Shown here: positions 1-62,006 of the stretch, one piece after another
How positions within the stretch are numbered: position 1 is the first letter of the stretch
Layout of the letters: every line of letters begins with the position of its first letter
Source of the DNA: Flavobacteriaceae bacterium
GTDB lineage: Bacteria; Bacteroidota; Bacteroidia; Flavobacteriales; Flavobacteriaceae
Length of the DNA: 62,006 nt
Assembly (NCBI GenBank): GCA_012959395.1
Contig: DUDG01000039.1
Coordinates: forward strand, 1-62,006
Direction: 5' to 3'
Notes under the pieces: model-generated
Databases searched by the model: none
Told to the model about the DNA's origin: nothing
Seen by the model: only the letters and a program-made list of their open reading frames with translations
Position numbers and translations under genes: made by a program

Positions 1-246
1 GTATAAGCCACTGTCGTATTCAGCTTGTAGTTTGTTTAATCTGAATTCCGCCTTTATTTCAACTTCTTTGTTGTGTTGTTTCTGTTTAGTTCCTTTAGGA
101 CTAACCCATAAGAACATTTTTAATGATTCACGAATTCTATCAGGTTTTCGTACATCCTTAATAATCTTATAGCCTTTAAAAGTGTTAATGTTTAAATAAT
201 ACTTTGTCTTATCTCTGTTTAAGATTTTAATTAAGGATATTTTCAT
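1..246 (-). CDS. Tyrosine recombinase (integrase), N-terminal part only, runs off the left edge
   Basis: Reading leftward from an ATG at 244-246, 82 codons are open to the window edge. The product begins MKISLIKILNRDKTKYYLNI and includes the stretch LWVSPKGTKQKQHNKEVEIK. In Bacteroidota tyrosine recombinases the N-terminal arm-type DNA-binding region has this kind of short beta-rich start followed by a P-K-...-HNKE segment leading into the SAM-like core-binding domain. The catalytic domain (R-H-R-Y) would lie outside the window, so activity cannot be judged. The gene points away from mnmE and begins only 172 bases past its stop codon, the usual arrangement for an integrase at the end of an integrated element. 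The family call rests on the N-terminus alone. Confidence 0.72.
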   Translation of the reverse strand, partial: MKISLIKILNRDKTKYYLNINTFKGYKIIKDVRKPDRIRESLKMFLWVSPKGTKQKQHNKEVEIKAEFRLNKLQAEYDSGLY

Positions 247-289
247 AACAATTTGATTTCATTATAAAGGTATAAAAAAAATCATAAAG

Positions 290-422
290 TGTTACGCATA
301 GTATCTGTGTAACATTATTGTAACATCAAAAAGTTAAAAGAAAGTATAAAGAATATATAAAGATTAACAGGTTATAACAGTGAAAGTAAAAGAAAAGTAT
401 AAGGTTTGAGTAGTGCTGTTAC
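290..422. repeat. Four copies of TGTTAC/GTAACA between the integrase and mnmE
   Basis: TGTTAC occurs at 290-295 and 417-422, and its reverse complement GTAACA at 309-314 and 320-325. The first two form an inverted pair with a 13-base spacer, and the last copy covers the mnmE stop codon. Clusters of short repeats beside an integrase gene are often recombinase or excisionase sites, or an operator controlling the integrase. That role is inference from position. The rest of the 172-base gap is A/T-rich and holds no other recognisable feature. Confidence 0.4.
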
Positions 423-436
423 TTACCAATACAAAA
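419..436 (-). other. Candidate attachment-site core at the 3' end of mnmE
   Basis: The last 18 bases of mnmE read TTTTGTATTGGTAAGTAA on the coding strand and encode F-C-I-G-K-stop. From memory, Salmonella genomic island SGI1 and related islands use nearly the same 18-base end of trmE (mnmE) as their attachment site. An integrase gene lying just outside this end fits the same arrangement. The matching second copy would be outside the window to the left, so this is a prediction. Confidence 0.45.
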
Positions 437-1801
437 GTTTGCAAAGATATTTCCGAGTACATCATCATTAGTTATTTCTCCAGTAATTTCAGATAAATGA
501 TCTATACTTCTTCTTATATCAACAGAAAGTAAATCACCTGAAACATTATCAACTAGACCTTCATTTACTTCCTCAATAGCTCTTAGCGCCTTTATTAAAG
601 CTTCGTAGTGCCTAGAATTACTAATTACTATGTCTGTATATGGATTTAATAATTCAACTTCATTAATTAGTCTTATTTTGAGTGATTCAACTGATTTTGC
701 ATCAGTTGCTTCAATTTCAAGTAATTGAGATTTACTTATAGATTTTATGTCATCTAACAATTTAGAATTTTGATTAATTAAATCAATTTTGTTTCTGACC
801 AAAATAATTGAAAGATCGTCTCTTTTAAAATTATTTATACTTGATTTAATCTCATTAACATTAGTGTCGTTAGCGTCAAATAGATAAAGTAAAATTTTAG
901 CATTTTTTATTTTATTTATTGTTTTTTCTATTCCTTTAGATTCTATAAAGTCTGTTGTTTCTCTTAATCCAGCTGTATCTGTAAACCTAAAATTGATCCC
1001 CTGAATTATTAATGAATCTTCGATGCTATCTCTAGTAGTGCCAGGAATTTCTGAAACTATTGCTTTTTCATCATTAAGTAATGTGTTTAATAAGGATGAT
1101 TTTCCTGCATTTGGTTTTCCAGCTATAGCAACTGAAATACCATTTTTTAAAACATTTCCAGATTGAAAGGAGTTTATAAGTGTGTTTAATTCTAATTTGA
1201 TTTTATTAGTTAGTTTTTTAAATTCATCTCTTTCAACAAATTCAACATCTTCTTGAGAAAAATCTAACTCAAGTTCAATCATTGAAGAGAAGTGTAATAA
1301 TTCAGCTCTTAATTTTTTTAAATCATCACTAAATCCACTTTTCATTTGTTGCATCGCTAATTTATGAGATCCTTCATTTTCCGAAGCTATTAAGTCTGCA
1401 ACTGCTTCAGCCTGATTAAGGTCCATTTTACCATTAAGAAAGGCTCTTAAAGTAAATTCTCCTGGATTAGCAACTCTAATTCCATTATCAATAAATAAAT
1501 TGATTATTTCTTTTTGGATATATGTTGAGCCATGACATGAAATTTCAATAGTGTTTTCACCAGTGTAGGAGTGAGGTCCTTTAAATAAAGTTACTAATAC
1601 TTCATCTAATTGATGTCCTTTTTTTATTAAATGACCTAAATGAACTGTATGGGAATCCTGCTTTGATAAAAGCTTGTTATTTTTAGCTTTAAATACTTTT
1701 TCAGTGACTGAAATGGATTCTTTTCCAGAAATTCTTAAAACTGAAATTGCTCCAAGACCATTTGGCGTAGCTAATGCTATAATTGTATCTTGGTTAGTCA
1801 T
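419..1801 (-). CDS. mnmE: tRNA modification GTPase MnmE (TrmE)
   Basis: MnmE works with MnmG to modify the wobble uridine (C5 position) of certain tRNAs. The 460-residue protein has the family's usual length. An N-terminal folate-binding domain (about 1-120) is followed by a helical domain holding a Ras-like G domain: P-loop GKPNAGKS at 228-235, EIPGTTRD at 251-258 and DTAG at 275-278. It ends in the conserved C-I-G-K motif whose Cys takes part in catalysis, so the 3' end is intact despite the adjacent integrase. The ATG at 1799-1801 overlaps the stop of the upstream acyltransferase-like gene by one base, suggesting co-transcription. Identification is secure. Confidence 0.97.
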   Translation of the reverse strand: MTNQDTIIALATPNGLGAISVLRISGKESISVTEKVFKAKNNKLLSKQDSHTVHLGHLIKKGHQLDEVLVTLFKGPHSYTGENTIEISCHGSTYIQKEIINLFIDNGIRVANPGEFTLRAFLNGKMDLNQAEAVADLIASENEGSHKLAMQQMKSGFSDDLKKLRAELLHFSSMIELELDFSQEDVEFVERDEFKKLTNKIKLELNTLINSFQSGNVLKNGISVAIAGKPNAGKSSLLNTLLNDEKAIVSEIPGTTRDSIEDSLIIQGINFRFTDTAGLRETTDFIESKGIEKTINKIKNAKILLYLFDANDTNVNEIKSSINNFKRDDLSIILVRNKIDLINQNSKLLDDIKSISKSQLLEIEATDAKSVESLKIRLINEVELLNPYTDIVISNSRHYEALIKALRAIEEVNEGLVDNVSGDLLSVDIRRSIDHLSEITGEITNDDVLGNIFANFCIGK

Positions 1802-2925
1802 TAAATCTCTTTTGTGAATGTACTTCTTTTCTTATGTAATACACTTTCGTAATTCTTCCAAAATGCTTGTATTGAATTATTTTCAATAAGTTCTGGGTTT
1901 GTTTCTACTTCTTTAATTCCTCTTTTATTAAACATAGTTTGTAAGTCATTAAATAAAATAGCAGTAACTCCTTTGTTTTGATAATCTGGATGTACACCAA
2001 TTAGATATAGTGAAGCTCTATTATTAAAAATTTGTGATTTTAAAATTCTTAAAAACCCAAATGGAAATAATTTACCATTCATCTTTTTAAGAGCTCTAGA
2101 AAACGAGGGCATTGTAATAGCAAATGCAACTAATTTCCCATCTTTATCAGCAACACTTTTAATAAAATCAGGATGAATATACCTCAAATATCTTTTCTTA
2201 TAATGATCAACTTGGTATTGTTGAATTGGAACAAAAGTTTGAAGAGTATTATAAGTTTGGTTTAATAATTCAAACATTTCATCAAAATAAGGTTCAATTT
2301 CATTTGTTTTTTTAAAATTCAATTGATGAAGATTGTAACGCTTCATTATTATATCGGAAAATCTTTTTACTTTTTTTGGAGCTTTCTGTTCATCAAATAT
2401 TTGAATTCTATATTCAACCCATTCAGCTAGCTTCTTCATTTTTAATTTTTCAAGATGTTCCTTTTGGTATGTATTATGATACCAAGTTATCATAGTGCTT
2501 AATTCATTAAAACCATGAGTCAGTAAACCTGCTTTATCCATATTTGAAAAACCTACAGGCCCTTCAATAAAAGACAACTTTCTTTCCTTGCCAAACTCTA
2601 TAACTGCTTCAATTAGTTTTTTTGAAACTTTTAAGTCATCAATTACATCATACCAACCAAAACGTACTTTGTTTTTATTTTGCTCTTTAACCTCTAACCA
2701 ATTAACTATTGCAGCTATTCTTCCAACAATTTCATTGTTTTTATATGCTAAAAAATACTCTGCTTCGGCATTTTTAAATACAGGATTTTTTGTTTTATCC
2801 ATCATTTCAAGTTCTTCATTTGAAATAGGAGGGACCCAGTATTTAGAATTTTTATAAAGTTTGAACGGAAAGTTTACAAAAGCTTTATAATCTTCTAATG
2901 TTGTAGCTATTTTTATAAAAATCAT
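1801..2925 (-). CDS. GNAT-like acyltransferase family protein, 374 residues
   Basis: The protein resembles a Bacteroidota family of about 370-390 residues with a GNAT-like fold. An N-terminal half contains AEYFLAYKNNEIVGRIAAIV (about 55-75), typical of a GNAT beta strand pair, and a C-terminal half contains LYLIGVHPDYQNKGVTAILF, which matches the acetyl-CoA binding segment (V-x-P-x-x-x-x-x-G). Homologues have uninformative names in databases and I know no substrate. It overlaps the outer-membrane protein gene upstream by four bases (ATGA type) and mnmE downstream by one base, so the three genes probably form one minus-strand transcript. No signal peptide is seen, so it is presumably cytoplasmic. 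Confidence 0.7.
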   Translation of the reverse strand: MIFIKIATTLEDYKAFVNFPFKLYKNSKYWVPPISNEELEMMDKTKNPVFKNAEAEYFLAYKNNEIVGRIAAIVNWLEVKEQNKNKVRFGWYDVIDDLKVSKKLIEAVIEFGKERKLSFIEGPVGFSNMDKAGLLTHGFNELSTMITWYHNTYQKEHLEKLKMKKLAEWVEYRIQIFDEQKAPKKVKRFSDIIMKRYNLHQLNFKKTNEIEPYFDEMFELLNQTYNTLQTFVPIQQYQVDHYKKRYLRYIHPDFIKSVADKDGKLVAFAITMPSFSRALKKMNGKLFPFGFLRILKSQIFNNRASLYLIGVHPDYQNKGVTAILFNDLQTMFNKRGIKEVETNPELIENNSIQAFWKNYESVLHKKRSTFTKEI

Positions 2926-4025
2926 TTATTTCTTTTAGCAGCTTTTTTAATAGATTTACTTTCTTTTTTGTCAGATTTCTTTTTCTTTTTATCTGATTTT
3001 ATTAAAAGCTTAAACTCTTTTTTTAATTTTTTCTTTTTTTCTTTTTCTTTTTTTATTTCCTCTTTATCAACAGGTATCTCATCTCTATACCAGTCTAGCC
3101 TTGTAGATAAACCAAAATTAAAATACAAATTTCTAGGAGTATTTTTAATATTGGTGCCTATACTAGAATCAAACTGATAATTTCTGTTTAATAAAAACGC
3201 AACACCAAATTTATAATAATTATCTGCGTATATATCATTTTTAATCATTTCGTATTCAATAAATGAAGACCACTTCGGGTTGTTGTAATTATGAGTTAGT
3301 GTAGTTATATGGTTTAAAATAGGATTTTTATCTCCTATTCTATCTAGGGTTATATTGTTAACCAAGACCCATTTTCCGATAAAATGATTTTGAGTTATTA
3401 TACTAGCTTTTGGGCTTATTACATTTTCTGTCATTTTCCAATTAGCCTTATTAAAAAGACTATGATTAAAAATATTGTATTCTGCACTTTTTTTAATAGA
3501 AGTGAAAGGATCATCGTAACTGTATCCGTTTTTTGGAATATAATTAACTCCAGCATAGACAGATAATGCGGGAATAAAATCAACTAATCTAATTATTCTA
3601 TTTTTTTTCCAGCTTAACAAGCTTACGCTATGCCATTTTTTATTTTTAAAAGGATCAAACACAAGATATTTAAACCCTAATGTTTGTTTGTTTAAAAATT
3701 TTTCTTCTATTACATCTTCACTTATAAATTTGTTTATGCTTTTATTTTGATTGTATGTCCCATTAATTATCACTTCTAATTTATTTTTCAAAAATCCATA
3801 ACGAATGATATAATTAAGTTGAGTTTCATTAATGGTTGAATTCTTAAAGTTTACATGACTTAGGTCACTTATTTTACCTCCAATTTCAAATTGAAGAACG
3901 TTTTTGCCTACAGCAAAAGCTCCTTGTGAAGTACCAGGTCTGTTAGAATTTATAGTTTCCGTGTATTGAGAAAATCCTTTAAAACTTAACAGTAAACATA
4001 ATGTTAATATGTATTGCAATTTCAT
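2922..4025 (-). CDS. Outer-membrane beta-barrel protein (phenol MetA-pathway transporter-like) with lysine-rich tail
   Basis: A signal peptide (MKLQYILTLCLLLSFKGFSQ) is followed by ETINSNRPGTSQGAFAVGKN, the typical opening of the Bacteroidota family related to the MetA-pathway phenol degradation transporters. The middle has alternating aromatic and polar strands as in a beta barrel. The last 45 residues or so are unusual: they are mostly Lys, Glu and Ser, with runs such as KKEKEKKKKLKKEFK and KSDKKKKKSDKKESK, and the barrel-like part ends just before them. Substrate is unknown. It is the first gene of a probable transcript leading through the acyltransferase-like gene to mnmE. Confidence 0.68.
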   Translation of the reverse strand: MKLQYILTLCLLLSFKGFSQYTETINSNRPGTSQGAFAVGKNVLQFEIGGKISDLSHVNFKNSTINETQLNYIIRYGFLKNKLEVIINGTYNQNKSINKFISEDVIEEKFLNKQTLGFKYLVFDPFKNKKWHSVSLLSWKKNRIIRLVDFIPALSVYAGVNYIPKNGYSYDDPFTSIKKSAEYNIFNHSLFNKANWKMTENVISPKASIITQNHFIGKWVLVNNITLDRIGDKNPILNHITTLTHNYNNPKWSSFIEYEMIKNDIYADNYYKFGVAFLLNRNYQFDSSIGTNIKNTPRNLYFNFGLSTRLDWYRDEIPVDKEEIKKEKEKKKKLKKEFKLLIKSDKKKKKSDKKESKSIKKAAKRNK

Positions 4026-4124
4026 TGGATGAAAAGATATAAAATTAAATATTATAGAATAACACTAAAATGAATTATTAATTAACTTCATTAATTGTAT
4101 TTTTACTTTTTTTAATATTTACTA

Positions 4125-4358
4125 ATGATCACTTTTTTAAAGTTTATTCTTTTTTTTATTATTTTTTCTTATATCCTTAAGAGATTGAGTCCTTATATTT
4201 TAGCATTTGTAATTAAGAGATTTAAAAATAAAATGAAAAATGAAATGAAAAATAAATTTCAAAATATGAATGAAGAATTTAATCAAACACAAAAAAAACC
4301 TAAAAAAAGTCAAAAAGAAAAAGTTGGCGAATACATTGATTTTGAAGAATTAGATTAA
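4125..4358 (+). CDS. Small membrane-anchored DUF4834-like protein
   Basis: This 77-residue protein has one hydrophobic helix at about 3-30, then a Lys/Asn/Gln-rich charged region and the conserved C-terminal motif VGEYIDFEELD. That arrangement matches the Bacteroidota DUF4834 family, whose function is unknown. The stop codon is one base before the start of the YfhO-like gene, so the two are probably translated from one mRNA. The ATG at 4125 is the only sensible start because the hydrophobic segment follows it directly. Confidence 0.72.
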   Translation: MITFLKFILFFIIFSYILKRLSPYILAFVIKRFKNKMKNEMKNKFQNMNEEFNQTQKKPKKSQKEKVGEYIDFEELD

Positions 4359-4359
4359 T

Positions 4360-6756
4360 ATGAATTTAAAATTCTTTAAAAATATAGTCCTTCATTTATT
4401 ATGTATTGTTTTTTTAGCATCACTTTCTTTAACATATTTTTATCCAGTAATATCAAATAAAGGAATTAAGCAACCTGACATTTCCCAATTTACTGGAATG
4501 TCAAAACAAATAGTAGATCATAGAGAAAGTTTTAATGAAGAACCTTATTGGTTGGATAATGCTTTCTTAGGAATGCCATCTTTTCAAGTTAGTGCAATTT
4601 ATCCTTACGATATTTTAAGATTAATCGATCAGTCTATTCGTTTTCTTCCCAGGCCCGCAGATTATTTGTTTTTATACTTGTTATCTTTTTATTTATTAAT
4701 TATTTCTTTAAAAATTAATTATAAGTATGCTTTATTTGGATCTATTGCTTTTGGATTTTCCACTTATTTGATAATTATTTTAGGAGTTGGCCATAATACT
4801 AAAGCACTTGCTATTGGATATTTGCCTTTAATTATAATGGGAGTATTAATGATTTTTAAAAAAGACTTCTTGAAAGGTTTTTTAATAACATCTCTCGCTT
4901 TAGGTCTTCAGATTCACTCAAACCATTATCAAATAACATACTATACCCTGATTGTTATTATAATCATGTTTTTAGTGTTATTTATTGACTTAATAAAAAA
5001 GAAAGATCTTAAAATTTTTTTCTATTGCCTTTCAACATTTACATTTAGTTCTATTATAGCATTAATGATGAATGCTTCAGGTCTTTTGTCTACAAAAGAA
5101 TACTCTGAATTTAGTACTAGAAGTAAAAGTGAAATAACAATAAACCCTGATGGTTCTCAAAAGGAATCATTATCAGGATTGTCTAAAGAATATATTACGG
5201 AATATAGTTACGGAATTTTGGAAAGTATCAACCTGTTTATTCCAAAATTTATGGGTGGGGCTAGTTCAGATAGAATTAGTGACGATTCAAAACTTATGGA
5301 TTTTATTAAAACTTTAGACCCTCAACAAGGTCAACAGGTTTATCAATATTCTAGACTTTATTGGGGGGATCAACCAATTGTAGCTGCTCCAGCATATATT
5401 GGAGCTTCAATTTTATTTATATTTTTTTTAGGACTCTTACTGGTTAAAAATATAAATATGAATTGGCTTTTACCATCAATTGGAATATCGCTTTTATTAT
5501 CCTGGGGAAAGAATTTTGCTTTCTTGACTAACTTAATGATTGACTACTTCCCTTTTTATGACAAATTTAGAGCAGTTTCTTCCATCCAAGTAATATTAGA
5601 GTTTTGTATACCCTTAGTAGCAGTTTTTGGAATTCATAAGTTTTTTTCTGAAAAAATTGATAAAAAAAGCAAGTTAAAAGTTTTATATATTTTAACCGGA
5701 ATTGTATCTTTTTTAACATTAATTGTCTATTTGTTTGGAAATGATTTATTTGATTTTAAATCTAATTTTGAAATATTTTCACAATATCCTGATATTTTAA
5801 ATTTACTAATAGAAGATAGAAAGGCTGTATTGAAAGCAGATGCATTAAGATCTTTTTTAATTGTCTTTGTTTTATTTGTTTTACTACTTACATATCTGAA
5901 AAATATTTTAAACAAAAACTTTGTTATTTATGGAATTATTATTCTGGTTGTTTTCGATCTATGGAGTATTAATAAAGAATATGTTAGTGCTGATCAATTT
6001 GTAAAAAAATCTAATTTAAAAGTGCCTTTTACAATCACTAATGCAGATAAAGCGATTTTACAAGACAATTCTGATTATAGAGTTTTTGAACCAGAGAGAG
6101 GTTTTTCAAATGCTAGAACATCATATTTTCATAAATCAATAGCAGGGTATCATGCTGCTAAACCTAAGCGCATACAAGATCTTTATGACTTTTATATTCT
6201 TAAAGAGAATTTCGATGTATTAAACATGCTAAATGTAAAATATATAATTAAGGAAGATCCAGATAATCCGTTAGGAGTAAGCAGGAATCCTGATAATTTT
6301 GGAAACGCATGGTATGTACACAAGATTATTCATGTAGAAAATTCTGAAAATGAATTACTTTCATTAGCTGAAGTAGACTTAAAAATTAATTCTGTTTCTC
6401 AGAATAATTATTTGAAACTAAAATCTTTTGAATTAGACAGCTTAAATACTATTTCACTAATTTCTAGAACTGCAAACAAATTATTGTACAAATCTAATGC
6501 TTCAACAGATCAATTTGCTGTTTTTTCTGAAGCTTTTTATTATAAAGGTTGGCAAGCTTATATTGATAAGATCCCAGCAGATCATTATAAGGTTAATTAC
6601 TTATTAAGAGGAATGGAAATCCCTAAGGGTACACATGATATTAAGTTTGAATTTAACCCATTGGTTGTGAAAAGAGGATCATTTATTTCTGTTTTTGCTT
6701 ATTTAATTTTATTGCTTGTTTTAGTTAAATTTATTTTAAATAAAAAGTATGTATAA
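4360..6756 (+). CDS. YfhO-family polytopic membrane protein
   Basis: The protein is 798 residues long and rich in hydrophobic helices across about residues 8-550, followed by a soluble C-terminal domain and a last helix near 775-795. The start with YFYPVISNKGIKQPDISQFTGM and the segment ESFNEEPYWLDNAFLGMPSF match YfhO proteins, which in Gram-positive bacteria take part in glycosylating lipoteichoic acid. In Bacteroidota they are large membrane proteins of uncertain role, often beside glycosyltransferases, as here. It overlaps the methyltransferase gene by eight bases. A role in lipid-linked sugar transfer or surface glycan modification is inferred from family and context. Confidence 0.82.
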   Translation: MNLKFFKNIVLHLLCIVFLASLSLTYFYPVISNKGIKQPDISQFTGMSKQIVDHRESFNEEPYWLDNAFLGMPSFQVSAIYPYDILRLIDQSIRFLPRPADYLFLYLLSFYLLIISLKINYKYALFGSIAFGFSTYLIIILGVGHNTKALAIGYLPLIIMGVLMIFKKDFLKGFLITSLALGLQIHSNHYQITYYTLIVIIIMFLVLFIDLIKKKDLKIFFYCLSTFTFSSIIALMMNASGLLSTKEYSEFSTRSKSEITINPDGSQKESLSGLSKEYITEYSYGILESINLFIPKFMGGASSDRISDDSKLMDFIKTLDPQQGQQVYQYSRLYWGDQPIVAAPAYIGASILFIFFLGLLLVKNINMNWLLPSIGISLLLSWGKNFAFLTNLMIDYFPFYDKFRAVSSIQVILEFCIPLVAVFGIHKFFSEKIDKKSKLKVLYILTGIVSFLTLIVYLFGNDLFDFKSNFEIFSQYPDILNLLIEDRKAVLKADALRSFLIVFVLFVLLLTYLKNILNKNFVIYGIIILVVFDLWSINKEYVSADQFVKKSNLKVPFTITNADKAILQDNSDYRVFEPERGFSNARTSYFHKSIAGYHAAKPKRIQDLYDFYILKENFDVLNMLNVKYIIKEDPDNPLGVSRNPDNFGNAWYVHKIIHVENSENELLSLAEVDLKINSVSQNNYLKLKSFELDSLNTISLISRTANKLLYKSNASTDQFAVFSEAFYYKGWQAYIDKIPADHYKVNYLLRGMEIPKGTHDIKFEFNPLVVKRGSFISVFAYLILLLVLVKFILNKKYV

Positions 6757-7309
6757 AAATTTTCCAAAAAAGAGATATAAGAACACTTTAAAAATGCTTA
6801 AAAGTGTTTGTCCAGCACCTTCTACTGTTTTTGATTTAGGAGTTACAAACCCTTTTTCAGAAATCATGAAACAAAATAATTATAAAGTTTATAATACAAA
6901 TGGGGAAGATTTAGATGAAAAACCAAATATTTTAATTCCAAAGGATGTAGATATAGTTACTGGGTTTGAAATTTTAGAACATTTGGTTTCTCCATATCCT
7001 TTACTTAAAAATCTTGATGCTAAAAGAGTTCTTTTAACTGTTCCAATAAATTTATGGTTTGCTAATGCATATAAGAGTAAAACAGACCTTAGAGATAGAC
7101 ATTATCATGAATTTGAGCCATGGCAGTTTGATATGTTAATTGAGAAAGCTGGATGGAAAATAGTTAAAAAAGAGTTTTGGAAAAATCCTTCTTATAAAAT
7201 AGGATTTAGACCTTTATTAAGGAACTTGACAAATAGATATTATGCCGTTTATGCCGAAAGATCAAAAACAGAATATACTAATTATTATAGAGGTGTTCTG
7301 AACCTTTAA
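6749..7309 (+). CDS. SAM-dependent methyltransferase (class I-like)
   Basis: The 186-residue protein contains STVFDLGVTNPFSEIMKQNN (about 26-45), a divergent form of the glycine-rich SAM-binding motif I, then VDIVTGFEILEHLVSPYPLL (about 70-90), the E-x-L-E-H segment of Methyltransf_11/23 enzymes, and LTVPINLWF as motif III. It starts inside the end of the yfhO-like gene and is followed after ten bases by a glycosyltransferase, so methylation of a sugar or glycolipid is a reasonable guess. The missing canonical GxGxG makes the substrate and even activity uncertain. Confidence 0.68.
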   Translation: MYKNFPKKRYKNTLKMLKSVCPAPSTVFDLGVTNPFSEIMKQNNYKVYNTNGEDLDEKPNILIPKDVDIVTGFEILEHLVSPYPLLKNLDAKRVLLTVPINLWFANAYKSKTDLRDRHYHEFEPWQFDMLIEKAGWKIVKKEFWKNPSYKIGFRPLLRNLTNRYYAVYAERSKTEYTNYYRGVLNL

Positions 7310-7319
7310 TCACGTTACT

Positions 7320-8504
7320 ATGAAAATCGGAATGATTCTTGACGCACCCTATCCTCCAGATCCTAGGGTTACTAATGAAGCAAAAGCTTTAATTGATTCT
7401 GGTAATGAAATTTATTTATTCTGTTTGTCTTTTGAAAAAACCTTTAATGATAGAGAGGTTGTTAATGGAATTAATGTGGTTAGGTTTTATTGTACAAATA
7501 TTTTATATAAATTATCTGCTCTAGCCTATACATTTCCATTTTATAAATGGATAATGAGCAAAAAGATAAAGAAATTTATAAATGATTTTAAGATAGAAAC
7601 TATACATATCCATGATTTACAAATAGCTAGTTCTGTTTTTAAAGCCAATTCTTCTTATAATTTAAATGTTACATTGGATTTACATGAAAATAGACCAGAA
7701 ATAATGAAATTCTATAAACATGTAAATAGTATTTTAGGTAAATTATTTATTTCTCCATCTAAATGGAAAAAAGCTGAAGAAAAGTATTGTAAAATTTCTA
7801 ACTCTGTAGTAGTAGTTACTGATCTTGCTAAAAGAGAATTAGTTGATAGAATTAAGATCAATAGTAATAAGGTTATTGTCTTTTCAAATTCTGTTTCAAA
7901 GAGTTTTTATACTAATCCATTTATAAATCAATCTGTTTTAGATAAGTATTCTGATTCATTTGTTTTATTGTATTTAGGAAACACATCAGAAAGAAGAGGC
8001 ATAGATACTGTTTTAAATGCAATGCCAGCTTTAATAATGGATATTCCAAACATTAAGTTAGTTGTAGTTGGTTCAAGCTCATATGATAATAATTTAAAAA
8101 GTTTTGCTTATAAAAACAATATTGAAAATTATATAGATTTTGAAGGTTGGAAGGATGAAAGCCTTTTTCCTTCTTACTTAAAATCAGCTGATTTGGGAAT
8201 TTCACCACTTCATTCAAATATTCATCACGACACAACCTATGCTAATAAAGTTTTTCAATACATGTCTTTTGGCTGTCCCTTGGTTTGTAGCGATGTTAAT
8301 GCTCAAAAGGAGCTTGTTGAAAATTTTGAAGTAGGTGTTTTGTTTAAGTCTAGGGATTCAAGTGATTTTAAAATTAAAGTTAAAAATCTATATAAGAATA
8401 ATGAATTACGTTTAAAAATGAAAAGAAATTGTTTACAAGCTATTGAGAATCATTTAAATAGCGATTTGATTTCAAAAAATCTAGTGAAATATTATGATCA
8501 ATAA
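7320..8504 (+). CDS. Glycosyltransferase, GT4-like (GT-B fold)
   Basis: The protein opens with MKIGMILDAPYPPDPRVTNE, the usual N-terminal donor-independent half of GT-B enzymes in polysaccharide loci (P-D-P-R-V). The C-terminal half has FVLLYLGNTSERRGIDTVLN (about 219-238) and the segment ADLGISPL...TYANKVFQYMSFGCPLVCSD, corresponding to the nucleotide-sugar binding E/N-K-x-x-E/Q region of the GT4 family. At 394 residues it has a normal length. It overlaps the next glycosyltransferase gene by eleven bases. Acceptor and donor cannot be read from sequence; cell-surface glycan assembly is inferred from the neighbouring flippase. Confidence 0.85.
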   Translation: MKIGMILDAPYPPDPRVTNEAKALIDSGNEIYLFCLSFEKTFNDREVVNGINVVRFYCTNILYKLSALAYTFPFYKWIMSKKIKKFINDFKIETIHIHDLQIASSVFKANSSYNLNVTLDLHENRPEIMKFYKHVNSILGKLFISPSKWKKAEEKYCKISNSVVVVTDLAKRELVDRIKINSNKVIVFSNSVSKSFYTNPFINQSVLDKYSDSFVLLYLGNTSERRGIDTVLNAMPALIMDIPNIKLVVVGSSSYDNNLKSFAYKNNIENYIDFEGWKDESLFPSYLKSADLGISPLHSNIHHDTTYANKVFQYMSFGCPLVCSDVNAQKELVENFEVGVLFKSRDSSDFKIKVKNLYKNNELRLKMKRNCLQAIENHLNSDLISKNLVKYYDQ

Positions 8505-9747
8505 CAAACTTCTTATTATTTCCTATTATTGGCCTCCTTCTGGTGGTTCAGGTGTTCAACGTTGGCTTAATTTTTCAAATTCTTTAATTAAAAAAGGGTG
8601 GGATGTAACAGTTTTCACTGCTAAGAATGCAAAATACCCAATAGTTGACAATAGATTAAGTTATACTATAGATAAATCAATAAAAGTTTTTAAAATTTCA
8701 ATTTTAGAACCACCTAGTTTTTTAAAAAAAGACAATACTGTTAATATTAATTCTTCAAGTATTTTTAAAAGAATCATTCTATGGATTAGAGCTAATATTT
8801 TTTTTCCTGATTCAAGAATGTTTTGGATCAAAAAAGTTAGCAAACAAGCAACCGTATATATAAAGAAAAATAATATCAATTGTTTGATAACAACTGCTCC
8901 TCCTTTTAGTACACATTTAACTGGTTTGAATATCAAAAATAATACAGGTATCAAGTGGATTTCTGATTTTAGAGATCCATGGTCAGACTTTTTTCAGTTC
9001 AAACTGCTTCCGATGTCAGCTTTTCAAAGAAAAAGACATGTTGAATATGAAAAAAAATGTTTGAAATCTGCAGATGCAATTATTACAACATCTCCTTCCT
9101 TAACAAAAAAATATTCTTTAATTAACTCAAATTCTCACACTATTACTAATGGTTTTAAATCATTTATTGAAACTAAGAATACAAGTAGTTTTTTGATAAT
9201 GTATACTGGAGTAATGAAATCAATTCAAAATCCAAAAAACTTATGGGTAGTTTTAAATGAAATTTGCTTGGAAAATAAAACTTTTTTTAATGATTTGTCT
9301 GTGAGGCTTATAGGAGATTTTGACAAAGAAATTGTTAATGATAATAATATAAAATTAATTGGATCAAAAGTTGAATTTGAAAAGTATTTAGAAAATGACA
9401 AGTTAGATATAGAAATTTCAAAAGCAAATGTTCTTCTTTTAAGTAGTGTAAACATTGATTCCGTAAATAATATAATTCCTGGAAAATTGTTTTATTATTT
9501 TTCAGTAAAACGTCCAATTTTAGCGTTTTCTAACTTAAATAGTGATGTTTCTGAAATTATTAAAAAAACAAAAACTGGAAGAGTCTTTGAATATTCGAAT
9601 AAAATTGATTTAAAAAATCATATTTTAGAACTTTATTCTGATTATAAGGCTGGAAAAAATAATTTCAAACCTGATGGAATAAGTGATTATACTTTTGATA
9701 AATTATCTGAAACTGTAGATGAAATTTTAAAAAAAACTATTAATTAA
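8494..9747 (+). CDS. Glycosyltransferase, GT-B type
   Basis: The N-terminus MINNKLLIISYYWPPSGGSG with VQRWLNF is characteristic of a Bacteroidota glycosyltransferase family (Y-x-x-P-S-G-G-S-G-V-x-R). SDFRDPWSDFF at about 158-168 and the C-terminal IIPGKLFYYFSVKRPILAFS, which corresponds to the nucleotide-binding loop, support a GT-B fold of 417 residues. It sits between another glycosyltransferase and the flippase; its stop overlaps the flippase start by one base. It probably adds a sugar to the same lipid-linked chain, which is inference. Confidence 0.83.
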   Translation: MINNKLLIISYYWPPSGGSGVQRWLNFSNSLIKKGWDVTVFTAKNAKYPIVDNRLSYTIDKSIKVFKISILEPPSFLKKDNTVNINSSSIFKRIILWIRANIFFPDSRMFWIKKVSKQATVYIKKNNINCLITTAPPFSTHLTGLNIKNNTGIKWISDFRDPWSDFFQFKLLPMSAFQRKRHVEYEKKCLKSADAIITTSPSLTKKYSLINSNSHTITNGFKSFIETKNTSSFLIMYTGVMKSIQNPKNLWVVLNEICLENKTFFNDLSVRLIGDFDKEIVNDNNIKLIGSKVEFEKYLENDKLDIEISKANVLLLSSVNIDSVNNIIPGKLFYYFSVKRPILAFSNLNSDVSEIIKKTKTGRVFEYSNKIDLKNHILELYSDYKAGKNNFKPDGISDYTFDKLSETVDEILKKTIN

Positions 9748-11210
9748 TGGGGATAGTAATCAAGCAAACTTCAAAGAATATCTTTACTATTTCTGTTGCT
9801 TTAGTAATTGGCGCAATAAATACCCTTTATTTTTACCCGGAATTTCTAAAAGATGAGTATTATGGTTTAGTCATTTTTTTGTTGGCTACTTCTAATCTTC
9901 TTCAACCAATAATGTCTCTTGGAGCACAGCATACTATAATAAAATTTTATAGTTCTTTCAAAGATAAAATAACAAAAGACGCCTTTCTTTCAAGTATCAT
10001 TTTCATTCCTTTAATTGTCATTATTCCTATAACTTTTTTTGTTGTCAAAGCTCATGATTTAATTGGAGATTTTTTATCTCTTCAAAACCCTATAATAGAG
10101 TCTTATGTTTGGGTAATCTTTTTAGTTTCATTTGCAACATCATATTTTGAAGTCTTTTACGCTTGGTCAAGAGTTCAATTGAAATCTGTTTTTGGAAATA
10201 TTTTAAAGGAAATTTATCCAAGAATTTCAGTATTAGTTTTATTGACATTAGTCTCAATAGATATATTAGATAAAGAGAGTTTTGTTTGGTGGTTGACAGG
10301 CCTTTATTATTTAAGGTTAATTTTAATGATACTGTATTCTTTTTCTTTATACATCCCAAGGTTTTCATTTAAATTTCCTGATAATTATAAAGAAATACTT
10401 TCTTATTCAATTTATATCCTTTTAGCTGGTTCTGCTGCAAGTCTTTTAATTGATATTGATAAATATATGATTCCGCAGAAACAAGCTATTAGTCAGACTG
10501 CTTACTATGCAGTTGCAGTATTTATTGCTACGGTTGTTGAAATACCTGGTAGAGCTATGTTTCAAATATTAAATCCTATGGTAGCTAAAGCAATCAATAA
10601 TAATGATTTTAAGGAACTCAATAACCTCTACCAAAAGAGTTCGTCAAATTTACTTATACTTTCTGGCTTTATTTTTTTAATTATTAATTTGAATATCAGT
10701 TCATTTTATTTATTAATGAATAATGATCTCTACTCCGATGGTATTTGGGTGGTGTTAATTATTTCTTTAGCAAAACTAATTCAAATGAGTTTTGGATGTG
10801 GTCCTGCTATTTTAGCTACTTCTAGTTTCTACAAAATCACTTTACCATTTTCCATAGCTATGGCAATTTCGGTGTATTTTTTAAATGATATTTTGATTGA
10901 TATTTATGGAATAAATGGAGCTGCAATATCTACTTTGATAGTTTTATTTTCATTCACCATATTAAAGGTCTTTTATATTAATTACAAATTGAATATTCAG
11001 CCATATAACAGAAACACAATTAAAATTTTACTAATTGTTTGCGCATTGTATTTGTCTATCAATTACATAGGCTTTGAGTATTCTGCTTTAATTGACATTG
11101 TTTTAAGAAGCTTGATTGTGTCAATTATATATTTAGGATTAATATATTATCTGGGACTTTCTAAAAATATTAACCAAACTATAAAATCAATTTTTTCTAA
11201 ACACCTTTAA
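9747..11210 (+). CDS. Polysaccharide flippase of the MOP/Wzx type
   Basis: This 487-residue protein is made of about twelve to fourteen hydrophobic helices with short charged loops, and begins [20 protein letters not shown], the typical amphipathic start and first helix of oligosaccharide flippases. [13 protein letters not shown] after helix two and DIDKYMIP near the seventh helix are also family-like. It would move lipid-linked sugar chains across the inner membrane. It closes the glycan gene block and its 3' end overlaps the end of uvrA on the other strand by 14 bases. Confidence 0.85.
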
Positions 11211-13971
11211 TTTTAAGATATTTAGATAATCTAGATTTTTTGTTTTTTATCAAACCTTTTGGTGTTCCTTGAAAAATTAATTCACCTCCTTTTTCACCAC
11301 CATCAAGTCCCAAGTCCACTATATGATCAGCAAATTTGATAAGATCGGTATTATGCTCAACCACTATAATAGAGTGACCATTTTCTATTAGAGAATTAAA
11401 TGATTTTAGTAGTTTTTTAATATCATGGAAATGAAGCCCTGTAGTAGGTTCATCAAATATGAATAGTATCTTTTTTCTATTATTCCCTTTTAATAAAAAA
11501 GTAGCTAATTTAATCCTCTGTGCTTCTCCACCAGAAAGGGAGGAGGAGGTTTGCCCTAATTGCACATAACCCATTCCCACATCTTGAAGAGGTTGGAGTT
11601 TGTTAGCTATTTTTTTCTGATCAGAATCATTGAAGAATTCAATGCTTTGATCAACAGTCATTTTAAGAATGTCATCAATAGTTTTGTTCTTAAATTTTAC
11701 TCTTAAAACTTCTTTTTTAAATCGTTTTCCTTTACAATTTTCACATACTAAATTGACATCTGCCATAAATTGCATTTCAATCTTAACACTACCCTCGCCT
11801 TTACACGTTTCGCAACGACCGCCATCAACATTGAACGAAAAGTGTTTTGCTTTATAATTATTGGCTTTTGAAACTTTCTGCAAAGCGTATAAATTTCTTA
11901 TGTCATCATATACTTTAAGGTATGTAACAGGATTAGATCTTGAAGATAAGCCAATAGGATTTTGATCAATATACTCAATTTCATCAATTTTGTCTAAATC
12001 TCCTGTTATAATATCAAATTGACCAGGTTTGTTTTTAAATATTCCTTTTTCTTTTAATAAAGCAGGATACAATATTTTTTTGACGAGTGTAGTTTTTCCA
12101 CTTCCAGACACACCTGTTACAGCAATTAGGCTATTTAAAGGAAAATCAACAGAAATATTTTTTAAATTATTTTCTCTAGCTCCTTTTATAGTTATTTTTT
12201 TTGTAGAATATCTTATTTTTTTTGGCTCTCCAATAGATTCAATATTATTTAAATATTTTGAAGTTAGACTGTTTGATTTTAAAATATCTTTAATAGTTCC
12301 TTGAGCTACAACTTTACCTCCATTTGAGCCTGCTTCTGGTCCAATATCAATAATCTGATCAGCTGATCTTATTATATCTTCATCGTGTTCAACTACCAAT
12401 ACAGTATTACCTATGTTTTTTAAGTCAATAAGAATGCTTATTAATTTTTCTGTGTCTCTAGGATGTAATCCTATGCTTGGTTCATCCAATACATATAATG
12501 AACTTACTAATGAGCTTCCAAGTGAATTAGCTAGATTTATTCTTTGTGATTCACCACCTGATAAAGTACTGGATTTTCTATTAATGGTTAAATAACCAAG
12601 TCCAACATTACATATAAATTCTAATCTGTTTTGAATCTCTTTTACTATTCTATTTGCTAGTTTTTCTTCATAAGAATCTAATTTAAGTAATAACATAAAT
12701 TTTAAAAGAGAATCGATAGGCATTTGAACTAAATCAATAATAGATTTTCCATTTATTTTTACATAAGATGCTTCTATTTTAAGTCTATTTCCATTACAAT
12801 TATTACAAATTGTTTTTCCTCTGTACCTAGATAGCATTACTCTATTTTGGATTTTATAAATCTTTGCTTCTAGTTTTTTAAAAAAATAATTAATTCCTTT
12901 AAAATGACTATTTCCAGTCCATAATAAATCTTTTTGTTCTTGATTTAATTTAAAATATGGTTTATGAATTGGAAAATCAAAACTTGTAGAATTCTTTATT
13001 AAATCATTTTTGTACTTTTTTAATTTTTCACCTCTCCATGGAGCTATAGCACTTTCGTATATTGATAATCCTGTATTGGGAATAACTAATTCAGTATCAA
13101 TTCCAACAATATCACCATAACCTCCACAACTTGAACAAGCTCCTAATGGATTATTAAAACTGAATAAATGTTGAGAAGGTTCATTGAATTTTATTCCATC
13201 TTTTTCAAACCTATTATTAAAATTATGCTTCTTGTTAGTAGTTAGATTATGAATAGTGACCTTCCCATTTCCTTCATAAAAAGCTAACTCCAAGGATTCA
13301 GAAGTTCTGTTTAGATAATCTTTATTATCCTCATAAATTGATCTATCAATTACTAAATTGAAATTCTTTTTAGATATTTTTTCTAAATCTTCTATTCTTA
13401 ATATTTTATTATTTATTTGAATTCTTGCAAACCCTTGCTTTTGAAACATTTCTAAGGTTTCTTTACTTTTTTCTAGACTTAATAGCTTTTTAGGAGAGAG
13501 AATAAGAAATTTATCTTCAGTTTTAAAACTTTTAATTTTACTAAGAACAGTTTTTATAGAATCTTTTTTTACTTCAGAATTAGAAATTGGTGAAAAAGTT
13601 TTTCCAATTCTTGCATATAGTAATTTTAAATAATCATAAATTTCTGAAGTGGTTCCAACGGTAGATCTCGGGTTTGAATTGTTTACTTTTTGCTCTATTG
13701 CAATTGCTGGAGTAATTCCTATTATTTTATCAACTTTAGGCTTATTTAATTTTCCTAGAAACTGCCTAGCATAAGACGATAGGCTTTCTATGTATCTCCT
13801 TTGACCTTCAGCATATAGAGTGTCAAAAGCCAAACTAGATTTACCTGAACCAGAAAGTCCAGTTATAACTACGAGTTTATTTTTGGGAATATCTAAATCG
13901 ATATTTTTAAGATTATGCATTTTAGCACCTCTTATTTTAATAAATCCAGGATCTAACTTAATATCTTTCAA
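11197..13971 (-). CDS. uvrA: Excinuclease ABC subunit UvrA
   Basis: UvrA recognises DNA lesions for nucleotide excision repair. The 924-residue protein has two ABC ATPase halves: Walker [10 protein letters not shown] at 38-46 and a second GVSGSGKTT near 625, signatures LSGGESQR and LSGGEAQR, and Walker B segments [10 protein letters not shown] and [10 protein letters not shown]. Cys pairs CSSCGG with CNNCNG, and CETCKG with CENCKG, are the zinc modules. The start codon appears to be TTG at 13969-13971; the next ATG is residue 18 and would remove part of the first conserved strand. uvrB is not in the window. The gene diverges from the ECF sigma factor across 187 bases. Confidence 0.96.
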
Positions 13972-14072
13972 AGTGTTTAAAAATCAATCTATAAATATAA
14001 GGTTTAAATGATTTTTTTATACCTTAAATGCTAAACAATTTTTTATTTAAAATCATTTTACTAAATTTGAGT

Positions 14073-14160
14073 ATAACCTAAAACATAAGCCTATACCTGA
14101 ACCTTACTTTTTTATTTCGAAATAAATAGAAATTATATTTTAATTTAAAATTTAGGTTAT
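14073..14160 (+). promoter_or_regulatory. Inverted repeat and 16-base palindrome upstream of the ECF sigma gene
   Basis: ATAACCTAAA at 14073-14082 is exactly complementary to TTTAGGTTAT at 14151-14160, and the right arm includes the first two bases of the sigma factor's start codon. Between the arms lies a perfect palindrome, TTTATTTCGAAATAAA, at 14111-14126. The region could be an operator, or an RNA fold that hides the start codon. The two readings cannot be separated from sequence. The remaining part of the uvrA-sigma gap (13972-14072) shows no other clear signal. Confidence 0.5.
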
Positions 14161-14761
14161 GGTAAATTATGTAAACGACTCTGTTCTTCTTGACAGTTAT
14201 AAATTAGGTGATAATTCTTCTTTTGAGACTCTTTTTTTACGTCACAAGCAAAGAATATTTAATTATATTAATTCAAAGGTTTTAGATACTGATATTTCTA
14301 ATGATATATTACAGGATACTTTCATCAAGGTTTTTAAGAAAGTAAAGCTTGGGAAGTATAATGAACAAGGAAAGTTCTTGCCATGGGTACTTAGAATAGC
14401 TCATAATTTAGTTATGGATCATTTTAGGACTGTAAAGAGATTAAAATTGAATTATGAAAATGATATGTATGATATTTTCTCAAAATTAAATTCTGATTTT
14501 TCAGATTATGACGGTAAAGTTATTTCTGACAAGACTTTATCCAAGGTTCTTTTAGAAATGATTGATCAACTTTCTGATTCACAAAAAGAAATAGTTAAAC
14601 TTAGATTTTATGAAGATTTGACTTTTAAGCAAATAGCTGAAATGAATGGCATTTCTATTAATACGGCACTTGGAAGGATAAGGTATTCTATTAATAATCT
14701 AAGAAAAAAAATGGACAAATCTGCTCTTAAGAATGAACTAAAAGAATTAAGTTATATGTAA
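14159..14761 (+). CDS. RNA polymerase sigma factor, ECF subfamily
   Basis: The 200-residue protein has sigma region 2 (LRHKQRIFNYI through QDTFIKVFKKV and FLPWVLRIAHNLVMDHFR, about 23-93) and region 4 (SQKEIVKLRFYEDLTFKQIA with a helix-turn-helix GISINTALGRIRYSI, about 143-185). It directs transcription of an unknown regulon. No anti-sigma gene is next to it: the next gene downstream is nth on the opposite strand after 16 bases. This arrangement is common for housekeeping-like ECF factors in Flavobacteriia, but control would then have to come from elsewhere or from its own unusual upstream region. Confidence 0.92.
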   Translation: MVNYVNDSVLLDSYKLGDNSSFETLFLRHKQRIFNYINSKVLDTDISNDILQDTFIKVFKKVKLGKYNEQGKFLPWVLRIAHNLVMDHFRTVKRLKLNYENDMYDIFSKLNSDFSDYDGKVISDKTLSKVLLEMIDQLSDSQKEIVKLRFYEDLTFKQIAEMNGISINTALGRIRYSINNLRKKMDKSALKNELKELSYM

Positions 14762-14777
14762 TTTATAATTAAGAATA

Positions 14778-15425
14778 CTAATTGATTAATTTTTTTAAAA
14801 AAGACTTTCTTCCTATTTTTTGTGTGATAAGATCTGTTTTAATGTTCCAACCTCTTGCAGGTGAAAATTTTCTTCCATACCAAATTATTTGTAAATGAAG
14901 TTTGTTCCATAATTTTTTTGGAAAAATTCTTTTGGCATCTTTCTCTGTAATTTTTACATTTTTACCACTAGACATTCCCCAACGATACATTAATCTATGT
15001 ATATGAGTATCTACAGGAAAAGTCGGTATATTAAATGCTTGCGCTAACACTACACTAGCTGTTTTATGCCCAACTGCTGGTAAAGATTCTAGATCCTCAA
15101 AATTTTCAGGAACTTTTCCATTATGGTTTTCAATTAATATTTTTGAAAGCCCATAAATTCCTTTAGATTTCATGGGAGATAACCCTACAGGTCTAATAAT
15201 ATTCCTTATTTCTTCAATACTCAGTTTAACCATATCATAAGGATTATCAGCCTTAGCAAATAGGATAGGGGTTATCTTATTTACGCCAACGTCTGTACTT
15301 TGGGCTGATAATAAGACAGCTATTAATAAAGTATATGGGTCTTTATGATCTAATGGAATTGGCACTTCAGGAAAAAGCAATTCTAAAGTATCAATTAGAT
15401 ATATAATTTTATCTGACTTTTTCAT
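14778..15425 (-). CDS. nth: Endonuclease III family DNA glycosylase lacking the iron-sulfur cysteines
   Basis: The enzyme removes oxidised pyrimidines and cuts at abasic sites. The helix-hairpin-helix LPAVGHKTASVV (115-126) carries the catalytic Lys121 and the segment FPVDTHIHR the catalytic Asp139, close to the E. coli positions 120 and 138. The 215-residue protein contains no Cys at all, so the C-terminal 4Fe-4S loop (C-x6-C-x2-C-x5-C) of classical Nth is absent; the end reads YGRKFSPARGW...ITQKIGRKSF. This cysteine-free form is, as far as I recall, usual in Flavobacteriia. The gene diverges from the peroxiredoxin gene across 40 bases. Confidence 0.92.
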   Translation of the reverse strand: MKKSDKIIYLIDTLELLFPEVPIPLDHKDPYTLLIAVLLSAQSTDVGVNKITPILFAKADNPYDMVKLSIEEIRNIIRPVGLSPMKSKGIYGLSKILIENHNGKVPENFEDLESLPAVGHKTASVVLAQAFNIPTFPVDTHIHRLMYRWGMSSGKNVKITEKDAKRIFPKKLWNKLHLQIIWYGRKFSPARGWNIKTDLITQKIGRKSFLKKLIN

Positions 15426-15465
15426 AATTACTTTGTAAATTTACTACAAATTAATTCAAATAATT

Positions 15466-15912
15466 ATGTTACAAATTGGAAATAAATTACCTGATTTTTC
15501 TTGTTTTGATGATAAAGAAAATTTGATTACTCAAGATCATTTTAAAGGAAAAAAATCTATTTTGTTTTTTTATCCTAGAGCTAATACGCCTGGATGTACC
15601 GCTCAAGCTTGTAATTTATCAGAAAATTATTCAAAACTAGTAGATGCAGGCTATTCCATTTTTGGAGTTAGTGCAGATAAAATTAAACATCAATCATTAT
15701 TCTCAGTTAAATTTGGCTTTCCTTATCCATTATTATCCGATACAGAAAAAGTTCTTATAAAAGGTTTTGGTGTATGGGGATCAAAAAAATATCAAGGAAA
15801 AGAATATGAAGGTATTATGAGAACGACTTTTATAATAAATGAAAATTGTGTGATTACAAAAGTTATAGATAAAGTAAATACTAAAGACCACACAAGTCAA
15901 ATTCTTGATTAG
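15466..15912 (+). CDS. bcp: Thiol peroxidase of the BCP/PrxQ peroxiredoxin class
   Basis: It reduces hydrogen peroxide and organic hydroperoxides with electrons from thioredoxin. FYPRANTPGCTAQAC (36-49) holds the peroxidatic Cys44 and the resolving Cys49 in the five-residue spacing of the BCP class. At 148 residues it has the normal length and ends with the typical T-K-D-H-x-x-Q-I-L. It is divergent from nth and its stop lies two bases from the end of the unknown 479-residue gene on the opposite strand. It presumably acts in the cytoplasm; no signal peptide is present. Confidence 0.94.
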   Translation: MLQIGNKLPDFSCFDDKENLITQDHFKGKKSILFFYPRANTPGCTAQACNLSENYSKLVDAGYSIFGVSADKIKHQSLFSVKFGFPYPLLSDTEKVLIKGFGVWGSKKYQGKEYEGIMRTTFIINENCVITKVIDKVNTKDHTSQILD

Positions 15913-15914
15913 CT

Positions 15915-17354
15915 TTATTTTTTATAACCAAACAGTTGTTTTTCTTTAATTAATTTAGTTACAGCTTTAGGTAACATATTTTCCCAATCTTTATCACCAT
16001 TTTTTATCATAGCCAATACTTTTACAGAGTAGATGTCAAGCAGATCTTCATTGTAAGAAAAAATATCAATTAACTTGCCGTTATATTTAAAAAATTTGTA
16101 CAGATTTTTCATTCTAGAAGCAACCTGCAAGTTGTTACTATTAAGAATTTTACCATCTTCAGGGTTTTTCATAGGATATAAAAAGATTTTAAGGTTTTTG
16201 AAAAATAATTTACCAAAAGCCTCAAGTATTCCACCACTTAAATGATCATAATATTTTTCGTCAAAAATTTCTATAAGACTGTTGACTCCCATTGTAAGAA
16301 CTATTTTTTCTTGAGTGTAGTTAGAAAAATACTCTGCGAGTCTGTAATATTCCTTAAAGTTAGTGATCATGACCGTTTGCCCTAAAGAACATAATAAGGT
16401 AGCGCGATGTATGAAATCTATTTCATTTATATCTCCATTAGTAGATGCTTTTAAATTTGAAAGCGTTATTTCAAAGACTGTTAAATGTTCCTTTTTATTA
16501 TAATTTTCTTGATGTGAAATTATCTCTATTGATTTATCAAGCATGTCTTCGTTTACCTTAGTCACTGGTCTGAAACTTCCTCTAATTGCCAAAATATGTT
16601 TTTTGTATAAAACCCGTGCGGGAAGGATATTGTTTCCGTCAGGACCAAACATTACAGCTTCAGTCATTCCGTTTTTTACAAGGTCCATGCTAATTAATCT
16701 GTTATCTACATTTTTAAATAGGGGTCCTGAGAAATTAACAGTATCTATTTCTATAGCTTTAGTATCAATATGATCATAAAGATATTTAAGAAGTTTTCTA
16801 GGTTCGTCGTGTTTATAATAAGCACCATATATTAAATTAAGACCCATTACGCCTAATGCTTCTTGTTGAGTTTTCGCTTCAAAATTGTGAAATCTGACAT
16901 GTATGTGTATTTCACTGTAATCTTGTTTAGGATCAGTTTGAAACTTAATACCCATCCATCCATGACCTTTATACTTTTTAGCAAAATCAATTGTAGCAAC
17001 AGTATTAGCATATGTAAAAAACATTTTATCTGGATGATTTTTTCTACCTATTCTTGTTTCCAGTAGATTAACTTCATGACTAAGCATTTTTTTTAATCTA
17101 GATTCAGAAACATACTGCTTATCAGGTTCTTCTCCATAAATTGCATCACTAAAAGCTCTATCATAAGCGCTCATTGTCTTAGCAATAGTGCCTGAAGCTC
17201 CACCAGATCTAAAAAAATGTCTAGCCACTTCCTGTCCAGCACCAATTTCAGCAAATGTTCCGTAAATATGATTGTTTAAATTAATCCTTAAAGCTTTAGC
17301 CTTAACAGATGGGATATTTTCAAATGGTTGGTCTCCTTTTAAAGAAATTGACAT
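15915..17354 (-). CDS. Conserved protein of unknown function, 479 residues
   Basis: I recognise the protein as a conserved bacterial family (opening segments PSVKAKALRINLNNHIYGTF and EIGAGQEVARHFFRSGGASG) but know no experimental function; homologues carry conflicting automatic names such as TonB-dependent receptor or nicotinate-nucleotide adenylyltransferase, neither of which fits the sequence. There is no signal peptide, no membrane segment, and no Walker or Rossmann motif that I can see. It contains the conserved-looking segments HGWMGIKFQTDP, IHIHVRFHNFEA and NLIYGAYY. It is probably a soluble cytoplasmic protein. It lies alone on the minus strand between the peroxiredoxin gene and the metallo-hydrolase. 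Confidence 0.75.
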   Translation of the reverse strand: MSISLKGDQPFENIPSVKAKALRINLNNHIYGTFAEIGAGQEVARHFFRSGGASGTIAKTMSAYDRAFSDAIYGEEPDKQYVSESRLKKMLSHEVNLLETRIGRKNHPDKMFFTYANTVATIDFAKKYKGHGWMGIKFQTDPKQDYSEIHIHVRFHNFEAKTQQEALGVMGLNLIYGAYYKHDEPRKLLKYLYDHIDTKAIEIDTVNFSGPLFKNVDNRLISMDLVKNGMTEAVMFGPDGNNILPARVLYKKHILAIRGSFRPVTKVNEDMLDKSIEIISHQENYNKKEHLTVFEITLSNLKASTNGDINEIDFIHRATLLCSLGQTVMITNFKEYYRLAEYFSNYTQEKIVLTMGVNSLIEIFDEKYYDHLSGGILEAFGKLFFKNLKIFLYPMKNPEDGKILNSNNLQVASRMKNLYKFFKYNGKLIDIFSYNEDLLDIYSVKVLAMIKNGDKDWENMLPKAVTKLIKEKQLFGYKK

Positions 17355-17409
17355 TATGTAATAATAATATATGCTAAGTTAAAAAGTTTCTCAATTAAAA
17401 AATATATTT

Positions 17410-18195
17410 TTGGTTAAAATAAATTTTTTGAAAATAACTTTTTTAGGAACTGGAACTTCAACTGGTATTCCAATTATTGGAAGTACTCATCCTGTATGTT
17501 TAAGCATAGATAAAAAAGACAAACGTCTAAGATCTTCAATAATGATAGAATGGGATAATTTTAAATATGTAATTGATACTGGCCCAGATTTTAGACAGCA
17601 AATGTTATATTCAAACTGTAACAGTCTTAATGGAGTGTTGTATACTCATGAACATGCTGATCATACAGCAGGAATTGATGATATTAGGCCATTTTGTTAC
17701 AGAAAGGGTGAGTTATCTATATATGCTCATCAAAGAGTCTTGAAGAATCTATCTATTAGATTTAACTATATTTTTAAAAAGGAAGGTAGATACCCAGGAT
17801 CTCCATCTGTTAACCCTAAAATTGTGAAAGAAAATACCCCTTTCAAATTATTTAACCTTGAAGTTATTCCAATTAGCTATTTACATGATGATTTACAAGT
17901 CTTTGGGTATCGTTTTAAAGATTTTGCTTATTTAACGGATTTAAAGACTATAAGTGATCAAGAGATTATGAAGCTTAAAAACCTTGACATTCTTGTTTTA
18001 AATGCAATTAGAATCGAACCTCACTTTTCTCACTTAAATCTTCAAGAAGCTTTAACTCTTATTAGAAAAATTAATCCAAAAAAAACTTATCTAACTCATA
18101 TAAGTCATAAGCTAGGTTTTCATAAAAAAGTTCAAAGCGAATTGCCAAAAGATGTTTACCTTTCTTTTGATCGATTAGAATTGTTTTTAGACTAA
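17410..18195 (+). CDS. Metallo-beta-lactamase-fold hydrolase (PhnP/RNase Z-like)
   Basis: The zinc motif YTHEHADHTAGID (HEHADH at 80-85), the N-terminal ITFLGTGTSTGIPIIG, the SYLHDDLQVFGYRF and LTDLKTIS strands, and the C-terminal THISHKLGFH give the pattern of PhnP-like phosphodiesterases. In PhnP the substrate is a cyclic phosphate of ribose; here it is unknown because no phosphonate genes are nearby. Both possible starts are TTG: 17410-17412, or 17428-17430, which gives LKITFLGTGTS and fits most family members better. Its 3' end overlaps the end of the alpha/beta hydrolase on the opposite strand by nine bases. Confidence 0.85.
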   Translation: MVKINFLKITFLGTGTSTGIPIIGSTHPVCLSIDKKDKRLRSSIMIEWDNFKYVIDTGPDFRQQMLYSNCNSLNGVLYTHEHADHTAGIDDIRPFCYRKGELSIYAHQRVLKNLSIRFNYIFKKEGRYPGSPSVNPKIVKENTPFKLFNLEVIPISYLHDDLQVFGYRFKDFAYLTDLKTISDQEIMKLKNLDILVLNAIRIEPHFSHLNLQEALTLIRKINPKKTYLTHISHKLGFHKKVQSELPKDVYLSFDRLELFLD

Positions 18196-18837
18196 TTTTT
18201 TAGTCAGCCAGCTTAGCATAGATTTAAAATTTTCTGGAGAAACACCATGACCAACAGGAAAATCTTCAAAAACAAAATTTAAATTATTTTTTTCTAAAAA
18301 TTTTAAACTTTCTTTTGATAATTTATAAGGCAATACCTCATCTAATGTACCATGTGAAATATAAAATGATAGATTTTTTAAAGATTTAGATGATAGGCTA
18401 ATGATATTAGGATCTACAACTCCACTAAACGCGATTACATTTTTAACTTTTTCAGGATAAGTTAGTGCTACAGCATTGACTAGTATAGATCCTTGGCTAA
18501 ATCCTAAAAGAGTTACATTATTTTTGTCAGTATTATAAATCTCAGTGCATTTTTCTATACAATCAGCAACTTTATCTCTGGATTCAATAGCTTTTTCAAT
18601 GTCATAGATTTTATTTCCATTAAAGTCTATATTTATATCATACCATGCGTAACCAATATTTTGTATGTTAATATCTCCTCTTATTGAAACTATTGTCAGT
18701 TTATCTGGAAGAGCTCTAGAAAAAGAAAACAAATCATTTTCATTACTTCCATAACCATGAGCCATAATAAGAAGAGGCGAGGGGACATCAACTAAGCAAG
18801 ACTTTTTAATTAAATAAAAAAAAGGAAGTTTACTCAT
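18187..18837 (-). CDS. Alpha/beta hydrolase of the phospholipase/carboxylesterase family
   Basis: The catalytic triad can be read: nucleophile elbow GFSQGS at 112-117 with Ser114, Asp in ISHGTLDEVLP and His in FPVGHGVSPE. The oxyanion segment MAHGYGSNENDLF is at about 25-37. At 216 residues it is the normal size for this esterase family, which cleaves short-chain esters and lysophospholipids. It has no signal peptide. The start overlaps the dihydroorotase-like gene by eight bases, so the two are probably co-transcribed; a functional link is not evident. Confidence 0.87.
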   Translation of the reverse strand: MSKLPFFYLIKKSCLVDVPSPLLIMAHGYGSNENDLFSFSRALPDKLTIVSIRGDINIQNIGYAWYDINIDFNGNKIYDIEKAIESRDKVADCIEKCTEIYNTDKNNVTLLGFSQGSILVNAVALTYPEKVKNVIAFSGVVDPNIISLSSKSLKNLSFYISHGTLDEVLPYKLSKESLKFLEKNNLNFVFEDFPVGHGVSPENFKSMLSWLTKKLV

Positions 18838-20083
18838 TAATTATATGTTTTTCACCAACAATAACTCCCAAAGAAGTTCCAGACATTTTCATTCCTAAAA
18901 ATGCACTATTCTTTGATTTTGAAAGAATATTTGATTTTGAAAAAGTATAATTATTATTACTAGTGAATAGGGTAAGATCTGCATTAGATCCTTCTTGAAT
19001 AGAATGGTTATTAATTCCAAATCTTTGTTTTCCACTTGTTAAAATACGTATACTTTCATCTAAGCTAAAAATTGTCAACAAAGCTCCAAAAAAAGATTCT
19101 AACCCAACTGTGCCATTTTTAGCACTATCAATGTCAGTTTTTTTATTATCAACATCAATTGGAATATGATCACTTGTAACCATATCAATAATTCCTTTTT
19201 TAACTGCATTAATAAGGGCTATTCTATCTTTATCAGTCCTTAATGGAGGTGACACCTTATATCTAGTATCAAATTCTTTTAATTTTTCTTCATTGAAGAT
19301 TAAATTATGAATTGCTACACTGCAAGTAACGTTTAACCCATTTGATTTAGCTTTTTTAATTAAATCAACAGATTCTTTAGTTGAAATAGTAGGGATGTGA
19401 AGTTTTCCACCAGTATATTCTAAGATCTTTAAATCTCTGCTTATTTGAATTTCTTCCGAAAGGTTTGGAATTCCTTTAATTCCATAAGTAGTGCTAACTA
19501 ATCCCTCATTCATAACTCCACTATTTGAAACAGAATCTTCTTGTCCAAAAGACATTATGACCGTATCAAAAGTTTGGGAATAAAGTAAAGATATCTTTAA
19601 TAAGTTTGGATTAATTATAGGTTTTTTGAAATCATAAAATGCTACAGCACCGGAATTTTTCATATCCCTTAATTCGGCAAGGTCCTTAGATTTGCTAGCG
19701 ATAGTTAATGCACCAATAGGATGAATTTTTGTTATTAAGTCTTTTGATTTTATTTTAATAAATGAAACATCAGATTGATTGTCTATTACAGGGTTAGTGT
19801 TTGAATTGAGCAATATGTTAGTAAATCCACTTCTTGCCGCAACATTTCCACCATTTAATATAGTTTCTCTTTCTTCAAATCCAGGTTCTCCAAATGAGAC
19901 ACTGCTGTCAAACCATCCAGATGAAACTTGAAGATTTTTTATGTTAATTTCCTTTGATTTAGGAGATAAAATTGATTTAGAAATTTTTTGAATTTTACCT
20001 TCAGAAATTAAAATATCTTGCTTAGTACCGTTGTATTTACTTTCGGCATTTATAACTTTTGCAGATTTAAGTATTATAGACAT
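18830..20083 (-). CDS. Dihydroorotase-like amidohydrolase without the HxH metal site
   Basis: The protein follows dihydroorotase along its 417 residues: FGEPGFEERET at 64-74, STKESVDLIKKAK, CSVAIHNL, and SDHIPIDVDNKKTD...GTVGLESFFGAL. However, the usual D-x-H-V-H metal ligands are replaced by D59-S-S-V-S63. Known inactive PyrC-like homologues serve as scaffolds for aspartate transcarbamoylase, but in Flavobacteriia this form is the standard annotated dihydroorotase, as I recall. Whether it is catalytic is open. A TATATTTG element (20125-20132) 42 bases upstream suggests its own promoter even though it follows the TIGR02757 gene. Confidence 0.82.
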   Translation of the reverse strand: MSIILKSAKVINAESKYNGTKQDILISEGKIQKISKSILSPKSKEINIKNLQVSSGWFDSSVSFGEPGFEERETILNGGNVAARSGFTNILLNSNTNPVIDNQSDVSFIKIKSKDLITKIHPIGALTIASKSKDLAELRDMKNSGAVAFYDFKKPIINPNLLKISLLYSQTFDTVIMSFGQEDSVSNSGVMNEGLVSTTYGIKGIPNLSEEIQISRDLKILEYTGGKLHIPTISTKESVDLIKKAKSNGLNVTCSVAIHNLIFNEEKLKEFDTRYKVSPPLRTDKDRIALINAVKKGIIDMVTSDHIPIDVDNKKTDIDSAKNGTVGLESFFGALLTIFSLDESIRILTSGKQRFGINNHSIQEGSNADLTLFTSNNNYTFSKSNILSKSKNSAFLGMKMSGTSLGVIVGEKHIINE

Positions 20084-20124
20084 GCAATCAAGTTATTTTA
20101 AAGAACATTAAAAATAATGCTGGG

Positions 20125-20132
20125 CAAATATA
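20125..20132 (-). promoter_or_regulatory. Bacteroidota -7 element upstream of the dihydroorotase-like gene
   Basis: The minus strand reads TATATTTG, a full match to TAnnTTTG. No clear TTG lies 17-23 bases upstream, so only the -7 half is supported. The expected transcript start is about 35 bases before the ATG at 20083. Confidence 0.45.
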
Positions 20133-20164
20133 GTAATAGATTTGAATTTTCATGTAAAAGATTT

Positions 20165-20941
20165 TTAAAATCCTTCAAATACCCCTAAACCAAACAACGC
20201 AAAGTCATATTTGACAGGGTCGATTTTATCTAATTTTCTCAAGTTCAAATCTAACTCTACTACTGCTTTATGATCGTTAAGTTTTCTTTTTAAAAGACCC
20301 AACTTCCTTGCAACATTTCCGCTATGAACATCAAGTGGACATGATAAAATTGAAGTAGAGATGTTTTTCCATATTCCAAAATCTACATTATTATTGTCAT
20401 GTCTTACCATCCATCTTAAGAACATATTTATTCTTTTTGAAGCAGAACCTTTAAAAGGATCACTTATATGTTTTGTAGTTCTAGATGGATGATTGCCATT
20501 AAAAAATATTTTTTTAAAATTATGTATTGAATGATGCATGTCTGTATTATTTTCAGTTAAACAAAATACAGACTCTAAATCTTTATAGGTGTTATATATT
20601 TCTTTTAGTTTTTTAATAAAATATCTAAAATCTATTTCATTAAATGTTCGATGTATAACATGAAGATTATCAATATCTTTTTTTGTAGAGTTTTTAATGA
20701 ATTCATATGGAGAATTATCAAGATTCTCCATCATTATTTTAGCATTTTTAATAATTGTCTTTCTTTGCCCCCAAGCTATTGTTGAAGTCAAAAATGCAGC
20801 TATTTCAATATCTTGTTTTAATTTAAATTTATGTGGAACTTGAATAGGATCTGATTCGATAAAACTTTTTTGATTGTATTGTTCGAATTTATTATCCAAA
20901 AATTCTTTTAACTCTAATTTAGTTAGTCCATTTACCATCAA
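20165..20941 (-). CDS. TIGR02757 (DUF2400) family protein, unknown function
   Basis: The 258-residue protein matches the TIGR02757 family in its segments DPIQVPHKFKLKQDIEIAAF, TIAWGQRKTII, FKGSASKRINMFLRWMVR and PLDVHSGNVARKLGLLKRK. The last segments resemble a helix-hairpin-helix glycosylase-like fold, as noted for this family, but no function is established to my knowledge. It overlaps the ABC ATPase gene by 23 bases; either of two adjacent ATG codons, or a later codon, may be the true start. It is soluble, with no signal peptide. Confidence 0.82.
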   Translation of the reverse strand: MMVNGLTKLELKEFLDNKFEQYNQKSFIESDPIQVPHKFKLKQDIEIAAFLTSTIAWGQRKTIIKNAKIMMENLDNSPYEFIKNSTKKDIDNLHVIHRTFNEIDFRYFIKKLKEIYNTYKDLESVFCLTENNTDMHHSIHNFKKIFFNGNHPSRTTKHISDPFKGSASKRINMFLRWMVRHDNNNVDFGIWKNISTSILSCPLDVHSGNVARKLGLLKRKLNDHKAVVELDLNLRKLDKIDPVKYDFALFGLGVFEGF

Positions 20942-21581
20942 CTAAATTGAGTTTTCTGTCAGCCATATTAGCTAATTCTTTATTGTGTGTGACTAGTACA
21001 ATAGTAACGTTTAGTTTATCTCTTAATTCAAAAAATAGATTGTGTAATATGTCAGCAGATTTTGAATCTAAATTTCCACTTGGCTCATCTGCAAAAAGAA
21101 TATTCGGATTATTAATTAAAGCTCTTGCAACTGCTATTCTTTGTTGTTCTCCACCAGATAATTCAGAAGGTTTTTGATCTTTAATATGGATTAAATCAAG
21201 AGATTTTAACAAGTTTTCGGCTTTTTTAATAATATCAAAGTGAGAATCTCCTTTAATAATACCAGGTAAACAAACATTTTCAATAGCGCTAAACTCTGGT
21301 AAAAGTTCATGAAATTGAAAAATAAAACCAATTTGAGTGTTTCTAAACTTAGAAAGATCATCATCATTTAGTTTTATTATTTCTTTTTCATTAAGAATTA
21401 ACTTGGTTTTATCATCTGGATCAGGCTTGTCAAGTGTACTTAAAACATGTAATAAGGTAGTTTTTCCAGCTCCTGAAGGCCCCACAATAGAAATAATTTC
21501 TCCTATTTTAACTTCTACACTTACATTGTCTAACACCTTCTTGCCATTAAATGTTTTAGATATATTTTGTGCTGAAATCAT
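20919..21581 (-). CDS. ABC transporter ATP-binding protein, LolD-like
   Basis: The ATPase has Walker A GPSGAGKTT at 34-42, Q-loop FIFQFHELLPEFSA, signature LSGGEQQR and Walker B ILFADEPSGNLD followed by VLVTHN. The LolD/MacB subfamily is indicated by PSGNLD and FQFHELLPEF. LolD drives release of lipoproteins from the inner membrane by LolC/E-type permeases, which are not encoded here; lone lolD genes are usual in Bacteroidota. The start lies six bases from the end of the DUF5916 gene, and its 3' end overlaps the TIGR02757 gene, so all three are probably on one transcript. Confidence 0.85.
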   Translation of the reverse strand: MISAQNISKTFNGKKVLDNVSVEVKIGEIISIVGPSGAGKTTLLHVLSTLDKPDPDDKTKLILNEKEIIKLNDDDLSKFRNTQIGFIFQFHELLPEFSAIENVCLPGIIKGDSHFDIIKKAENLLKSLDLIHIKDQKPSELSGGEQQRIAVARALINNPNILFADEPSGNLDSKSADILHNLFFELRDKLNVTIVLVTHNKELANMADRKLNLVDGKWTN

Positions 21582-21586
21582 TAAAA

Positions 21587-24046
21587 TTATATTCTTTTTT
21601 TCTTTCTTTTAATTAGATTGTAATCTAAGAAATAATTTATTCTAATTGAAACTTGATGATCAATTGGTTTTTGAAACAGCTCTTTAGTACTGCTGTAGTA
21701 TGAAATCCCAGATAAATTATTTTCGTTAAAAATATTATTTCTGTACAATAAAGTTAATTTGCTGCCCGGCAAAAATTCCCAATTATAACTCAAGTCTAAA
21801 TTCCATAAATTGAAATTTGTGTTAGGATCATTGTCAATTATAGATTTATCGGAAACTACTCTTTCACCTTTAGAGTTTAGTAAGAAAAAAGAATCATCAT
21901 ATTTAGCACTACTCCAAAATTGTCTAAACCTTAGATTTAAAGATTTGTAGGAGTCAAAATTATAATTTAATATTAAATTATTTTCTAATGCTTTTACATC
22001 TCTTTTTCCAAAATAAATATTTTCATTTTCTTTATATACATAACCTACATCATCATAATTTATTTCATTTTTTATTTCATAATCTAGATTGAAATTGTTA
22101 GACAATCTAAAACCTATACCTGAATTTATTTCTATATCATTTTTTTTCTCATCAAAAAGTTCCTCAACGGCATAAGAGTGTTCCATACCTAATGAATACT
22201 GTATTTTTTTTCTTGTATCTGATTTATATTGGAGTTGAAATTCATATTTAGCGGGTTCATTTATAAATGAATTTTTACTTCTTGGCTCTTCAAAATTTTT
22301 ATTTTTAGAATCATAATCAATAACTAGTTTAATCTCTTCTAATTTTGGGCTTATTATTTCACCTCCTAATCTCCATCCGCTTGATTTTTTAATTTTTGGA
22401 TAAAATCTACTACTCTCAAACACATATAGATAAGCTTGTAATTTTTCGTATAAATCTGTAGGATTAAAAGTCATGTAACTAACTTTTGCGTAAATACTTT
22501 GATCATTTCTATTGTTATAGTAACCTAAATCATTTTGATAATAATTAGCATCAACTCCTCTCCAGCCAAATCCATATCTTAAACTTCCCGTTAACTTATC
22601 AAAAGCTAACGCCCCTCTAAATCCCTTAGTTTCAGAAAAAACAGGAGAATTACTTTGGTTAACATTTCCTTTTATATTGAACTTTCTTTTATCATCAAAT
22701 AAGTTAAATACAAAAGCACTATTATTAGAATTGTCAAAACCTTCTCCAATCCTGTATACGTTAGCGTTAAGAAATGAAATAGTAGAGTATTCATTTAATA
22801 CTTGTTGATTTAAAGAAAGAACATTAAAATTTGTTGCAGGAGCAATTTTTTCTTTTCTAATTTTTCCTGTTAATGAGTTTTCTATTGATGCATACGCATT
22901 GTCTGTAATAGAGTTTATAAAACCAATACTAAGTCCAGAACTTGTAGTTCCAGTTAACTTAATTGAATTTAGCAGGTCAGCTTTTCTGTCATAGGATAAT
23001 ATCTTTTCATTAGCGTTAAGAATATCTTCCTCATCAAAACTTATTTCATCTCCAATTCTTCTGCTGTAAAAGAAACTACCGCCTCTAAAGCTTATTCTAT
23101 CAGCTTTTTTAAACAAAGAAGATCCTTCAGTAAAAAAAGCTCTATTTTCATCAAACTGTTGTTCAAATGGACTAAGATTTAGCTCTTTATCATCAAATGT
23201 TACTTGTCCAAAATCAGGAATAAGAGTTGCATCTAATGTAAAACTATTATTAATTCCATATTTCAAATCCATTCCAGCAGAATATCCATTTAAAGGACTA
23301 CTTCCTTTTTTAAAGTCTATAGAAGATTGAGCATATGGATAAAAGAATAATCTAATAGGGGGGGATATGTCTTTAATCTCAGAAGTTATTCCCATAGATT
23401 CACCATAATTTGCATTTTTTTGATCAACAAAATTCCAGGTATATACTTCACCAGATTCAGCAATTTTTCTTCCAAAATTAATTCCCCATTTTTGAATTTT
23501 TTTTGATGGGAATCTTAGAGCACTATACGGTATTCTCATTTCCATACTCCAACTTTTATTACCAATAGACACTTTTGATTCAAAAACTGTATCAAAATCC
23601 CAATCTTCATCAGACATTTCACCAGAAGTATATGAATCTCCTAAGGTTCCAGCACTTGTAACTTGAAAACTTTGTTCATTAATATTGTCATCATAAGAAT
23701 TGATAGAGATAAAAAAGGTCTCTGCATTTATTTCCCATATATCGTCTCTCTGACTAAATTCAACAGGAATAGGATTTGGATTATTAAATTTTCCAGCTAC
23801 ATAAATTGCATTGTCATCATAACCTATATATACAAAATGTTCATATCCATCTTTTTCAGAAGAACCATTATTTGGCATCCACCTTTCAAATTTAGTAGCA
23901 GGGATTAATGTTTTCCAATTAGCATCATTTAAAATTCCATCAATTTTTGGAGGAGAATCAAATCTATTTATATTTAATATTTTTCTGTCTTGAGAGAAGG
24001 TAAAAGAAAAGATAAGGACAAAAAAAAGACAAAAACTATTCTTCAA
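21587..24046 (-). CDS. Secreted/outer-membrane DUF5916 protein with CBM9-like domain
   Basis: After a signal peptide (MKNSFCLFFVLIFSFTFSQ) there is a carbohydrate-binding family-9-like domain: PPKIDGILNDANW, FVYIGYDDNAIYVAGKF and MEMRIPYSALRFP. The remainder, from about residue 230, is the DUF5916 region, full of aromatic strands and probably a beta barrel, including LDATLIPDFGQV and QQFDENRAFFTEGS. At 819 residues the length is normal. The start codon is TTG (24044-24046), supported by the signal peptide directly behind it. The family is often near peptidases or hydrolases, but here no substrate is suggested. It diverges from msrA across 79 bases. Confidence 0.86.
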   Translation of the reverse strand: MKNSFCLFFVLIFSFTFSQDRKILNINRFDSPPKIDGILNDANWKTLIPATKFERWMPNNGSSEKDGYEHFVYIGYDDNAIYVAGKFNNPNPIPVEFSQRDDIWEINAETFFISINSYDDNINEQSFQVTSAGTLGDSYTSGEMSDEDWDFDTVFESKVSIGNKSWSMEMRIPYSALRFPSKKIQKWGINFGRKIAESGEVYTWNFVDQKNANYGESMGITSEIKDISPPIRLFFYPYAQSSIDFKKGSSPLNGYSAGMDLKYGINNSFTLDATLIPDFGQVTFDDKELNLSPFEQQFDENRAFFTEGSSLFKKADRISFRGGSFFYSRRIGDEISFDEEDILNANEKILSYDRKADLLNSIKLTGTTSSGLSIGFINSITDNAYASIENSLTGKIRKEKIAPATNFNVLSLNQQVLNEYSTISFLNANVYRIGEGFDNSNNSAFVFNLFDDKRKFNIKGNVNQSNSPVFSETKGFRGALAFDKLTGSLRYGFGWRGVDANYYQNDLGYYNNRNDQSIYAKVSYMTFNPTDLYEKLQAYLYVFESSRFYPKIKKSSGWRLGGEIISPKLEEIKLVIDYDSKNKNFEEPRSKNSFINEPAKYEFQLQYKSDTRKKIQYSLGMEHSYAVEELFDEKKNDIEINSGIGFRLSNNFNLDYEIKNEINYDDVGYVYKENENIYFGKRDVKALENNLILNYNFDSYKSLNLRFRQFWSSAKYDDSFFLLNSKGERVVSDKSIIDNDPNTNFNLWNLDLSYNWEFLPGSKLTLLYRNNIFNENNLSGISYYSSTKELFQKPIDHQVSIRINYFLDYNLIKRKKKRI

Positions 24047-24103
24047 AATATTTATTTATATTTAAAACAATGACGAAATTAAGTTAATTTTAGACAACTA
24101 TGT

Positions 24104-24120
24104 TAATAAAAGGTTTATTA
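24104..24120 (+). repeat. 7-base-pair hairpin just upstream of msrA
   Basis: TAATAAA (24104-24110) and TTTATTA (24114-24120) are perfectly complementary around AGG, and the right arm ends five bases before the msrA ATG. Such a fold in the mRNA could reduce ribosome access, but short A/T-only hairpins arise easily in this base composition. Confidence 0.35.
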
Positions 24121-24125
24121 TAAAA

Positions 24126-24662
24126 ATGACAAGTATTAACACTATAATTTTAGGTGGAGGTTGTTTTTGGTGTACTGAAGCTATTTTTAATAGAATTAAT
24201 GGAGTTATTAATATAGCTCCTGGTTATATTGGGGGCAAAACAAAAAATCCTACTTACCGTGATGTGTGTACAGGTTTAACAGGACATGCAGAAGTAATTA
24301 GAGTAAAGTATGATTCTAAACTTATTTCTTTTAGGGATATTTTAATGATTTTTTTCTCAACTCATGACCCAACTACCTTTAATAGGCAAGGAAATGATAT
24401 TGGCACTCAATATCGTTCCTCAATTTTCACAAGCAATACAAGTGAAAGGAAAATTATAAATGATTACATAATAGAATTAAATCAATCTAAAATTTATTTA
24501 AACCCTATAGTTACAAATGTTGAAAAAGAAACCATATTTTATTTAGCGGAAAATTACCATTACGATTACTTTGAACAAAATAAAAATGTCCCTTATTGTT
24601 CTATGGTTATAGCTCCTAAAGTCAAAAAACTTATTAAAAGTAAAAACTCTTTTTTGAAATAA
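24126..24662 (+). CDS. msrA: Peptide methionine (S)-S-oxide reductase MsrA
   Basis: MsrA repairs oxidised methionine in proteins. The catalytic motif GGCFWCTE spans 11-18 with Cys13; the family landmarks APGYIGG, HAEVIRVKYD, FFSTHDPTT and GTQYRSSIF follow. The 178-residue length is typical of a cytoplasmic MsrA without a signal peptide or fused MsrB. Recycling Cys residues may include Cys36-like positions and the one in NVPYCSMV near the C-terminus. It is a single-gene unit, divergent from the DUF5916 gene and convergent with the small membrane protein after 77 bases that show no clear hairpin terminator. Confidence 0.95.
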   Translation: MTSINTIILGGGCFWCTEAIFNRINGVINIAPGYIGGKTKNPTYRDVCTGLTGHAEVIRVKYDSKLISFRDILMIFFSTHDPTTFNRQGNDIGTQYRSSIFTSNTSERKIINDYIIELNQSKIYLNPIVTNVEKETIFYLAENYHYDYFEQNKNVPYCSMVIAPKVKKLIKSKNSFLK

Positions 24663-24739
24663 GTCTAATAGATAGGAGTGTTTGTTGGTAGTAGTTTGAT
24701 TTGTTCCTTATTTATTAGTTTCTTTTTAAGATGTTTCTG

Positions 24740-25090
24740 CTATTTAAATAGGTAACCAAAAGAAAGGAGTTTAATCATTTTTTTAGACATCATAATTGAC
24801 ATTTTATAAAAAAAATTAAAAATAAAGGTGTCTTTTTGAAATGTTAAAATACTAACTAATACACCAAAACAAAATCCAAACCATACAATTAAAACTTGAT
24901 AAATGGGAAATAATATGATTATTCTTATAGGCCAATAAATTAATGTTGGTAATGAGTTTAGATTTAAATATTCTGTAACTGGACCAGATAATTTAGCAGA
25001 AACTGAACCAGTTACTCCAAATACTATAAAGATTATAATGAATTGAAATAAAGTGTCAATTCCCCATTTTTTTTTTAGTTTCTCAATCAT
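24740..25090 (-). CDS. Small integral membrane protein, DUF6787-like
   Basis: The 116-residue protein starts MIEKLKKKWGIDTLFQFIII and has three hydrophobic segments at about 12-32, 48-65 and 70-85, with the motif YWPIRIIILFPIYQVLIVWF. This resembles a small Flavobacteriia membrane family (DUF6787, from memory) that often lies next to serA. Function is unknown. It starts three bases after serA ends and is probably the last gene of the serC-serA transcript. Confidence 0.6.
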   Translation of the reverse strand: MIEKLKKKWGIDTLFQFIIIFIVFGVTGSVSAKLSGPVTEYLNLNSLPTLIYWPIRIIILFPIYQVLIVWFGFCFGVLVSILTFQKDTFIFNFFYKMSIMMSKKMIKLLSFGYLFK

Positions 25091-25093
25091 ATC

Positions 25094-26047
25094 TTAACTT
25101 AATATACTTTTAATTTGATCTGCTAATTCCAATCCAATTCTATCTTGAGCTTCGTTTGTGGCAGCACCAATGTGCGGAGTTAATGATATTTTAGGATGCA
25201 TTAATAATTTTACAGCAGGTTTAGGCTCATTTTCAAAAGTATCAAGACCAGCAAAGGATAGTTTTCCTGAATCTAAAGCGGAAACTAACTCAACTTCGTT
25301 AACAACACCTCCTCTTGCAGCGTTAATAAGTCCAGCTCCATCTTTCATCATATCAATTTCATTTTTATTAATTACAAAGTTTTTTTGCGCAGGAACATGT
25401 AAAGAGATGAAATCGGAATTTTTAAGTAGGTAGTCAAATTTTGAAATTTTTATTTCAAAATTTATTTTTTTCCCATCATGAAAATCTAAAGTTAAATCAG
25501 CTTTTTCTAAAAACTTATCGTACGCCAAGACCTTCATACCAACACCAATGGCAATTTTTGCAGTTTCCTTCCCAATTCTTCCAAAGCCAATAATGCCAAT
25601 AGTTTTTCCCCTAAGCTCAACACCTTTTGCATAAGTTTTTTTAAGACCTTTAAAATTACTATCTCCTTCTAAAGGCATTGCTCTATTTGATTTAAAAAGA
25701 AATCTAACTCCGCTATATAAATGAGCAAAAACTAATTCTGCTACTGATGCAGATGAAGCAGCAGGTGTGTTAATCACGTTAATTCCTTTATTTCTAGCGT
25801 AATCTACATCAATGTTATCCATTCCAACGCCACCTCTTCCGATTATTTTTAACCCTGGACATTGATCGATAAGATCCTTTCTAACTGTAGTAGCACTTCT
25901 TACTAATAAAACACTAATATTTTCCTTATTAACATAACTAATTAGTTGATTTTGAGCTACTGTTACAGTTGAAACGTTAAACCCATCCTTTTCTAATGAA
26001 TCTTTCCCGCTTTTAGAAATTCCGTCATTAGCTAAAACATTTATCAT
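25094..26047 (-). CDS. serA: D-3-phosphoglycerate dehydrogenase, short form
   Basis: SerA oxidises 3-phosphoglycerate to 3-phosphohydroxypyruvate, the first step of serine synthesis. GRGGVGMDNIDVDYARNKGI, the NAD-binding GIIGFGRIGKE, the Arg-containing LINAARGGVVNEVELVSAL and the catalytic His in LTPHIGAATNEAQDRIG are present. At 317 residues it lacks the C-terminal ACT regulatory domain of long forms, so feedback inhibition by serine through ACT is not expected. It lies 16 bases after serC, the next step of the same pathway, which supports the assignment over other 2-hydroxyacid dehydrogenases. Confidence 0.93.
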   Translation of the reverse strand: MINVLANDGISKSGKDSLEKDGFNVSTVTVAQNQLISYVNKENISVLLVRSATTVRKDLIDQCPGLKIIGRGGVGMDNIDVDYARNKGINVINTPAASSASVAELVFAHLYSGVRFLFKSNRAMPLEGDSNFKGLKKTYAKGVELRGKTIGIIGFGRIGKETAKIAIGVGMKVLAYDKFLEKADLTLDFHDGKKINFEIKISKFDYLLKNSDFISLHVPAQKNFVINKNEIDMMKDGAGLINAARGGVVNEVELVSALDSGKLSFAGLDTFENEPKPAVKLLMHPKISLTPHIGAATNEAQDRIGLELADQIKSILS

Positions 26048-26063
26048 GAGTATTTATTATTAA

Positions 26064-27128
26064 TTAAACTATTCTTTTTAATTCATTCATTACATCAATT
26101 AGAACTTTTACAGATTCTATTTCTAGGGCATTATATATTGAGGCTCTATACCCACCTACAGATCTATGACCATTAACTCCATTTATATTTGCTTCTTTAC
26201 ACATTTGATCAAAAAGTTCCTTGTGATTTGAATCAACTAAATTAAACGTTACGTTCATTAAACTTCTGTCTTGTTTAGCTGCAAACCCCACAAATAATTC
26301 ATTTGTGTCTATAGCTTGATACATTAGTTTAGCTTTAGTATTGTTTTTAGATTCAATACTTTCAATACCACCATTATCTTTTAACCATTTAAGAGTTAAC
26401 ATTGATGTGTACACAGCAAAAACAGGAGGAGTGTTAAACATGCTCTCTTTATCAATATGCACTTGGTAGTCAAGCATAGATGGTATTTTTCTAGAAACTT
26501 TTCCTAATATATCTTCTTTAACAATTACTAATGTTGTTCCAGCTGGTCCAAAGTTTTTTTGAGCTCCAGCGTAGATTAATCCAAATTTAGAAAAATCAAT
26601 TTTTCTAGAAAATATATCAGAAGACATATCTGATACTAAACACACATCAGTATCTGGGATATGTTTAATTTGAGTACCAAAAATTGTATTATTTGAAGTT
26701 ATATGAAAGTAATCTAAATCAGAGTCAATAGAATATTCTTTTGGTATATAATTAAAATTATTATCTTTTGATGAAGCAATTTCAATTGCATCTCCAAAAA
26801 ATTTTGCCTCTTTTAATGCTTTACTAGCCCAAGCACCAGTATTCAAATAACCAGCTTTATTCTCTAATAAATTATAAGCTGTCATTAAAAACTGCATACT
26901 TGCTCCTCCTTGTAAAAATAAAGCTTTATAGCCTTTGTTATCTAAACCAAGAAGGTTTAAAGCTAGTGAAGTAGCTTCATGCATTATTTCCTTAAAATCT
27001 TTACTTCTATGAGAAATTTCTAATAATGATAACCCAGAATTATTAATGTCATTAACTCCCTTGGAAGCTTCTTGAATTACTGATTTTGGCAGTATACTTG
27101 GGCCAGCACTAAAATTATGTTTTGTCAT
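26064..27128 (-). CDS. serC: Phosphoserine aminotransferase
   Basis: SerC transfers an amino group from glutamate to 3-phosphohydroxypyruvate, using pyridoxal phosphate. KHNFSAGPSILPKSVI at the N-terminus, LFLQGGASMQFLM, LVSDMSSDIFSRKID and LIYAGAQKNFGPAGTTLVIV (with the PLP Lys in AGAQKN) identify the family, and the C-terminal GHRSVGGYRASIYNAL is the substrate-binding end. The length, 354, is normal. A TATTTTTG element upstream (27146-27153) marks a likely promoter, so serC-serA can be transcribed apart from the acyl-CoA reductase gene. serB is not in the window. Confidence 0.95.
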   Translation of the reverse strand: MTKHNFSAGPSILPKSVIQEASKGVNDINNSGLSLLEISHRSKDFKEIMHEATSLALNLLGLDNKGYKALFLQGGASMQFLMTAYNLLENKAGYLNTGAWASKALKEAKFFGDAIEIASSKDNNFNYIPKEYSIDSDLDYFHITSNNTIFGTQIKHIPDTDVCLVSDMSSDIFSRKIDFSKFGLIYAGAQKNFGPAGTTLVIVKEDILGKVSRKIPSMLDYQVHIDKESMFNTPPVFAVYTSMLTLKWLKDNGGIESIESKNNTKAKLMYQAIDTNELFVGFAAKQDRSLMNVTFNLVDSNHKELFDQMCKEANINGVNGHRSVGGYRASIYNALEIESVKVLIDVMNELKRIV

Positions 27129-27145
27129 TTGAATTTTATAAGGTG

Positions 27146-27153
27146 CAAAAATA
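27146..27153 (-). promoter_or_regulatory. Bacteroidota -7 element upstream of serC
   Basis: The minus strand reads TATTTTTG, matching TAnnTTTG, 17 bases before the serC start codon. No good TTG lies at the expected distance upstream, so confidence is limited. Confidence 0.42.
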
Positions 27154-27197
27154 ATAAAATATGAATAATTAAGTATTGTTTTATAGATAAGATATTA

Positions 27198-28244
27198 TTA
27201 TATTTTTAACAAAAAATCTAATGTATCAATATTGTCAGCATAATCGTCAATTTTTGGACTTTGACTTTCTCCAAAACAAGTAAAACTGTTTATTTTTAAA
27301 TTACTTACTATACATTGTAATGAATCTTTATAATTAGTTATATAAGAGTTTAAATCATTAGAGTTTTCGTAAAATTGATAAAACAAACATCCTATTGGAG
27401 ATCCTAGTTTATTATCTTCTTTTAAAATTAGAAATCCATTTTCAATAAATTTTTGATTACTCATTAAATAGACTGTTTTGTTATAATCGTAATTGTTTGC
27501 ATATTTATTGTGATTTATCACTTCTTTAAACTTAAACAAAGCATTAAAAAGCAAATCAAAATTATAGTTTTTAGGGACTAAAATTTTAGAAACACTTCTG
27601 CATCCCATTCCAAAATAATTAAAGATATCCTTTCCTAAATTTTCTAAATCTATTTCTGATTCATTGCCATCTAGAACAGCAATTGAATGTCTGGTTTTTC
27701 TAAGAAGTTTAGGGTATTTTTTAAAGTAATATTCGAAGTATTTAAATGAGCTGTTGCTTCCTGTTGCAATAACTCCATCAAAGTTTTTTATAGGTTTATC
27801 TGTAAATTCAATTTTATTTTTAAATCCAGGATTTAAAAAATCTAAAAAATCTATTATAATTGGTAATATGATTTTATCATCAGAAGACATTTTTATCAAA
27901 CAATTGTAGTTCAAAATAGTTGCACATATAAAGTCATGAAACCCTACAACAGGCAGGTTGCCTGCCATAATTATAGCGATAGTCTTATTTGAACAATCTT
28001 TCTTTTCGTATTTGTTAATCCAAAAAGAAAGATTTTCGTCAACCAATTCTTTACTCCAATTTTTAAAAGAAAGTAAAATATAATCTTTGGTAAACCAGTT
28101 ATTATATTGATAAGCAGATACAATTTTTTTGTTAAATTTTTCTATCCATTCTTGATATAAGGAGTCTTTGCTTTGATTGGAAATATCTTTAAAGAGTTCT
28201 CCTAGTTTATGAAAAGCATCTATATTTTGATTTATTGTAGTCAC
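27198..28244 (-). CDS. Acyl-CoA reductase, LuxC-like
   Basis: The protein belongs to the LuxC-type acyl-CoA reductase family found singly in Bacteroidota: KTIAIIMAGNLPVVGFHDFI is the glycine-containing nucleotide-binding segment, and GVIATGSNSSFKYFEYYFKK and YFGMGCRSVSKILVP include the active-site Cys region. It would reduce an acyl-CoA or acyl thioester to aldehyde with NADPH; the substrate is unknown and there are no lux genes. I place the start at GTG 28242-28244 (product VTTINQNIDAFHKLGEL) because a longer open frame reaching 28310 would swallow the ferredoxin promoter, and homologues start near here. It may be transcribed with serC-serA. Confidence 0.78.
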   Translation of the reverse strand: MTTINQNIDAFHKLGELFKDISNQSKDSLYQEWIEKFNKKIVSAYQYNNWFTKDYILLSFKNWSKELVDENLSFWINKYEKKDCSNKTIAIIMAGNLPVVGFHDFICATILNYNCLIKMSSDDKIILPIIIDFLDFLNPGFKNKIEFTDKPIKNFDGVIATGSNSSFKYFEYYFKKYPKLLRKTRHSIAVLDGNESEIDLENLGKDIFNYFGMGCRSVSKILVPKNYNFDLLFNALFKFKEVINHNKYANNYDYNKTVYLMSNQKFIENGFLILKEDNKLGSPIGCLFYQFYENSNDLNSYITNYKDSLQCIVSNLKINSFTCFGESQSPKIDDYADNIDTLDFLLKI

Positions 28245-28248
28245 TAAA

Positions 28249-28279
28249 TTGGTTTGGAATTTTAATTCAATTACTTTTG
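28249..28279 (+). promoter_or_regulatory. Promoter of the ferredoxin-ychF unit
   Basis: TTG at 28249-28251 and TACTTTTG at 28272-28279 are separated by 20 bases, a full match to the Bacteroidota sigma factor consensus TTG-N17-23-TAnnTTTG. The ferredoxin ATG follows 33 bases further on. It also argues against the longest open frame of the divergent acyl-CoA reductase. Confidence 0.7.
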
Positions 28280-28312
28280 CACGCAAATCTATAGAAAGAT
28301 CTTGTAACAACC

Positions 28313-28666
28313 ATGGCTATAAAGATTACTGATGAATGTATAAATTGTGGTGCTTGCGAACCAGAATGTCCTAACACTGCTATTTATGAAGCTGCTTATG
28401 AATGGAAATATTCTGATGGCACAAGTTTATCAGGTGATTTAATTTTGCTAAATGGAAAAAGTGTTAATGCAGAAATTGAGCAAGAACCTGTTTCAGATGA
28501 ATATTATTTCATATCCTCAGACAAATGTACCGAGTGTAAAGGTTTTCATGAAGAACCTCAATGTGCTGCTGTATGTCCAGTAGACTGTTGTATTCCAGAT
28601 GAAAATAATGTTGAGTCTGAAGAAACTCTTATGGATAAGCAGAGATTTATGCACCCTGAAAATTAA
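28313..28666 (+). CDS. Ferredoxin with two 4Fe-4S binding motifs
   Basis: The 117-residue protein has a first motif [12 protein letters not shown] (Cys 9, 12, 15, 19) and a second [18 protein letters not shown], where the spacing is enlarged by an insert, as in 7Fe/8Fe ferredoxins of the Allochromatium type. A 35-residue acidic insert separates the two ([20 protein letters not shown]...). It is a small acidic electron carrier; the partner enzyme is unknown. The stop is three bases before the ychF start codon. Divergence from an acyl-CoA reductase is common in this lineage but is not evidence that the two work together. Confidence 0.9.
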
Positions 28667-28669
28667 TTT

Positions 28670-29761
28670 ATGAAAGCAGGTATTGTAGGACTTCCAAATG
28701 TTGGGAAATCAACACTTTTTAATTGTTTATCTAACACAAAGGCTCAAAGTGCAAATTTCCCTTTTTGTACAATAGAACCTAATATAGGAATAATAAGTGT
28801 TCCTGATAAAAGATTAGAAAATTTAGAGAAGTTAGTTAATCCCGAAAAGGTAATTCCCGCTACAGTTGAAATTGTTGATATTGCAGGATTAGTTAAGGGA
28901 GCAAGTAAAGGAGAAGGATTGGGAAATCAATTTTTAGCTAATATAAGAGAAACAGATGCTATTATTCATATTTTAAGGTGTTTTGATGATGATAATATTG
29001 TTCATATTGAAGGATCTATTGATCCAATTAGAGACAAGGAGATTATTGATTTAGAACTTCAGTTAAAAGATCTAGAAACAGTAGAGAAAAGGAGAGATAA
29101 AATAGCTAGATTAATAAAAACTGGAAATAAAGAGGCTATTGCTGAAAATACACTTTTAGTTAAATTAATAAATCATTTGCATTCTTTTAAACCTGTAAGA
29201 AGTCTCGATTTTTTTGATAAAGAAAAAATTTTAATTGATACAATGCAATTGATAACTAATAAACCAGTATTATATATATGTAATGTTGATGAATCTTCTG
29301 CTGTTGTTGGTAATTCTCATGTTGATCAAATTAAGATGGTTATCGAAGAAGAAAATTCAGAATTTATAATTTTAGCAGTTGCTATTGAGGCAGACATTAA
29401 TGAGCTAGATACATATGAAGATAGACAAGTTTTTTTGTCAGATATTGGCTTGAGCGAACCAGGATCTTCTAAGATGATAAGAAAAGCTTATGATCTATTG
29501 AATTTACAAACTTATTTTACTGCTGGTGTTAAAGAAGTTAGAGCCTGGACTATACTGAAAGGTATGAGTGCTCCTCAAGCTGCAGGAGTGATACATACTG
29601 ATTTTGAGAAAGGATTCATTAAAGCAGAGGTTATTTCATATAGTAATTATATTAAATTTGGAAGTGAATCGAAAGCTAGAGAAGTTGGAAAATTAAAAAT
29701 TGAAGGAAAAGATTATATAGTTAACGATGGCGATATTATGCACTTTAAATTTAATATCTAA
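28670..29761 (+). CDS. ychF: Ribosome-associated ATPase YchF (OLA1 family)
   Basis: YchF is an Obg-related P-loop protein that prefers ATP and binds ribosomes and stress-related partners. The P-loop GLPNVGKST is at 7-15, DIAGLVKGASKGEGLGNQFL is the G3 region, and the C-terminal TGS domain contains the segments YFTAGVKEVRAWTI, APQAAGVIHTDFEKGFI and EGKDYIVNDGDIMHFKFN. At 363 residues it is full length. It is probably co-transcribed with the ferredoxin gene three bases upstream. The 104-base gap to parE holds no clear hairpin terminator. Confidence 0.96.
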   Translation: MKAGIVGLPNVGKSTLFNCLSNTKAQSANFPFCTIEPNIGIISVPDKRLENLEKLVNPEKVIPATVEIVDIAGLVKGASKGEGLGNQFLANIRETDAIIHILRCFDDDNIVHIEGSIDPIRDKEIIDLELQLKDLETVEKRRDKIARLIKTGNKEAIAENTLLVKLINHLHSFKPVRSLDFFDKEKILIDTMQLITNKPVLYICNVDESSAVVGNSHVDQIKMVIEEENSEFIILAVAIEADINELDTYEDRQVFLSDIGLSEPGSSKMIRKAYDLLNLQTYFTAGVKEVRAWTILKGMSAPQAAGVIHTDFEKGFIKAEVISYSNYIKFGSESKAREVGKLKIEGKDYIVNDGDIMHFKFNI

Positions 29762-29852
29762 CTAAAAAAGATTTCAACAACAGATCATTTCTATTGTTAA
29801 TTAATTTATTAAAACACCATTTCATTTTTTTTTAATCCACATCTATATTAGC

Positions 29853-29860
29853 TATTTTCG
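29853..29860 (+). promoter_or_regulatory. Possible -7 element directly upstream of parE
   Basis: TATTTTCG matches TAnnTTTG in seven of eight positions and ends five bases before the parE ATG. If used, the transcript would begin at or next to the start codon. There is no good TTG partner. Confidence 0.3.
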
Positions 29861-29865
29861 TAGCT

Positions 29866-31719
29866 ATGTCAGTTTCATCAAATTATACTGAAGATAATAT
29901 TAGGTCATTAGACTGGAAAGAGCATATTAGAATGCGTCCGGGAATGTATATTGGAAAATTAGGCGATGGTTCATCACCTGATGACGGCATCTACATTCTT
30001 TTAAAAGAAGTTCTAGATAATTCTATTGATGAATTTATAATGGGAGCTGGAAAAACAATTAAAATTTCGATTTCTGATTCCGGAGTTTCAGTTAGGGATT
30101 ACGGAAGAGGGATACCACTAGGTAAAGTTGTTGATGTTGTTTCTAAGATGAATACGGGAGGGAAATATGATTCTAGAGCTTTTAAAAAATCAGTAGGTTT
30201 AAATGGAGTTGGAACCAAAGCAGTTAATGCTTTGTCATCCAGTTTTAAGGTTGATTCTTGTAGGGATAGCAAGATAAAGTCTGTCTTTTTTGAACAAGGC
30301 AATTTAATTTTAGATAAAGACGTTGAGGAGACCTCTAAAAGAAAGGGTACTAAAGTCACTTTTATACCTGATACAGTAATATTTAAAAACTATAAGTTTA
30401 GAGCAGAGTATGTCTCAAAAATGCTTAAGTATTACGTTTATTTAAATCCTGGTTTAACTATTTTATTTAATGGTGAAAAATTTATTTCTTCAAATGGTTT
30501 AAAAGATCTTTTAGAAGATAATAATGACATTGAAAAATTATTATATCCTATCATTCATTTAAAAGGAGATGACATTGAGGTTGCTTTAACTCATAGCAAG
30601 ATTCAGTATAGTGAGGAATACTATTCTTTTGTCAATGGACAACACACAACACAAGGTGGCACTCATCAGTCTGCATTTAGAGAGGCGCTTGTAAAAGTTA
30701 TAAGAGATTTTTATGGTAAACCTTATGATGCTAGTGATATTAGAAAATCAATTATTTCTGCCGTTAGTATAAAAGTTATGGAACCTATTTTTGAATCACA
30801 AACTAAAACTAAGTTAGGTTCAACTGAAATGGGAGAAGGGCTTCCTACTGTTAGATCATATATAAATGATTTCATAGGAAAATATTTAGACAATTATCTA
30901 CATAAAAACTCAGATACTGCAGAAAAAATTCAGAGAAAAATTATCCAGGCTGAAAAAGAAAGAAAAGAACTGTCAGGAATAAGGAAATTAGCTAGAGAAA
31001 GAGCGAAAAAGTCAAATCTTCATAATAAAAAATTAAGAGATTGTCGAGTTCATCTCAACGATATGAATAAAGAAAATCGATTGGATTCTACTTTGTTCAT
31101 TACAGAAGGAGATTCTGCTAGCGGATCTATAACAAAATCAAGAGATGTTAATACTCAGGCTGTTTTTAGTTTAAGAGGAAAGCCTCTTAATTGTTATTCA
31201 ATGACAAAAAAAATTGTATACGAAAATGAAGAATTCAACTTATTGCAAGCCGCATTAAATATAGAGGATAGTATAGAGTATCTAAGATATAATAATATAG
31301 TTATTGCAACAGATGCTGATGTTGATGGAATGCATATAAGACTTCTTTTAATCACTTTCTTTTTACAATTTTTTCCTGAATTAATCAAAGAAGGACATTT
31401 GTATATATTACAAACCCCTCTTTTTAGAGTTAGAAATAAAAAAGAAACAATTTATTGTTATTCGGAAAATGAAAGAATTGAAGCTATTAATAAATTAGGA
31501 ACTAAACCAGAAATTACAAGGTTTAAGGGTTTAGGTGAGATTTCTCCAAACGAGTTCAAGCATTTTATAGGAGAAAATATAAGGTTAGATCCAGTTATGC
31601 TTGATGAAAATTTTAGTATTGAAGAATTATTGTCTTTTTACATGGGAAAAAACACTCCCGATAGACAAAAATTTATAATTGATAATCTTAAGGTTGAATT
31701 TGATAGAATAGATTCATAG
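29866..31719 (+). CDS. parE: DNA topoisomerase IV subunit B
   Basis: The ATPase subunit of topoisomerase IV, which separates linked daughter chromosomes. The GHKL ATP site is seen in [16 protein letters not shown] and [11 protein letters not shown], followed by [21 protein letters not shown]; the TOPRIM domain has [11 protein letters not shown] and [20 protein letters not shown]. The 617 residues fit ParE of Bacteroidota; the lack of the gyrase-type insert and the partner directly behind it favour ParE over GyrB. parC starts on the next base after the parE stop codon. A TAnnTTCG element lies immediately before the ATG. Confidence 0.93.
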
Positions 31720-34347
31720 ATGGAGGAAGAATATTTAGAACCAGATGAAATAAGTAAAGAAGAATTAGAAGATTCTTTAACTAGGGTATCTGGAATGTAT
31801 AAGGACTGGTTTTTAGACTATGCATCTTATGTAATTTTAGAGCGTGCTGTTCCTTCACTAGAAGATGGTTTTAAACCTGTACAGAGAAGAATTCTTCATT
31901 CCATGAAAGATTTGGATGATGGACGTTTTAATAAAGTTGCAAATGTTGTAGGTCATACTATGCAATACCATCCTCATGGGGATGCTAGTATAGCAGATGC
32001 AATGGTTCAAATTGGCCAGAAAGATCTTTTAATTGAAACTCAAGGTAACTGGGGAAATATATTAACTGGCGATCGATCAGCTGCTTCAAGATACATAGAG
32101 GCAAGGCTCTCTAAATTTGCTTTAGAGGTGGTTTTTAGCCCTAAAATAACAAAATGGCAATCATCTTATGATGGAAGAAGAAAAGAACCTATAAATTTAC
32201 CTGTTAAGTTCCCTTTGTTGCTTGCGCAGGGGGGTGAAGGTATTGCAGTAGGTTTATCTACCAAGATTCTACCTCACAACTTTATTGAGCTAATAGACTC
32301 ATCAATAAAATGTTTAAAGGGACAAAAATTCATTATTTATCCTGACTTTCCTACCTCAGGAATAATGGATATAAGTAATTATAATGATGGGCTTAGGGGG
32401 GGAAGGATTAAAGTTAGGGCTAGAATAAGTCAATTAAACAAGAATACTTTAGTTATCAGTCAGATTCCATTTACCACCACTACATCTTCTTTAATTGATA
32501 CAATTGTTAAAGCTAATGACAATGGGAAAATTAAAGTAAAGAAAATCGAAGATAATACAGCAAATGATGTAGAAGTTTTAGTTCATTTACCTAGTGGTGT
32601 ATCCCCAGATAAAACTATCGACGGTTTATTTGCTTTTACTTCTTGTGAAACTTCAATTTCTCCACTTGGATGTGTTATTGAAAATAATAAACCATTGTTT
32701 ATAGGTGTTTCAGAAATTTTAAAGAAATCTACTCATCGAACTAAAGAATTACTAAAACTAGAATTAGAATATAAAAGAGGTGATTTTGAAAATCAATGGC
32801 ATTATGCTTCTTTAGAAAGGATTTTTATTGAAAACAGGATTTATCGTGATATTGAAAATGTTGAAACTTGGGAAGGTGTAATTAGGGCAATATCAGAAGG
32901 TTTGCAACCGTTTATAAATAATCTTAAAAGAGAAGTTGTTGAAGATGATATTGTAAGGTTAACTGAAATAAAGATTAAAAGAATTTCCAAATTTGATATA
33001 GATAAAGCTCAAATAAAAATTGAATCTATTGAATCTGAATTAGAGAAAATCACCTTTCACTTAAATAATCTTACTGATTTTGCCATAAGTTATTTTAAAA
33101 ATTTAAAATCTGTTTATGGAAAAAATAAAAAAAGAAAAACTGAGATTAGAATATTTGATGATGTAGATGCTAAGAAAGTTGTAGTAAAAAATTCAAAGCT
33201 TTATGTTAATAGGGAAGAGGGTTTTATTGGCACTTCAATTAGAAAAGATGAGTTTGTTGAGGAATGTTCCGATATAGATGATATTATTGCGTTTACTGAA
33301 GAGGGAAAGATGATGGTTACAAAAGTAGATTCAAAAAAATTTATTGGTAAAAACATAAAGCATGTAGCTGTTTTTAAAAAGAAAGACAAGAGAACAGTTT
33401 ATAACATGATTTACAGGGATGGAAAAAAGGGAACATCATATATTAAAAGATTTAGTGTTACAGGAGTTACTAGAGACAAAGATTATGATTTAACAAGAGG
33501 AACAGAAGGTTCTAAAATCCTTTACTTTTCAGCAAATCCTAATGGAGAGGCAGAAATAGTAAATGTTGTTTTAAGACAGTCTGGTTCGATAAAAAAATTA
33601 AAATGGGAATTAGATTTTGCTGATTTAGAAATAAAAGGAAGGAGTTCTAAAGGTAATATAGTTACAAAATACACTGTAAATAAAATTGAATTCAAAGAAA
33701 AAGGTTTGTCTACTCTGAAGCCTAGAAAGATTTGGTTTGATGAAACTATACAAAGGTTAAATGTAGAGAACAGGGGGGAACTGTTAGGTGAGTTTAAAGC
33801 AGACGATTCTTTGCTTATTATTCAACAAAACGGCATTTTAAAGACAGTTAAGCCTAACTTAAATATGCATTTTCCAGAGGATATGATTATTTTGGAGAAG
33901 TGGATTATAGACAAGCCTTTGTCAGCAATTTATTTTGATGGAAATAAAGACAAGTATTTTATAAAACGTTTTTTAGCTGGAAGTCAAAATGTAGATCAAT
34001 ACTTTATCCCATCAAACTCTAAAATTCAGTTAGAAATAGTTTCCTCTGATTGGAAGCCAGTAATTGATATAAGTTTCTCAAAAACATCTAAAGGAATAAA
34101 AGATAATTTAATTGAAAAAATTGAAGAGTTGATTAGTGTAAAAGGAATTAAGGCTCTAGGCAATCAACTTTCTTCTTTTAAGATAAAAAATATTAATTTA
34201 ATTGAACCGATTCCATACAGTCCCCCTGAAAAAACTCCAATAATGGAACTTGAAGTAAATGAAGAGGTCAGTGTTCAAAACGAAAATGTAGAAAACGATA
34301 ATAAAAACTCAGAAAACCAAGAGGGGCAGACTGAACTGGAATTTTAA
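31720..34347 (+). CDS. parC: DNA topoisomerase IV subunit A
   Basis: The breakage-reunion subunit. RAVPSLEDGFKPVQRRILHS (42-61), the quinolone-region stretch YHPHGDASIADAMVQIGQ (83-100) and the catalytic Tyr125 in AASRYIEARL are conserved, followed by the coiled-coil gate and a C-terminal region with loosely conserved beta-pinwheel-like blades. The last 35 residues are acidic and Asn/Glu-rich (NEEVSVQNENVENDNKNSEN). The 875-residue length is normal for Bacteroidota ParC. It is transcribed with parE, with no bases between the two genes. Confidence 0.93.
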   Translation: MEEEYLEPDEISKEELEDSLTRVSGMYKDWFLDYASYVILERAVPSLEDGFKPVQRRILHSMKDLDDGRFNKVANVVGHTMQYHPHGDASIADAMVQIGQKDLLIETQGNWGNILTGDRSAASRYIEARLSKFALEVVFSPKITKWQSSYDGRRKEPINLPVKFPLLLAQGGEGIAVGLSTKILPHNFIELIDSSIKCLKGQKFIIYPDFPTSGIMDISNYNDGLRGGRIKVRARISQLNKNTLVISQIPFTTTTSSLIDTIVKANDNGKIKVKKIEDNTANDVEVLVHLPSGVSPDKTIDGLFAFTSCETSISPLGCVIENNKPLFIGVSEILKKSTHRTKELLKLELEYKRGDFENQWHYASLERIFIENRIYRDIENVETWEGVIRAISEGLQPFINNLKREVVEDDIVRLTEIKIKRISKFDIDKAQIKIESIESELEKITFHLNNLTDFAISYFKNLKSVYGKNKKRKTEIRIFDDVDAKKVVVKNSKLYVNREEGFIGTSIRKDEFVEECSDIDDIIAFTEEGKMMVTKVDSKKFIGKNIKHVAVFKKKDKRTVYNMIYRDGKKGTSYIKRFSVTGVTRDKDYDLTRGTEGSKILYFSANPNGEAEIVNVVLRQSGSIKKLKWELDFADLEIKGRSSKGNIVTKYTVNKIEFKEKGLSTLKPRKIWFDETIQRLNVENRGELLGEFKADDSLLIIQQNGILKTVKPNLNMHFPEDMIILEKWIIDKPLSAIYFDGNKDKYFIKRFLAGSQNVDQYFIPSNSKIQLEIVSSDWKPVIDISFSKTSKGIKDNLIEKIEELISVKGIKALGNQLSSFKIKNINLIEPIPYSPPEKTPIMELEVNEEVSVQNENVENDNKNSENQEGQTELEF

Positions 34348-34364
34348 TCAGTTATAATACTTTT

Positions 34365-34907
34365 TTATTCATTTTTTATTTCATAACAAATATATTTTTT
34401 GATACTAGGGTGATTTTTAAGCTTTGGGTGATTGAACTCTCCCTTTTTAATCATTCCAATTTTTTTCATTACGTTTTCTGATTTTATATTATTTTGAGAA
34501 CAAGTTGAAATTACTTTTTCAATATTCAAGTCCTTAAATGCAAACTTTAAACATCTTTTTGCACCTTCAGTTGCATATCCTTTGTTCCACGCTGATTTTT
34601 TTAATCGCCAACCTATATCTGTAGCAGGATTAAATTCTGTTTTATAATTTTGATAAGCTAACCCAATAAATCCAATAAACTCTCCTGAGTCTAATCTTTC
34701 AGTTGCGAAATAGTTATACCTATGTTTATTATAATGTTTTAGAAGTCGATATATGAATTCCTCTGTTTCTTGTTTTGTTAATTTTTTAGGAAAATATTCC
34801 ATAACATCAACGTCTTGATTCATTTCAGCAAATGAATTAAGGTCTTCTTTTGTCCAATTTCTAAAACCAAGTCTTTTAGATTTGAAAATATATTTACTTT
34901 TTAACAT
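34365..34907 (-). CDS. GNAT acetyltransferase, RimJ/RimL type
   Basis: The 180-residue protein has FKSKRLGFRNWTKEDLNSFA, the typical L-x-x-R-x-W opening, EFIGFIGLAYQN, DIGWRLKKSAWNKGYATEGA as the acetyl-CoA binding motif A (Q/R-x-x-G-x-G/A) and NIKSENVMKKIGM. Members of this family acetylate N-terminal amino groups of ribosomal proteins or other small amines; the substrate here cannot be told. It starts directly beside the lipoprotein stop codon and is convergent with parC, 17 bases away. Confidence 0.86.
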   Translation of the reverse strand: MLKSKYIFKSKRLGFRNWTKEDLNSFAEMNQDVDVMEYFPKKLTKQETEEFIYRLLKHYNKHRYNYFATERLDSGEFIGFIGLAYQNYKTEFNPATDIGWRLKKSAWNKGYATEGAKRCLKFAFKDLNIEKVISTCSQNNIKSENVMKKIGMIKKGEFNHPKLKNHPSIKKYICYEIKNE

Positions 34908-35294
34908 TTACTCAGAAATTTTCTTAGCTAATCCTCTTTGTGTGTTTTTAATATCTCCCACAAATGAATATTCAAAAACATAAGTATCTTCAAAGGTGCT
35001 TAATATTTTCATTTGAACAGGTTTTCTTTCGTTTAGTGATTTAGGATTGATTTTTTTATAAATGCACTCACAGTCTGAAACCCATTTAACAGAGTTTGAG
35101 TCGATATTATTGTTAAAATATCCTATTTCTAACTCTTTTGTTCTTTTAAATCTCGTTTTAAGAGTATCGCCTTTATCTGAAATTGATTGAAATTCAAAAG
35201 ATCCAACCTGAAATTCTTTACAGTTTCTTTCTGAATTATAGCAAGAGGTTAATAATAGTAGTAAAAGAAATAATGGTGCACGTAAATTATTCAT
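34908..35294 (-). CDS. Small lipoprotein of unknown function
   Basis: I choose the ATG at 35292-35294 because it places a lipoprotein signal directly at the N-terminus: MNNLRAPLFLLLLLLTSC, lipobox LLTSC. The mature part has CKEFQVGSFEFQS, WVSDCECIYKKI and MKILSTFEDTYVFEYSFVGD. Related Flavobacteriia proteins of about 130 residues are, as I recall, called DNA topoisomerase IV in databases, which must be a propagated error: the protein has no topoisomerase motif and merely sits near parEC. Its function is unknown. A longer reading frame upstream adds 28 residues that would put the signal inside the protein. Confidence 0.8.
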   Translation of the reverse strand: MNNLRAPLFLLLLLLTSCYNSERNCKEFQVGSFEFQSISDKGDTLKTRFKRTKELEIGYFNNNIDSNSVKWVSDCECIYKKINPKSLNERKPVQMKILSTFEDTYVFEYSFVGDIKNTQRGLAKKISE

Positions 35295-35307
35295 ACGTAA
35301 AGATATA

Positions 35308-35658
35308 TCAATTCTTGAATATTTTAAAAGTGCCATCCATGAAAAAAAAGCCAATTTCTTTAATTTTTTTATTGACACTCAATTTCTCTAAGTTTTCTGG
35401 CAGAGAAGGAGTAGGAGTTAGTTTATTACTGTTTTCCTTGCTAACTTCTTCTGATGGATCTCCATTGATTAACCAATCAAGAGTGATGTCTTTAAATGCA
35501 TTAGTTACTTTAATCACAAAATCTAGACTAGGCTTATTCCTTCCGCTTAAAACATGTGAAACGCTTGACCTTTGAGTTCCAATCTTTTCTGCAAATTTAG
35601 AAGCTGTTAAACCTTCTGTTTCAATTAATTTTTTTAATCTTTCTCTGAATTTTTCCAT
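35308..35658 (-). CDS. XRE-family helix-turn-helix transcriptional regulator
   Basis: The N-terminal 65 residues form a Cro/C1-type DNA-binding domain: LKKLIETEGLTASKFAEKIG, TQRSSVSHVLSGRNKPSLDF and VIKVTNAFKDITLDWLINGD. A short linker rich in Pro and Ser follows, then a C-terminal piece KKIKEIGFFFMDGTFKIFKN that is typical of a Flavobacteriia group of these regulators. The length is 116 residues. The start codon overlaps one copy of an operator-like repeat (35657-35670), suggesting autoregulation. It is 13 bases upstream of the lipoprotein gene and the two may be co-transcribed. Confidence 0.88.
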   Translation of the reverse strand: MEKFRERLKKLIETEGLTASKFAEKIGTQRSSVSHVLSGRNKPSLDFVIKVTNAFKDITLDWLINGDPSEEVSKENSNKLTPTPSLPENLEKLSVNKKIKEIGFFFMDGTFKIFKN

Positions 35659-35871
35659 GTATACAATTGTAAATTTATATAAAATATTTTACATAATTAC
35701 ACTAAATTATAAATTATTTATTAAGACTTTAGTTAAAGTGCTACTTTAATATAAATTTATAAAATGCTTAAAAATAAGCAATTAATCAATTTAATAATTT
35801 ATATGTATACATTTGTTAATATTTTATCATTTTTTATAAGTTTTTAAACAAATATACTGTTCACAATTGTA
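35657..35871. promoter_or_regulatory. Operator-like repeats upstream of the XRE regulator
   Basis: ATGTATACAATTGT (35657-35670) and ATGTATACATTTGT (35803-35816) differ at one position, and the core of the second, ATGTATACAT, is a perfect palindrome. ACAATTGTA also occurs at 35663-35671 and 35863-35871. The first copy covers the start of the XRE gene. These are plausible binding sites for that regulator, controlling itself and perhaps the M14 peptidase on the other side. Assignment is by position and similarity only. Confidence 0.45.
35733..35780. repeat. Two adjacent hairpins in the XRE-M14 intergenic region
   Basis: TTAAAGT-GCT-ACTTTAA (35733-35749) and TGCTTA-AAAA-TAAGCA (35765-35780) are perfect hairpins 15 bases apart. 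On the minus strand the second is followed by TTTT. They may belong to a structured leader of the XRE mRNA, a small RNA, or a weak terminator. Confidence 0.35.
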
Positions 35872-35893
35872 ATCATTTGTATTGTTAACTTTG

Positions 35894-37027
35894 ATGTTTC
35901 TAAATAAATTAATGGGATTAGAAATTGATAAATATCAAGATTATAAAGAAAAGTTGCTTTTTGGCAGATACATAAACAATGATTCTATAGTTAAACTTAA
36001 TATGAAGTATGACTTTTTGGTTATAGGTCATAGTTCTAATAATCTTCCCATTTATTCGATTAAAATGGGATTTGGACCAATTAAAATACTTTTATGGTCC
36101 CAAATGCACGGAAATGAATCTACTTCCACAAAAGCTTTATTTGATTGTTTATCATTCTTAAACAATTATCAGAAAAATATTTTTTCTTCTGTTACTTTGA
36201 TGCTTATACCAATATTAAACCCTGATGGAGCTTTGAAATATACCAGAGAAAATATTAACAACATTGATCTTAACAGAGATGCCCTTTCTTTAAGTCAGAT
36301 AGAGAGTAGTATTCTAAGGAATCACTATAATCAATTTAAGCCCGACTTCTGTTTTAATCTACATGACCAAAGGTCTATTTACTCAGTAAAAAATAACAAA
36401 CCTTCTATATTATCTTTTTTATCTCCTTCTGCTAATTTTGAAAAATCTGAAACTAAATCTAGAAAGGAGAGTATGAAGATTATAGCTTTCGTAAAAGGTA
36501 AAATGTCTTCAATTATTCCTGATAATATTTCCAGATATAATGATGATTATAATCAAAATTGCGTTGGAGACACATTTCAATCTCTTAAAACTCCTACTAT
36601 TCTTTTTGAATCTGGACATATAGGTCAAGATTATAACAGAGAAAAAACAAGAGAATACATGTGTTATTCTTTGATCTACTCCATAAATTCAATTGCTTTT
36701 AATGATTTTGTAAAAATTGACTACAAAGACTATTACTTAATTCCAGAAAATTCAACTTTTTTCTGTGATATTTTTTTAAAAAATGTTAAAACCTTCTCTG
36801 ATAAAAATCAAACTATCGATATATGCATCATGTTTAAAGAAGTTTTAGATATTAATAAAAAAGAAATTAGATTTGAACCTTACATAGATAAACATGGACA
36901 TTTTTCAAACATGTCAGGTCATCTTAATGTTGATTTCAATCAAATTAAAGATTGTTTTGATATGTCCAATAATTTTATCATTGATAATTTAATGGATATC
37001 ATTAATAAATTGCGAATAATTCAATGA
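35894..37027 (+). CDS. M14-family zinc carboxypeptidase-like protein
   Basis: Motifs of M14 metallopeptidases are present: QMHGNEST (zinc ligands His and Glu, H-x-x-E), PILNPDGALKYTRENINNIDLNRD with the substrate-binding Arg, and CFNLHDQRS with the third zinc ligand. FESGHIGQDY near residue 235 probably supplies the catalytic Glu region. I start at ATG 35894 (MFLNKLMGLE); ATG 35912 is also possible, while an upstream TTG at 35882 seems less likely. There is no signal peptide, so it may cleave peptides in the cytoplasm. It stands alone behind the repeat-rich region. Confidence 0.8.
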   Translation: MFLNKLMGLEIDKYQDYKEKLLFGRYINNDSIVKLNMKYDFLVIGHSSNNLPIYSIKMGFGPIKILLWSQMHGNESTSTKALFDCLSFLNNYQKNIFSSVTLMLIPILNPDGALKYTRENINNIDLNRDALSLSQIESSILRNHYNQFKPDFCFNLHDQRSIYSVKNNKPSILSFLSPSANFEKSETKSRKESMKIIAFVKGKMSSIIPDNISRYNDDYNQNCVGDTFQSLKTPTILFESGHIGQDYNREKTREYMCYSLIYSINSIAFNDFVKIDYKDYYLIPENSTFFCDIFLKNVKTFSDKNQTIDICIMFKEVLDINKKEIRFEPYIDKHGHFSNMSGHLNVDFNQIKDCFDMSNNFIIDNLMDIINKLRIIQ

Positions 37028-37055
37028 TTTCTCATTTTATTTAAAAATAATTCAA

Positions 37056-37063
37056 TATATTTG
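37056..37063 (+). promoter_or_regulatory. Bacteroidota -7 element upstream of the Lrp-type gene
   Basis: TATATTTG is a full match to TAnnTTTG, 27 bases before the ATG at 37091. No clear TTG is found at the usual distance. Confidence 0.5.
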
Positions 37064-37090
37064 TACTTCTCTAAATTTAAAAACAATAAA

Positions 37091-37570
37091 ATGGCTAAAT
37101 TAAAACTTGATGAAATAGATCATCAAATATTAGATCTATTAATAGAGAACACAAGAACGGCTTTTACGGATATTGCAAAACAACTTCTTATTTCTGCTGG
37201 AACAGTGCATGTAAGGGTGAAAAAAATGGAGGATGCGGGTATAATTAAAGGCTCCACTTTAACACTTGATTACAAAAAGCTAGGTTATACTTTTATAGCA
37301 TATATCGGAATTTTTTTAGAAAGAACTCATCATACAAAATTTGTTCTTCAACATTTAAAAACAATTCCTTTTGTAACTGTAGCCCATATTACAACAGGTA
37401 AGTTTAATATATTTTGTAAAGTTCGTGCTAAAAGCACTGATCATGCAAAGTCTATTATATTCATGATGGACGATATTGAGGGGGTTTCAAGAACTGAATC
37501 AATGATTTCTCTGGAAGAAAGCATAAATGACAAGAAGAGATTGATGCATAGAATTTTTAATGAATTATAG
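37091..37570 (+). CDS. Lrp/AsnC-family transcriptional regulator
   Basis: The N-terminal winged helix-turn-helix (DEIDHQILDLLIENTRTAFT, then IAKQLLISAGTVHVRVKKME) and the C-terminal RAM ligand-binding domain (from FIAYIGIFLERTHHTKF) are complete in about 159 residues. Such regulators respond to amino acids. I use ATG 37091 (MAKLKLDEIDHQ), because the longer frame starting with TTG at 37061 would overlap the TATATTTG promoter element. PEP carboxylase begins 16 bases downstream and is probably on the same transcript. Confidence 0.92.
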   Translation: MAKLKLDEIDHQILDLLIENTRTAFTDIAKQLLISAGTVHVRVKKMEDAGIIKGSTLTLDYKKLGYTFIAYIGIFLERTHHTKFVLQHLKTIPFVTVAHITTGKFNIFCKVRAKSTDHAKSIIFMMDDIEGVSRTESMISLEESINDKKRLMHRIFNEL

Positions 37571-37586
37571 TAATTTTTAAGTTTTT

Positions 37587-40172
37587 GTGAGAAAATTAAC
37601 CAAGAAAGAAAGATTTAACGATAAAGTTTTATCAAGGTACCAAGTTTATAATAGTATTTTTTCAACTCTTCCATACGAAAGTATAGGAAATACTGGGGTT
37701 ATGCTTCCTTTATTTGAAAAAATTTGTGTAGAAAGTTATGATAAAAACAATAATCCATCTCAAATAGTAGAATTTTTTTTCAATACCTATTTAAAGGACT
37801 CAGATGAAAAAGAGAAGATTACGTTGCTTTTCAGATTTATTCAATACATAGAAAGACAGGTTGTCCTCTTTGATGCAGTTGAAGACGCTTCATTTTCTTA
37901 TATAAATAATTTAGATGGTAGAGGAACTTTACGTAATTTAAAAGAAGAGGCTGAGTCTAAAAATAAAAAGCCTGAATTAAGGGATTACTTATCAAAGTTT
38001 AGATTAAGACCAGTTTTAACTGCTCATCCAACTCAGTTTTATCCAGGATCTGTATTAGGGATCATTACCGACCTTACTTCAGCAGTTAAAGAAAATGATT
38101 TAGCTCAAATAAAAATTATACTTTCTCAATTAGGTAAAACGCCTTTTTTTAAAAATAAAAAACCTACACCATATGATGAAGCAGTTAGTCTTACTTGGTA
38201 TTTGTCGAATGTTTTTTACAATTCAATAAGTAATATTTATAAATATATTAAATCGAATATATTTGATGGAGAAGACTTTAATAATGATATAATTAATTTA
38301 GGGTTTTGGCCTGGTGGAGATAGAGATGGAAATCCATTTGTAACTACTGAAATTACGCTAAGTACTGCAAGGAAGTTAAGAAGTGATGTGATTAAGAATT
38401 ACTATAGGGATATTAGAAAACTTAGAAGAAGGCTTACTTTTAAAAATATAGACACTATAGTTGTTGATATTGAGAATAGACTATATAAAAGTATTTTTAA
38501 CGACAATAATCCACCTGAAATTAGTTTAGAAGAGCTTAAAAGTAAGCTGTATCAGATTAAAGAAATTTTGACTAATGAGCATAAATCGTTGTTTATTGAT
38601 GATTTGGATGACTTGATAAACAAGGTTAATATTTTTGGTTATCATTTTGCGAGTTTAGACATTAGACAAGATTCAAGAATTCATAGTAAAGTTTTTGAAA
38701 ATATTTTTAAAATTGCTCAAAAATCACTTATCAAAATATTTCCTACTAATTACCTAAATCTATCTAAGGAAAAAAAAATAAAAGTTCTTTCAAATATTAA
38801 AAGAAATATTCCTTTAGATCATTTTAAAGATGAATTAGCTATTTCTACCTTAGGATCTATTAGAGCAATGAAAACAATTCAAAATGCTAATGGTGAAAAG
38901 GGATCAAACAGGTACATTATAAGTAATAATCAATCATCTTTAAATATTATTGAAGTTTTTACAATGTTTAGGTTAAGTGATTGGGAATCACCTTCTGTAG
39001 ATATAATTCCTTTATTTGAAACTATCTCAGATTTAAAAGTTGCTTCTATGGTAATGGAATCTGTTTATAGAAATAAACTTTATAGAGATCATTTGTCTAA
39101 AAGAGGGAATAAACAAACTATCATGCTTGGTTTTTCTGATGGAACTAAAGATGGAGGCTACTTAATGGCTAATTGGAGCATATTAAAGGCAAAAGAAGCC
39201 TTAACAACTATTTCTAGAAAATTAGGTATTAAAGTGCTCTTTTTTGATGGAAGAGGAGGGCCTCCAGCTAGAGGAGGCGGTAATACTCATCAGTTTTATG
39301 CTTCTATGGGTGGTTTTGTAGAGTCTGATGAAATTCAACTTACCGTTCAAGGTCAAACAATTAGCTCAAATTTTGGCACTGTTCAATCTTGTCAATATAA
39401 TTTAGAACAATTATTAAGTTCTGGAATTCAAAACAGAATATTAAATGATAGTAATGATAGTTCAAATAAAGACGATAAAGTTATTTTAGAAAACTTAGCC
39501 AACATTAGTTATAAAGCATATAGTGATTTTAAAAATCATCCTAAATTCCTTCCTTATTTAGAACATATGAGTACTATTAAATACTACGCCAAAACTAATA
39601 TAGGTAGTAGACCGTCAAAAAGAGGAAAAGATGATGCAGAATTTGATTTTTCTGCATTAAGAGCAATTCCTTTTGTTGGTAGTTGGAGTCAGCTTAAACA
39701 AAATGTTCCTGGTTTTTATGGTGTTGGAACTGCATTAAAATATTATAGTAACCAAAATAAGTTTAATGATCTCAAAAAACTATACAAAAGATCTTCATTT
39801 TTTAGAACATTAATTTCTAATAGCATGATGAGTCTTACAAAGTCATTTTTTAAATTAACTTCATATATGAAAAATGATCCTGAATATGGAGAATTTTGGA
39901 CCTTAATCTATGAAGAGTATAAACTGTCAAAATCAATGATACTAAAACTTTCAGGTTTTAAGGAACTTATGGAGAATGAACCTGCAAATAAAGCTTCAAT
40001 TCAGACAAGGGAAAGAATTGTTCTTCCTTTAATTACCATTCAACAATATGCTTTAAGAAAAATTAAAGACATTGAAAGAGGTGTTGTTTCTAAAAAGGAT
40101 TTGAATACTTATGAAAAAATGGTTACTAGATCTTTGTTTGGAAATATAAATGCAAGTAGAAACTCAGCATAA
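37587..40172 (+). CDS. ppc: Phosphoenolpyruvate carboxylase
   Basis: The enzyme converts PEP and bicarbonate to oxaloacetate, refilling the TCA cycle. The catalytic His segment is VLTAHPTQFYPG (about 139-150), followed by GFWPGGDRDGNPFV, LGFSDGTKDGGYLMANW and FFDGRGGPPARGGG. The TAHPTQ and GGPPARGGG variants, instead of TAHPTE and GGSIGRGG, are as I recall the form common in Bacteroidota. The 861-residue protein starts with GTG (37587), 16 bases after the Lrp regulator. The end TRSLFGNINASRNSA replaces the usual R-N-T-G end. It is convergent with aroB after three bases. Confidence 0.94.
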   Translation: MRKLTKKERFNDKVLSRYQVYNSIFSTLPYESIGNTGVMLPLFEKICVESYDKNNNPSQIVEFFFNTYLKDSDEKEKITLLFRFIQYIERQVVLFDAVEDASFSYINNLDGRGTLRNLKEEAESKNKKPELRDYLSKFRLRPVLTAHPTQFYPGSVLGIITDLTSAVKENDLAQIKIILSQLGKTPFFKNKKPTPYDEAVSLTWYLSNVFYNSISNIYKYIKSNIFDGEDFNNDIINLGFWPGGDRDGNPFVTTEITLSTARKLRSDVIKNYYRDIRKLRRRLTFKNIDTIVVDIENRLYKSIFNDNNPPEISLEELKSKLYQIKEILTNEHKSLFIDDLDDLINKVNIFGYHFASLDIRQDSRIHSKVFENIFKIAQKSLIKIFPTNYLNLSKEKKIKVLSNIKRNIPLDHFKDELAISTLGSIRAMKTIQNANGEKGSNRYIISNNQSSLNIIEVFTMFRLSDWESPSVDIIPLFETISDLKVASMVMESVYRNKLYRDHLSKRGNKQTIMLGFSDGTKDGGYLMANWSILKAKEALTTISRKLGIKVLFFDGRGGPPARGGGNTHQFYASMGGFVESDEIQLTVQGQTISSNFGTVQSCQYNLEQLLSSGIQNRILNDSNDSSNKDDKVILENLANISYKAYSDFKNHPKFLPYLEHMSTIKYYAKTNIGSRPSKRGKDDAEFDFSALRAIPFVGSWSQLKQNVPGFYGVGTALKYYSNQNKFNDLKKLYKRSSFFRTLISNSMMSLTKSFFKLTSYMKNDPEYGEFWTLIYEEYKLSKSMILKLSGFKELMENEPANKASIQTRERIVLPLITIQQYALRKIKDIERGVVSKKDLNTYEKMVTRSLFGNINASRNSA

Positions 40173-40175
40173 TTA

Positions 40176-41234
40176 TTATTTTTCGTAATATCGAAATGAA
40201 TCAATAATGGTTTTATTTTCAACTTCAATATCATAAACAGGATTCCCTATTTCTTTTAAAAGAATAAAGTTTATTTTTCCATGACTGTTTTTTTTGTCAT
40301 GTTTTAATAGCTTAATAATTTCCATTATTTCACTATTTGAAAAATTAATTTTTTTATAAATTTTTAATATGTGCTTTTTAATTCTATCTAAATCAAATTG
40401 AGAAAAATTAAAATATTTATTGGATATGTATGAAGCTAAAACAATACCAATACCAATAGCCTCTCCATGTAAGAGTCTTTTATTAGTGTTTAAAAAAAAT
40501 GATTCAATTGCATGGCCTAAAGTATGACCAAAATTCAAAGCCTTTCTTTCCTTATTTTCTTTTTTATCTATTAGAACAATTTTATTTTTAATTTCTATAG
40601 ATTTATTGATAATTTTTAAATTATAAATTATATTATTGTTTTTTTCAAAAACTAACTTATTAAACAAGTCTAAATTTGAAATTAATGAATGCTTGAATAT
40701 TTCGGCATATCCACTAAAAATTTCTAATTTATTAAGAGTATTTAAATAGATTGGATCTATTATTACCATTTTAGGGTCATGAAATGTTCCAATTTGATTT
40801 TTCAAAACACCCAAGTCAACACCTGTTTTTCCGCCAATAGAAGCGTCTACCATTGACAAGAGAGTTGTAGGAATATTTATATAATCTATTCCTCTCTTAA
40901 ATGTACTTGCAATGAAGCCACCCATATCACCAACGACTCCACCACCTAAATTGATTATTAGACTTTTTCTATCTGCTCCAAGGGATGATAATTTATTCCA
41001 TAAAAACATACATGATTCAATATTTTTATGATCTTCGCCATCCTTTGAAATTATTGTTTCATATTCTTTAATTTTAATTTTATCAATTAGAACACTTAGA
41101 CAATCTTTATTCGTATTGAAATCTAAATGAATAAATATTTTTGAATAATTGCAAGAATTTAAATGAGACTTAAGTGTATTATAGCCTTCATTTTCGAAAA
41201 AAATAGAATAACTTTCAGCCTTAATTGGTTTCAT
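40176..41234 (-). CDS. aroB: 3-Dehydroquinate synthase
   Basis: AroB makes 3-dehydroquinate from DAHP, the second step of the shikimate pathway, using NAD and a divalent metal. GGGVVGDMGGFIASTFKRGI is the NAD-binding motif, with IPTTLLSMVDASIGGKTGVD behind it; SGYAEIFKHSLI and LNFGHTLGHAIESFF supply metal ligands and active-site residues. At 352 residues the length is normal. It is the only shikimate gene in the window, convergent with ppc and divergent from the proline dehydrogenase gene across 79 bases. Confidence 0.95.
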   Translation of the reverse strand: MKPIKAESYSIFFENEGYNTLKSHLNSCNYSKIFIHLDFNTNKDCLSVLIDKIKIKEYETIISKDGEDHKNIESCMFLWNKLSSLGADRKSLIINLGGGVVGDMGGFIASTFKRGIDYINIPTTLLSMVDASIGGKTGVDLGVLKNQIGTFHDPKMVIIDPIYLNTLNKLEIFSGYAEIFKHSLISNLDLFNKLVFEKNNNIIYNLKIINKSIEIKNKIVLIDKKENKERKALNFGHTLGHAIESFFLNTNKRLLHGEAIGIGIVLASYISNKYFNFSQFDLDRIKKHILKIYKKINFSNSEIMEIIKLLKHDKKNSHGKINFILLKEIGNPVYDIEVENKTIIDSFRYYEK

Positions 41235-41313
41235 TTGTCTAAAATATTTTACAAAAATAACATCTTTTTTATTTAAAAAACTATGTAATTTAGTATAATA
41301 AAAATTTAAATTA

Positions 41314-42489
41314 TTGAATTCGATATTTTCAAATACTAAGGAGGCCTTTTCATTAAAATCTAATTTCGAACTTTCAAGAGCCCAATTCCTATTTAAGATT
41401 ATAGAAAATAAGACACTTGTAAAAATATTTACATTTTTAACAAAAATTGCCTTAAAAATCTACTTACCTGTTACTCCAATTATTAAAATGAGTGTATTTA
41501 ATCATTTTTGTGGTGGAATTTCTGAATTGGATTGTATCCCAATTATAAAAAAAATGTATCAAAAAAAAGTAAGTTCAGTGCTTGATTTTTCTACTGAAGC
41601 CTTTAATTCAGAAGAGGAGTTTGATAACTGTTATGATAAAAAGCTATCAATCATTGAATTTGTAAAGAATCGTACTGAAATTCCTTTTACAGTTTTTAAA
41701 CCTACATGCTTAGGAAGTATAGACTTGTTTAAAAAGAAAACAAATGGAGAAACTTTAAATGAAGACGAAAATATTCTTTGGAATAAAGTTGTTTTAAGAT
41801 TTGAAAGAGTATGTCAAAAAGCTTTCGAAAATGATATTAAAGTTTTAATAGATGCAGAGGAGGTTTTTATTCAAAAGGCTATTGATGATCTAGCTATTTT
41901 AATGATGCTTAAATTCAATAAAAAAAAACCAATTGTGTTTAATACTGTTCAAATGTATAGATGGGACAGATTAGAATATTTAAAAATTTTATTAAATGAT
42001 AAAAACATTAATGATATTACATTTGGTTTTAAACTTGTAAGAGGAGCTTATATGGAAAAAGAAAGGTTAACAGCAAAATCTTTAAATATTAAATCTCCAA
42101 TTTGTGAAAGCAAACTTGAAACCGATGTAAATTTTGATTCTGGATTAGATTTTGTATTTGAAAATTTAAATAGAATTAGTTTGGTTTGTGGATCTCATAA
42201 TGAAGAATCTGTTATCAAAATTATGAATATTATGAAAGAAATGAATATTGATAACAATGACCAGAAAATTTGGTTTGGCCAATTATACGGCATGAGCGAT
42301 AATATAACTTATAATCTAGCTGATAAAGGCTATAATACTTTTAAAATCTTACCATTTGGACCTGTAAGAAACCTTATGCCGTATTTAATAAGAAGAGCAG
42401 AAGAAAACACTTCTGTTAAGGGTCAAACAGGAAGGGAATTACAACTTATAATTAATGAAAAAAGAAGAAGATATTTAGAGAAGTCATAA
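41314..42489 (+). CDS. Proline dehydrogenase (monofunctional)
   Basis: The FAD-dependent enzyme oxidises proline to pyrroline-5-carboxylate. The 391-residue protein matches the Bacteroidota monofunctional family: FNHFCGGISELDC, VLDFSTEAFNSEEEFD, IPFTVFKPTCLGSIDLFKKK, VLIDAEEVFIQ, FKLVRGAYMEKERL, VCGSHNEESV and the C-terminal PFGPVRNLMPYLIRRAEENT. The start codon is TTG (41314-41316), giving NSIFSNTKEAFSLKS, which fits homologues that begin close to a similar F-x-N-T-x-x-A-F segment. The next gene is convergent, directly adjacent. Confidence 0.92.
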   Translation: MNSIFSNTKEAFSLKSNFELSRAQFLFKIIENKTLVKIFTFLTKIALKIYLPVTPIIKMSVFNHFCGGISELDCIPIIKKMYQKKVSSVLDFSTEAFNSEEEFDNCYDKKLSIIEFVKNRTEIPFTVFKPTCLGSIDLFKKKTNGETLNEDENILWNKVVLRFERVCQKAFENDIKVLIDAEEVFIQKAIDDLAILMMLKFNKKKPIVFNTVQMYRWDRLEYLKILLNDKNINDITFGFKLVRGAYMEKERLTAKSLNIKSPICESKLETDVNFDSGLDFVFENLNRISLVCGSHNEESVIKIMNIMKEMNIDNNDQKIWFGQLYGMSDNITYNLADKGYNTFKILPFGPVRNLMPYLIRRAEENTSVKGQTGRELQLIINEKRRRYLEKS

Positions 42490-42834
42490 CTATTTTACTT
42501 TATTGAAATATGCAACTTTTTCACAATTTTTAATTTTAAAAGTTGATAGATTACTTTTTATATCAGCTTCAATAATGTATATTTTACATGAATCTAATTT
42601 TACATTACTTTTTGAAAAATTTACATCATAAATATTTAAAAAGCCTTCTTTGCTTTTAATTATACTTTCGTTTTTATTATTAAAAACCCATTCTTTTTTA
42701 TAGATATCATTTAATACCCTTTTGTTAGGTGTATAGTTAAAAGTACTTTCTTTTTTATCTAAAATAAATATTAGGATAATTATTCCTATTGTTGTTCCAA
42801 ACAGGAAATAGTATAAACGTTTTAAAAAGCTCAT
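42490..42834 (-). CDS. Small membrane-anchored protein, possibly DUF4258
   Basis: The 114-residue protein has one N-terminal helix (about 7-25: YYFLFGTTIGIIILIFILD), followed by a motif YTPNKRVLNDIYKKEWVF and an extracytoplasmic or periplasmic domain of about 80 residues with two Cys (SCKIYIIEAD, KNCEKVAYF). Similar Flavobacteriia proteins are annotated DUF4258, from memory. Function is unknown. It starts seven bases after tsaE ends, so it is probably the last gene of a porX-tsaE transcript, and it ends immediately beside the proline dehydrogenase stop. Confidence 0.65.
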   Translation of the reverse strand: MSFLKRLYYFLFGTTIGIIILIFILDKKESTFNYTPNKRVLNDIYKKEWVFNNKNESIIKSKEGFLNIYDVNFSKSNVKLDSCKIYIIEADIKSNLSTFKIKNCEKVAYFNKVK

Positions 42835-42841
42835 AGGTAAG

Positions 42842-43252
42842 TTATCTGTTTTTAATTGTTATTTTTCTTTTATCATCTCCAATATAATCTATTGTAATAT
42901 GAGAATAGTTCTGATTTAATTGATCAATAATTATTTCAGGCCATTCAATTATGACTTTATTTTTACTTGCTAAATAGTCCAATAAGCCTAAGTTATTAAT
43001 TTCTTCTATTTTTTCAATCCTGAAAAGATCCATATGAAATACAGTTGATTCCTTAGTGATGTATTCATTTATTAAGTTATAAGTAGGACTGTTTACCGTA
43101 TCTATGACTCCTAAATTTTTACATAATTGTTTAATTAGCGTAGTCTTTCCAGCCCCAATAACTCCGCTAAATAAAAGAATGTTACTTTTAGAACTTTTTA
43201 AAACAAGCTCACTTGCTTTTTCAATGTTGTTTAAGTCATATTCAAATTCCAT
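42842..43252 (-). CDS. tsaE: tRNA threonylcarbamoyladenosine biosynthesis ATPase TsaE
   Basis: TsaE is the ATPase partner of TsaB and TsaD in forming t6A at position 37 of tRNAs. The P-loop GVIGAGKTT is at 30-38, SPTYNLINEY and VFHMDLFRIEKIEEINNLGL are the family switch regions, and VIIEWPE is the conserved late motif. At 136 residues it is complete. It is three bases downstream of porX. tsaB and tsaD are elsewhere. In several Flavobacteriia tsaE follows porX, which supports this order as ancestral. Confidence 0.94.
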   Translation of the reverse strand: MEFEYDLNNIEKASELVLKSSKSNILLFSGVIGAGKTTLIKQLCKNLGVIDTVNSPTYNLINEYITKESTVFHMDLFRIEKIEEINNLGLLDYLASKNKVIIEWPEIIIDQLNQNYSHITIDYIGDDKRKITIKNR

Positions 43253-43255
43253 AAT

Positions 43256-44791
43256 CTACTTTGGCTTAATCACAACAAATGGCACTAACATTTCTTCTAA
43301 AGAAACTCCGCCATGCTGGTATGTGTTTTTAAACATATTTACGTAATTATTGTAGTTGTTTGAATATACGAAGTAAGTATTTTCTTTAGCAAATATAAAA
43401 CAACTGCTTAGATAATTTGATGGTAATAAAAAACTTGAAGGATCGTCAATTTTAATTACTTTTTTAGTTTCAGAATTTATCTTTTTTGCTGTTTTATATC
43501 TTAAATTTGTAGATATTTCTTTATCACCAGAAACTAGCGATGGAGTATTTACGTTAATTGTTCCATGATCTGTAGTTATGATTATTTTATAACCCAACTC
43601 TTTTGCTTTTATAATTATTTTTTTAAGATTGGAATTATTGTACCAACTCAAGGTTAAACTTCTGTAAGCTTTATCATCTTTCGCCAATTCTTTAATAAAA
43701 TTTACATCTTTTTTTGCATGTGAAATCATGTCAACAAAATTATATACCAAAACACTTAAATCATTTTGTTTTTCATTTTCTAGTTTTTCATAATACTTTA
43801 TTCCTTCTTTAGTATTAATTACTTTATGATAATTAAAACTAACATTTTTACCTAACCGTACTAATTGTTCTTTTAGAAGAAGTTTTTCAAATAAATTTTT
43901 TCCTCCTTCATCATTTTCATTTTTCCATAATTCGTTATGCTTTTTATTTATTTCAATTGGTGATAAGCCAGAAAAAATTGAATTTCTTGAATACTGAGTG
44001 GTTGTAGGAATTATAGAAGAATAAATCTCGTTAACAGTAACTTTGTAATCGCTAATTATATCTGGTTCTAAACATTTCCACTGATCATATCTTAAATTAT
44101 CAATCAAAATCATTAAAGTGGGTCTTTCTGAACTTAATTCAGGGATAACTTTGTTTTTAAATAGTGTGTGAGATAGGTCAATATCATTATCTAATAAAAT
44201 GTTTTTATAATTTTTCTCAATAAATGTTCCAAATAATCTGTTTGCTTCTTTTTTTTGAGATTCTATAATCTCATAAATGTCATTATTATCAATTTGACTG
44301 ATTTCTAATTCCCAATAAGTTAAAATTTTATAAATCTCTATCCATTCTTTAATTGAATTACAATAATTAATTTTAGAATTAATTTCTTGATAGTTTTTTT
44401 GATAGTTTGATATTGTTTTGTTGGTAATTAGTTCTTTGTTTTTAAAAATCTTGGTTAGTGATAATAAAATTTGAGTTGGACTCAACGGTTTGATTAGATA
44501 GTCATTAACTTTTAACCCAAAAGCTTCTTCTACGATCGATTCTTCAGAATTTTGAGAAATCATAATTACCGGAATTAATGTTTTTTCTTTAATAAGATCT
44601 AATGTTTCAATCCCGGAAAGTCCTGGCATATTTTGATCAATTAATATAGCGTCATATGTATTAAGTTTTATAAGTTTTATCGCTTCTTGCCCGCTTATAC
44701 ATATATCAATGTCATATCCTTTGTTATTTAAAAAAAGAATATGCGATTTAAAATGATCAATTTCATCGTCAACCCATAAAAGTTTCATCAT
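43256..44791 (-). CDS. porX: PorX-type response regulator with PglZ domain
   Basis: A receiver domain occupies about 1-120: acidic pocket Asp8/Asp9, phosphoacceptor Asp52 in AILIDQNMPGLSG and Lys101 in NDYLIKPLSP. After a helical linker, a PglZ (alkaline phosphatase superfamily) domain covers about 220-511 with LMILIDNLRYDQWK, SRNSIFSGLSP, YNFVDMISHAKKD and IITTDHGTINV as metal-binding segments. PorX with the kinase PorY regulates the type IX secretion system in Porphyromonas and its PglZ part can cleave oligonucleotides. No porY gene or secretion gene is in the window. A TAAATTTG element lies 17 bases upstream of the start. Confidence 0.92.
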   Translation of the reverse strand: MMKLLWVDDEIDHFKSHILFLNNKGYDIDICISGQEAIKLIKLNTYDAILIDQNMPGLSGIETLDLIKEKTLIPVIMISQNSEESIVEEAFGLKVNDYLIKPLSPTQILLSLTKIFKNKELITNKTISNYQKNYQEINSKINYCNSIKEWIEIYKILTYWELEISQIDNNDIYEIIESQKKEANRLFGTFIEKNYKNILLDNDIDLSHTLFKNKVIPELSSERPTLMILIDNLRYDQWKCLEPDIISDYKVTVNEIYSSIIPTTTQYSRNSIFSGLSPIEINKKHNELWKNENDEGGKNLFEKLLLKEQLVRLGKNVSFNYHKVINTKEGIKYYEKLENEKQNDLSVLVYNFVDMISHAKKDVNFIKELAKDDKAYRSLTLSWYNNSNLKKIIIKAKELGYKIIITTDHGTINVNTPSLVSGDKEISTNLRYKTAKKINSETKKVIKIDDPSSFLLPSNYLSSCFIFAKENTYFVYSNNYNNYVNMFKNTYQHGGVSLEEMLVPFVVIKPK

Positions 44792-44808
44792 ATGACATTA
44801 ATTAAAAT

Positions 44809-44816
44809 CAAATTTA
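44809..44816 (-). promoter_or_regulatory. Bacteroidota -7 element upstream of porX
   Basis: The minus strand reads TAAATTTG, a TAnnTTTG match ending 17 bases before the porX start codon. A TTG partner at the normal spacing is not obvious. Confidence 0.42.
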
Positions 44817-44860
44817 GTTATAATTTAAATCACATATTAATATTGTTAATCCTTTATAAA

Positions 44861-44888
44861 TTGAATTAATTCATTTTTCATACTTTTG
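44861..44888 (+). promoter_or_regulatory. Promoter of the lpxD-lpxC-lpxA unit
   Basis: TTG at 44861-44863, 17 bases, then TACTTTTG at 44881-44888: a full match to the Bacteroidota consensus. The lpxD ATG is at 44894, five bases after the -7 element, so transcription probably starts at or within a base or two of the start codon, giving an almost leaderless mRNA. Confidence 0.65.
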
Positions 44889-44893
44889 CGTCG

Positions 44894-45919
44894 ATGAACT
44901 TAAAAGCCTATCAGGTTGCTGAAATTGTTGATGGTGTAGTTGAAGGAAATGATCAAATTTCAATTGATAAACTTTCTAAAATAGAAAGTGGTGAGAAAGA
45001 TTCCTTATCTTTTTTAGGTAACCCTAAGTATAATAACTTTTTATATTCATCAAAATCTTCTATAATAATTATTAGTAATTCTTTTGTTCTAGATAAACCT
45101 GTTGAAAAAACTCTTATTAGAGTTGATGATCCAAACAAGGCTTTTTCTGTATTACTTGAGTCTTTTAATAAAAACAAAAGAATTTTATTTGGTATTGATA
45201 AAACATCAATTATTTCAAATAATGTTAAATATGAAGATGATTTATATTTTGGAGCTTATTCTGTTTGTCAAGAAAACTCTATTTTAGGAAAAAATGTTAA
45301 AGTTTATCCTCAAGTATTTATAGGTGAAAATGTAAAAATAGGGAACAATAGTATATTATTTCCTGGTGTAAAAATATATGATAATTGCATTATAGGTGAG
45401 AATTGTATAATTCACGCAGGTACAATTATTGGTTCTGATGGTTTTGGTTTTAATTTAGATAAAAACGGTAATCAAATTAAGGTTATTCATAATGGTAATG
45501 TAATTTTAGAAGATAATGTTGAAATTGGAGCTAATTGCACTATTGACAAGGCTACGTTAGGTTCAACTATAATTAAAACTGGAGTTAAAATTGATAACTT
45601 GGTTCAGGTAGCACATAATGTGATCATAGGTGAAAACACTGTTATTGCAGCTTGCGTTGGAATAGCAGGGTCAACAACAATAGGAAAAAATTGTATGATA
45701 GGAGGGCAGGCTGGAGTTTCTGGACATTTAATAATTGGAGATCGAGTTATGATTCAAGCGCAATCTGGTGTTATGAAGAGTGTTGATTCGGATAGTACTG
45801 TAATGGGTATGCCAGCAATTAACTATAGAGATTATAATAAATCTTATGTTCATTTTAAGAACCTACCTAGTATAATAAAATCTTTAGACAAACTTTTTAA
45901 TTTAAATAAAGATGGCTAA
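44894..45919 (+). CDS. lpxD: UDP-3-O-(3-hydroxyacyl)glucosamine N-acyltransferase LpxD
   Basis: LpxD adds the second 3-hydroxyacyl chain in lipid A synthesis. An N-terminal uridine-binding domain (about 1-100: KLSKIESGEKDSLSFLGNPK) is followed by left-handed hexapeptide repeats (I-G-x-N-x-x-I) to about 310. The active site His segment VQVAHNVIIGENT and GSDGFGFNLDKNG are typical. The 341-residue length is normal. It overlaps lpxC-fabZ by eight bases and is the first gene of the lpx unit. Confidence 0.95.
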   Translation: MNLKAYQVAEIVDGVVEGNDQISIDKLSKIESGEKDSLSFLGNPKYNNFLYSSKSSIIIISNSFVLDKPVEKTLIRVDDPNKAFSVLLESFNKNKRILFGIDKTSIISNNVKYEDDLYFGAYSVCQENSILGKNVKVYPQVFIGENVKIGNNSILFPGVKIYDNCIIGENCIIHAGTIIGSDGFGFNLDKNGNQIKVIHNGNVILEDNVEIGANCTIDKATLGSTIIKTGVKIDNLVQVAHNVIIGENTVIAACVGIAGSTTIGKNCMIGGQAGVSGHLIIGDRVMIQAQSGVMKSVDSDSTVMGMPAINYRDYNKSYVHFKNLPSIIKSLDKLFNLNKDG

Positions 45920-47300
45920 ACAACAAACAATTCTTAAATCAGTATCATTAAAGGGGGTTGGGATTCATTCTGGAAATGAAGTAAATCTAACTTTTAAGCC
46001 TGCTGAGGATAATTTTGGTTATGCATTTTGTCGAATGGATATGCCTGATAAGCCAATTATTGAAGCTGATATTAATTATGTAGTTAACACAAAAAGAGGA
46101 ACTACTCTTGAAAAAAATGGTATTAACATCCAAACCTCTGAACATGTTTTAGCCGCCTTAGTTGGTCTTGAAATAGACAATGTATTAATTGAGTTAGATG
46201 CTGCTGAACCTCCTATAATGGATGGTTCCTCCAAGTATTTTGTTGAAGCTCTAATTAAAGCAGGTATTAAAGAACAGAGTGAAGATAGAGTAGAATATAT
46301 AGTTAAAGATGTCATTTCTTTTTACGATGAAGATTCAGGTAGTGATATAACTGTAATTCCTTCAAAATTTTATGAAATAACAACAATGGTTGATTTTGGT
46401 ACAAAAATTTTAGGCACTCAAAATGCCACTATGAAAAAACTGAGTCAATTTAAAACAGATTTTGCTCATGCAAGAACTTTTAGTTTTTTACACGAAATAG
46501 AGATGTTGTTAGACAATGGTTTAATTAAAGGAGGTGATATTAATAACGCCATCGTTTATGTTGAGAAAGAGCTTTCAAAAGAAACAATGCTCAAATTAAG
46601 AAAAGTTTTTAATACAGATAAGCTTGCTGTACAGTCGAATGGTATTCTAAATAATTTAACATTACATTATCCAAATGAAGCAGCTAGACATAAACTCTTA
46701 GATGTTATTGGAGATTTAGCTCTTATTGGAACAAGAATAAAAGGTAAAGTAATCGCTAATAAACCAGGACATTATGTAAACACAATGTTCGCAAAACGAT
46801 TAGCATCTATTATAAAAAATGAGAAAAGAAATGTCGCTCCTGTAGTAGATTTATCTAAGCCACCTGTAATGGATGTTAATCAGATAATGAAGATTCTTCC
46901 TCATCGTCCACCTTTTTTATTGGTCGATAAAATTTTAGAAATTTCAGATAAACATATCATTGGTTTGAAAAATATCACTATAAATGAAGAGTTCTTCAAT
47001 GGTCATTTTCCTGAAAGACCAATTATGCCTGGTGTGCTTCAAATTGAAGCTATGGCTCAAGCTGGAGGGGTCCTTATTTTAAATACTGTTTCTGATCCAG
47101 AAAACTATTTAACTTTTTTTGCAAAAATAGAGAATGCTAAATTTAAGTATCCTGTTGTTCCAGGTGATACGTTGATATTTAAATGCGAATTACTTTCACC
47201 TTTAAGAAGAGGAATAGTTCACATGAAAGCTCGAGCATTTGTAGAAGGTAAGCTTACTAGTGAAGCTGAATTAACGGCTAAAATAATTAGAAATACTTAA
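45912..47300 (+). CDS. lpxC/fabZ: Bifunctional UDP-3-O-acyl-GlcNAc deacetylase / 3-hydroxyacyl-ACP dehydratase
   Basis: The first 300 residues are LpxC, the committed zinc-dependent deacetylase of lipid A synthesis: SVSLKGVGIHSGNEV, the zinc ligand His in QTSEHVLAALVGLEID, MDGSSKYFV and HKLLDVIGDLALIG. From about 318 the FabZ dehydratase follows: MKILPHRPPFLLVDKI, NGHFPERPIMPGVLQIEAMA with the catalytic His and Glu. The fusion is characteristic of Bacteroidota and couples lipid A with fatty acid elongation. It lies between lpxD and lpxA, with six bases before lpxA. Confidence 0.97.
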   Translation: MAKQQTILKSVSLKGVGIHSGNEVNLTFKPAEDNFGYAFCRMDMPDKPIIEADINYVVNTKRGTTLEKNGINIQTSEHVLAALVGLEIDNVLIELDAAEPPIMDGSSKYFVEALIKAGIKEQSEDRVEYIVKDVISFYDEDSGSDITVIPSKFYEITTMVDFGTKILGTQNATMKKLSQFKTDFAHARTFSFLHEIEMLLDNGLIKGGDINNAIVYVEKELSKETMLKLRKVFNTDKLAVQSNGILNNLTLHYPNEAARHKLLDVIGDLALIGTRIKGKVIANKPGHYVNTMFAKRLASIIKNEKRNVAPVVDLSKPPVMDVNQIMKILPHRPPFLLVDKILEISDKHIIGLKNITINEEFFNGHFPERPIMPGVLQIEAMAQAGGVLILNTVSDPENYLTFFAKIENAKFKYPVVPGDTLIFKCELLSPLRRGIVHMKARAFVEGKLTSEAELTAKIIRNT

Positions 47301-47306
47301 ACTTAA

Positions 47307-48089
47307 ATGTATAATCCTTTATCCCATATTGACCCAAGTGCTAGAATAGCAAAAAATGTTGTAGTTGAGCCTTTTACAACTATAGAAAATAATGTAACGA
47401 TAGGTGAAGGGACTTGGATTGGATCAAATGTTACAGTTATGAGTGGTGCTAGAATTGGAAAAAATTGCTCGATATTTCCTGGATCAGTTATTTCTGCAGT
47501 TCCCCAAGACATGAAATTTAATGGAGAAGAAACTCTGGTATTTATTGGAGATAATACTATAATAAGAGAATGTGTTACTGTCAATAGAGGAACTACCGAT
47601 AGAAATAAAACAGTTATAGGAAAAAATTGCCTTATAATGGCATATTGTCACATAGCTCACGATTGTATTGTTGGAGATAATAGCATTTTTTCTAATAATT
47701 CAACTTTAGCAGGACATGTTACAGTAGGATCTTACGTAATCTTAGCTGGCATGGTCGCTGTTCATCAATTTTGCTCTATTGGTAACCATGCTTTTGTTGC
47801 AGGTGGATCATTAGTTAGAAAAGACATTCCGCCATATGTAAAAGCCGCTAGAGAACCTGTTTCATATGTAGGAATTAATTCAGTAGGATTAAGAAGAAGG
47901 GGGTTTGACAATAAGGTTATTATGGAAATACAATCTATATACAGAACTTTATATCAAAAAAAGTATAATAATACTCAAGCAGTCCATATTATGGAAGCAG
48001 AAATGGAAGCAACTAAAGAAAGGGATGAAATAATATTGTTTATAAAAAATTCTCAAAGAGGAATAATGAAAGGTTATTTTAAAAATTAA
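47307..48089 (+). CDS. lpxA: UDP-GlcNAc O-acyltransferase LpxA
   Basis: LpxA begins lipid A synthesis by transferring a 3-hydroxyacyl chain from acyl carrier protein to UDP-GlcNAc. Hexapeptide repeats run from about 8 to 190, with HIAHDCIVGDNSIFSNNST carrying the catalytic His and GTTDRNKTVIGKNCLI in between; the C-terminal helical part starts near 195 (VGLRRRGFDNKVIMEIQSIY). The 260 residues are the normal length. It follows lpxC-fabZ by six bases and precedes efp by five. Confidence 0.96.
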   Translation: MYNPLSHIDPSARIAKNVVVEPFTTIENNVTIGEGTWIGSNVTVMSGARIGKNCSIFPGSVISAVPQDMKFNGEETLVFIGDNTIIRECVTVNRGTTDRNKTVIGKNCLIMAYCHIAHDCIVGDNSIFSNNSTLAGHVTVGSYVILAGMVAVHQFCSIGNHAFVAGGSLVRKDIPPYVKAAREPVSYVGINSVGLRRRGFDNKVIMEIQSIYRTLYQKKYNNTQAVHIMEAEMEATKERDEIILFIKNSQRGIMKGYFKN

Positions 48090-48094
48090 AAACC

Positions 48095-48661
48095 ATGGCA
48101 ACTTCATCAGATATAAGAAAAGGACTTTGTATAAAATATAGTAATGATATTTATAAAGTTACTGAGTTTCTTCATGTTAAACCAGGGAAGGGTCCGGCTT
48201 TTGTTAGAACAAAACTTAAAAGTGTAACTAATGGAAAAGTCATTGATAATACATTTTCTGCTGGTCACAAAATTGATGAGGTAAGGGTTGAGACTAATAG
48301 ATTTCAATTTTTATATAAAGAAGACGTGACTTATCATTTTATGAATGTTGATGATTATAATCAAATTACTATTGAAGAAAATTTATTAGACTCTTGTCTA
48401 TTTTTAAAAGAAGGTGAGATTGTAACAGTTTTAACAAACACAGAAGATGGATCTAGCCTTTCTGTCGAAATGCCTCAAAGCGTTACTTTGGAAATTTCAG
48501 AAACTGAACCAGGTCTTAAAGGAAATACCGCTACTAATGCAACAAAGCCAGCTACTTTAGAGACTGGAGCAACAATAAACGTTCCTTTATTTATAAATGA
48601 AGGAGATTCAATTAAAATTGATCCCGAAAAAGGATCTTATTTAGAAAGAGTAAAAAATTAA
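48095..48661 (+). CDS. efp: Translation elongation factor P
   Basis: EF-P helps ribosomes form peptide bonds at proline stretches. The N-terminal KOW-like domain carries the loop KPGKGPAFVRTKL with Lys32 at the tip, the position that is modified in many bacteria; the OB domains contain FMNVDDYNQITIEENLL and KPATLETGATINVPLFINEGD. The 188 residues are complete. No epmA or epmB-like gene is nearby, so modification state is unknown. It is inside the lpx-fab cluster, a conserved neighbourhood in Flavobacteriia as I recall. Confidence 0.96.
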   Translation: MATSSDIRKGLCIKYSNDIYKVTEFLHVKPGKGPAFVRTKLKSVTNGKVIDNTFSAGHKIDEVRVETNRFQFLYKEDVTYHFMNVDDYNQITIEENLLDSCLFLKEGEIVTVLTNTEDGSSLSVEMPQSVTLEISETEPGLKGNTATNATKPATLETGATINVPLFINEGDSIKIDPEKGSYLERVKN

Positions 48662-48669
48662 TCCTATTA

Positions 48670-49539
48670 ATGAGCATATTAGTAAACAAGAATTCTAAAA
48701 TTTTAGTACAAGGATTTACTGGAAGTGAAGGAACATTTCATTCTAAACAAATGATAGCCTATGGAACAAATATAGTTGGTGGAATTACACCAGGAAAGGG
48801 AGGTCAAATGCATTTAGAAAAGCCTGTTTTTAACACTGTGAAAGAAGCTGTCGAAAAAATTAATGCTGATACTTCAATTATTTTTGTGCCTGCAAGATTT
48901 GCTGCTGATGCAATTATGGAATCAGCTGATTCCGGTATTAAAACTATAATTGCAATTACGGAAGGAATTCCTATTTCTGACATGACTAAAGTAAGTCAAT
49001 ATATTAAAAACAAGGATTGTACTTTAATTGGACCTAATTGCCCTGGTATTATAACTCCTGACGAAGCAAAAGTTGGCATTATGCCTGGTTTTGTTTTTAA
49101 TAAAGGTACAATAGGGCTTGTTTCAAAATCTGGAACTCTCACATATGAAGCAGCAGATCAAATAGTTAAACAAGGTTTTGGAATATCGACTGCTATTGGA
49201 ATAGGAGGGGATCCTATAATTGGAACAACTACAAAAGACGCTATAAAGTTGTTTATGGATGATCCAGATACTGAATGCATAGTAATGATTGGAGAAATAG
49301 GCGGTCAACTTGAAACGGATGCTGCTCTCTGGATTAAGGAAAATGGTAATAAAAAACCTATTGTTGGATATATTGCAGGAGAAACTGCTCCAAAAGGCAG
49401 AACTATGGGCCATGCTGGAGCAATTGTTGATGGTACTGAAGACACCGCTGAAGCTAAAAAGAAAATCATGAAAGAATGTGGTATCCATGTTGTAGATTCT
49501 CCTGCAGAAATTGGAAAAAAAGTTGCTCAGGTTCTTTAA
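48670..49539 (+). CDS. sucD: Succinate-CoA ligase subunit alpha
   Basis: The alpha subunit makes and hydrolyses succinyl-CoA in the TCA cycle, with phosphohistidine as intermediate. GFTGSEGTFHSKQMIAYGTN is the CoA-binding Rossmann segment, IGPNCPGIITPDEAKVGIMP follows, and the active-site His is in GRTMGHAGAIVDG. The 289-residue length is normal. sucC, the beta subunit, is not in the window; in Flavobacteriia the two genes are often separated. It begins eight bases after efp and is followed by fabG after 32 bases. Confidence 0.96.
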   Translation: MSILVNKNSKILVQGFTGSEGTFHSKQMIAYGTNIVGGITPGKGGQMHLEKPVFNTVKEAVEKINADTSIIFVPARFAADAIMESADSGIKTIIAITEGIPISDMTKVSQYIKNKDCTLIGPNCPGIITPDEAKVGIMPGFVFNKGTIGLVSKSGTLTYEAADQIVKQGFGISTAIGIGGDPIIGTTTKDAIKLFMDDPDTECIVMIGEIGGQLETDAALWIKENGNKKPIVGYIAGETAPKGRTMGHAGAIVDGTEDTAEAKKKIMKECGIHVVDSPAEIGKKVAQVL

Positions 49540-49571
49540 TAAATCACTAATTTTACAAATTAATTGGTGTT

Positions 49572-50318
49572 ATGAGTTTATTAGAGGGGAAGACAGTGAT
49601 AATTACTGGTGCTAGTCGAGGCATTGGAAAAGGTATTGCTTTAACTTTAGCTAGTCACGGTGCTAATATTGCTTTTTCATATAGCAAGTCTGTAGACTTA
49701 GCTAATGATCTTGTTTCTCAAATTACTCATTTAGGAGTTAACTGTAAAGCGTATAAAAGTAATGCGGCTAGTTTTGAGGAATCTCAAAAACTTGTTGATG
49801 ATGTGTTGAATGATTTTGAAACATTTGATATTTTGATTAATAACGCAGGTATTACAAAGGATAATCTTTTGATGAGAATGAGTGAAACTGATTTTGATAA
49901 AGTAATTGAAGTTAACTTAAAGTCCGTTTTCAATATGGTTAAAGCTGCTCAAAGAGTTTTTCTAAAAAAGAAATCAGGAAGCATAATTAATATAAGTTCT
50001 ATAGTTGGAGTAAAAGGTAATGCAGGTCAATCAAATTATGCAGCTTCTAAAGCTGGTATTATTGGGTTTTCAAAATCTATTGCATTAGAGCTTGGGTCTA
50101 GAAATATTAGATCTAATGTTGTTGCACCTGGTTTTATTGAAACCGAAATGACGGCTGAATTAAGTGAAGATATTGTAAATAACTGGATTCAAGGAATCCC
50201 ATTAAAAAGAGGAGGTAAACCTGAAGATGTGGCAAATCTTTGTTTATTTCTTGCTTCGGATCTGTCAACTTTTATAACAGGTCAAGTAATTAATGTCGAT
50301 GGCGGCATGTTAACATAA
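49572..50318 (+). CDS. fabG: 3-Oxoacyl-ACP reductase FabG
   Basis: FabG is the NADPH-dependent ketoreductase of fatty acid elongation. The Rossmann motif TGASRGIGKGIA starts at 13, NNAGITKDNLLMRM contains the N-N-A-G segment, and the catalytic Ser-Tyr-Lys appear in NISSIVGVKGNAGQSNYAASKAG. The 248 residues are typical. Position next to the lpxC-fabZ-lpxA cluster fits a role in acyl chain supply, and the D-N-L-L-M-R-M motif distinguishes FabG from other short-chain dehydrogenases. Confidence 0.93.
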   Translation: MSLLEGKTVIITGASRGIGKGIALTLASHGANIAFSYSKSVDLANDLVSQITHLGVNCKAYKSNAASFEESQKLVDDVLNDFETFDILINNAGITKDNLLMRMSETDFDKVIEVNLKSVFNMVKAAQRVFLKKKSGSIINISSIVGVKGNAGQSNYAASKAGIIGFSKSIALELGSRNIRSNVVAPGFIETEMTAELSEDIVNNWIQGIPLKRGGKPEDVANLCLFLASDLSTFITGQVINVDGGMLT

Positions 50319-50343
50319 ATAATTAAAATTAAAAACTAAAAAA

Positions 50344-51162
50344 ATGGAAAAATTAAACAGAATTGGATTGCCTATTGTAATATTAGTAATGCTCACATTT
50401 GTTGGCCTTATGAAATCAATAGTAAACATTGGTTATGGTGAAGCAGGAGTATTATTTAGAACTCTTGGCGGAGGTGTTGTGACGGATGAAGCTCCTATGG
50501 GGGAAGGTCTTAATTTTATACTCCCTTGGAATAAAGTATACATATACAATATTAAACAACAAGAGGTTTTTGAAAGTCAAATGCAGGTATTGTCTTCAAA
50601 TGGTTTAGAGATTTCACTTGATGTTTCTGTATTATATCAGCCACAATCTAATAAGCTAGGTTTATTACACCAAACTAAAGGAACTAACTATTTAGATGTA
50701 GTTCTAGTACCATCAATTAGAGCAGTAGCTAGAAGTGTTGTCGGAAGATACACACCAGAACAATTATATTCTACTAAAAGGGATGCTATTCAAGATGAAA
50801 TCTATGATGAGCTTAAAGAGGGGGTACAGGAACAATTTGTTCAGATTAATGCTGTTTTAGTAAGAGATGTTACTCTTCCTCAAACGATTAAACAAGCAAT
50901 TGAAAGAAAGCTTAGTCAGGAACAAATGTCTCTTGAATATGAATTTAAACTTGAATCAGCTAGAAAAGAAGCTGAAAAAGTAAGAATTGATGCTCAAGGT
51001 AAAGCAGATGCAAATAGAATATTAAATTCATCTCTAACTAGCAATATTTTAAGAGACAAAGGAATTGAAGCTACATTAAAATTAGCTGAATCACCTAACT
51101 CAAAAGTTATTATAATTGGCAGTGGTAAAGATGGACTTCCTATAATTTTAGGAAATCAATAA
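50344..51162 (+). CDS. Prohibitin-like SPFH-domain membrane protein
   Basis: The 272-residue protein has an N-terminal membrane anchor (about 11-28), followed by an SPFH domain: GYGEAGVLFRTLGGGVV, GEGLNFILPWNKVYIYNIKQ, LDVSVLYQPQSNKLG and VGRYTPEQLYSTKRDAIQDE. A coiled coil rich in Glu, Lys and Ala follows (about 190-240). Such proteins form large rings on membranes and influence proteases or membrane domains. Its partner is not evident. It ends 24 bases before the histidine leader peptide, with no strong terminator between, so the his operon promoter must lie within about 25 bases. Confidence 0.9.
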   Translation: MEKLNRIGLPIVILVMLTFVGLMKSIVNIGYGEAGVLFRTLGGGVVTDEAPMGEGLNFILPWNKVYIYNIKQQEVFESQMQVLSSNGLEISLDVSVLYQPQSNKLGLLHQTKGTNYLDVVLVPSIRAVARSVVGRYTPEQLYSTKRDAIQDEIYDELKEGVQEQFVQINAVLVRDVTLPQTIKQAIERKLSQEQMSLEYEFKLESARKEAEKVRIDAQGKADANRILNSSLTSNILRDKGIEATLKLAESPNSKVIIIGSGKDGLPIILGNQ

Positions 51163-51169
51163 TTTTATA

Positions 51170-51177
51170 TATATTCG
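51170..51177 (+). promoter_or_regulatory. Probable -7 element of the histidine operon
   Basis: TATATTCG matches TAnnTTTG in seven of eight positions and lies nine bases before the leader-peptide ATG. No good TTG is seen 17-23 bases upstream, so the element is tentative, but a promoter is expected here because the attenuator follows at once. Confidence 0.42.
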
Positions 51178-51186
51178 CACCTTTAA

Positions 51187-51243
51187 ATGAAATTTACTCA
51201 TAACATACATCGTCATTTATACTTCCTCAAACGAGTGATGTGA
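51187..51243 (+). CDS. Histidine operon leader peptide, 18 residues
   Basis: A short open frame encodes MKFTHNIHRHLYFLKRVM and ends in TGA. Three His residues (5, 8, 10; codons at 51199, 51208 and 51214) fall within six residues, far above the frequency in ordinary proteins of this window. The frame lies between a probable promoter and a strong hairpin terminator in front of hisG. A translating ribosome would pause here when charged His-tRNA is scarce. It is too short to be listed by usual gene finders, so its reading rests on the His codons and the RNA pairing described for the attenuator. Confidence 0.75.
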   Translation: MKFTHNIHRHLYFLKRVM

Positions 51244-51299
51244 TGATATTGTTGTATTATTATATAAGCCCGTTTGTTAATTCAAACGGGTTTTTTTTT
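51227..51299 (+). terminator. Histidine attenuator: antiterminator segment and intrinsic terminator
   Basis: CCCGTTTG (51269-51276) and CAAACGGG (51283-51290) form a perfect eight-pair stem with loop TTAATT, followed by nine T: a strong intrinsic terminator 22 bases before hisG. The upstream TCAAACG at 51227-51233 repeats the sequence 51282-51288, so CAAACG of either copy can pair with CGTTTG (51271-51276). Pairing of the upstream copy would form an antiterminator. The upstream copy starts 11 bases past the last His codon and is covered by a ribosome at the stop codon (51241-51243), as expected for attenuation. Confidence 0.82.
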
Positions 51300-51321
51300 G
51301 TTAAAAATTTAAACATATACA

Positions 51322-52179
51322 ATGCAAAGAATTAAAATTGCTATTCAAAAATCAGGAAGATTAAATGAAGAATCATTAAGTCTATTAAAGAAGTGTGGTA
51401 TTAATATTGACAATTATAAAGACCAGTTAAAAGCATCTTCTGTTAATTTTCCGATTGATGTTTTTTTTCTTAGAAATAGTGATATCCCTCAGTATATAAT
51501 TGATGGAATAGTTGATGTGGCTATAATTGGAGAAAACTTAATAATAGAAAATGATAATAAAATTGATATTATTGAAAGATTAGGTTTTTCTAAGTGTAAA
51601 GTTTCTATTGCAGTTCCTAATAAGATGGAATTTAATTCTATTATGGATTTAAATGATCTTAAAATTGCTACTTCTTATCCAAATACCTTAAATAATTTTC
51701 TAAATAAAGAATCTATAAAAGCAAGAACTCACGTTATTAATGGGTCTGTTGAAATTGCACCTAATATTGGTCTTTCTGATGCAATTTGTGATATAGTTTC
51801 TAGCGGAAGCACTCTATATAAAAATAATTTAAAAGAAGTTTATGTAATACATTATTCTGAAGCAGTTTTAGCTGTAAGTAACACAATTGATAAAAAATCT
51901 AATGAGTTACTAGAAAAATTACTTTTTAGAATAAAGGCAGTATTAAAAGCAAAAAAATCTAAATATATACTCTTAAATGCTCCAAATGAGAAAATTAATA
52001 CTATTTCAAAAATACTACCTGTTCTTAAGAGCCCAACTGTTTTACCTTTAAATCAAAAAGGCTGGAGTTCGTTGCATTCGGTTATTGAAGAAGATACATT
52101 TTGGGAAGTGATAGATAAGATTAAAGAAGCTGGTGCTGAGGATATTTTAGTTTGTCCAATTGAAAAAATGGTTTTATAA
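51322..52179 (+). CDS. hisG: ATP phosphoribosyltransferase, long form
   Basis: HisG starts histidine synthesis by joining ATP and PRPP and is normally feedback-inhibited by histidine. At 285 residues this is the long, self-sufficient form, which does not need HisZ. MQRIKIAIQKSGRLNEESLS opens the protein; DVAIIGENLI, SDAICDIVSSGSTLYKNNL (PRPP-binding) follow, and the last 75 residues form the ACT-like regulatory domain. It is the first gene of the eight-gene operon behind the attenuator. hisD overlaps its stop by one base. Confidence 0.97.
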   Translation: MQRIKIAIQKSGRLNEESLSLLKKCGINIDNYKDQLKASSVNFPIDVFFLRNSDIPQYIIDGIVDVAIIGENLIIENDNKIDIIERLGFSKCKVSIAVPNKMEFNSIMDLNDLKIATSYPNTLNNFLNKESIKARTHVINGSVEIAPNIGLSDAICDIVSSGSTLYKNNLKEVYVIHYSEAVLAVSNTIDKKSNELLEKLLFRIKAVLKAKKSKYILLNAPNEKINTISKILPVLKSPTVLPLNQKGWSSLHSVIEEDTFWEVIDKIKEAGAEDILVCPIEKMVL

Positions 52180-53465
52180 TGAATAAATATTATAATCCAC
52201 CTAAAAGTATTTGGAAAGAACTGATTAAAAGACCCACTATTAAAATTTCTTTTATAAATAAAACGATTGATTATATTTTTAATTTAGTCCAAAAAAAAGG
52301 GGATGATGCTATTAGATTATTAACTAAAGAATTTGATAAGATTGATTTAATAAATAATAAAGTAGAAGAATCTAAAATAGCTAATGCTATAAATTATGTT
52401 GATAATGAGTTGAAAAACTCTATTAATTTAGCTTTTGATAATATCTACAAATTTCATAAAAGTCAATTAACTAAATCTTGTAAAATAGAAACTAGCGCTG
52501 GGGTAGTTTGTTGGCAGGAGAAAAGACCAATTGAGTCTGTTGGTTTTTATATACCTGGAGGTTCTGCTCCTTTGTTTTCTACTATACTTATGCTAGCAAT
52601 TCCAGCAATGATAGCTGGTTGTAGAAAAATGATATTATGCACTCCACCTTCATCAGATGGAAGTGCTAACAACATTATTCTTTATGTTGCCAAACTTTGT
52701 AATATAAAAGACATTTACTTAGTCGGTGGCGCTCAAGCAATAGCCGCAATGACATTTGGGACTAGTTCAATTCCTAAAGTGAACAAAATTTTTGGTCCAG
52801 GCAATCAATATGTAACTGCTGCAAAAATTAAATCTATTCAATTTAACACTGCAATTGATATGCCTGCAGGTCCTAGTGAATTATTAGTACTTGCAGATCA
52901 ATATGCTAATCCTAGTTATATAGCATCAGATTTACTGTCTCAAGCGGAACATGGTCCAGATAGTCAAGTGATTTTTGTAAGTCTTTCAAAATCTTTGATT
53001 AATGATGTTGAAAAATGCATAAATGATCAAATTAAGAATTTAGACAGAATAGATTTTATTAATAACTCAATTTCAAATTCAAAGCTTATATTTTTTGATG
53101 ATGAAACTAAAGCAATTGACTTTATTAATTTATATGCACCAGAACATTATATAATTAATGTTAAAAATGAGTCCTTTTTTATAGACAATATTGTAAGTGC
53201 TGGCTCTGTGTTTATCGGAAATTACACTCCTGAAAGCGCTGGTGACTATGCGTCGGGTACAAATCATACTCTTCCGACAAATGGAAATGCAAAGCAATAT
53301 AGTGGTGTTAATTTAGATAGTTTTCAAAAGACTATTACATTTCAAAAAATATCAAAAACAGGTTTGTTGAATATTTCTAAAACTGTTGAAACTATGGCTC
53401 AAGCGGAAGGTTTAAAAGCTCATAAAAACGCAGTATCAATAAGGGTTAAAGATTTAAAAAATTAA
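52179..53465 (+). CDS. hisD: Histidinol dehydrogenase
   Basis: HisD carries out the last two oxidations to histidine with NAD and zinc. IESVGFYIPGGSAPLFSTIL, GGAQAIAAMTFGTSSIPKVN, IFGPGNQYVTAAK, DMPAGPSELLVLAD and SQAEHGPDSQ are family motifs, with zinc ligands Gln and His in SQAEHG and Asp/His near the C-terminus (DYASGTNHTLPTNG). The 428 residues are normal in length. It overlaps hisG by one base and precedes hisC by one base. Confidence 0.97.
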   Translation: MNKYYNPPKSIWKELIKRPTIKISFINKTIDYIFNLVQKKGDDAIRLLTKEFDKIDLINNKVEESKIANAINYVDNELKNSINLAFDNIYKFHKSQLTKSCKIETSAGVVCWQEKRPIESVGFYIPGGSAPLFSTILMLAIPAMIAGCRKMILCTPPSSDGSANNIILYVAKLCNIKDIYLVGGAQAIAAMTFGTSSIPKVNKIFGPGNQYVTAAKIKSIQFNTAIDMPAGPSELLVLADQYANPSYIASDLLSQAEHGPDSQVIFVSLSKSLINDVEKCINDQIKNLDRIDFINNSISNSKLIFFDDETKAIDFINLYAPEHYIINVKNESFFIDNIVSAGSVFIGNYTPESAGDYASGTNHTLPTNGNAKQYSGVNLDSFQKTITFQKISKTGLLNISKTVETMAQAEGLKAHKNAVSIRVKDLKN

Positions 53466-53466
53466 T

Positions 53467-54504
53467 ATGAAAATAGATACTCTTGTTAGAGATAATATTA
53501 AAAAAATGTCTTCATATTCATCCGCTAGAGATGATTATAAGAATGGGTATGATGAAAATTTAATTTATTTAGATGCTAATGAGTCTCCTTTTGAGAATGG
53601 AATTAATAGATATCCAAACAATAAGCATAATGATTTAAAGACTGTTGTTTCTAAAATTAAAAACATTGAAAAGGATCAAGTTGTTTTTGGAAACGGAACT
53701 GATGAAATTCTAGATTTAATTGTTCGTGTTTTTTGTAATCCAAATGAAGATAAAATAATTACTCTTCCTCCAACTTATGGAATGTATGATGTCATTGCTA
53801 AGACTAATAGTGTTGAGAATATTGAGATCCCATTAAAGAATAATTTTTCAATTGATAAAAATAAAATATTGAGTTTAAGTTCAGTTAAGACTAAGGTTTT
53901 ATTCTTGTGCTCTCCAAATAACCCTACTGGAAATTCATTCGATATCAATGATTTAAACGATCTAATTAAAGACTTTAAGGGGATTGTTGTTGTTGATGAA
54001 GCTTATATAGATTTTTCATCACAAAAATCTCTAATTAGTCTTATAGATAAGCATGATAATTTAATAATTACTCAAACTATGTCTAAGGCTTATGGAATGG
54101 CAGGCATTAGGCTAGGGATGGGGTTTTCAAATAAAAATATTATTAGTTACATAAACAAAATCAAAACCCCTTATAATGTAAATACACTTACTGAAAACAA
54201 AGTTCTTAAAGAGTTAAGTAAAACTGATGAACTTAAAAATAACATCAGTCTAATTTTAAATCAGAGGAAAGTATTAATATCCTCTTTAGAAAAACTGGAT
54301 TTTGTTCAAAAAACATACAAATCAGACGCAAATTTCCTTCTTGTTAAAGTTGATAATGCGGATTTGAGATACAATCAGTTATTAAAGAAAGGTATTGTTG
54401 TTAGAAACAGATCAAATCAATATTTGTGTCAAAACTGTTTAAGAATTACTATTGGAACAGGAGAAGAAAATAAAATATTCATAAAAACACTTAACGAATT
54501 ATGA
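53467..54504 (+). CDS. hisC: Histidinol-phosphate aminotransferase
   Basis: HisC transfers an amino group from glutamate to imidazole acetol phosphate, using PLP. YLDANESPFENGINRYPN, FGNGTDEILDLIVRVF, LCSPNNPTGNSFD, VVVDEAYIDFS and the PLP Lys in TQTMSKAYGMAGIRLG identify it, and the substrate-binding Arg is in CLRITIGT. At 345 residues it is full length. The operon position between hisD and hisB supports hisC over other class I aminotransferases. It overlaps hisB by four bases. Confidence 0.96.
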   Translation: MKIDTLVRDNIKKMSSYSSARDDYKNGYDENLIYLDANESPFENGINRYPNNKHNDLKTVVSKIKNIEKDQVVFGNGTDEILDLIVRVFCNPNEDKIITLPPTYGMYDVIAKTNSVENIEIPLKNNFSIDKNKILSLSSVKTKVLFLCSPNNPTGNSFDINDLNDLIKDFKGIVVVDEAYIDFSSQKSLISLIDKHDNLIITQTMSKAYGMAGIRLGMGFSNKNIISYINKIKTPYNVNTLTENKVLKELSKTDELKNNISLILNQRKVLISSLEKLDFVQKTYKSDANFLLVKVDNADLRYNQLLKKGIVVRNRSNQYLCQNCLRITIGTGEENKIFIKTLNEL

Positions 54505-55613
54505 AAAAGATTCTTTTTATAGATAGAGATGGAACTTTAGTGGAAGAGCCTGAGCTAGATAAACAATTAGATAGTTTTGAGAAATTATGTTTTTTTCCAG
54601 GTGTGTTTAAGTATTTAAACAAAATCAGTAAAGAATTAGATTTTGAACTAGTAATGGTTACAAATCAAGATGGTTTGGGAACAGATTCTTTTCCTGAAAT
54701 AACTTTTTGGCCTGCTCAAAATTTTATTATTAATTCTTTTAAAAATGAAGAAGTTGGGTTTTTTAAAATACACATTGACAAGAGTTTTGAAAACGAAAAC
54801 TCTAATTACAGAAAACCAAGAACAGGAATGTTAACAGAGTATATTGAGGATATCAATATTGATATGCAGAATTCTTTTGTTATAGGAGATAGAATGTTTG
54901 ATATGCAATTAGCCAAAAACTTGAATTGCTCAGGTATTTTTTATAATGGTTCAGACCTTGATGATTCTTTAAATGATATTGTAAAACTTAAAACAGATTC
55001 TTGGAAATCTGTATATGAATACTTGAGTGGATTGAATAGATATTCTACGTTTGAAAGAATTACAAATGAAACGAAAATTAATATTGAACTTGATTTAGAC
55101 GGAACAGGAAAAAGTAATATTGATACTGGTCTTTCATTTTTTGATCACATGTTGGATCAGCTTTCAAAACACTCACTGGTAGATTTAAACATTAAAGTTG
55201 ATGGAGACTTGAATGTTGATGAGCATCATACTATTGAAGACACGGCAATTGCTCTTGGAGAATCTTTTTCTGCTTTACTTGGAAAGAAAATAGGAATCGA
55301 AAGATATGCTTTTTCGCTTCCTATGGACGACTGTTTAGCTCAAGTGGCAATAGATTTTGGAGGAAGAAGTTGGCTTGTTTGGGATGCTGAATTTAAAAGA
55401 GAGAAGATAGGGGATGTTCCAACTGAAATGTTCTATCATTTTTTTAAATCGTTTTGTGACGGTGCTAAATTAAATGCAAACATAAAAGTAGAAGGAACTA
55501 ATGAGCATCATAAAATAGAATCAATATTCAAAGCTTTTGCTAAATGTATTAAAAGTGCTATTAGTAAAAATCAGGATAAATTAATATTGCCATCCACTAA
55601 AGGAGTATTGTAA
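54501..55613 (+). CDS. hisB: Bifunctional histidinol-phosphatase / imidazoleglycerol-phosphate dehydratase
   Basis: The N-terminal HAD phosphatase (about 1-165) has Asp8 and Asp10 in FIDRDGTLVEEP and the Cys/His-free metal segment YRKPRTGML with VIGDRMFDMQLAKNL. The C-terminal dehydratase (about 180-370) shows GLSFFDHMLDQLSKHS, DEHHTIEDTAIALGE, the second metal site segment FYHFFKSF and NEHHKIESIFKAFAK. The fusion carries out steps six and eight of the pathway, as in E. coli, and is common in Bacteroidota. It overlaps hisC by four bases and hisH by one. Confidence 0.97.
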   Translation: MKKILFIDRDGTLVEEPELDKQLDSFEKLCFFPGVFKYLNKISKELDFELVMVTNQDGLGTDSFPEITFWPAQNFIINSFKNEEVGFFKIHIDKSFENENSNYRKPRTGMLTEYIEDINIDMQNSFVIGDRMFDMQLAKNLNCSGIFYNGSDLDDSLNDIVKLKTDSWKSVYEYLSGLNRYSTFERITNETKINIELDLDGTGKSNIDTGLSFFDHMLDQLSKHSLVDLNIKVDGDLNVDEHHTIEDTAIALGESFSALLGKKIGIERYAFSLPMDDCLAQVAIDFGGRSWLVWDAEFKREKIGDVPTEMFYHFFKSFCDGAKLNANIKVEGTNEHHKIESIFKAFAKCIKSAISKNQDKLILPSTKGVL

Positions 55614-56194
55614 TGAGAATAGCTATAATTGATTATGGGGCTGGGAACACTCAAAGCGTGAAATACGCTTTAAAAAGACTTGGTTGTAAAGGAATTTTGA
55701 CTTCGGATAAAGAAATTATATCAAGTTCAGATAAAATTATTTTTCCAGGTGTAGGGCAGGCTAGTAGTGCCATGAAAAAACTTAAATCTGTAGGTTTAGA
55801 TTTACTTATACCTAGTTTAAAACAACCAGTGCTAGGTATATGTTTAGGTATGCAATTGATGTGTGACTTTTCAGAGGAAGGAGATACAGATTGTTTAAAA
55901 ATATTTAATTCAAAAGTAAAGAGGTTTGATAATTCACTTAAGGTTCCTCAAATTGGATGGAACACTCTTTTTAATTTAAAAACTAGCTTATTTGATTCAA
56001 TTAAGGAAAAGGAATACATGTATTTAGTTCACAGTTATTTTGTTCCCGTTATTCCAAAAACTATTGCAACTTCTAAATATGGAATCTCTTACAGTACAGC
56101 TATTAAAAAAAACAATTTCACAGGAGTACAATTTCATCCTGAAAAGAGTGGAAGCAAGGGTGAGATTTTACTTAAAAATTTTATAACTAATTAA
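55613..56194 (+). CDS. hisH: Imidazole glycerol phosphate synthase, glutaminase subunit
   Basis: HisH releases ammonia from glutamine for HisF. The class I amidotransferase nucleophile is Cys77 in [12 protein letters not shown], and the His-Glu pair lies in [10 protein letters not shown] near the C-terminus. The oxyanion P-G-V-G motif at 45-48 is present. The 193 residues are complete. The protein works with HisF, encoded two genes downstream with hisA in between, the typical order in this phylum. Confidence 0.97.
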
Positions 56195-56196
56195 TA

Positions 56197-56919
56197 ATGA
56201 GAATAATTCCAGCTATTGATATTATTGAAGGAAAATGCGTAAGGTTATCGCAAGGTGATTACAGTAAAAAAACTGTATACAGCTCTAGTCCATTTGAAAT
56301 GGCCCAACGATTTGAAGATCATGGTATTAATTTTCTTCATTTAGTTGATCTAGACGGCGCGAAATCAAGTAAGATTATAAATTACAAGATTCTTGAGCAA
56401 ATCGCTCTAAAAACAGCTTTAAATGTTGATTTTGGTGGTGGATTAAAATCAGTTGAGGATGTAAGGATAGCATTTGAATCAGGTGCATCTCAGGTTACAC
56501 TTGGAAGTATTGCTGTCTCAGATCCTGATACGTTTATTGAGTTGTTTCAAAATTACGGATCTGAAAAGATAATTTTAGGAGCTGATTTTTTGAATAATAA
56601 AATAAAAACAAACGGATGGTTGAATGATTCTGGAAATGATCTTATGGATTTTTTAGATTATCATGTCTCAAAAGGTGTAAAGTATGTTATTCCAACGGAT
56701 ATTTCTAAAGACGGAATGCTTAAGGGACCTTCAGTAGACTCTTATAAAAATATCTTAAAGTCATTCAAAGATGTTTGTTTGATTGCTTCGGGTGGAATAT
56801 CAGATATTAAAGATTTAGAGGATTTAAAAGAAATTGGTTGTGAAGGTGCTATTCTTGGAAAAGCGATTTATGAAAACAAGATAGAATTAAAAAGTTTAAT
56901 GAATTTTATAAATACATAA
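56197..56919 (+). CDS. hisA: Phosphoribosylformimino-AICAR-phosphate isomerase
   Basis: HisA is a (beta/alpha)8 barrel that rearranges ProFAR to PRFAR. The start [20 protein letters not shown] carries the catalytic Asp8, [12 protein letters not shown] follows, and the phosphate-binding segments are [12 protein letters not shown] and [13 protein letters not shown]. The second catalytic Asp lies in [16 protein letters not shown]. It is two bases after hisH and overlaps hisF by one base. At 240 residues it is the normal size. It resembles hisF in fold but has the A-I-D-I-I-E-G opening. Confidence 0.96.
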
Positions 56920-57674
56920 TGCTGGCCAAAAGAATAATTCCATGTCTTGATATAAAAGACTCTAGAACCGTAAAGGGTGTTAATTTTGTAGATCTTGTAG
57001 ATGCTGGAGATCCAGTTGAGCTTGCTAAATATTACTCTGAAAACGGAGCAGACGAGCTTGTGTTTTTAGATATAACCGCTACAAAAGAGGACAGAAGGAC
57101 ATTTGCTAAGTTAGTTGATGAAATTTCAGAGAATATTAATATTCCTTTTACAGTTGGAGGAGGGATTAAAACTAAGGAGGATGTAGAAATTCTTTTGAAA
57201 AATGGAGCAGATAAGGTTTCTATTAACAGCTATGCTGTATCAAATCCTGATTTTATTAATGAATTAGCTTCTAATTTTGGAAGTCAGTGTATTGTTGTGG
57301 CAATTGATGCAAAGTTTATTGATAATGACTGGTACGTGTACTTAGTTGGCGGTAGAATTAAAACAGAGATTAAATTATTTAACTGGGCTAAAGAAGTAGA
57401 GAAGAGGGGAGCGGGAGAAATTTTATTTACCTCAATGGATCATGATGGCACTAAAAATGGATTTGCTTGTAAAGCACTTGAGGAATTATCACAGAAAGTG
57501 AATATCCCTATTATTGCTTCTGGTGGAGCGGGAAAAATCAAACATTTTAATGAAGTTTTTAAATCAGGTAATATTGATGCTGTACTTGCTGCAAGTGTAT
57601 TTCATTTTAATGAAATTGGATTAAAAGAACTTAAAATAGAATTAAATAATAATAATATACCTATACGATTATGA
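56919..57674 (+). CDS. hisF: Imidazole glycerol phosphate synthase, cyclase subunit
   Basis: HisF uses ammonia from HisH to form imidazole glycerol phosphate and AICAR. The catalytic Asp11 is in [20 protein letters not shown] and the second Asp in [14 protein letters not shown]; phosphate sites are [12 protein letters not shown] and [12 protein letters not shown]. The 251-residue barrel is complete. It overlaps hisA by one base and hisIE by four bases. Confidence 0.97.
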
Positions 57675-58285
57675 ATTTAGATTTTAATAAAAACAAAGAC
57701 GGGTTAATACCAGCTATTATACAAGATAATAAAACCTCTAAAGTATTGATGCTAGGTTATTTAAATAAAGAATCTTTAAGTTTAACTTTAAGTTCTGAAA
57801 CTGTTTATTTTTACAGTAGAACTAAGCAAAGAATTTGGAAAAAAGGCGAAGAAAGTGGTAATGAATTAAAGCTTGTGTCAATCAAGGAAGATTGTGATAA
57901 TGATACGGTTCTTATTAAAGTGAATCCTTTAGGACCGGTTTGTCATACTGGAGAAGACACATGTTTTAATGAAGAAAATCAATCTATAGATTTTATTGAC
58001 GAGATAGAGAGTGTTATTGAAGATAGAAAAAACAATCCCATAGATTCTAGTTATGTATCTAGCTTATTTAAAAAAGGAACCAACAAGATTGCTCAAAAAG
58101 TTGGAGAAGAAGCTATAGAGTTGGTTATTGAATCAAAAGATGACGATAATGAAAGATTATTCTTAAATGAAGGTGCAGACCTATTATTTCATTATTTAAT
58201 TCTTCTTCAAGAAAAAGGATATAAACTTAATGATGTTTTAAATGTTTTAAAATTAAGAAATAAATCTACTACCAAATTAAAATAG
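57671..58285 (+). CDS. hisIE: Bifunctional phosphoribosyl-AMP cyclohydrolase / phosphoribosyl-ATP pyrophosphatase
   Basis: The HisI part (about 1-105) has [39 protein letters not shown] and the metal-binding segment [18 protein letters not shown]-like region with its Cys residues. The HisE part (about 110-204) has [20 protein letters not shown] and [16 protein letters not shown], the nucleotide pyrophosphatase helices. The fusion catalyses steps two and three. It is the last gene of the operon and no hairpin followed by T lies behind it in the 87 bases before the cold-shock-domain gene, so read-through is possible. Confidence 0.96.
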
Positions 58286-58315
58286 ACATCAGTATTAATA
58301 TTAAAGAAACTCACC

Positions 58316-58373
58316 TATATAATTTTAATATAAACTATAAAACATGTATTTTTACGGATATTAAAATTATATA
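58316..58373 (+). promoter_or_regulatory. Perfect 16-base A/T-only inverted repeat over the cold-shock-domain start codon
   Basis: TATATAATTTTAATAT (58316-58331) and ATATTAAAATTATATA (58358-58373) are exact reverse complements with a 26-base loop; the right arm ends on the A of the ATG. In an mRNA carrying both arms the start codon would be closed by 16 A-U pairs. A TATTTTTAC stretch in the loop (58347-58355) resembles a -7 element; a transcript starting there would contain only the right arm. The repeat could therefore be an RNA switch on read-through mRNA, a DNA operator, or both. Confidence 0.55.
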
Positions 58374-58819
58374 TGGCTAAATCGCAACAAACTTTTAACA
58401 AACTAGAAAAGGAAAAGAAGCGTAAAAAGAAACGTGAAGACAAAATAAAGAAGATGTTAGCTCGTAAAGAAGCTAAAGAAAGTGGAGAACTTGTTACTAA
58501 CGAGTTTGTTTATGTTGATTATAACGGAAATTTCACAGACACGAAACCAGATCCTTCAGAAAAAAAGAAAATCATTGCAAGTAACATCGTTTTAGGAGTT
58601 CCTAAGCGAGAAGATGTTAAAACGGAGGGTTTTATTGGTAAAGTTAATTTCTTTGATCATTCAAAAGGTTTTGGGTTTATAATTGATCCAGAAAGCCAAG
58701 AAAAATATTTTGTACATATAAGTGAATGTATTGATGAGATTAATGAAGGAGATAAGGTTGAATTTGATATTATGAAGGGTGCCAAGGGAATGAATGCAGT
58801 AAAAGTCAAGAAGAAATAA
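58373..58819 (+). CDS. Cold-shock-domain protein with basic N-terminal extension
   Basis: The C-terminal 65 residues form a cold-shock domain: EGFIGKVNFFDHSKGFGFI with RNP1 KGFGFI, and KYFVHISECI with RNP2 YFVHIS. It binds single-stranded RNA or DNA. The first 35 residues are almost all Lys, Arg and Glu (KLEKEKKRKKKREDKIKKML), probably an RNA-binding helix, and the linker contains VYVDYNGNFTDTKPDPSEKK. The 148-residue form is common in Bacteroidota. Its start codon lies in the right arm of a perfect 16-base inverted repeat, suggesting control at transcription or translation. Confidence 0.88.
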   Translation: MAKSQQTFNKLEKEKKRKKKREDKIKKMLARKEAKESGELVTNEFVYVDYNGNFTDTKPDPSEKKKIIASNIVLGVPKREDVKTEGFIGKVNFFDHSKGFGFIIDPESQEKYFVHISECIDEINEGDKVEFDIMKGAKGMNAVKVKKK

Positions 58820-58882
58820 TACAATTGAACTATAATTTATATTATGTTAAATCGTGTTTATTAATACAACAATCTACTTATT

Positions 58883-59434
58883 ATGAAAAAAAAGATATTA
58901 TATACCCTATTAGTTTTGTTGGTGGCTTTTATAGTTTTTGCTGTTTATACAGTAATGAACCCTAAAAGTCCATTGCAAACTGCCTCTTTTTCAGAAAATG
59001 GAAAAGATATTACAATAACTTATAGTAGTCCTTATAAAAAAGGTAGACTTATATTTGGAACAGAAGCTGAATCGGCATTAGTTCCATTTGATAATTATTG
59101 GAGAACTGGAGCTAATAGACATACTATGATAAAAACTGGTTCTGACTTAATTTTTGGAGACAATGTTCTATCTAAGGGTGAATATTCTTTATATACTAAA
59201 CCTGGTTTAAATACTTGGGATATTACTTTTAATAGTACTAATGCTTATTTTGGAATTTCTCAGCCAGATTCTGAAATGGATTTGTTTTCAATTACTGTTC
59301 CTTCAAATGCAATTGATGAATCTATTGAGCAATTAACATTTGATTTTATTCCAGCACCGCCTAATGGTCCTAATACAAATTCAGCTATAAGATTAAGATG
59401 GGATTTAACAGAAGTAGTAATTCCATTTAATTAA
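58883..59434 (+). CDS. DUF2911-family membrane-anchored protein
   Basis: An N-terminal hydrophobic helix (about 4-24) is followed by SFSENGKDITITYSSPYKKG, RLIFGTEAESALVPFDNYWR and TGANRHTMIKTGSDL, the characteristic opening of DUF2911 proteins, with EYSLYTKPGLNTWDITFNS later. The helix may be a signal anchor holding the domain in the periplasm. The function is unknown. It is the gene before an amidohydrolase whose ATG is two bases downstream of this stop, so the two are probably co-transcribed. Confidence 0.83.
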   Translation: MKKKILYTLLVLLVAFIVFAVYTVMNPKSPLQTASFSENGKDITITYSSPYKKGRLIFGTEAESALVPFDNYWRTGANRHTMIKTGSDLIFGDNVLSKGEYSLYTKPGLNTWDITFNSTNAYFGISQPDSEMDLFSITVPSNAIDESIEQLTFDFIPAPPNGPNTNSAIRLRWDLTEVVIPFN

Positions 59435-59436
59435 CA

Positions 59437-60609
59437 ATGTTTTCTTTTAAAAGTTTTTTAAAAGCACTAGTATTTTTATTTTCTCTTTTAATAATAATTA
59501 TAATTTTTAGTGGAATTTCTTATTTTGTAATTGACAAGGTTCAAACTAAAAATAATCTGATGGATATTGAAGAATATTCTCCTATATCTACTTTAGTAGT
59601 TCCTCAAAATCCATCTAAAAAATCTAAATATCCTTTTGTAGATGTTCACAGTCATCATTGGGATATGCCTATTTCAGATTTATCAGGTTTAGTTAATGAA
59701 ATGGATAGTTTAAACATGGGTTATATGATAAATCTTAGTGGATCTGGTTTTGCTACTTTTTCTGGAAATCAAACTTTAATGGACTTGAATCTTTCGAAAT
59801 CATTAGAGAATGTTAAAGAAAACTACCCAAATAGATTTGGAATATTTGTTAATCTAGATTTAAATAAAATAGATAATGACGATTTTGCTAAGTCATCAGT
59901 AGAAATTTTAGAAAATGGAGTAAAGGAAGGTGCTATCGGCCTAAAAATTTATAAAAACCTAGGTCTTAACTTAAAAGATTCAAAAGGTGTCAGGGTTAGC
60001 ATTGATGATAAAAGACTCTCTCCTATTTGGGAAGCATGTGGAAATCTTAAAATACCGGTGTTAATTCATTCTGGTGAGCCCTCCCCTTTCTTTGATCCTA
60101 TTGATAAGTATAACGAAAGATGGTTGCATGCTAGACAAAAACCTCGAAGTTTTAGACCATCTGATAAATATCCGTCATTTGAAACTGTAATGCAGGAGCA
60201 GTTTAATATGTTCAAAAATCATCCCAATACTATTTTTATTAATGCTCATATGGGATGGATGGCTAACAACCTTGATGAATTAGAAAAGCACTTAGATAGC
60301 TTACCGAATGTTTATACTGAAATTGGAGCCGTTATTGGAGAGCTTGGAAGACAGCCAAGAAGAGCTCGACAGTTTTTTATCGATTATCAAGACAGAGTTA
60401 TGTTTGGAAAAGACACTTATAAAAAGTCTGAGTTTGATGTTTATTTTAGAGTTTTAGAATCTAAAGATGAATATTTTGACTATTATAGAAAAAGACATGG
60501 ACTTTGGAAAATGTATGGTCTTAACCTTCCAGATGAAGTTCTTAAGAAATTATATTTTAAAAATGCTTTAAAATTATTTCCTTCAATTGACAAGAAATTG
60601 TTTGACTAA
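59437..60609 (+). CDS. Membrane-anchored amidohydrolase-family protein
   Basis: A hydrophobic N-terminus (about 7-32) anchors the protein; the metal-dependent TIM-barrel follows: FVDVHSHHWD (metal ligands His), VLIHSGEPSPFF, TIFINAHMGWMAN and RVMFGKDTYKKSEF with the late Asp. The pattern resembles amidohydrolase_2 enzymes such as decarboxylases. LMNLNSGSGF-like turns and RPSDKYPSFE may shape the site. The 390-residue protein has no obvious substrate. It follows the DUF2911 gene by two bases and precedes ald by 84 bases. Confidence 0.8.
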   Translation: MFSFKSFLKALVFLFSLLIIIIIFSGISYFVIDKVQTKNNLMDIEEYSPISTLVVPQNPSKKSKYPFVDVHSHHWDMPISDLSGLVNEMDSLNMGYMINLSGSGFATFSGNQTLMDLNLSKSLENVKENYPNRFGIFVNLDLNKIDNDDFAKSSVEILENGVKEGAIGLKIYKNLGLNLKDSKGVRVSIDDKRLSPIWEACGNLKIPVLIHSGEPSPFFDPIDKYNERWLHARQKPRSFRPSDKYPSFETVMQEQFNMFKNHPNTIFINAHMGWMANNLDELEKHLDSLPNVYTEIGAVIGELGRQPRRARQFFIDYQDRVMFGKDTYKKSEFDVYFRVLESKDEYFDYYRKRHGLWKMYGLNLPDEVLKKLYFKNALKLFPSIDKKLFD

Positions 60610-60672
60610 CATTTTTTTACCTTTACTAAAGAGAAAGAGTTTTGTAATTTGATTATTTGTCATTAACTATGC

Positions 60673-60693
60673 ATTAATATTTAAGATATTAAT
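60673..60693 (+). repeat. 8-base-pair hairpin touching the ald start codon
   Basis: ATTAATAT (60673-60680) and ATATTAAT (60686-60693) are perfectly complementary with a five-base loop, TTAAG. The right arm ends on the base before the ATG at 60694. The fold could limit ribosome access, although A/T-only stems of this length are weak. Confidence 0.4.
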
Positions 60694-61806
60694 ATGATAA
60701 TTGGTATTCCAAAGGAAATAAAAAACAATGAGTTTAGAGTGGGAATGACTCCTTCAGGTGTAAATTCTTTTATTAGAAATGGTCATACTGTATATCTTCA
60801 AAAAGGAGCTGGCTTAGGTAGTGGTTTTTCAGACAATTTATATTCCAAAGTTGGTGCTCAAATATTTGATTCTATTGAGGAGATTTACGCTAAATCAGAA
60901 ATGATTATTAAAATTAAAGAACCTTTAAAAGAAGAATATGGTCTTATTAAAAAAGGTCAAATTATATATACATTTTTTCATTTTGCATCCTCAAAAGAAT
61001 TAACAGAAGCAATGATTGCAAGTGGAGCAATTTGTATAGCATATGAAACAGTTCAAAATCAAGATAGAACCCTACCCCTTTTAACCCCTATGTCTGAAGT
61101 GGCAGGAAGAATGGCTACTCAACAAGGAGCTAAGTTTTTAGAAAAACCTCAATCTGGTTATGGAATTTTACTAGGTGGTGTTCCTGGAGTGAAACCTGCA
61201 AACGTAATTGTGTTAGGTGGTGGTGTGGTTGGAACACAATCTGCTAAGATGGCTGCTGGATTAGGTGCTAATGTTACGATATTTGATATTAGCCTTGATA
61301 GATTAAGGAAATTAGATGATATCATGCCTAAAAATGTTAATACTCAATTTTCTAATACCTATAACATAGCAGAGGCTATAAAAAATGCTCATCTTATTAT
61401 AGGAGCTGTGTTAATTCCTGGAGCTAAAGCACCAAATTTAATTACAAAAGAAATGCTAAAGGACCTTAAAAAAGGTACTGTATTGGTTGATGTAGCCGTA
61501 GATCAAGGAGGATGTTTTGAAACAACTCACCCAACAACGCACAAAAACCCAACTTATGTAATTGACGATATTCTTCATTATAGTGTAGCTAATATGCCTG
61601 GAGCAGTTCCTGTAACGTCTACAGAGGCATTAACAAATGCTACCATTAGCAGAGGTTTAGCAATTGCCAATAAGGGATGGAAAGATGCATGTGTTGAGGA
61701 TCTATCTTTAAAATTAGGTTTAAATATAATTAATGGTAAAACTGTATATAAAGCAGTAGCAGAAGCTTTTGATTTTGACTATACAGATATAAATGAAATT
61801 ATTTAA
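60694..61806 (+). CDS. ald: Alanine dehydrogenase
   Basis: The enzyme converts L-alanine reversibly to pyruvate and ammonia with NAD. MIIGIPKEIKNNEFRVGMTP is the conserved start, MIIKIKEPLKEEYGLI carries the substrate Lys, FFHFASSKELTEAMI and the NAD-binding VLGGGVVGTQSAKMAAGLGA are typical, followed by VDVAVDQGGCFETTHPTTH. The 370 residues are full length. The gene appears to be transcribed alone or with the oxygenase that begins two bases after its stop. A small hairpin touches the ATG. Confidence 0.96.
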   Translation: MIIGIPKEIKNNEFRVGMTPSGVNSFIRNGHTVYLQKGAGLGSGFSDNLYSKVGAQIFDSIEEIYAKSEMIIKIKEPLKEEYGLIKKGQIIYTFFHFASSKELTEAMIASGAICIAYETVQNQDRTLPLLTPMSEVAGRMATQQGAKFLEKPQSGYGILLGGVPGVKPANVIVLGGGVVGTQSAKMAAGLGANVTIFDISLDRLRKLDDIMPKNVNTQFSNTYNIAEAIKNAHLIIGAVLIPGAKAPNLITKEMLKDLKKGTVLVDVAVDQGGCFETTHPTTHKNPTYVIDDILHYSVANMPGAVPVTSTEALTNATISRGLAIANKGWKDACVEDLSLKLGLNIINGKTVYKAVAEAFDFDYTDINEII

Positions 61807-61808
61807 TC

Positions 61809-62006
61809 ATGTCAAATATTCCTTCGGTTGATCTATCTGATTTTTTATCTGACAACGAAAGTTTAAAAAAGAATTTTATTATAAAAGTTGGTAAAGCCTA
61901 TCAAGAAATTGGTTTTCTTTCTTTAAAAGGTCATTTTTTATCTAAAGAAAATATTGATGATCTTTATTCTCAAATAAAAAAATTCTTTGATTTACCTAAA
62001 GAAATT
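61809..62006 (+). CDS. 2-Oxoglutarate/Fe(II) oxygenase (isopenicillin N synthase-like), N-terminal part
   Basis: From the ATG at 61809-61811, 66 codons are open to the right edge. The product starts MSNIPSVDLSDFLSDNESLK and continues with AYQEIGFLSLKGHFLSKENI and FFDLPKE. This is the usual N-terminal DIOX_N region: I-P-x-V/I-D-L, then A-x-x-x-x-G-F, then F-F-x-L-P. The catalytic HxD...H double-stranded beta helix would be outside the window. It starts two bases after ald and is probably co-transcribed with it. Substrate cannot be guessed. Confidence 0.8.
   Translation, partial: MSNIPSVDLSDFLSDNESLKKNFIIKVGKAYQEIGFLSLKGHFLSKENIDDLYSQIKKFFDLPKEI

Follow-up and report, generated by a model that had tools for sequence, protein, structure and literature searches.

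The closest described system was reported in 2021 (PMC9723704): a structured 5′ element without an Rfam hit that precedes hisG in Flavobacterium psychrophilum and in further genera of the Flavobacteriaceae. The excerpted text of that paper also gives clues for leader-peptide attenuation upstream of amino-acid operons, and notes that promoters and translation starts of Bacteroidota differ from those of most bacteria. In a literature search for his attenuators in Bacteroidetes, Bacteroidota, Bacteroides or Flavobacterium, with thin coverage of subscription journals, only this paper was directly relevant. For B. thetaiotaomicron, leader-like small frames are mentioned in PMC7366714, and histidine is not mentioned in the excerpt of that source. 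The mechanism of the enterobacterial his attenuator is summarized in PMC9413887, which in the same excerpt describes some Firmicutes his leaders that carry runs of three to five His, together with a predicted terminator and antiterminator. Comparative predictions of amino-acid operon attenuators, his included, are attributed to Vitreschak et al. (2004; FEMS Microbiol Lett 234:357).

Here we analyzed a 62,006-nucleotide stretch (the window) of a draft flavobacterial genome of 1.49 Mb, 68% complete and in 46 contigs (G000). Its nearest named relatives are metagenome-assembled genomes titled Flavobacteriaceae, Bacteroidetes or Cryomorphaceae, among which the isolate names FRAM18 and MED-G65 suggest the sea. 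Positions 51187-51299 very probably constitute a ribosome-mediated transcription attenuator of the histidine operon, for which histidine-dependent termination is predicted. The basis is a leader frame, two mutually exclusive folds, recurrence and co-evolution in relatives, and a his operon behind them; from these we infer the transcription start, translation of the leader, ribosome stalling and the dependence of termination on histidine. A preliminary description of this DNA had already proposed ribosome-mediated his attenuation, which stands as the best reading and has gained comparative support; it needs correcting in three respects, as the switch is larger than three segments, the short, interrupted His run is local, and the phylum is not unexplored, given the structured hisG element and attenuation clues already present in the excerpted 2021 paper.

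The leader and its competing folds

The leader is an 18-codon frame, read from the sequence, that runs from the ATG at 51187 to the TGA at 51241-51243, with His at codons 5, 8 and 10 (Table 1). The features stated in the preliminary description were recovered in the sequence: an 18-codon frame with three His codons in six, 11 bases between the last His codon and the upstream CAAACG, two copies of TCAAACG (51227-51233 and 51282-51288), and a terminator stem followed by nine T, with core arms CCCGTTTG at 51269-51276 and CAAACGGG at 51283-51290. His codons are few and interrupted in the window species (three) and in its nearest relative, L003/L015 (two), and in both an Arg codon, CGT, stands between the last two. 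HHH or HHHH occurs in 7 of the 9 other leaders of the genus, and Flavobacterium leaders carry four or five His in a row; the short, interrupted run of the window leader is a local feature.

Table 1. Features of the his leader and operon, in positions of the window
Feature	Position	Strand	Basis
Putative -7 promoter element TATATTCG (consensus TAnnTTTG)	51170-51177	+	Sequence, one mismatch to consensus
Leader peptide frame MKFTHNIHRHLYFLKRVM, then stop	51187-51243	+	Sequence; His-rich frames at the same place in relatives
Regulatory His codons (51199, 51208, 51214)	51199-51216	+	Sequence; alignment with relatives
Alternative early hairpin, candidate pause/anti-antiterminator	51200-51255	+	Folding; pair counts; duplex test
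Predicted antiterminator hairpin	51228-51276	+	Folding; arm-swap test in relatives
Intrinsic terminator hairpin, core CCCGTTTG-TTAATT-CAAACGGG	51266-51293	+	Sequence, folding, terminator scan
Run of nine T after the core stem, the first three able to pair with 51266-51268	51291-51299	+	Sequence, terminator scan
hisG, first gene of the controlled operon	51322-52179	+	NCBIfam TIGR00070 above cut-off
hisD, hisC, hisB, hisH, hisA, hisF, hisIE	52179-58285	+	At least one NCBIfam match above cut-off each

The operon downstream, hisGDCBHAFIE, makes the amino acid encoded by the repeated leader codons. It is directly followed by a gene for a 148-aa cold-shock-domain protein (58373-58819), whose CspE/CspC-type NCBIfam matches are all below cut-off. 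Upstream of the leader lies a band-7/HflK-like gene (50344-51162), and behind it the putative -7 element, for which the excerpt of PMC9723704 gives a spacing of -12 to -5; the sequence is suggestive of a transcription start near 51182, which would leave a 5′ UTR of roughly 5 nt. A loose pattern recognized a -7-like box in 14 of the 15 close sequences (predicted 5′ UTR of 0-5 nt in 7 of the 14) and in 55 of 68 other sequences (at most 5 nt in 7 of the 55). Sigma-70-type promoter matches occurred at chance level (11 found, 11.2 expected).

The terminator hairpin is the sole terminator-like site between 50300 and 52200, where 0.4 would be expected from shuffles, and a stricter scan of both strands of the whole window returned it as the only terminator. 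The leader as a whole (51180-51299) folds with z = -4.6, none of 200 shuffles being as stable. The competing antiterminator is one hairpin of 20 pairs that contains the leader stop codon: its base joins CAAACG (51228-51233) to CGTTTG (51271-51276), followed by 51235-51236 with 51268-51269 and by a nested, AU-rich stem of 12 bp (51238-51249 with 51254-51265). According to folding, the two structures are of similar strength (-15.3 kcal/mol for the terminator, -16.5 kcal/mol for the antiterminator) and mutually exclusive. The three-segment switch of the preliminary description is thus retained in its CAAACG/CGTTTG pairing and revised in its size, since the TCAAACG-CGTTTG pairing it named makes up only the basal six pairs of the 20-pair antiterminator, and a further alternative hairpin occupies 51200-51255. 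Taken by itself in the window sequence, the short upstream pairing is at chance level, as shuffling the upstream piece gives equally good pairing in 244 of 1000 cases; the full hairpin (z = -5.2, 100 shuffles) and its conservation were therefore taken as the evidence instead.

The effect of a ribosome was modeled with an assumed footprint of 12 nt that begins at the codon in the A site. When this codon is any of the three His codons, the antiterminator reaches P = 0.99 in RNAs that end at 51276, 51282 or 51285; when it is the stop codon, the ribosome hides the 5′ arm of the antiterminator (by construction, P = 0.00), and the terminator folds. In longer leaders at equilibrium the terminator is favored in every state (P(3:4) = 1.00 at 51292 and 51299), so antitermination must be kinetic. 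Partial transcripts up to 51285 also fold into the antiterminator without any ribosome (P = 0.98-0.99). Classic attenuators terminate when the leader is untranslated; folding alone therefore does not explain termination of an untranslated leader here.

One candidate for that step is the early hairpin (-13.9), in which the His codons pair with bases around and after the stop codon, and which might prevent antiterminator formation in the untranslated leader. Its covariation score among the 15 close sequences was reached by 1 of 500 shuffles, a value that relatedness alone can give, and in a duplex test it was strong near the window and absent in many distant taxa. As a general feature, pairing of the His codons with the region after the stop was rejected, because only 38 of 82 regions had at most 10 of 200 shuffles as good and many distant ones had none.

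The position of the terminator bears on a different role for the leader frame, namely that it acts mainly in translation, by reinitiation or coupling to hisG, and not in termination. Short leader frames near genes may raise translation by reinitiation, as stated in the excerpt of PMC4833913; the leader stop codon, however, ends 78 nt before the hisG ATG, compared with the peak of 11-14 bp given there for Bacteroidetes, and a U-tailed terminator lies between the two. We consider this role extremely improbable, and attenuation of transcription is the reading retained below.

Recurrence of the leader in the genus, family and phylum

Aligning the region upstream of hisG in relatives, a check that the preliminary description had proposed, confirmed that the His codons and both arms recur. 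Within the genus, HisG was matched in 13 of 22 genomes, and a leader frame with at least two His was present in 10 of the 11 loci having upstream DNA, the window included. L004 and L005 are cut off upstream, and these two, L016 and L017 have less than 100 nt of upstream sequence; L014 is a 35%-identical HisG (G001) without a His frame. A further His leader lies at a contig end of G009 (L184). Among the named loci, which include Flavobacterium, Chryseobacterium, Marinifilum, Prolixibacteraceae and Marinilabiliaceae, 32 of 34 have more than 300 nt upstream, and 31 of these 32, all but L046 (titled Thermomicrobiales), carry a leader-type frame that contains two or more His. Because several named loci come from genomes that are also in the genus set, the genus and named sets are not independent.

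For the phylum, we used an even sample of genomes at least 90% complete, plus that of the window; 104 of 198 matched the window HisG at E <= 1e-30, and the hisG upstream regions of all 103 besides the window's were read for ATG frames of 8-40 codons with at least three, or at least four, of one residue in seven codons. At three or more, His led with 69 of 103 regions, followed by Leu (35) and Ile (30); at four or more, His was found in 59 of 103 and the next residue, Ile, in 12. No clear His frame of this kind was found in 34 of the 103 regions (e.g. L080, L082, L083, L086). The comparative set comprises 135 upstream regions, namely 32 chosen named or genus loci (L014 and L046 left out) and the 103 phylum regions; an ATG frame with three His in seven codons is lacking in 35, the 34 just mentioned and L003, with its two His. 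By our own rule, a terminator follows in 85 of the 100 His-frame regions and was not found in 15 (e.g. L104, L105, L108, L139, L141). Regions without a His frame or without a terminator may use translational control or another design.

A tandem arrangement was seen in Marinilabiliaceae JC017 (L045), where MSNNTHHHHHFILLHG and MNNFHLHIHHHSYHSG, two His leaders, lie about 280 to 40 nt before hisG; a terminator-like hairpin of its own stands behind each, and the pair may form a double attenuator in series.

These recurring codons also bear on whether the element could be a small-molecule or tRNA-sensing riboswitch of the T-box type, for which leader translation would be unneeded. In some Firmicutes and Actinobacteria, his genes are under T-box control, according to the excerpt of PMC9413887; against this reading, no Rfam 15 family, the T-box model included, scores at its gathering threshold or above, either in the window or in six relatives, and several His codons recurring in one short frame would fit translation better than a single specifier codon. 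A riboswitch is accordingly hardly credible as an explanation, and the translated leader remains the preferred one. Rfam matches below gathering in 51100-51400 (VrrA, anti-hemB, Trp_leader and others) were all well under their cut-offs and were rejected.

Conserved pairing between arms and additional copies

Pairing between the arms was compared in an 82-region set, obtained from the 100 His-frame regions by removing the 15 without a terminator and L093, L135 and L142, whose terminators are weak or doubtful. One genome may contribute more than once to the 135- and 82-region sets, but not to the 28 representatives, which were chosen by string similarity below 0.72 in place of a grouping of terminator arms into eight clusters that merged too much (there, own arms beat 20,000 of 20,000 permutations). 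Among the 28 representatives, the piece after the last His codon has a mean pairing energy of -14.0 kcal/mol with its own terminator arm and of -9.1 kcal/mol with swapped arms; none of 20,000 permutations was as good (z = -9.5), and the same result, 0 of 20,000, was obtained with the 22 representatives lacking CCGTTTG-type arms. The own arm was the best partner in 8 of the 28, leaving 20 in which it was not, and it was among the three best in 16. That own arms outperform swapped arms indicates that the pairing is kept while the letters change, as in Marinifilum, where CAGGTG pairs with CACCTG. Joint change of the paired segments, for which the preliminary description had proposed a test, is seen across the 28 dissimilar representatives and is not apparent within the closest 15 sequences. 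In those 15, which barely vary, pairing of the antiterminator holds in 88.7% of cells, compared with 29-52% when slid, with no excess of covariation: two pairs changed on both sides, and 215 of 500 shuffles were as good.

In the 82-region set, the terminator arm pairs upstream over at least six bases in 71 regions, and z <= -2 is reached in 43 of the 82. In 81 of 82, a ribosome at the stop codon would cover at least part of the upstream arm. This arm is clear of the last His codon in 47 and starts less than 12 nt from it in the other 35, in which stalling at that codon would mask part of the arm.

A covariance model was built from 42 leaders with related arms, with no hisG sequence included. 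It matched 54 of 60 family genomes at E <= 0.001 and 50 at E < 1e-6, these E-values being rough. Among the 30 best loci, the only ones checked in this respect, hisG lies within about 90 nt downstream in all; three of them (the window, G155 and G203) were in the training set. Within the genus, the genomes matched at E <= 1e-7 are the 12 that have an orthologous hisG and no others; 9 of these 12 contributed to the training set. Some of the weaker matches are look-alike terminators hit on both strands, and both strands were matched at L187 (G238); L185 and L189 gave no match to the leader/terminator pattern searched.

Extra copies were seen behind band-7 genes. In L182 (G017:C2:137500-142400), an orphan leader with two His codons lies at 1027-1138 behind such a gene with no adjacent his gene; hisG in the same locus has its own leader at about 3683-3785, with two frames, one on the opposite strand, between the orphan and hisG. 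The orphan arms, CAAACA and TGTTTG, represent a matched change on both arms. A second copy in G020 (L183) is also behind a band-7 gene, judged from its genes as read, and in G262 (L186) a similar terminator stands behind a band-7 gene, where none of the short ATG frames listed is a His frame.

Such arrangements would be in line with a terminator that simply ended transcription of the upstream band-7/HflK-like gene, the His-rich frame being incidental: the window terminator lies after this gene with no second candidate nearby, as does the G262 terminator that has no His frame, and the G017 copy adjoins no his gene. On the other side, no other residue reaches the frequency of His in the phylum sample, the upstream and terminator arms co-evolve, and the 30 best model matches all precede hisG. 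An incidental His frame is thus very unlikely, and the terminator may serve both the end of the band-7 gene and his attenuation.

Proposed mechanism and relation to known his leaders

Under ribosome-mediated attenuation, RNA polymerase would start near 51182, followed by a ribosome translating the 18-codon leader. A shortage of charged His-tRNA would stall this ribosome at the His codons (51199-51216) and leave the RNA from 51228 onward free, so that the antiterminator could fold once the 5′ arm of the terminator emerges and polymerase would continue into hisG. With ample histidine, the ribosome would reach the stop codon at 51241, within the 5′ half of the antiterminator; from this position it would prevent the antiterminator from forming, and the terminator would fold and end transcription near 51299.

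By sequence comparison, it is well supported that this his attenuator element is common to many relatives and much of Bacteroidota, its mechanism being a well-known one already glimpsed in the phylum. Control of the histidine operon would thereby probably be explained in an uncultured flavobacterial genus and in much of the phylum, and the covariance model is ready for an element without a match in Rfam 15. A broader proposal, which we advance tentatively and regard as rather doubtful at present, is that Bacteroidota have their own phylum-wide family of his attenuators, distinct from RF00514 in having one long antiterminator that contains the stop codon, and that some small-genome lineages near the window, with predicted starts 0-5 nt from the ATG, use near-leaderless, non-Shine-Dalgarno attenuation. 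Near-leaderless attenuation, if true, would imply tight transcription-translation coupling in Bacteroidota. Leader-peptide attenuation needs a ribosome close behind RNA polymerase, so a working his attenuator would itself be evidence for such coupling in this phylum, which would become testable in laboratory Flavobacterium.

The element shares with that of PMC9723704 the gene, the bacterial family, a structured leader and the lack of an Rfam match; section 19 of that paper gives no His-leader anatomy or alternative folds for hisG, and the present case comes from a draft genome outside Flavobacterium and has a shorter leader. The Firmicutes His leaders belong to a different phylum and are likened to it by the excerpted description of leader and predicted folds. 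The enterobacterial model RF00514 (His_leader) has no gathering match in the window and is absent among the 18 matches at E <= 5 for 51100-51400. The abstract of the 2004 comparative study is said to mention Bacteroidetes/Chlorobi, and priority would be older still if that study covers his leaders of this group. The enterobacterial his leader has seven consecutive His codons and more alternating segments, whereas in the present leader the three His codons are not consecutive and a single long antiterminator takes in the stop codon. In the excerpted summary of the enterobacterial system, the parts common to both are a leader peptide with His codons, a terminator, an antiterminator and the his operon that they precede.
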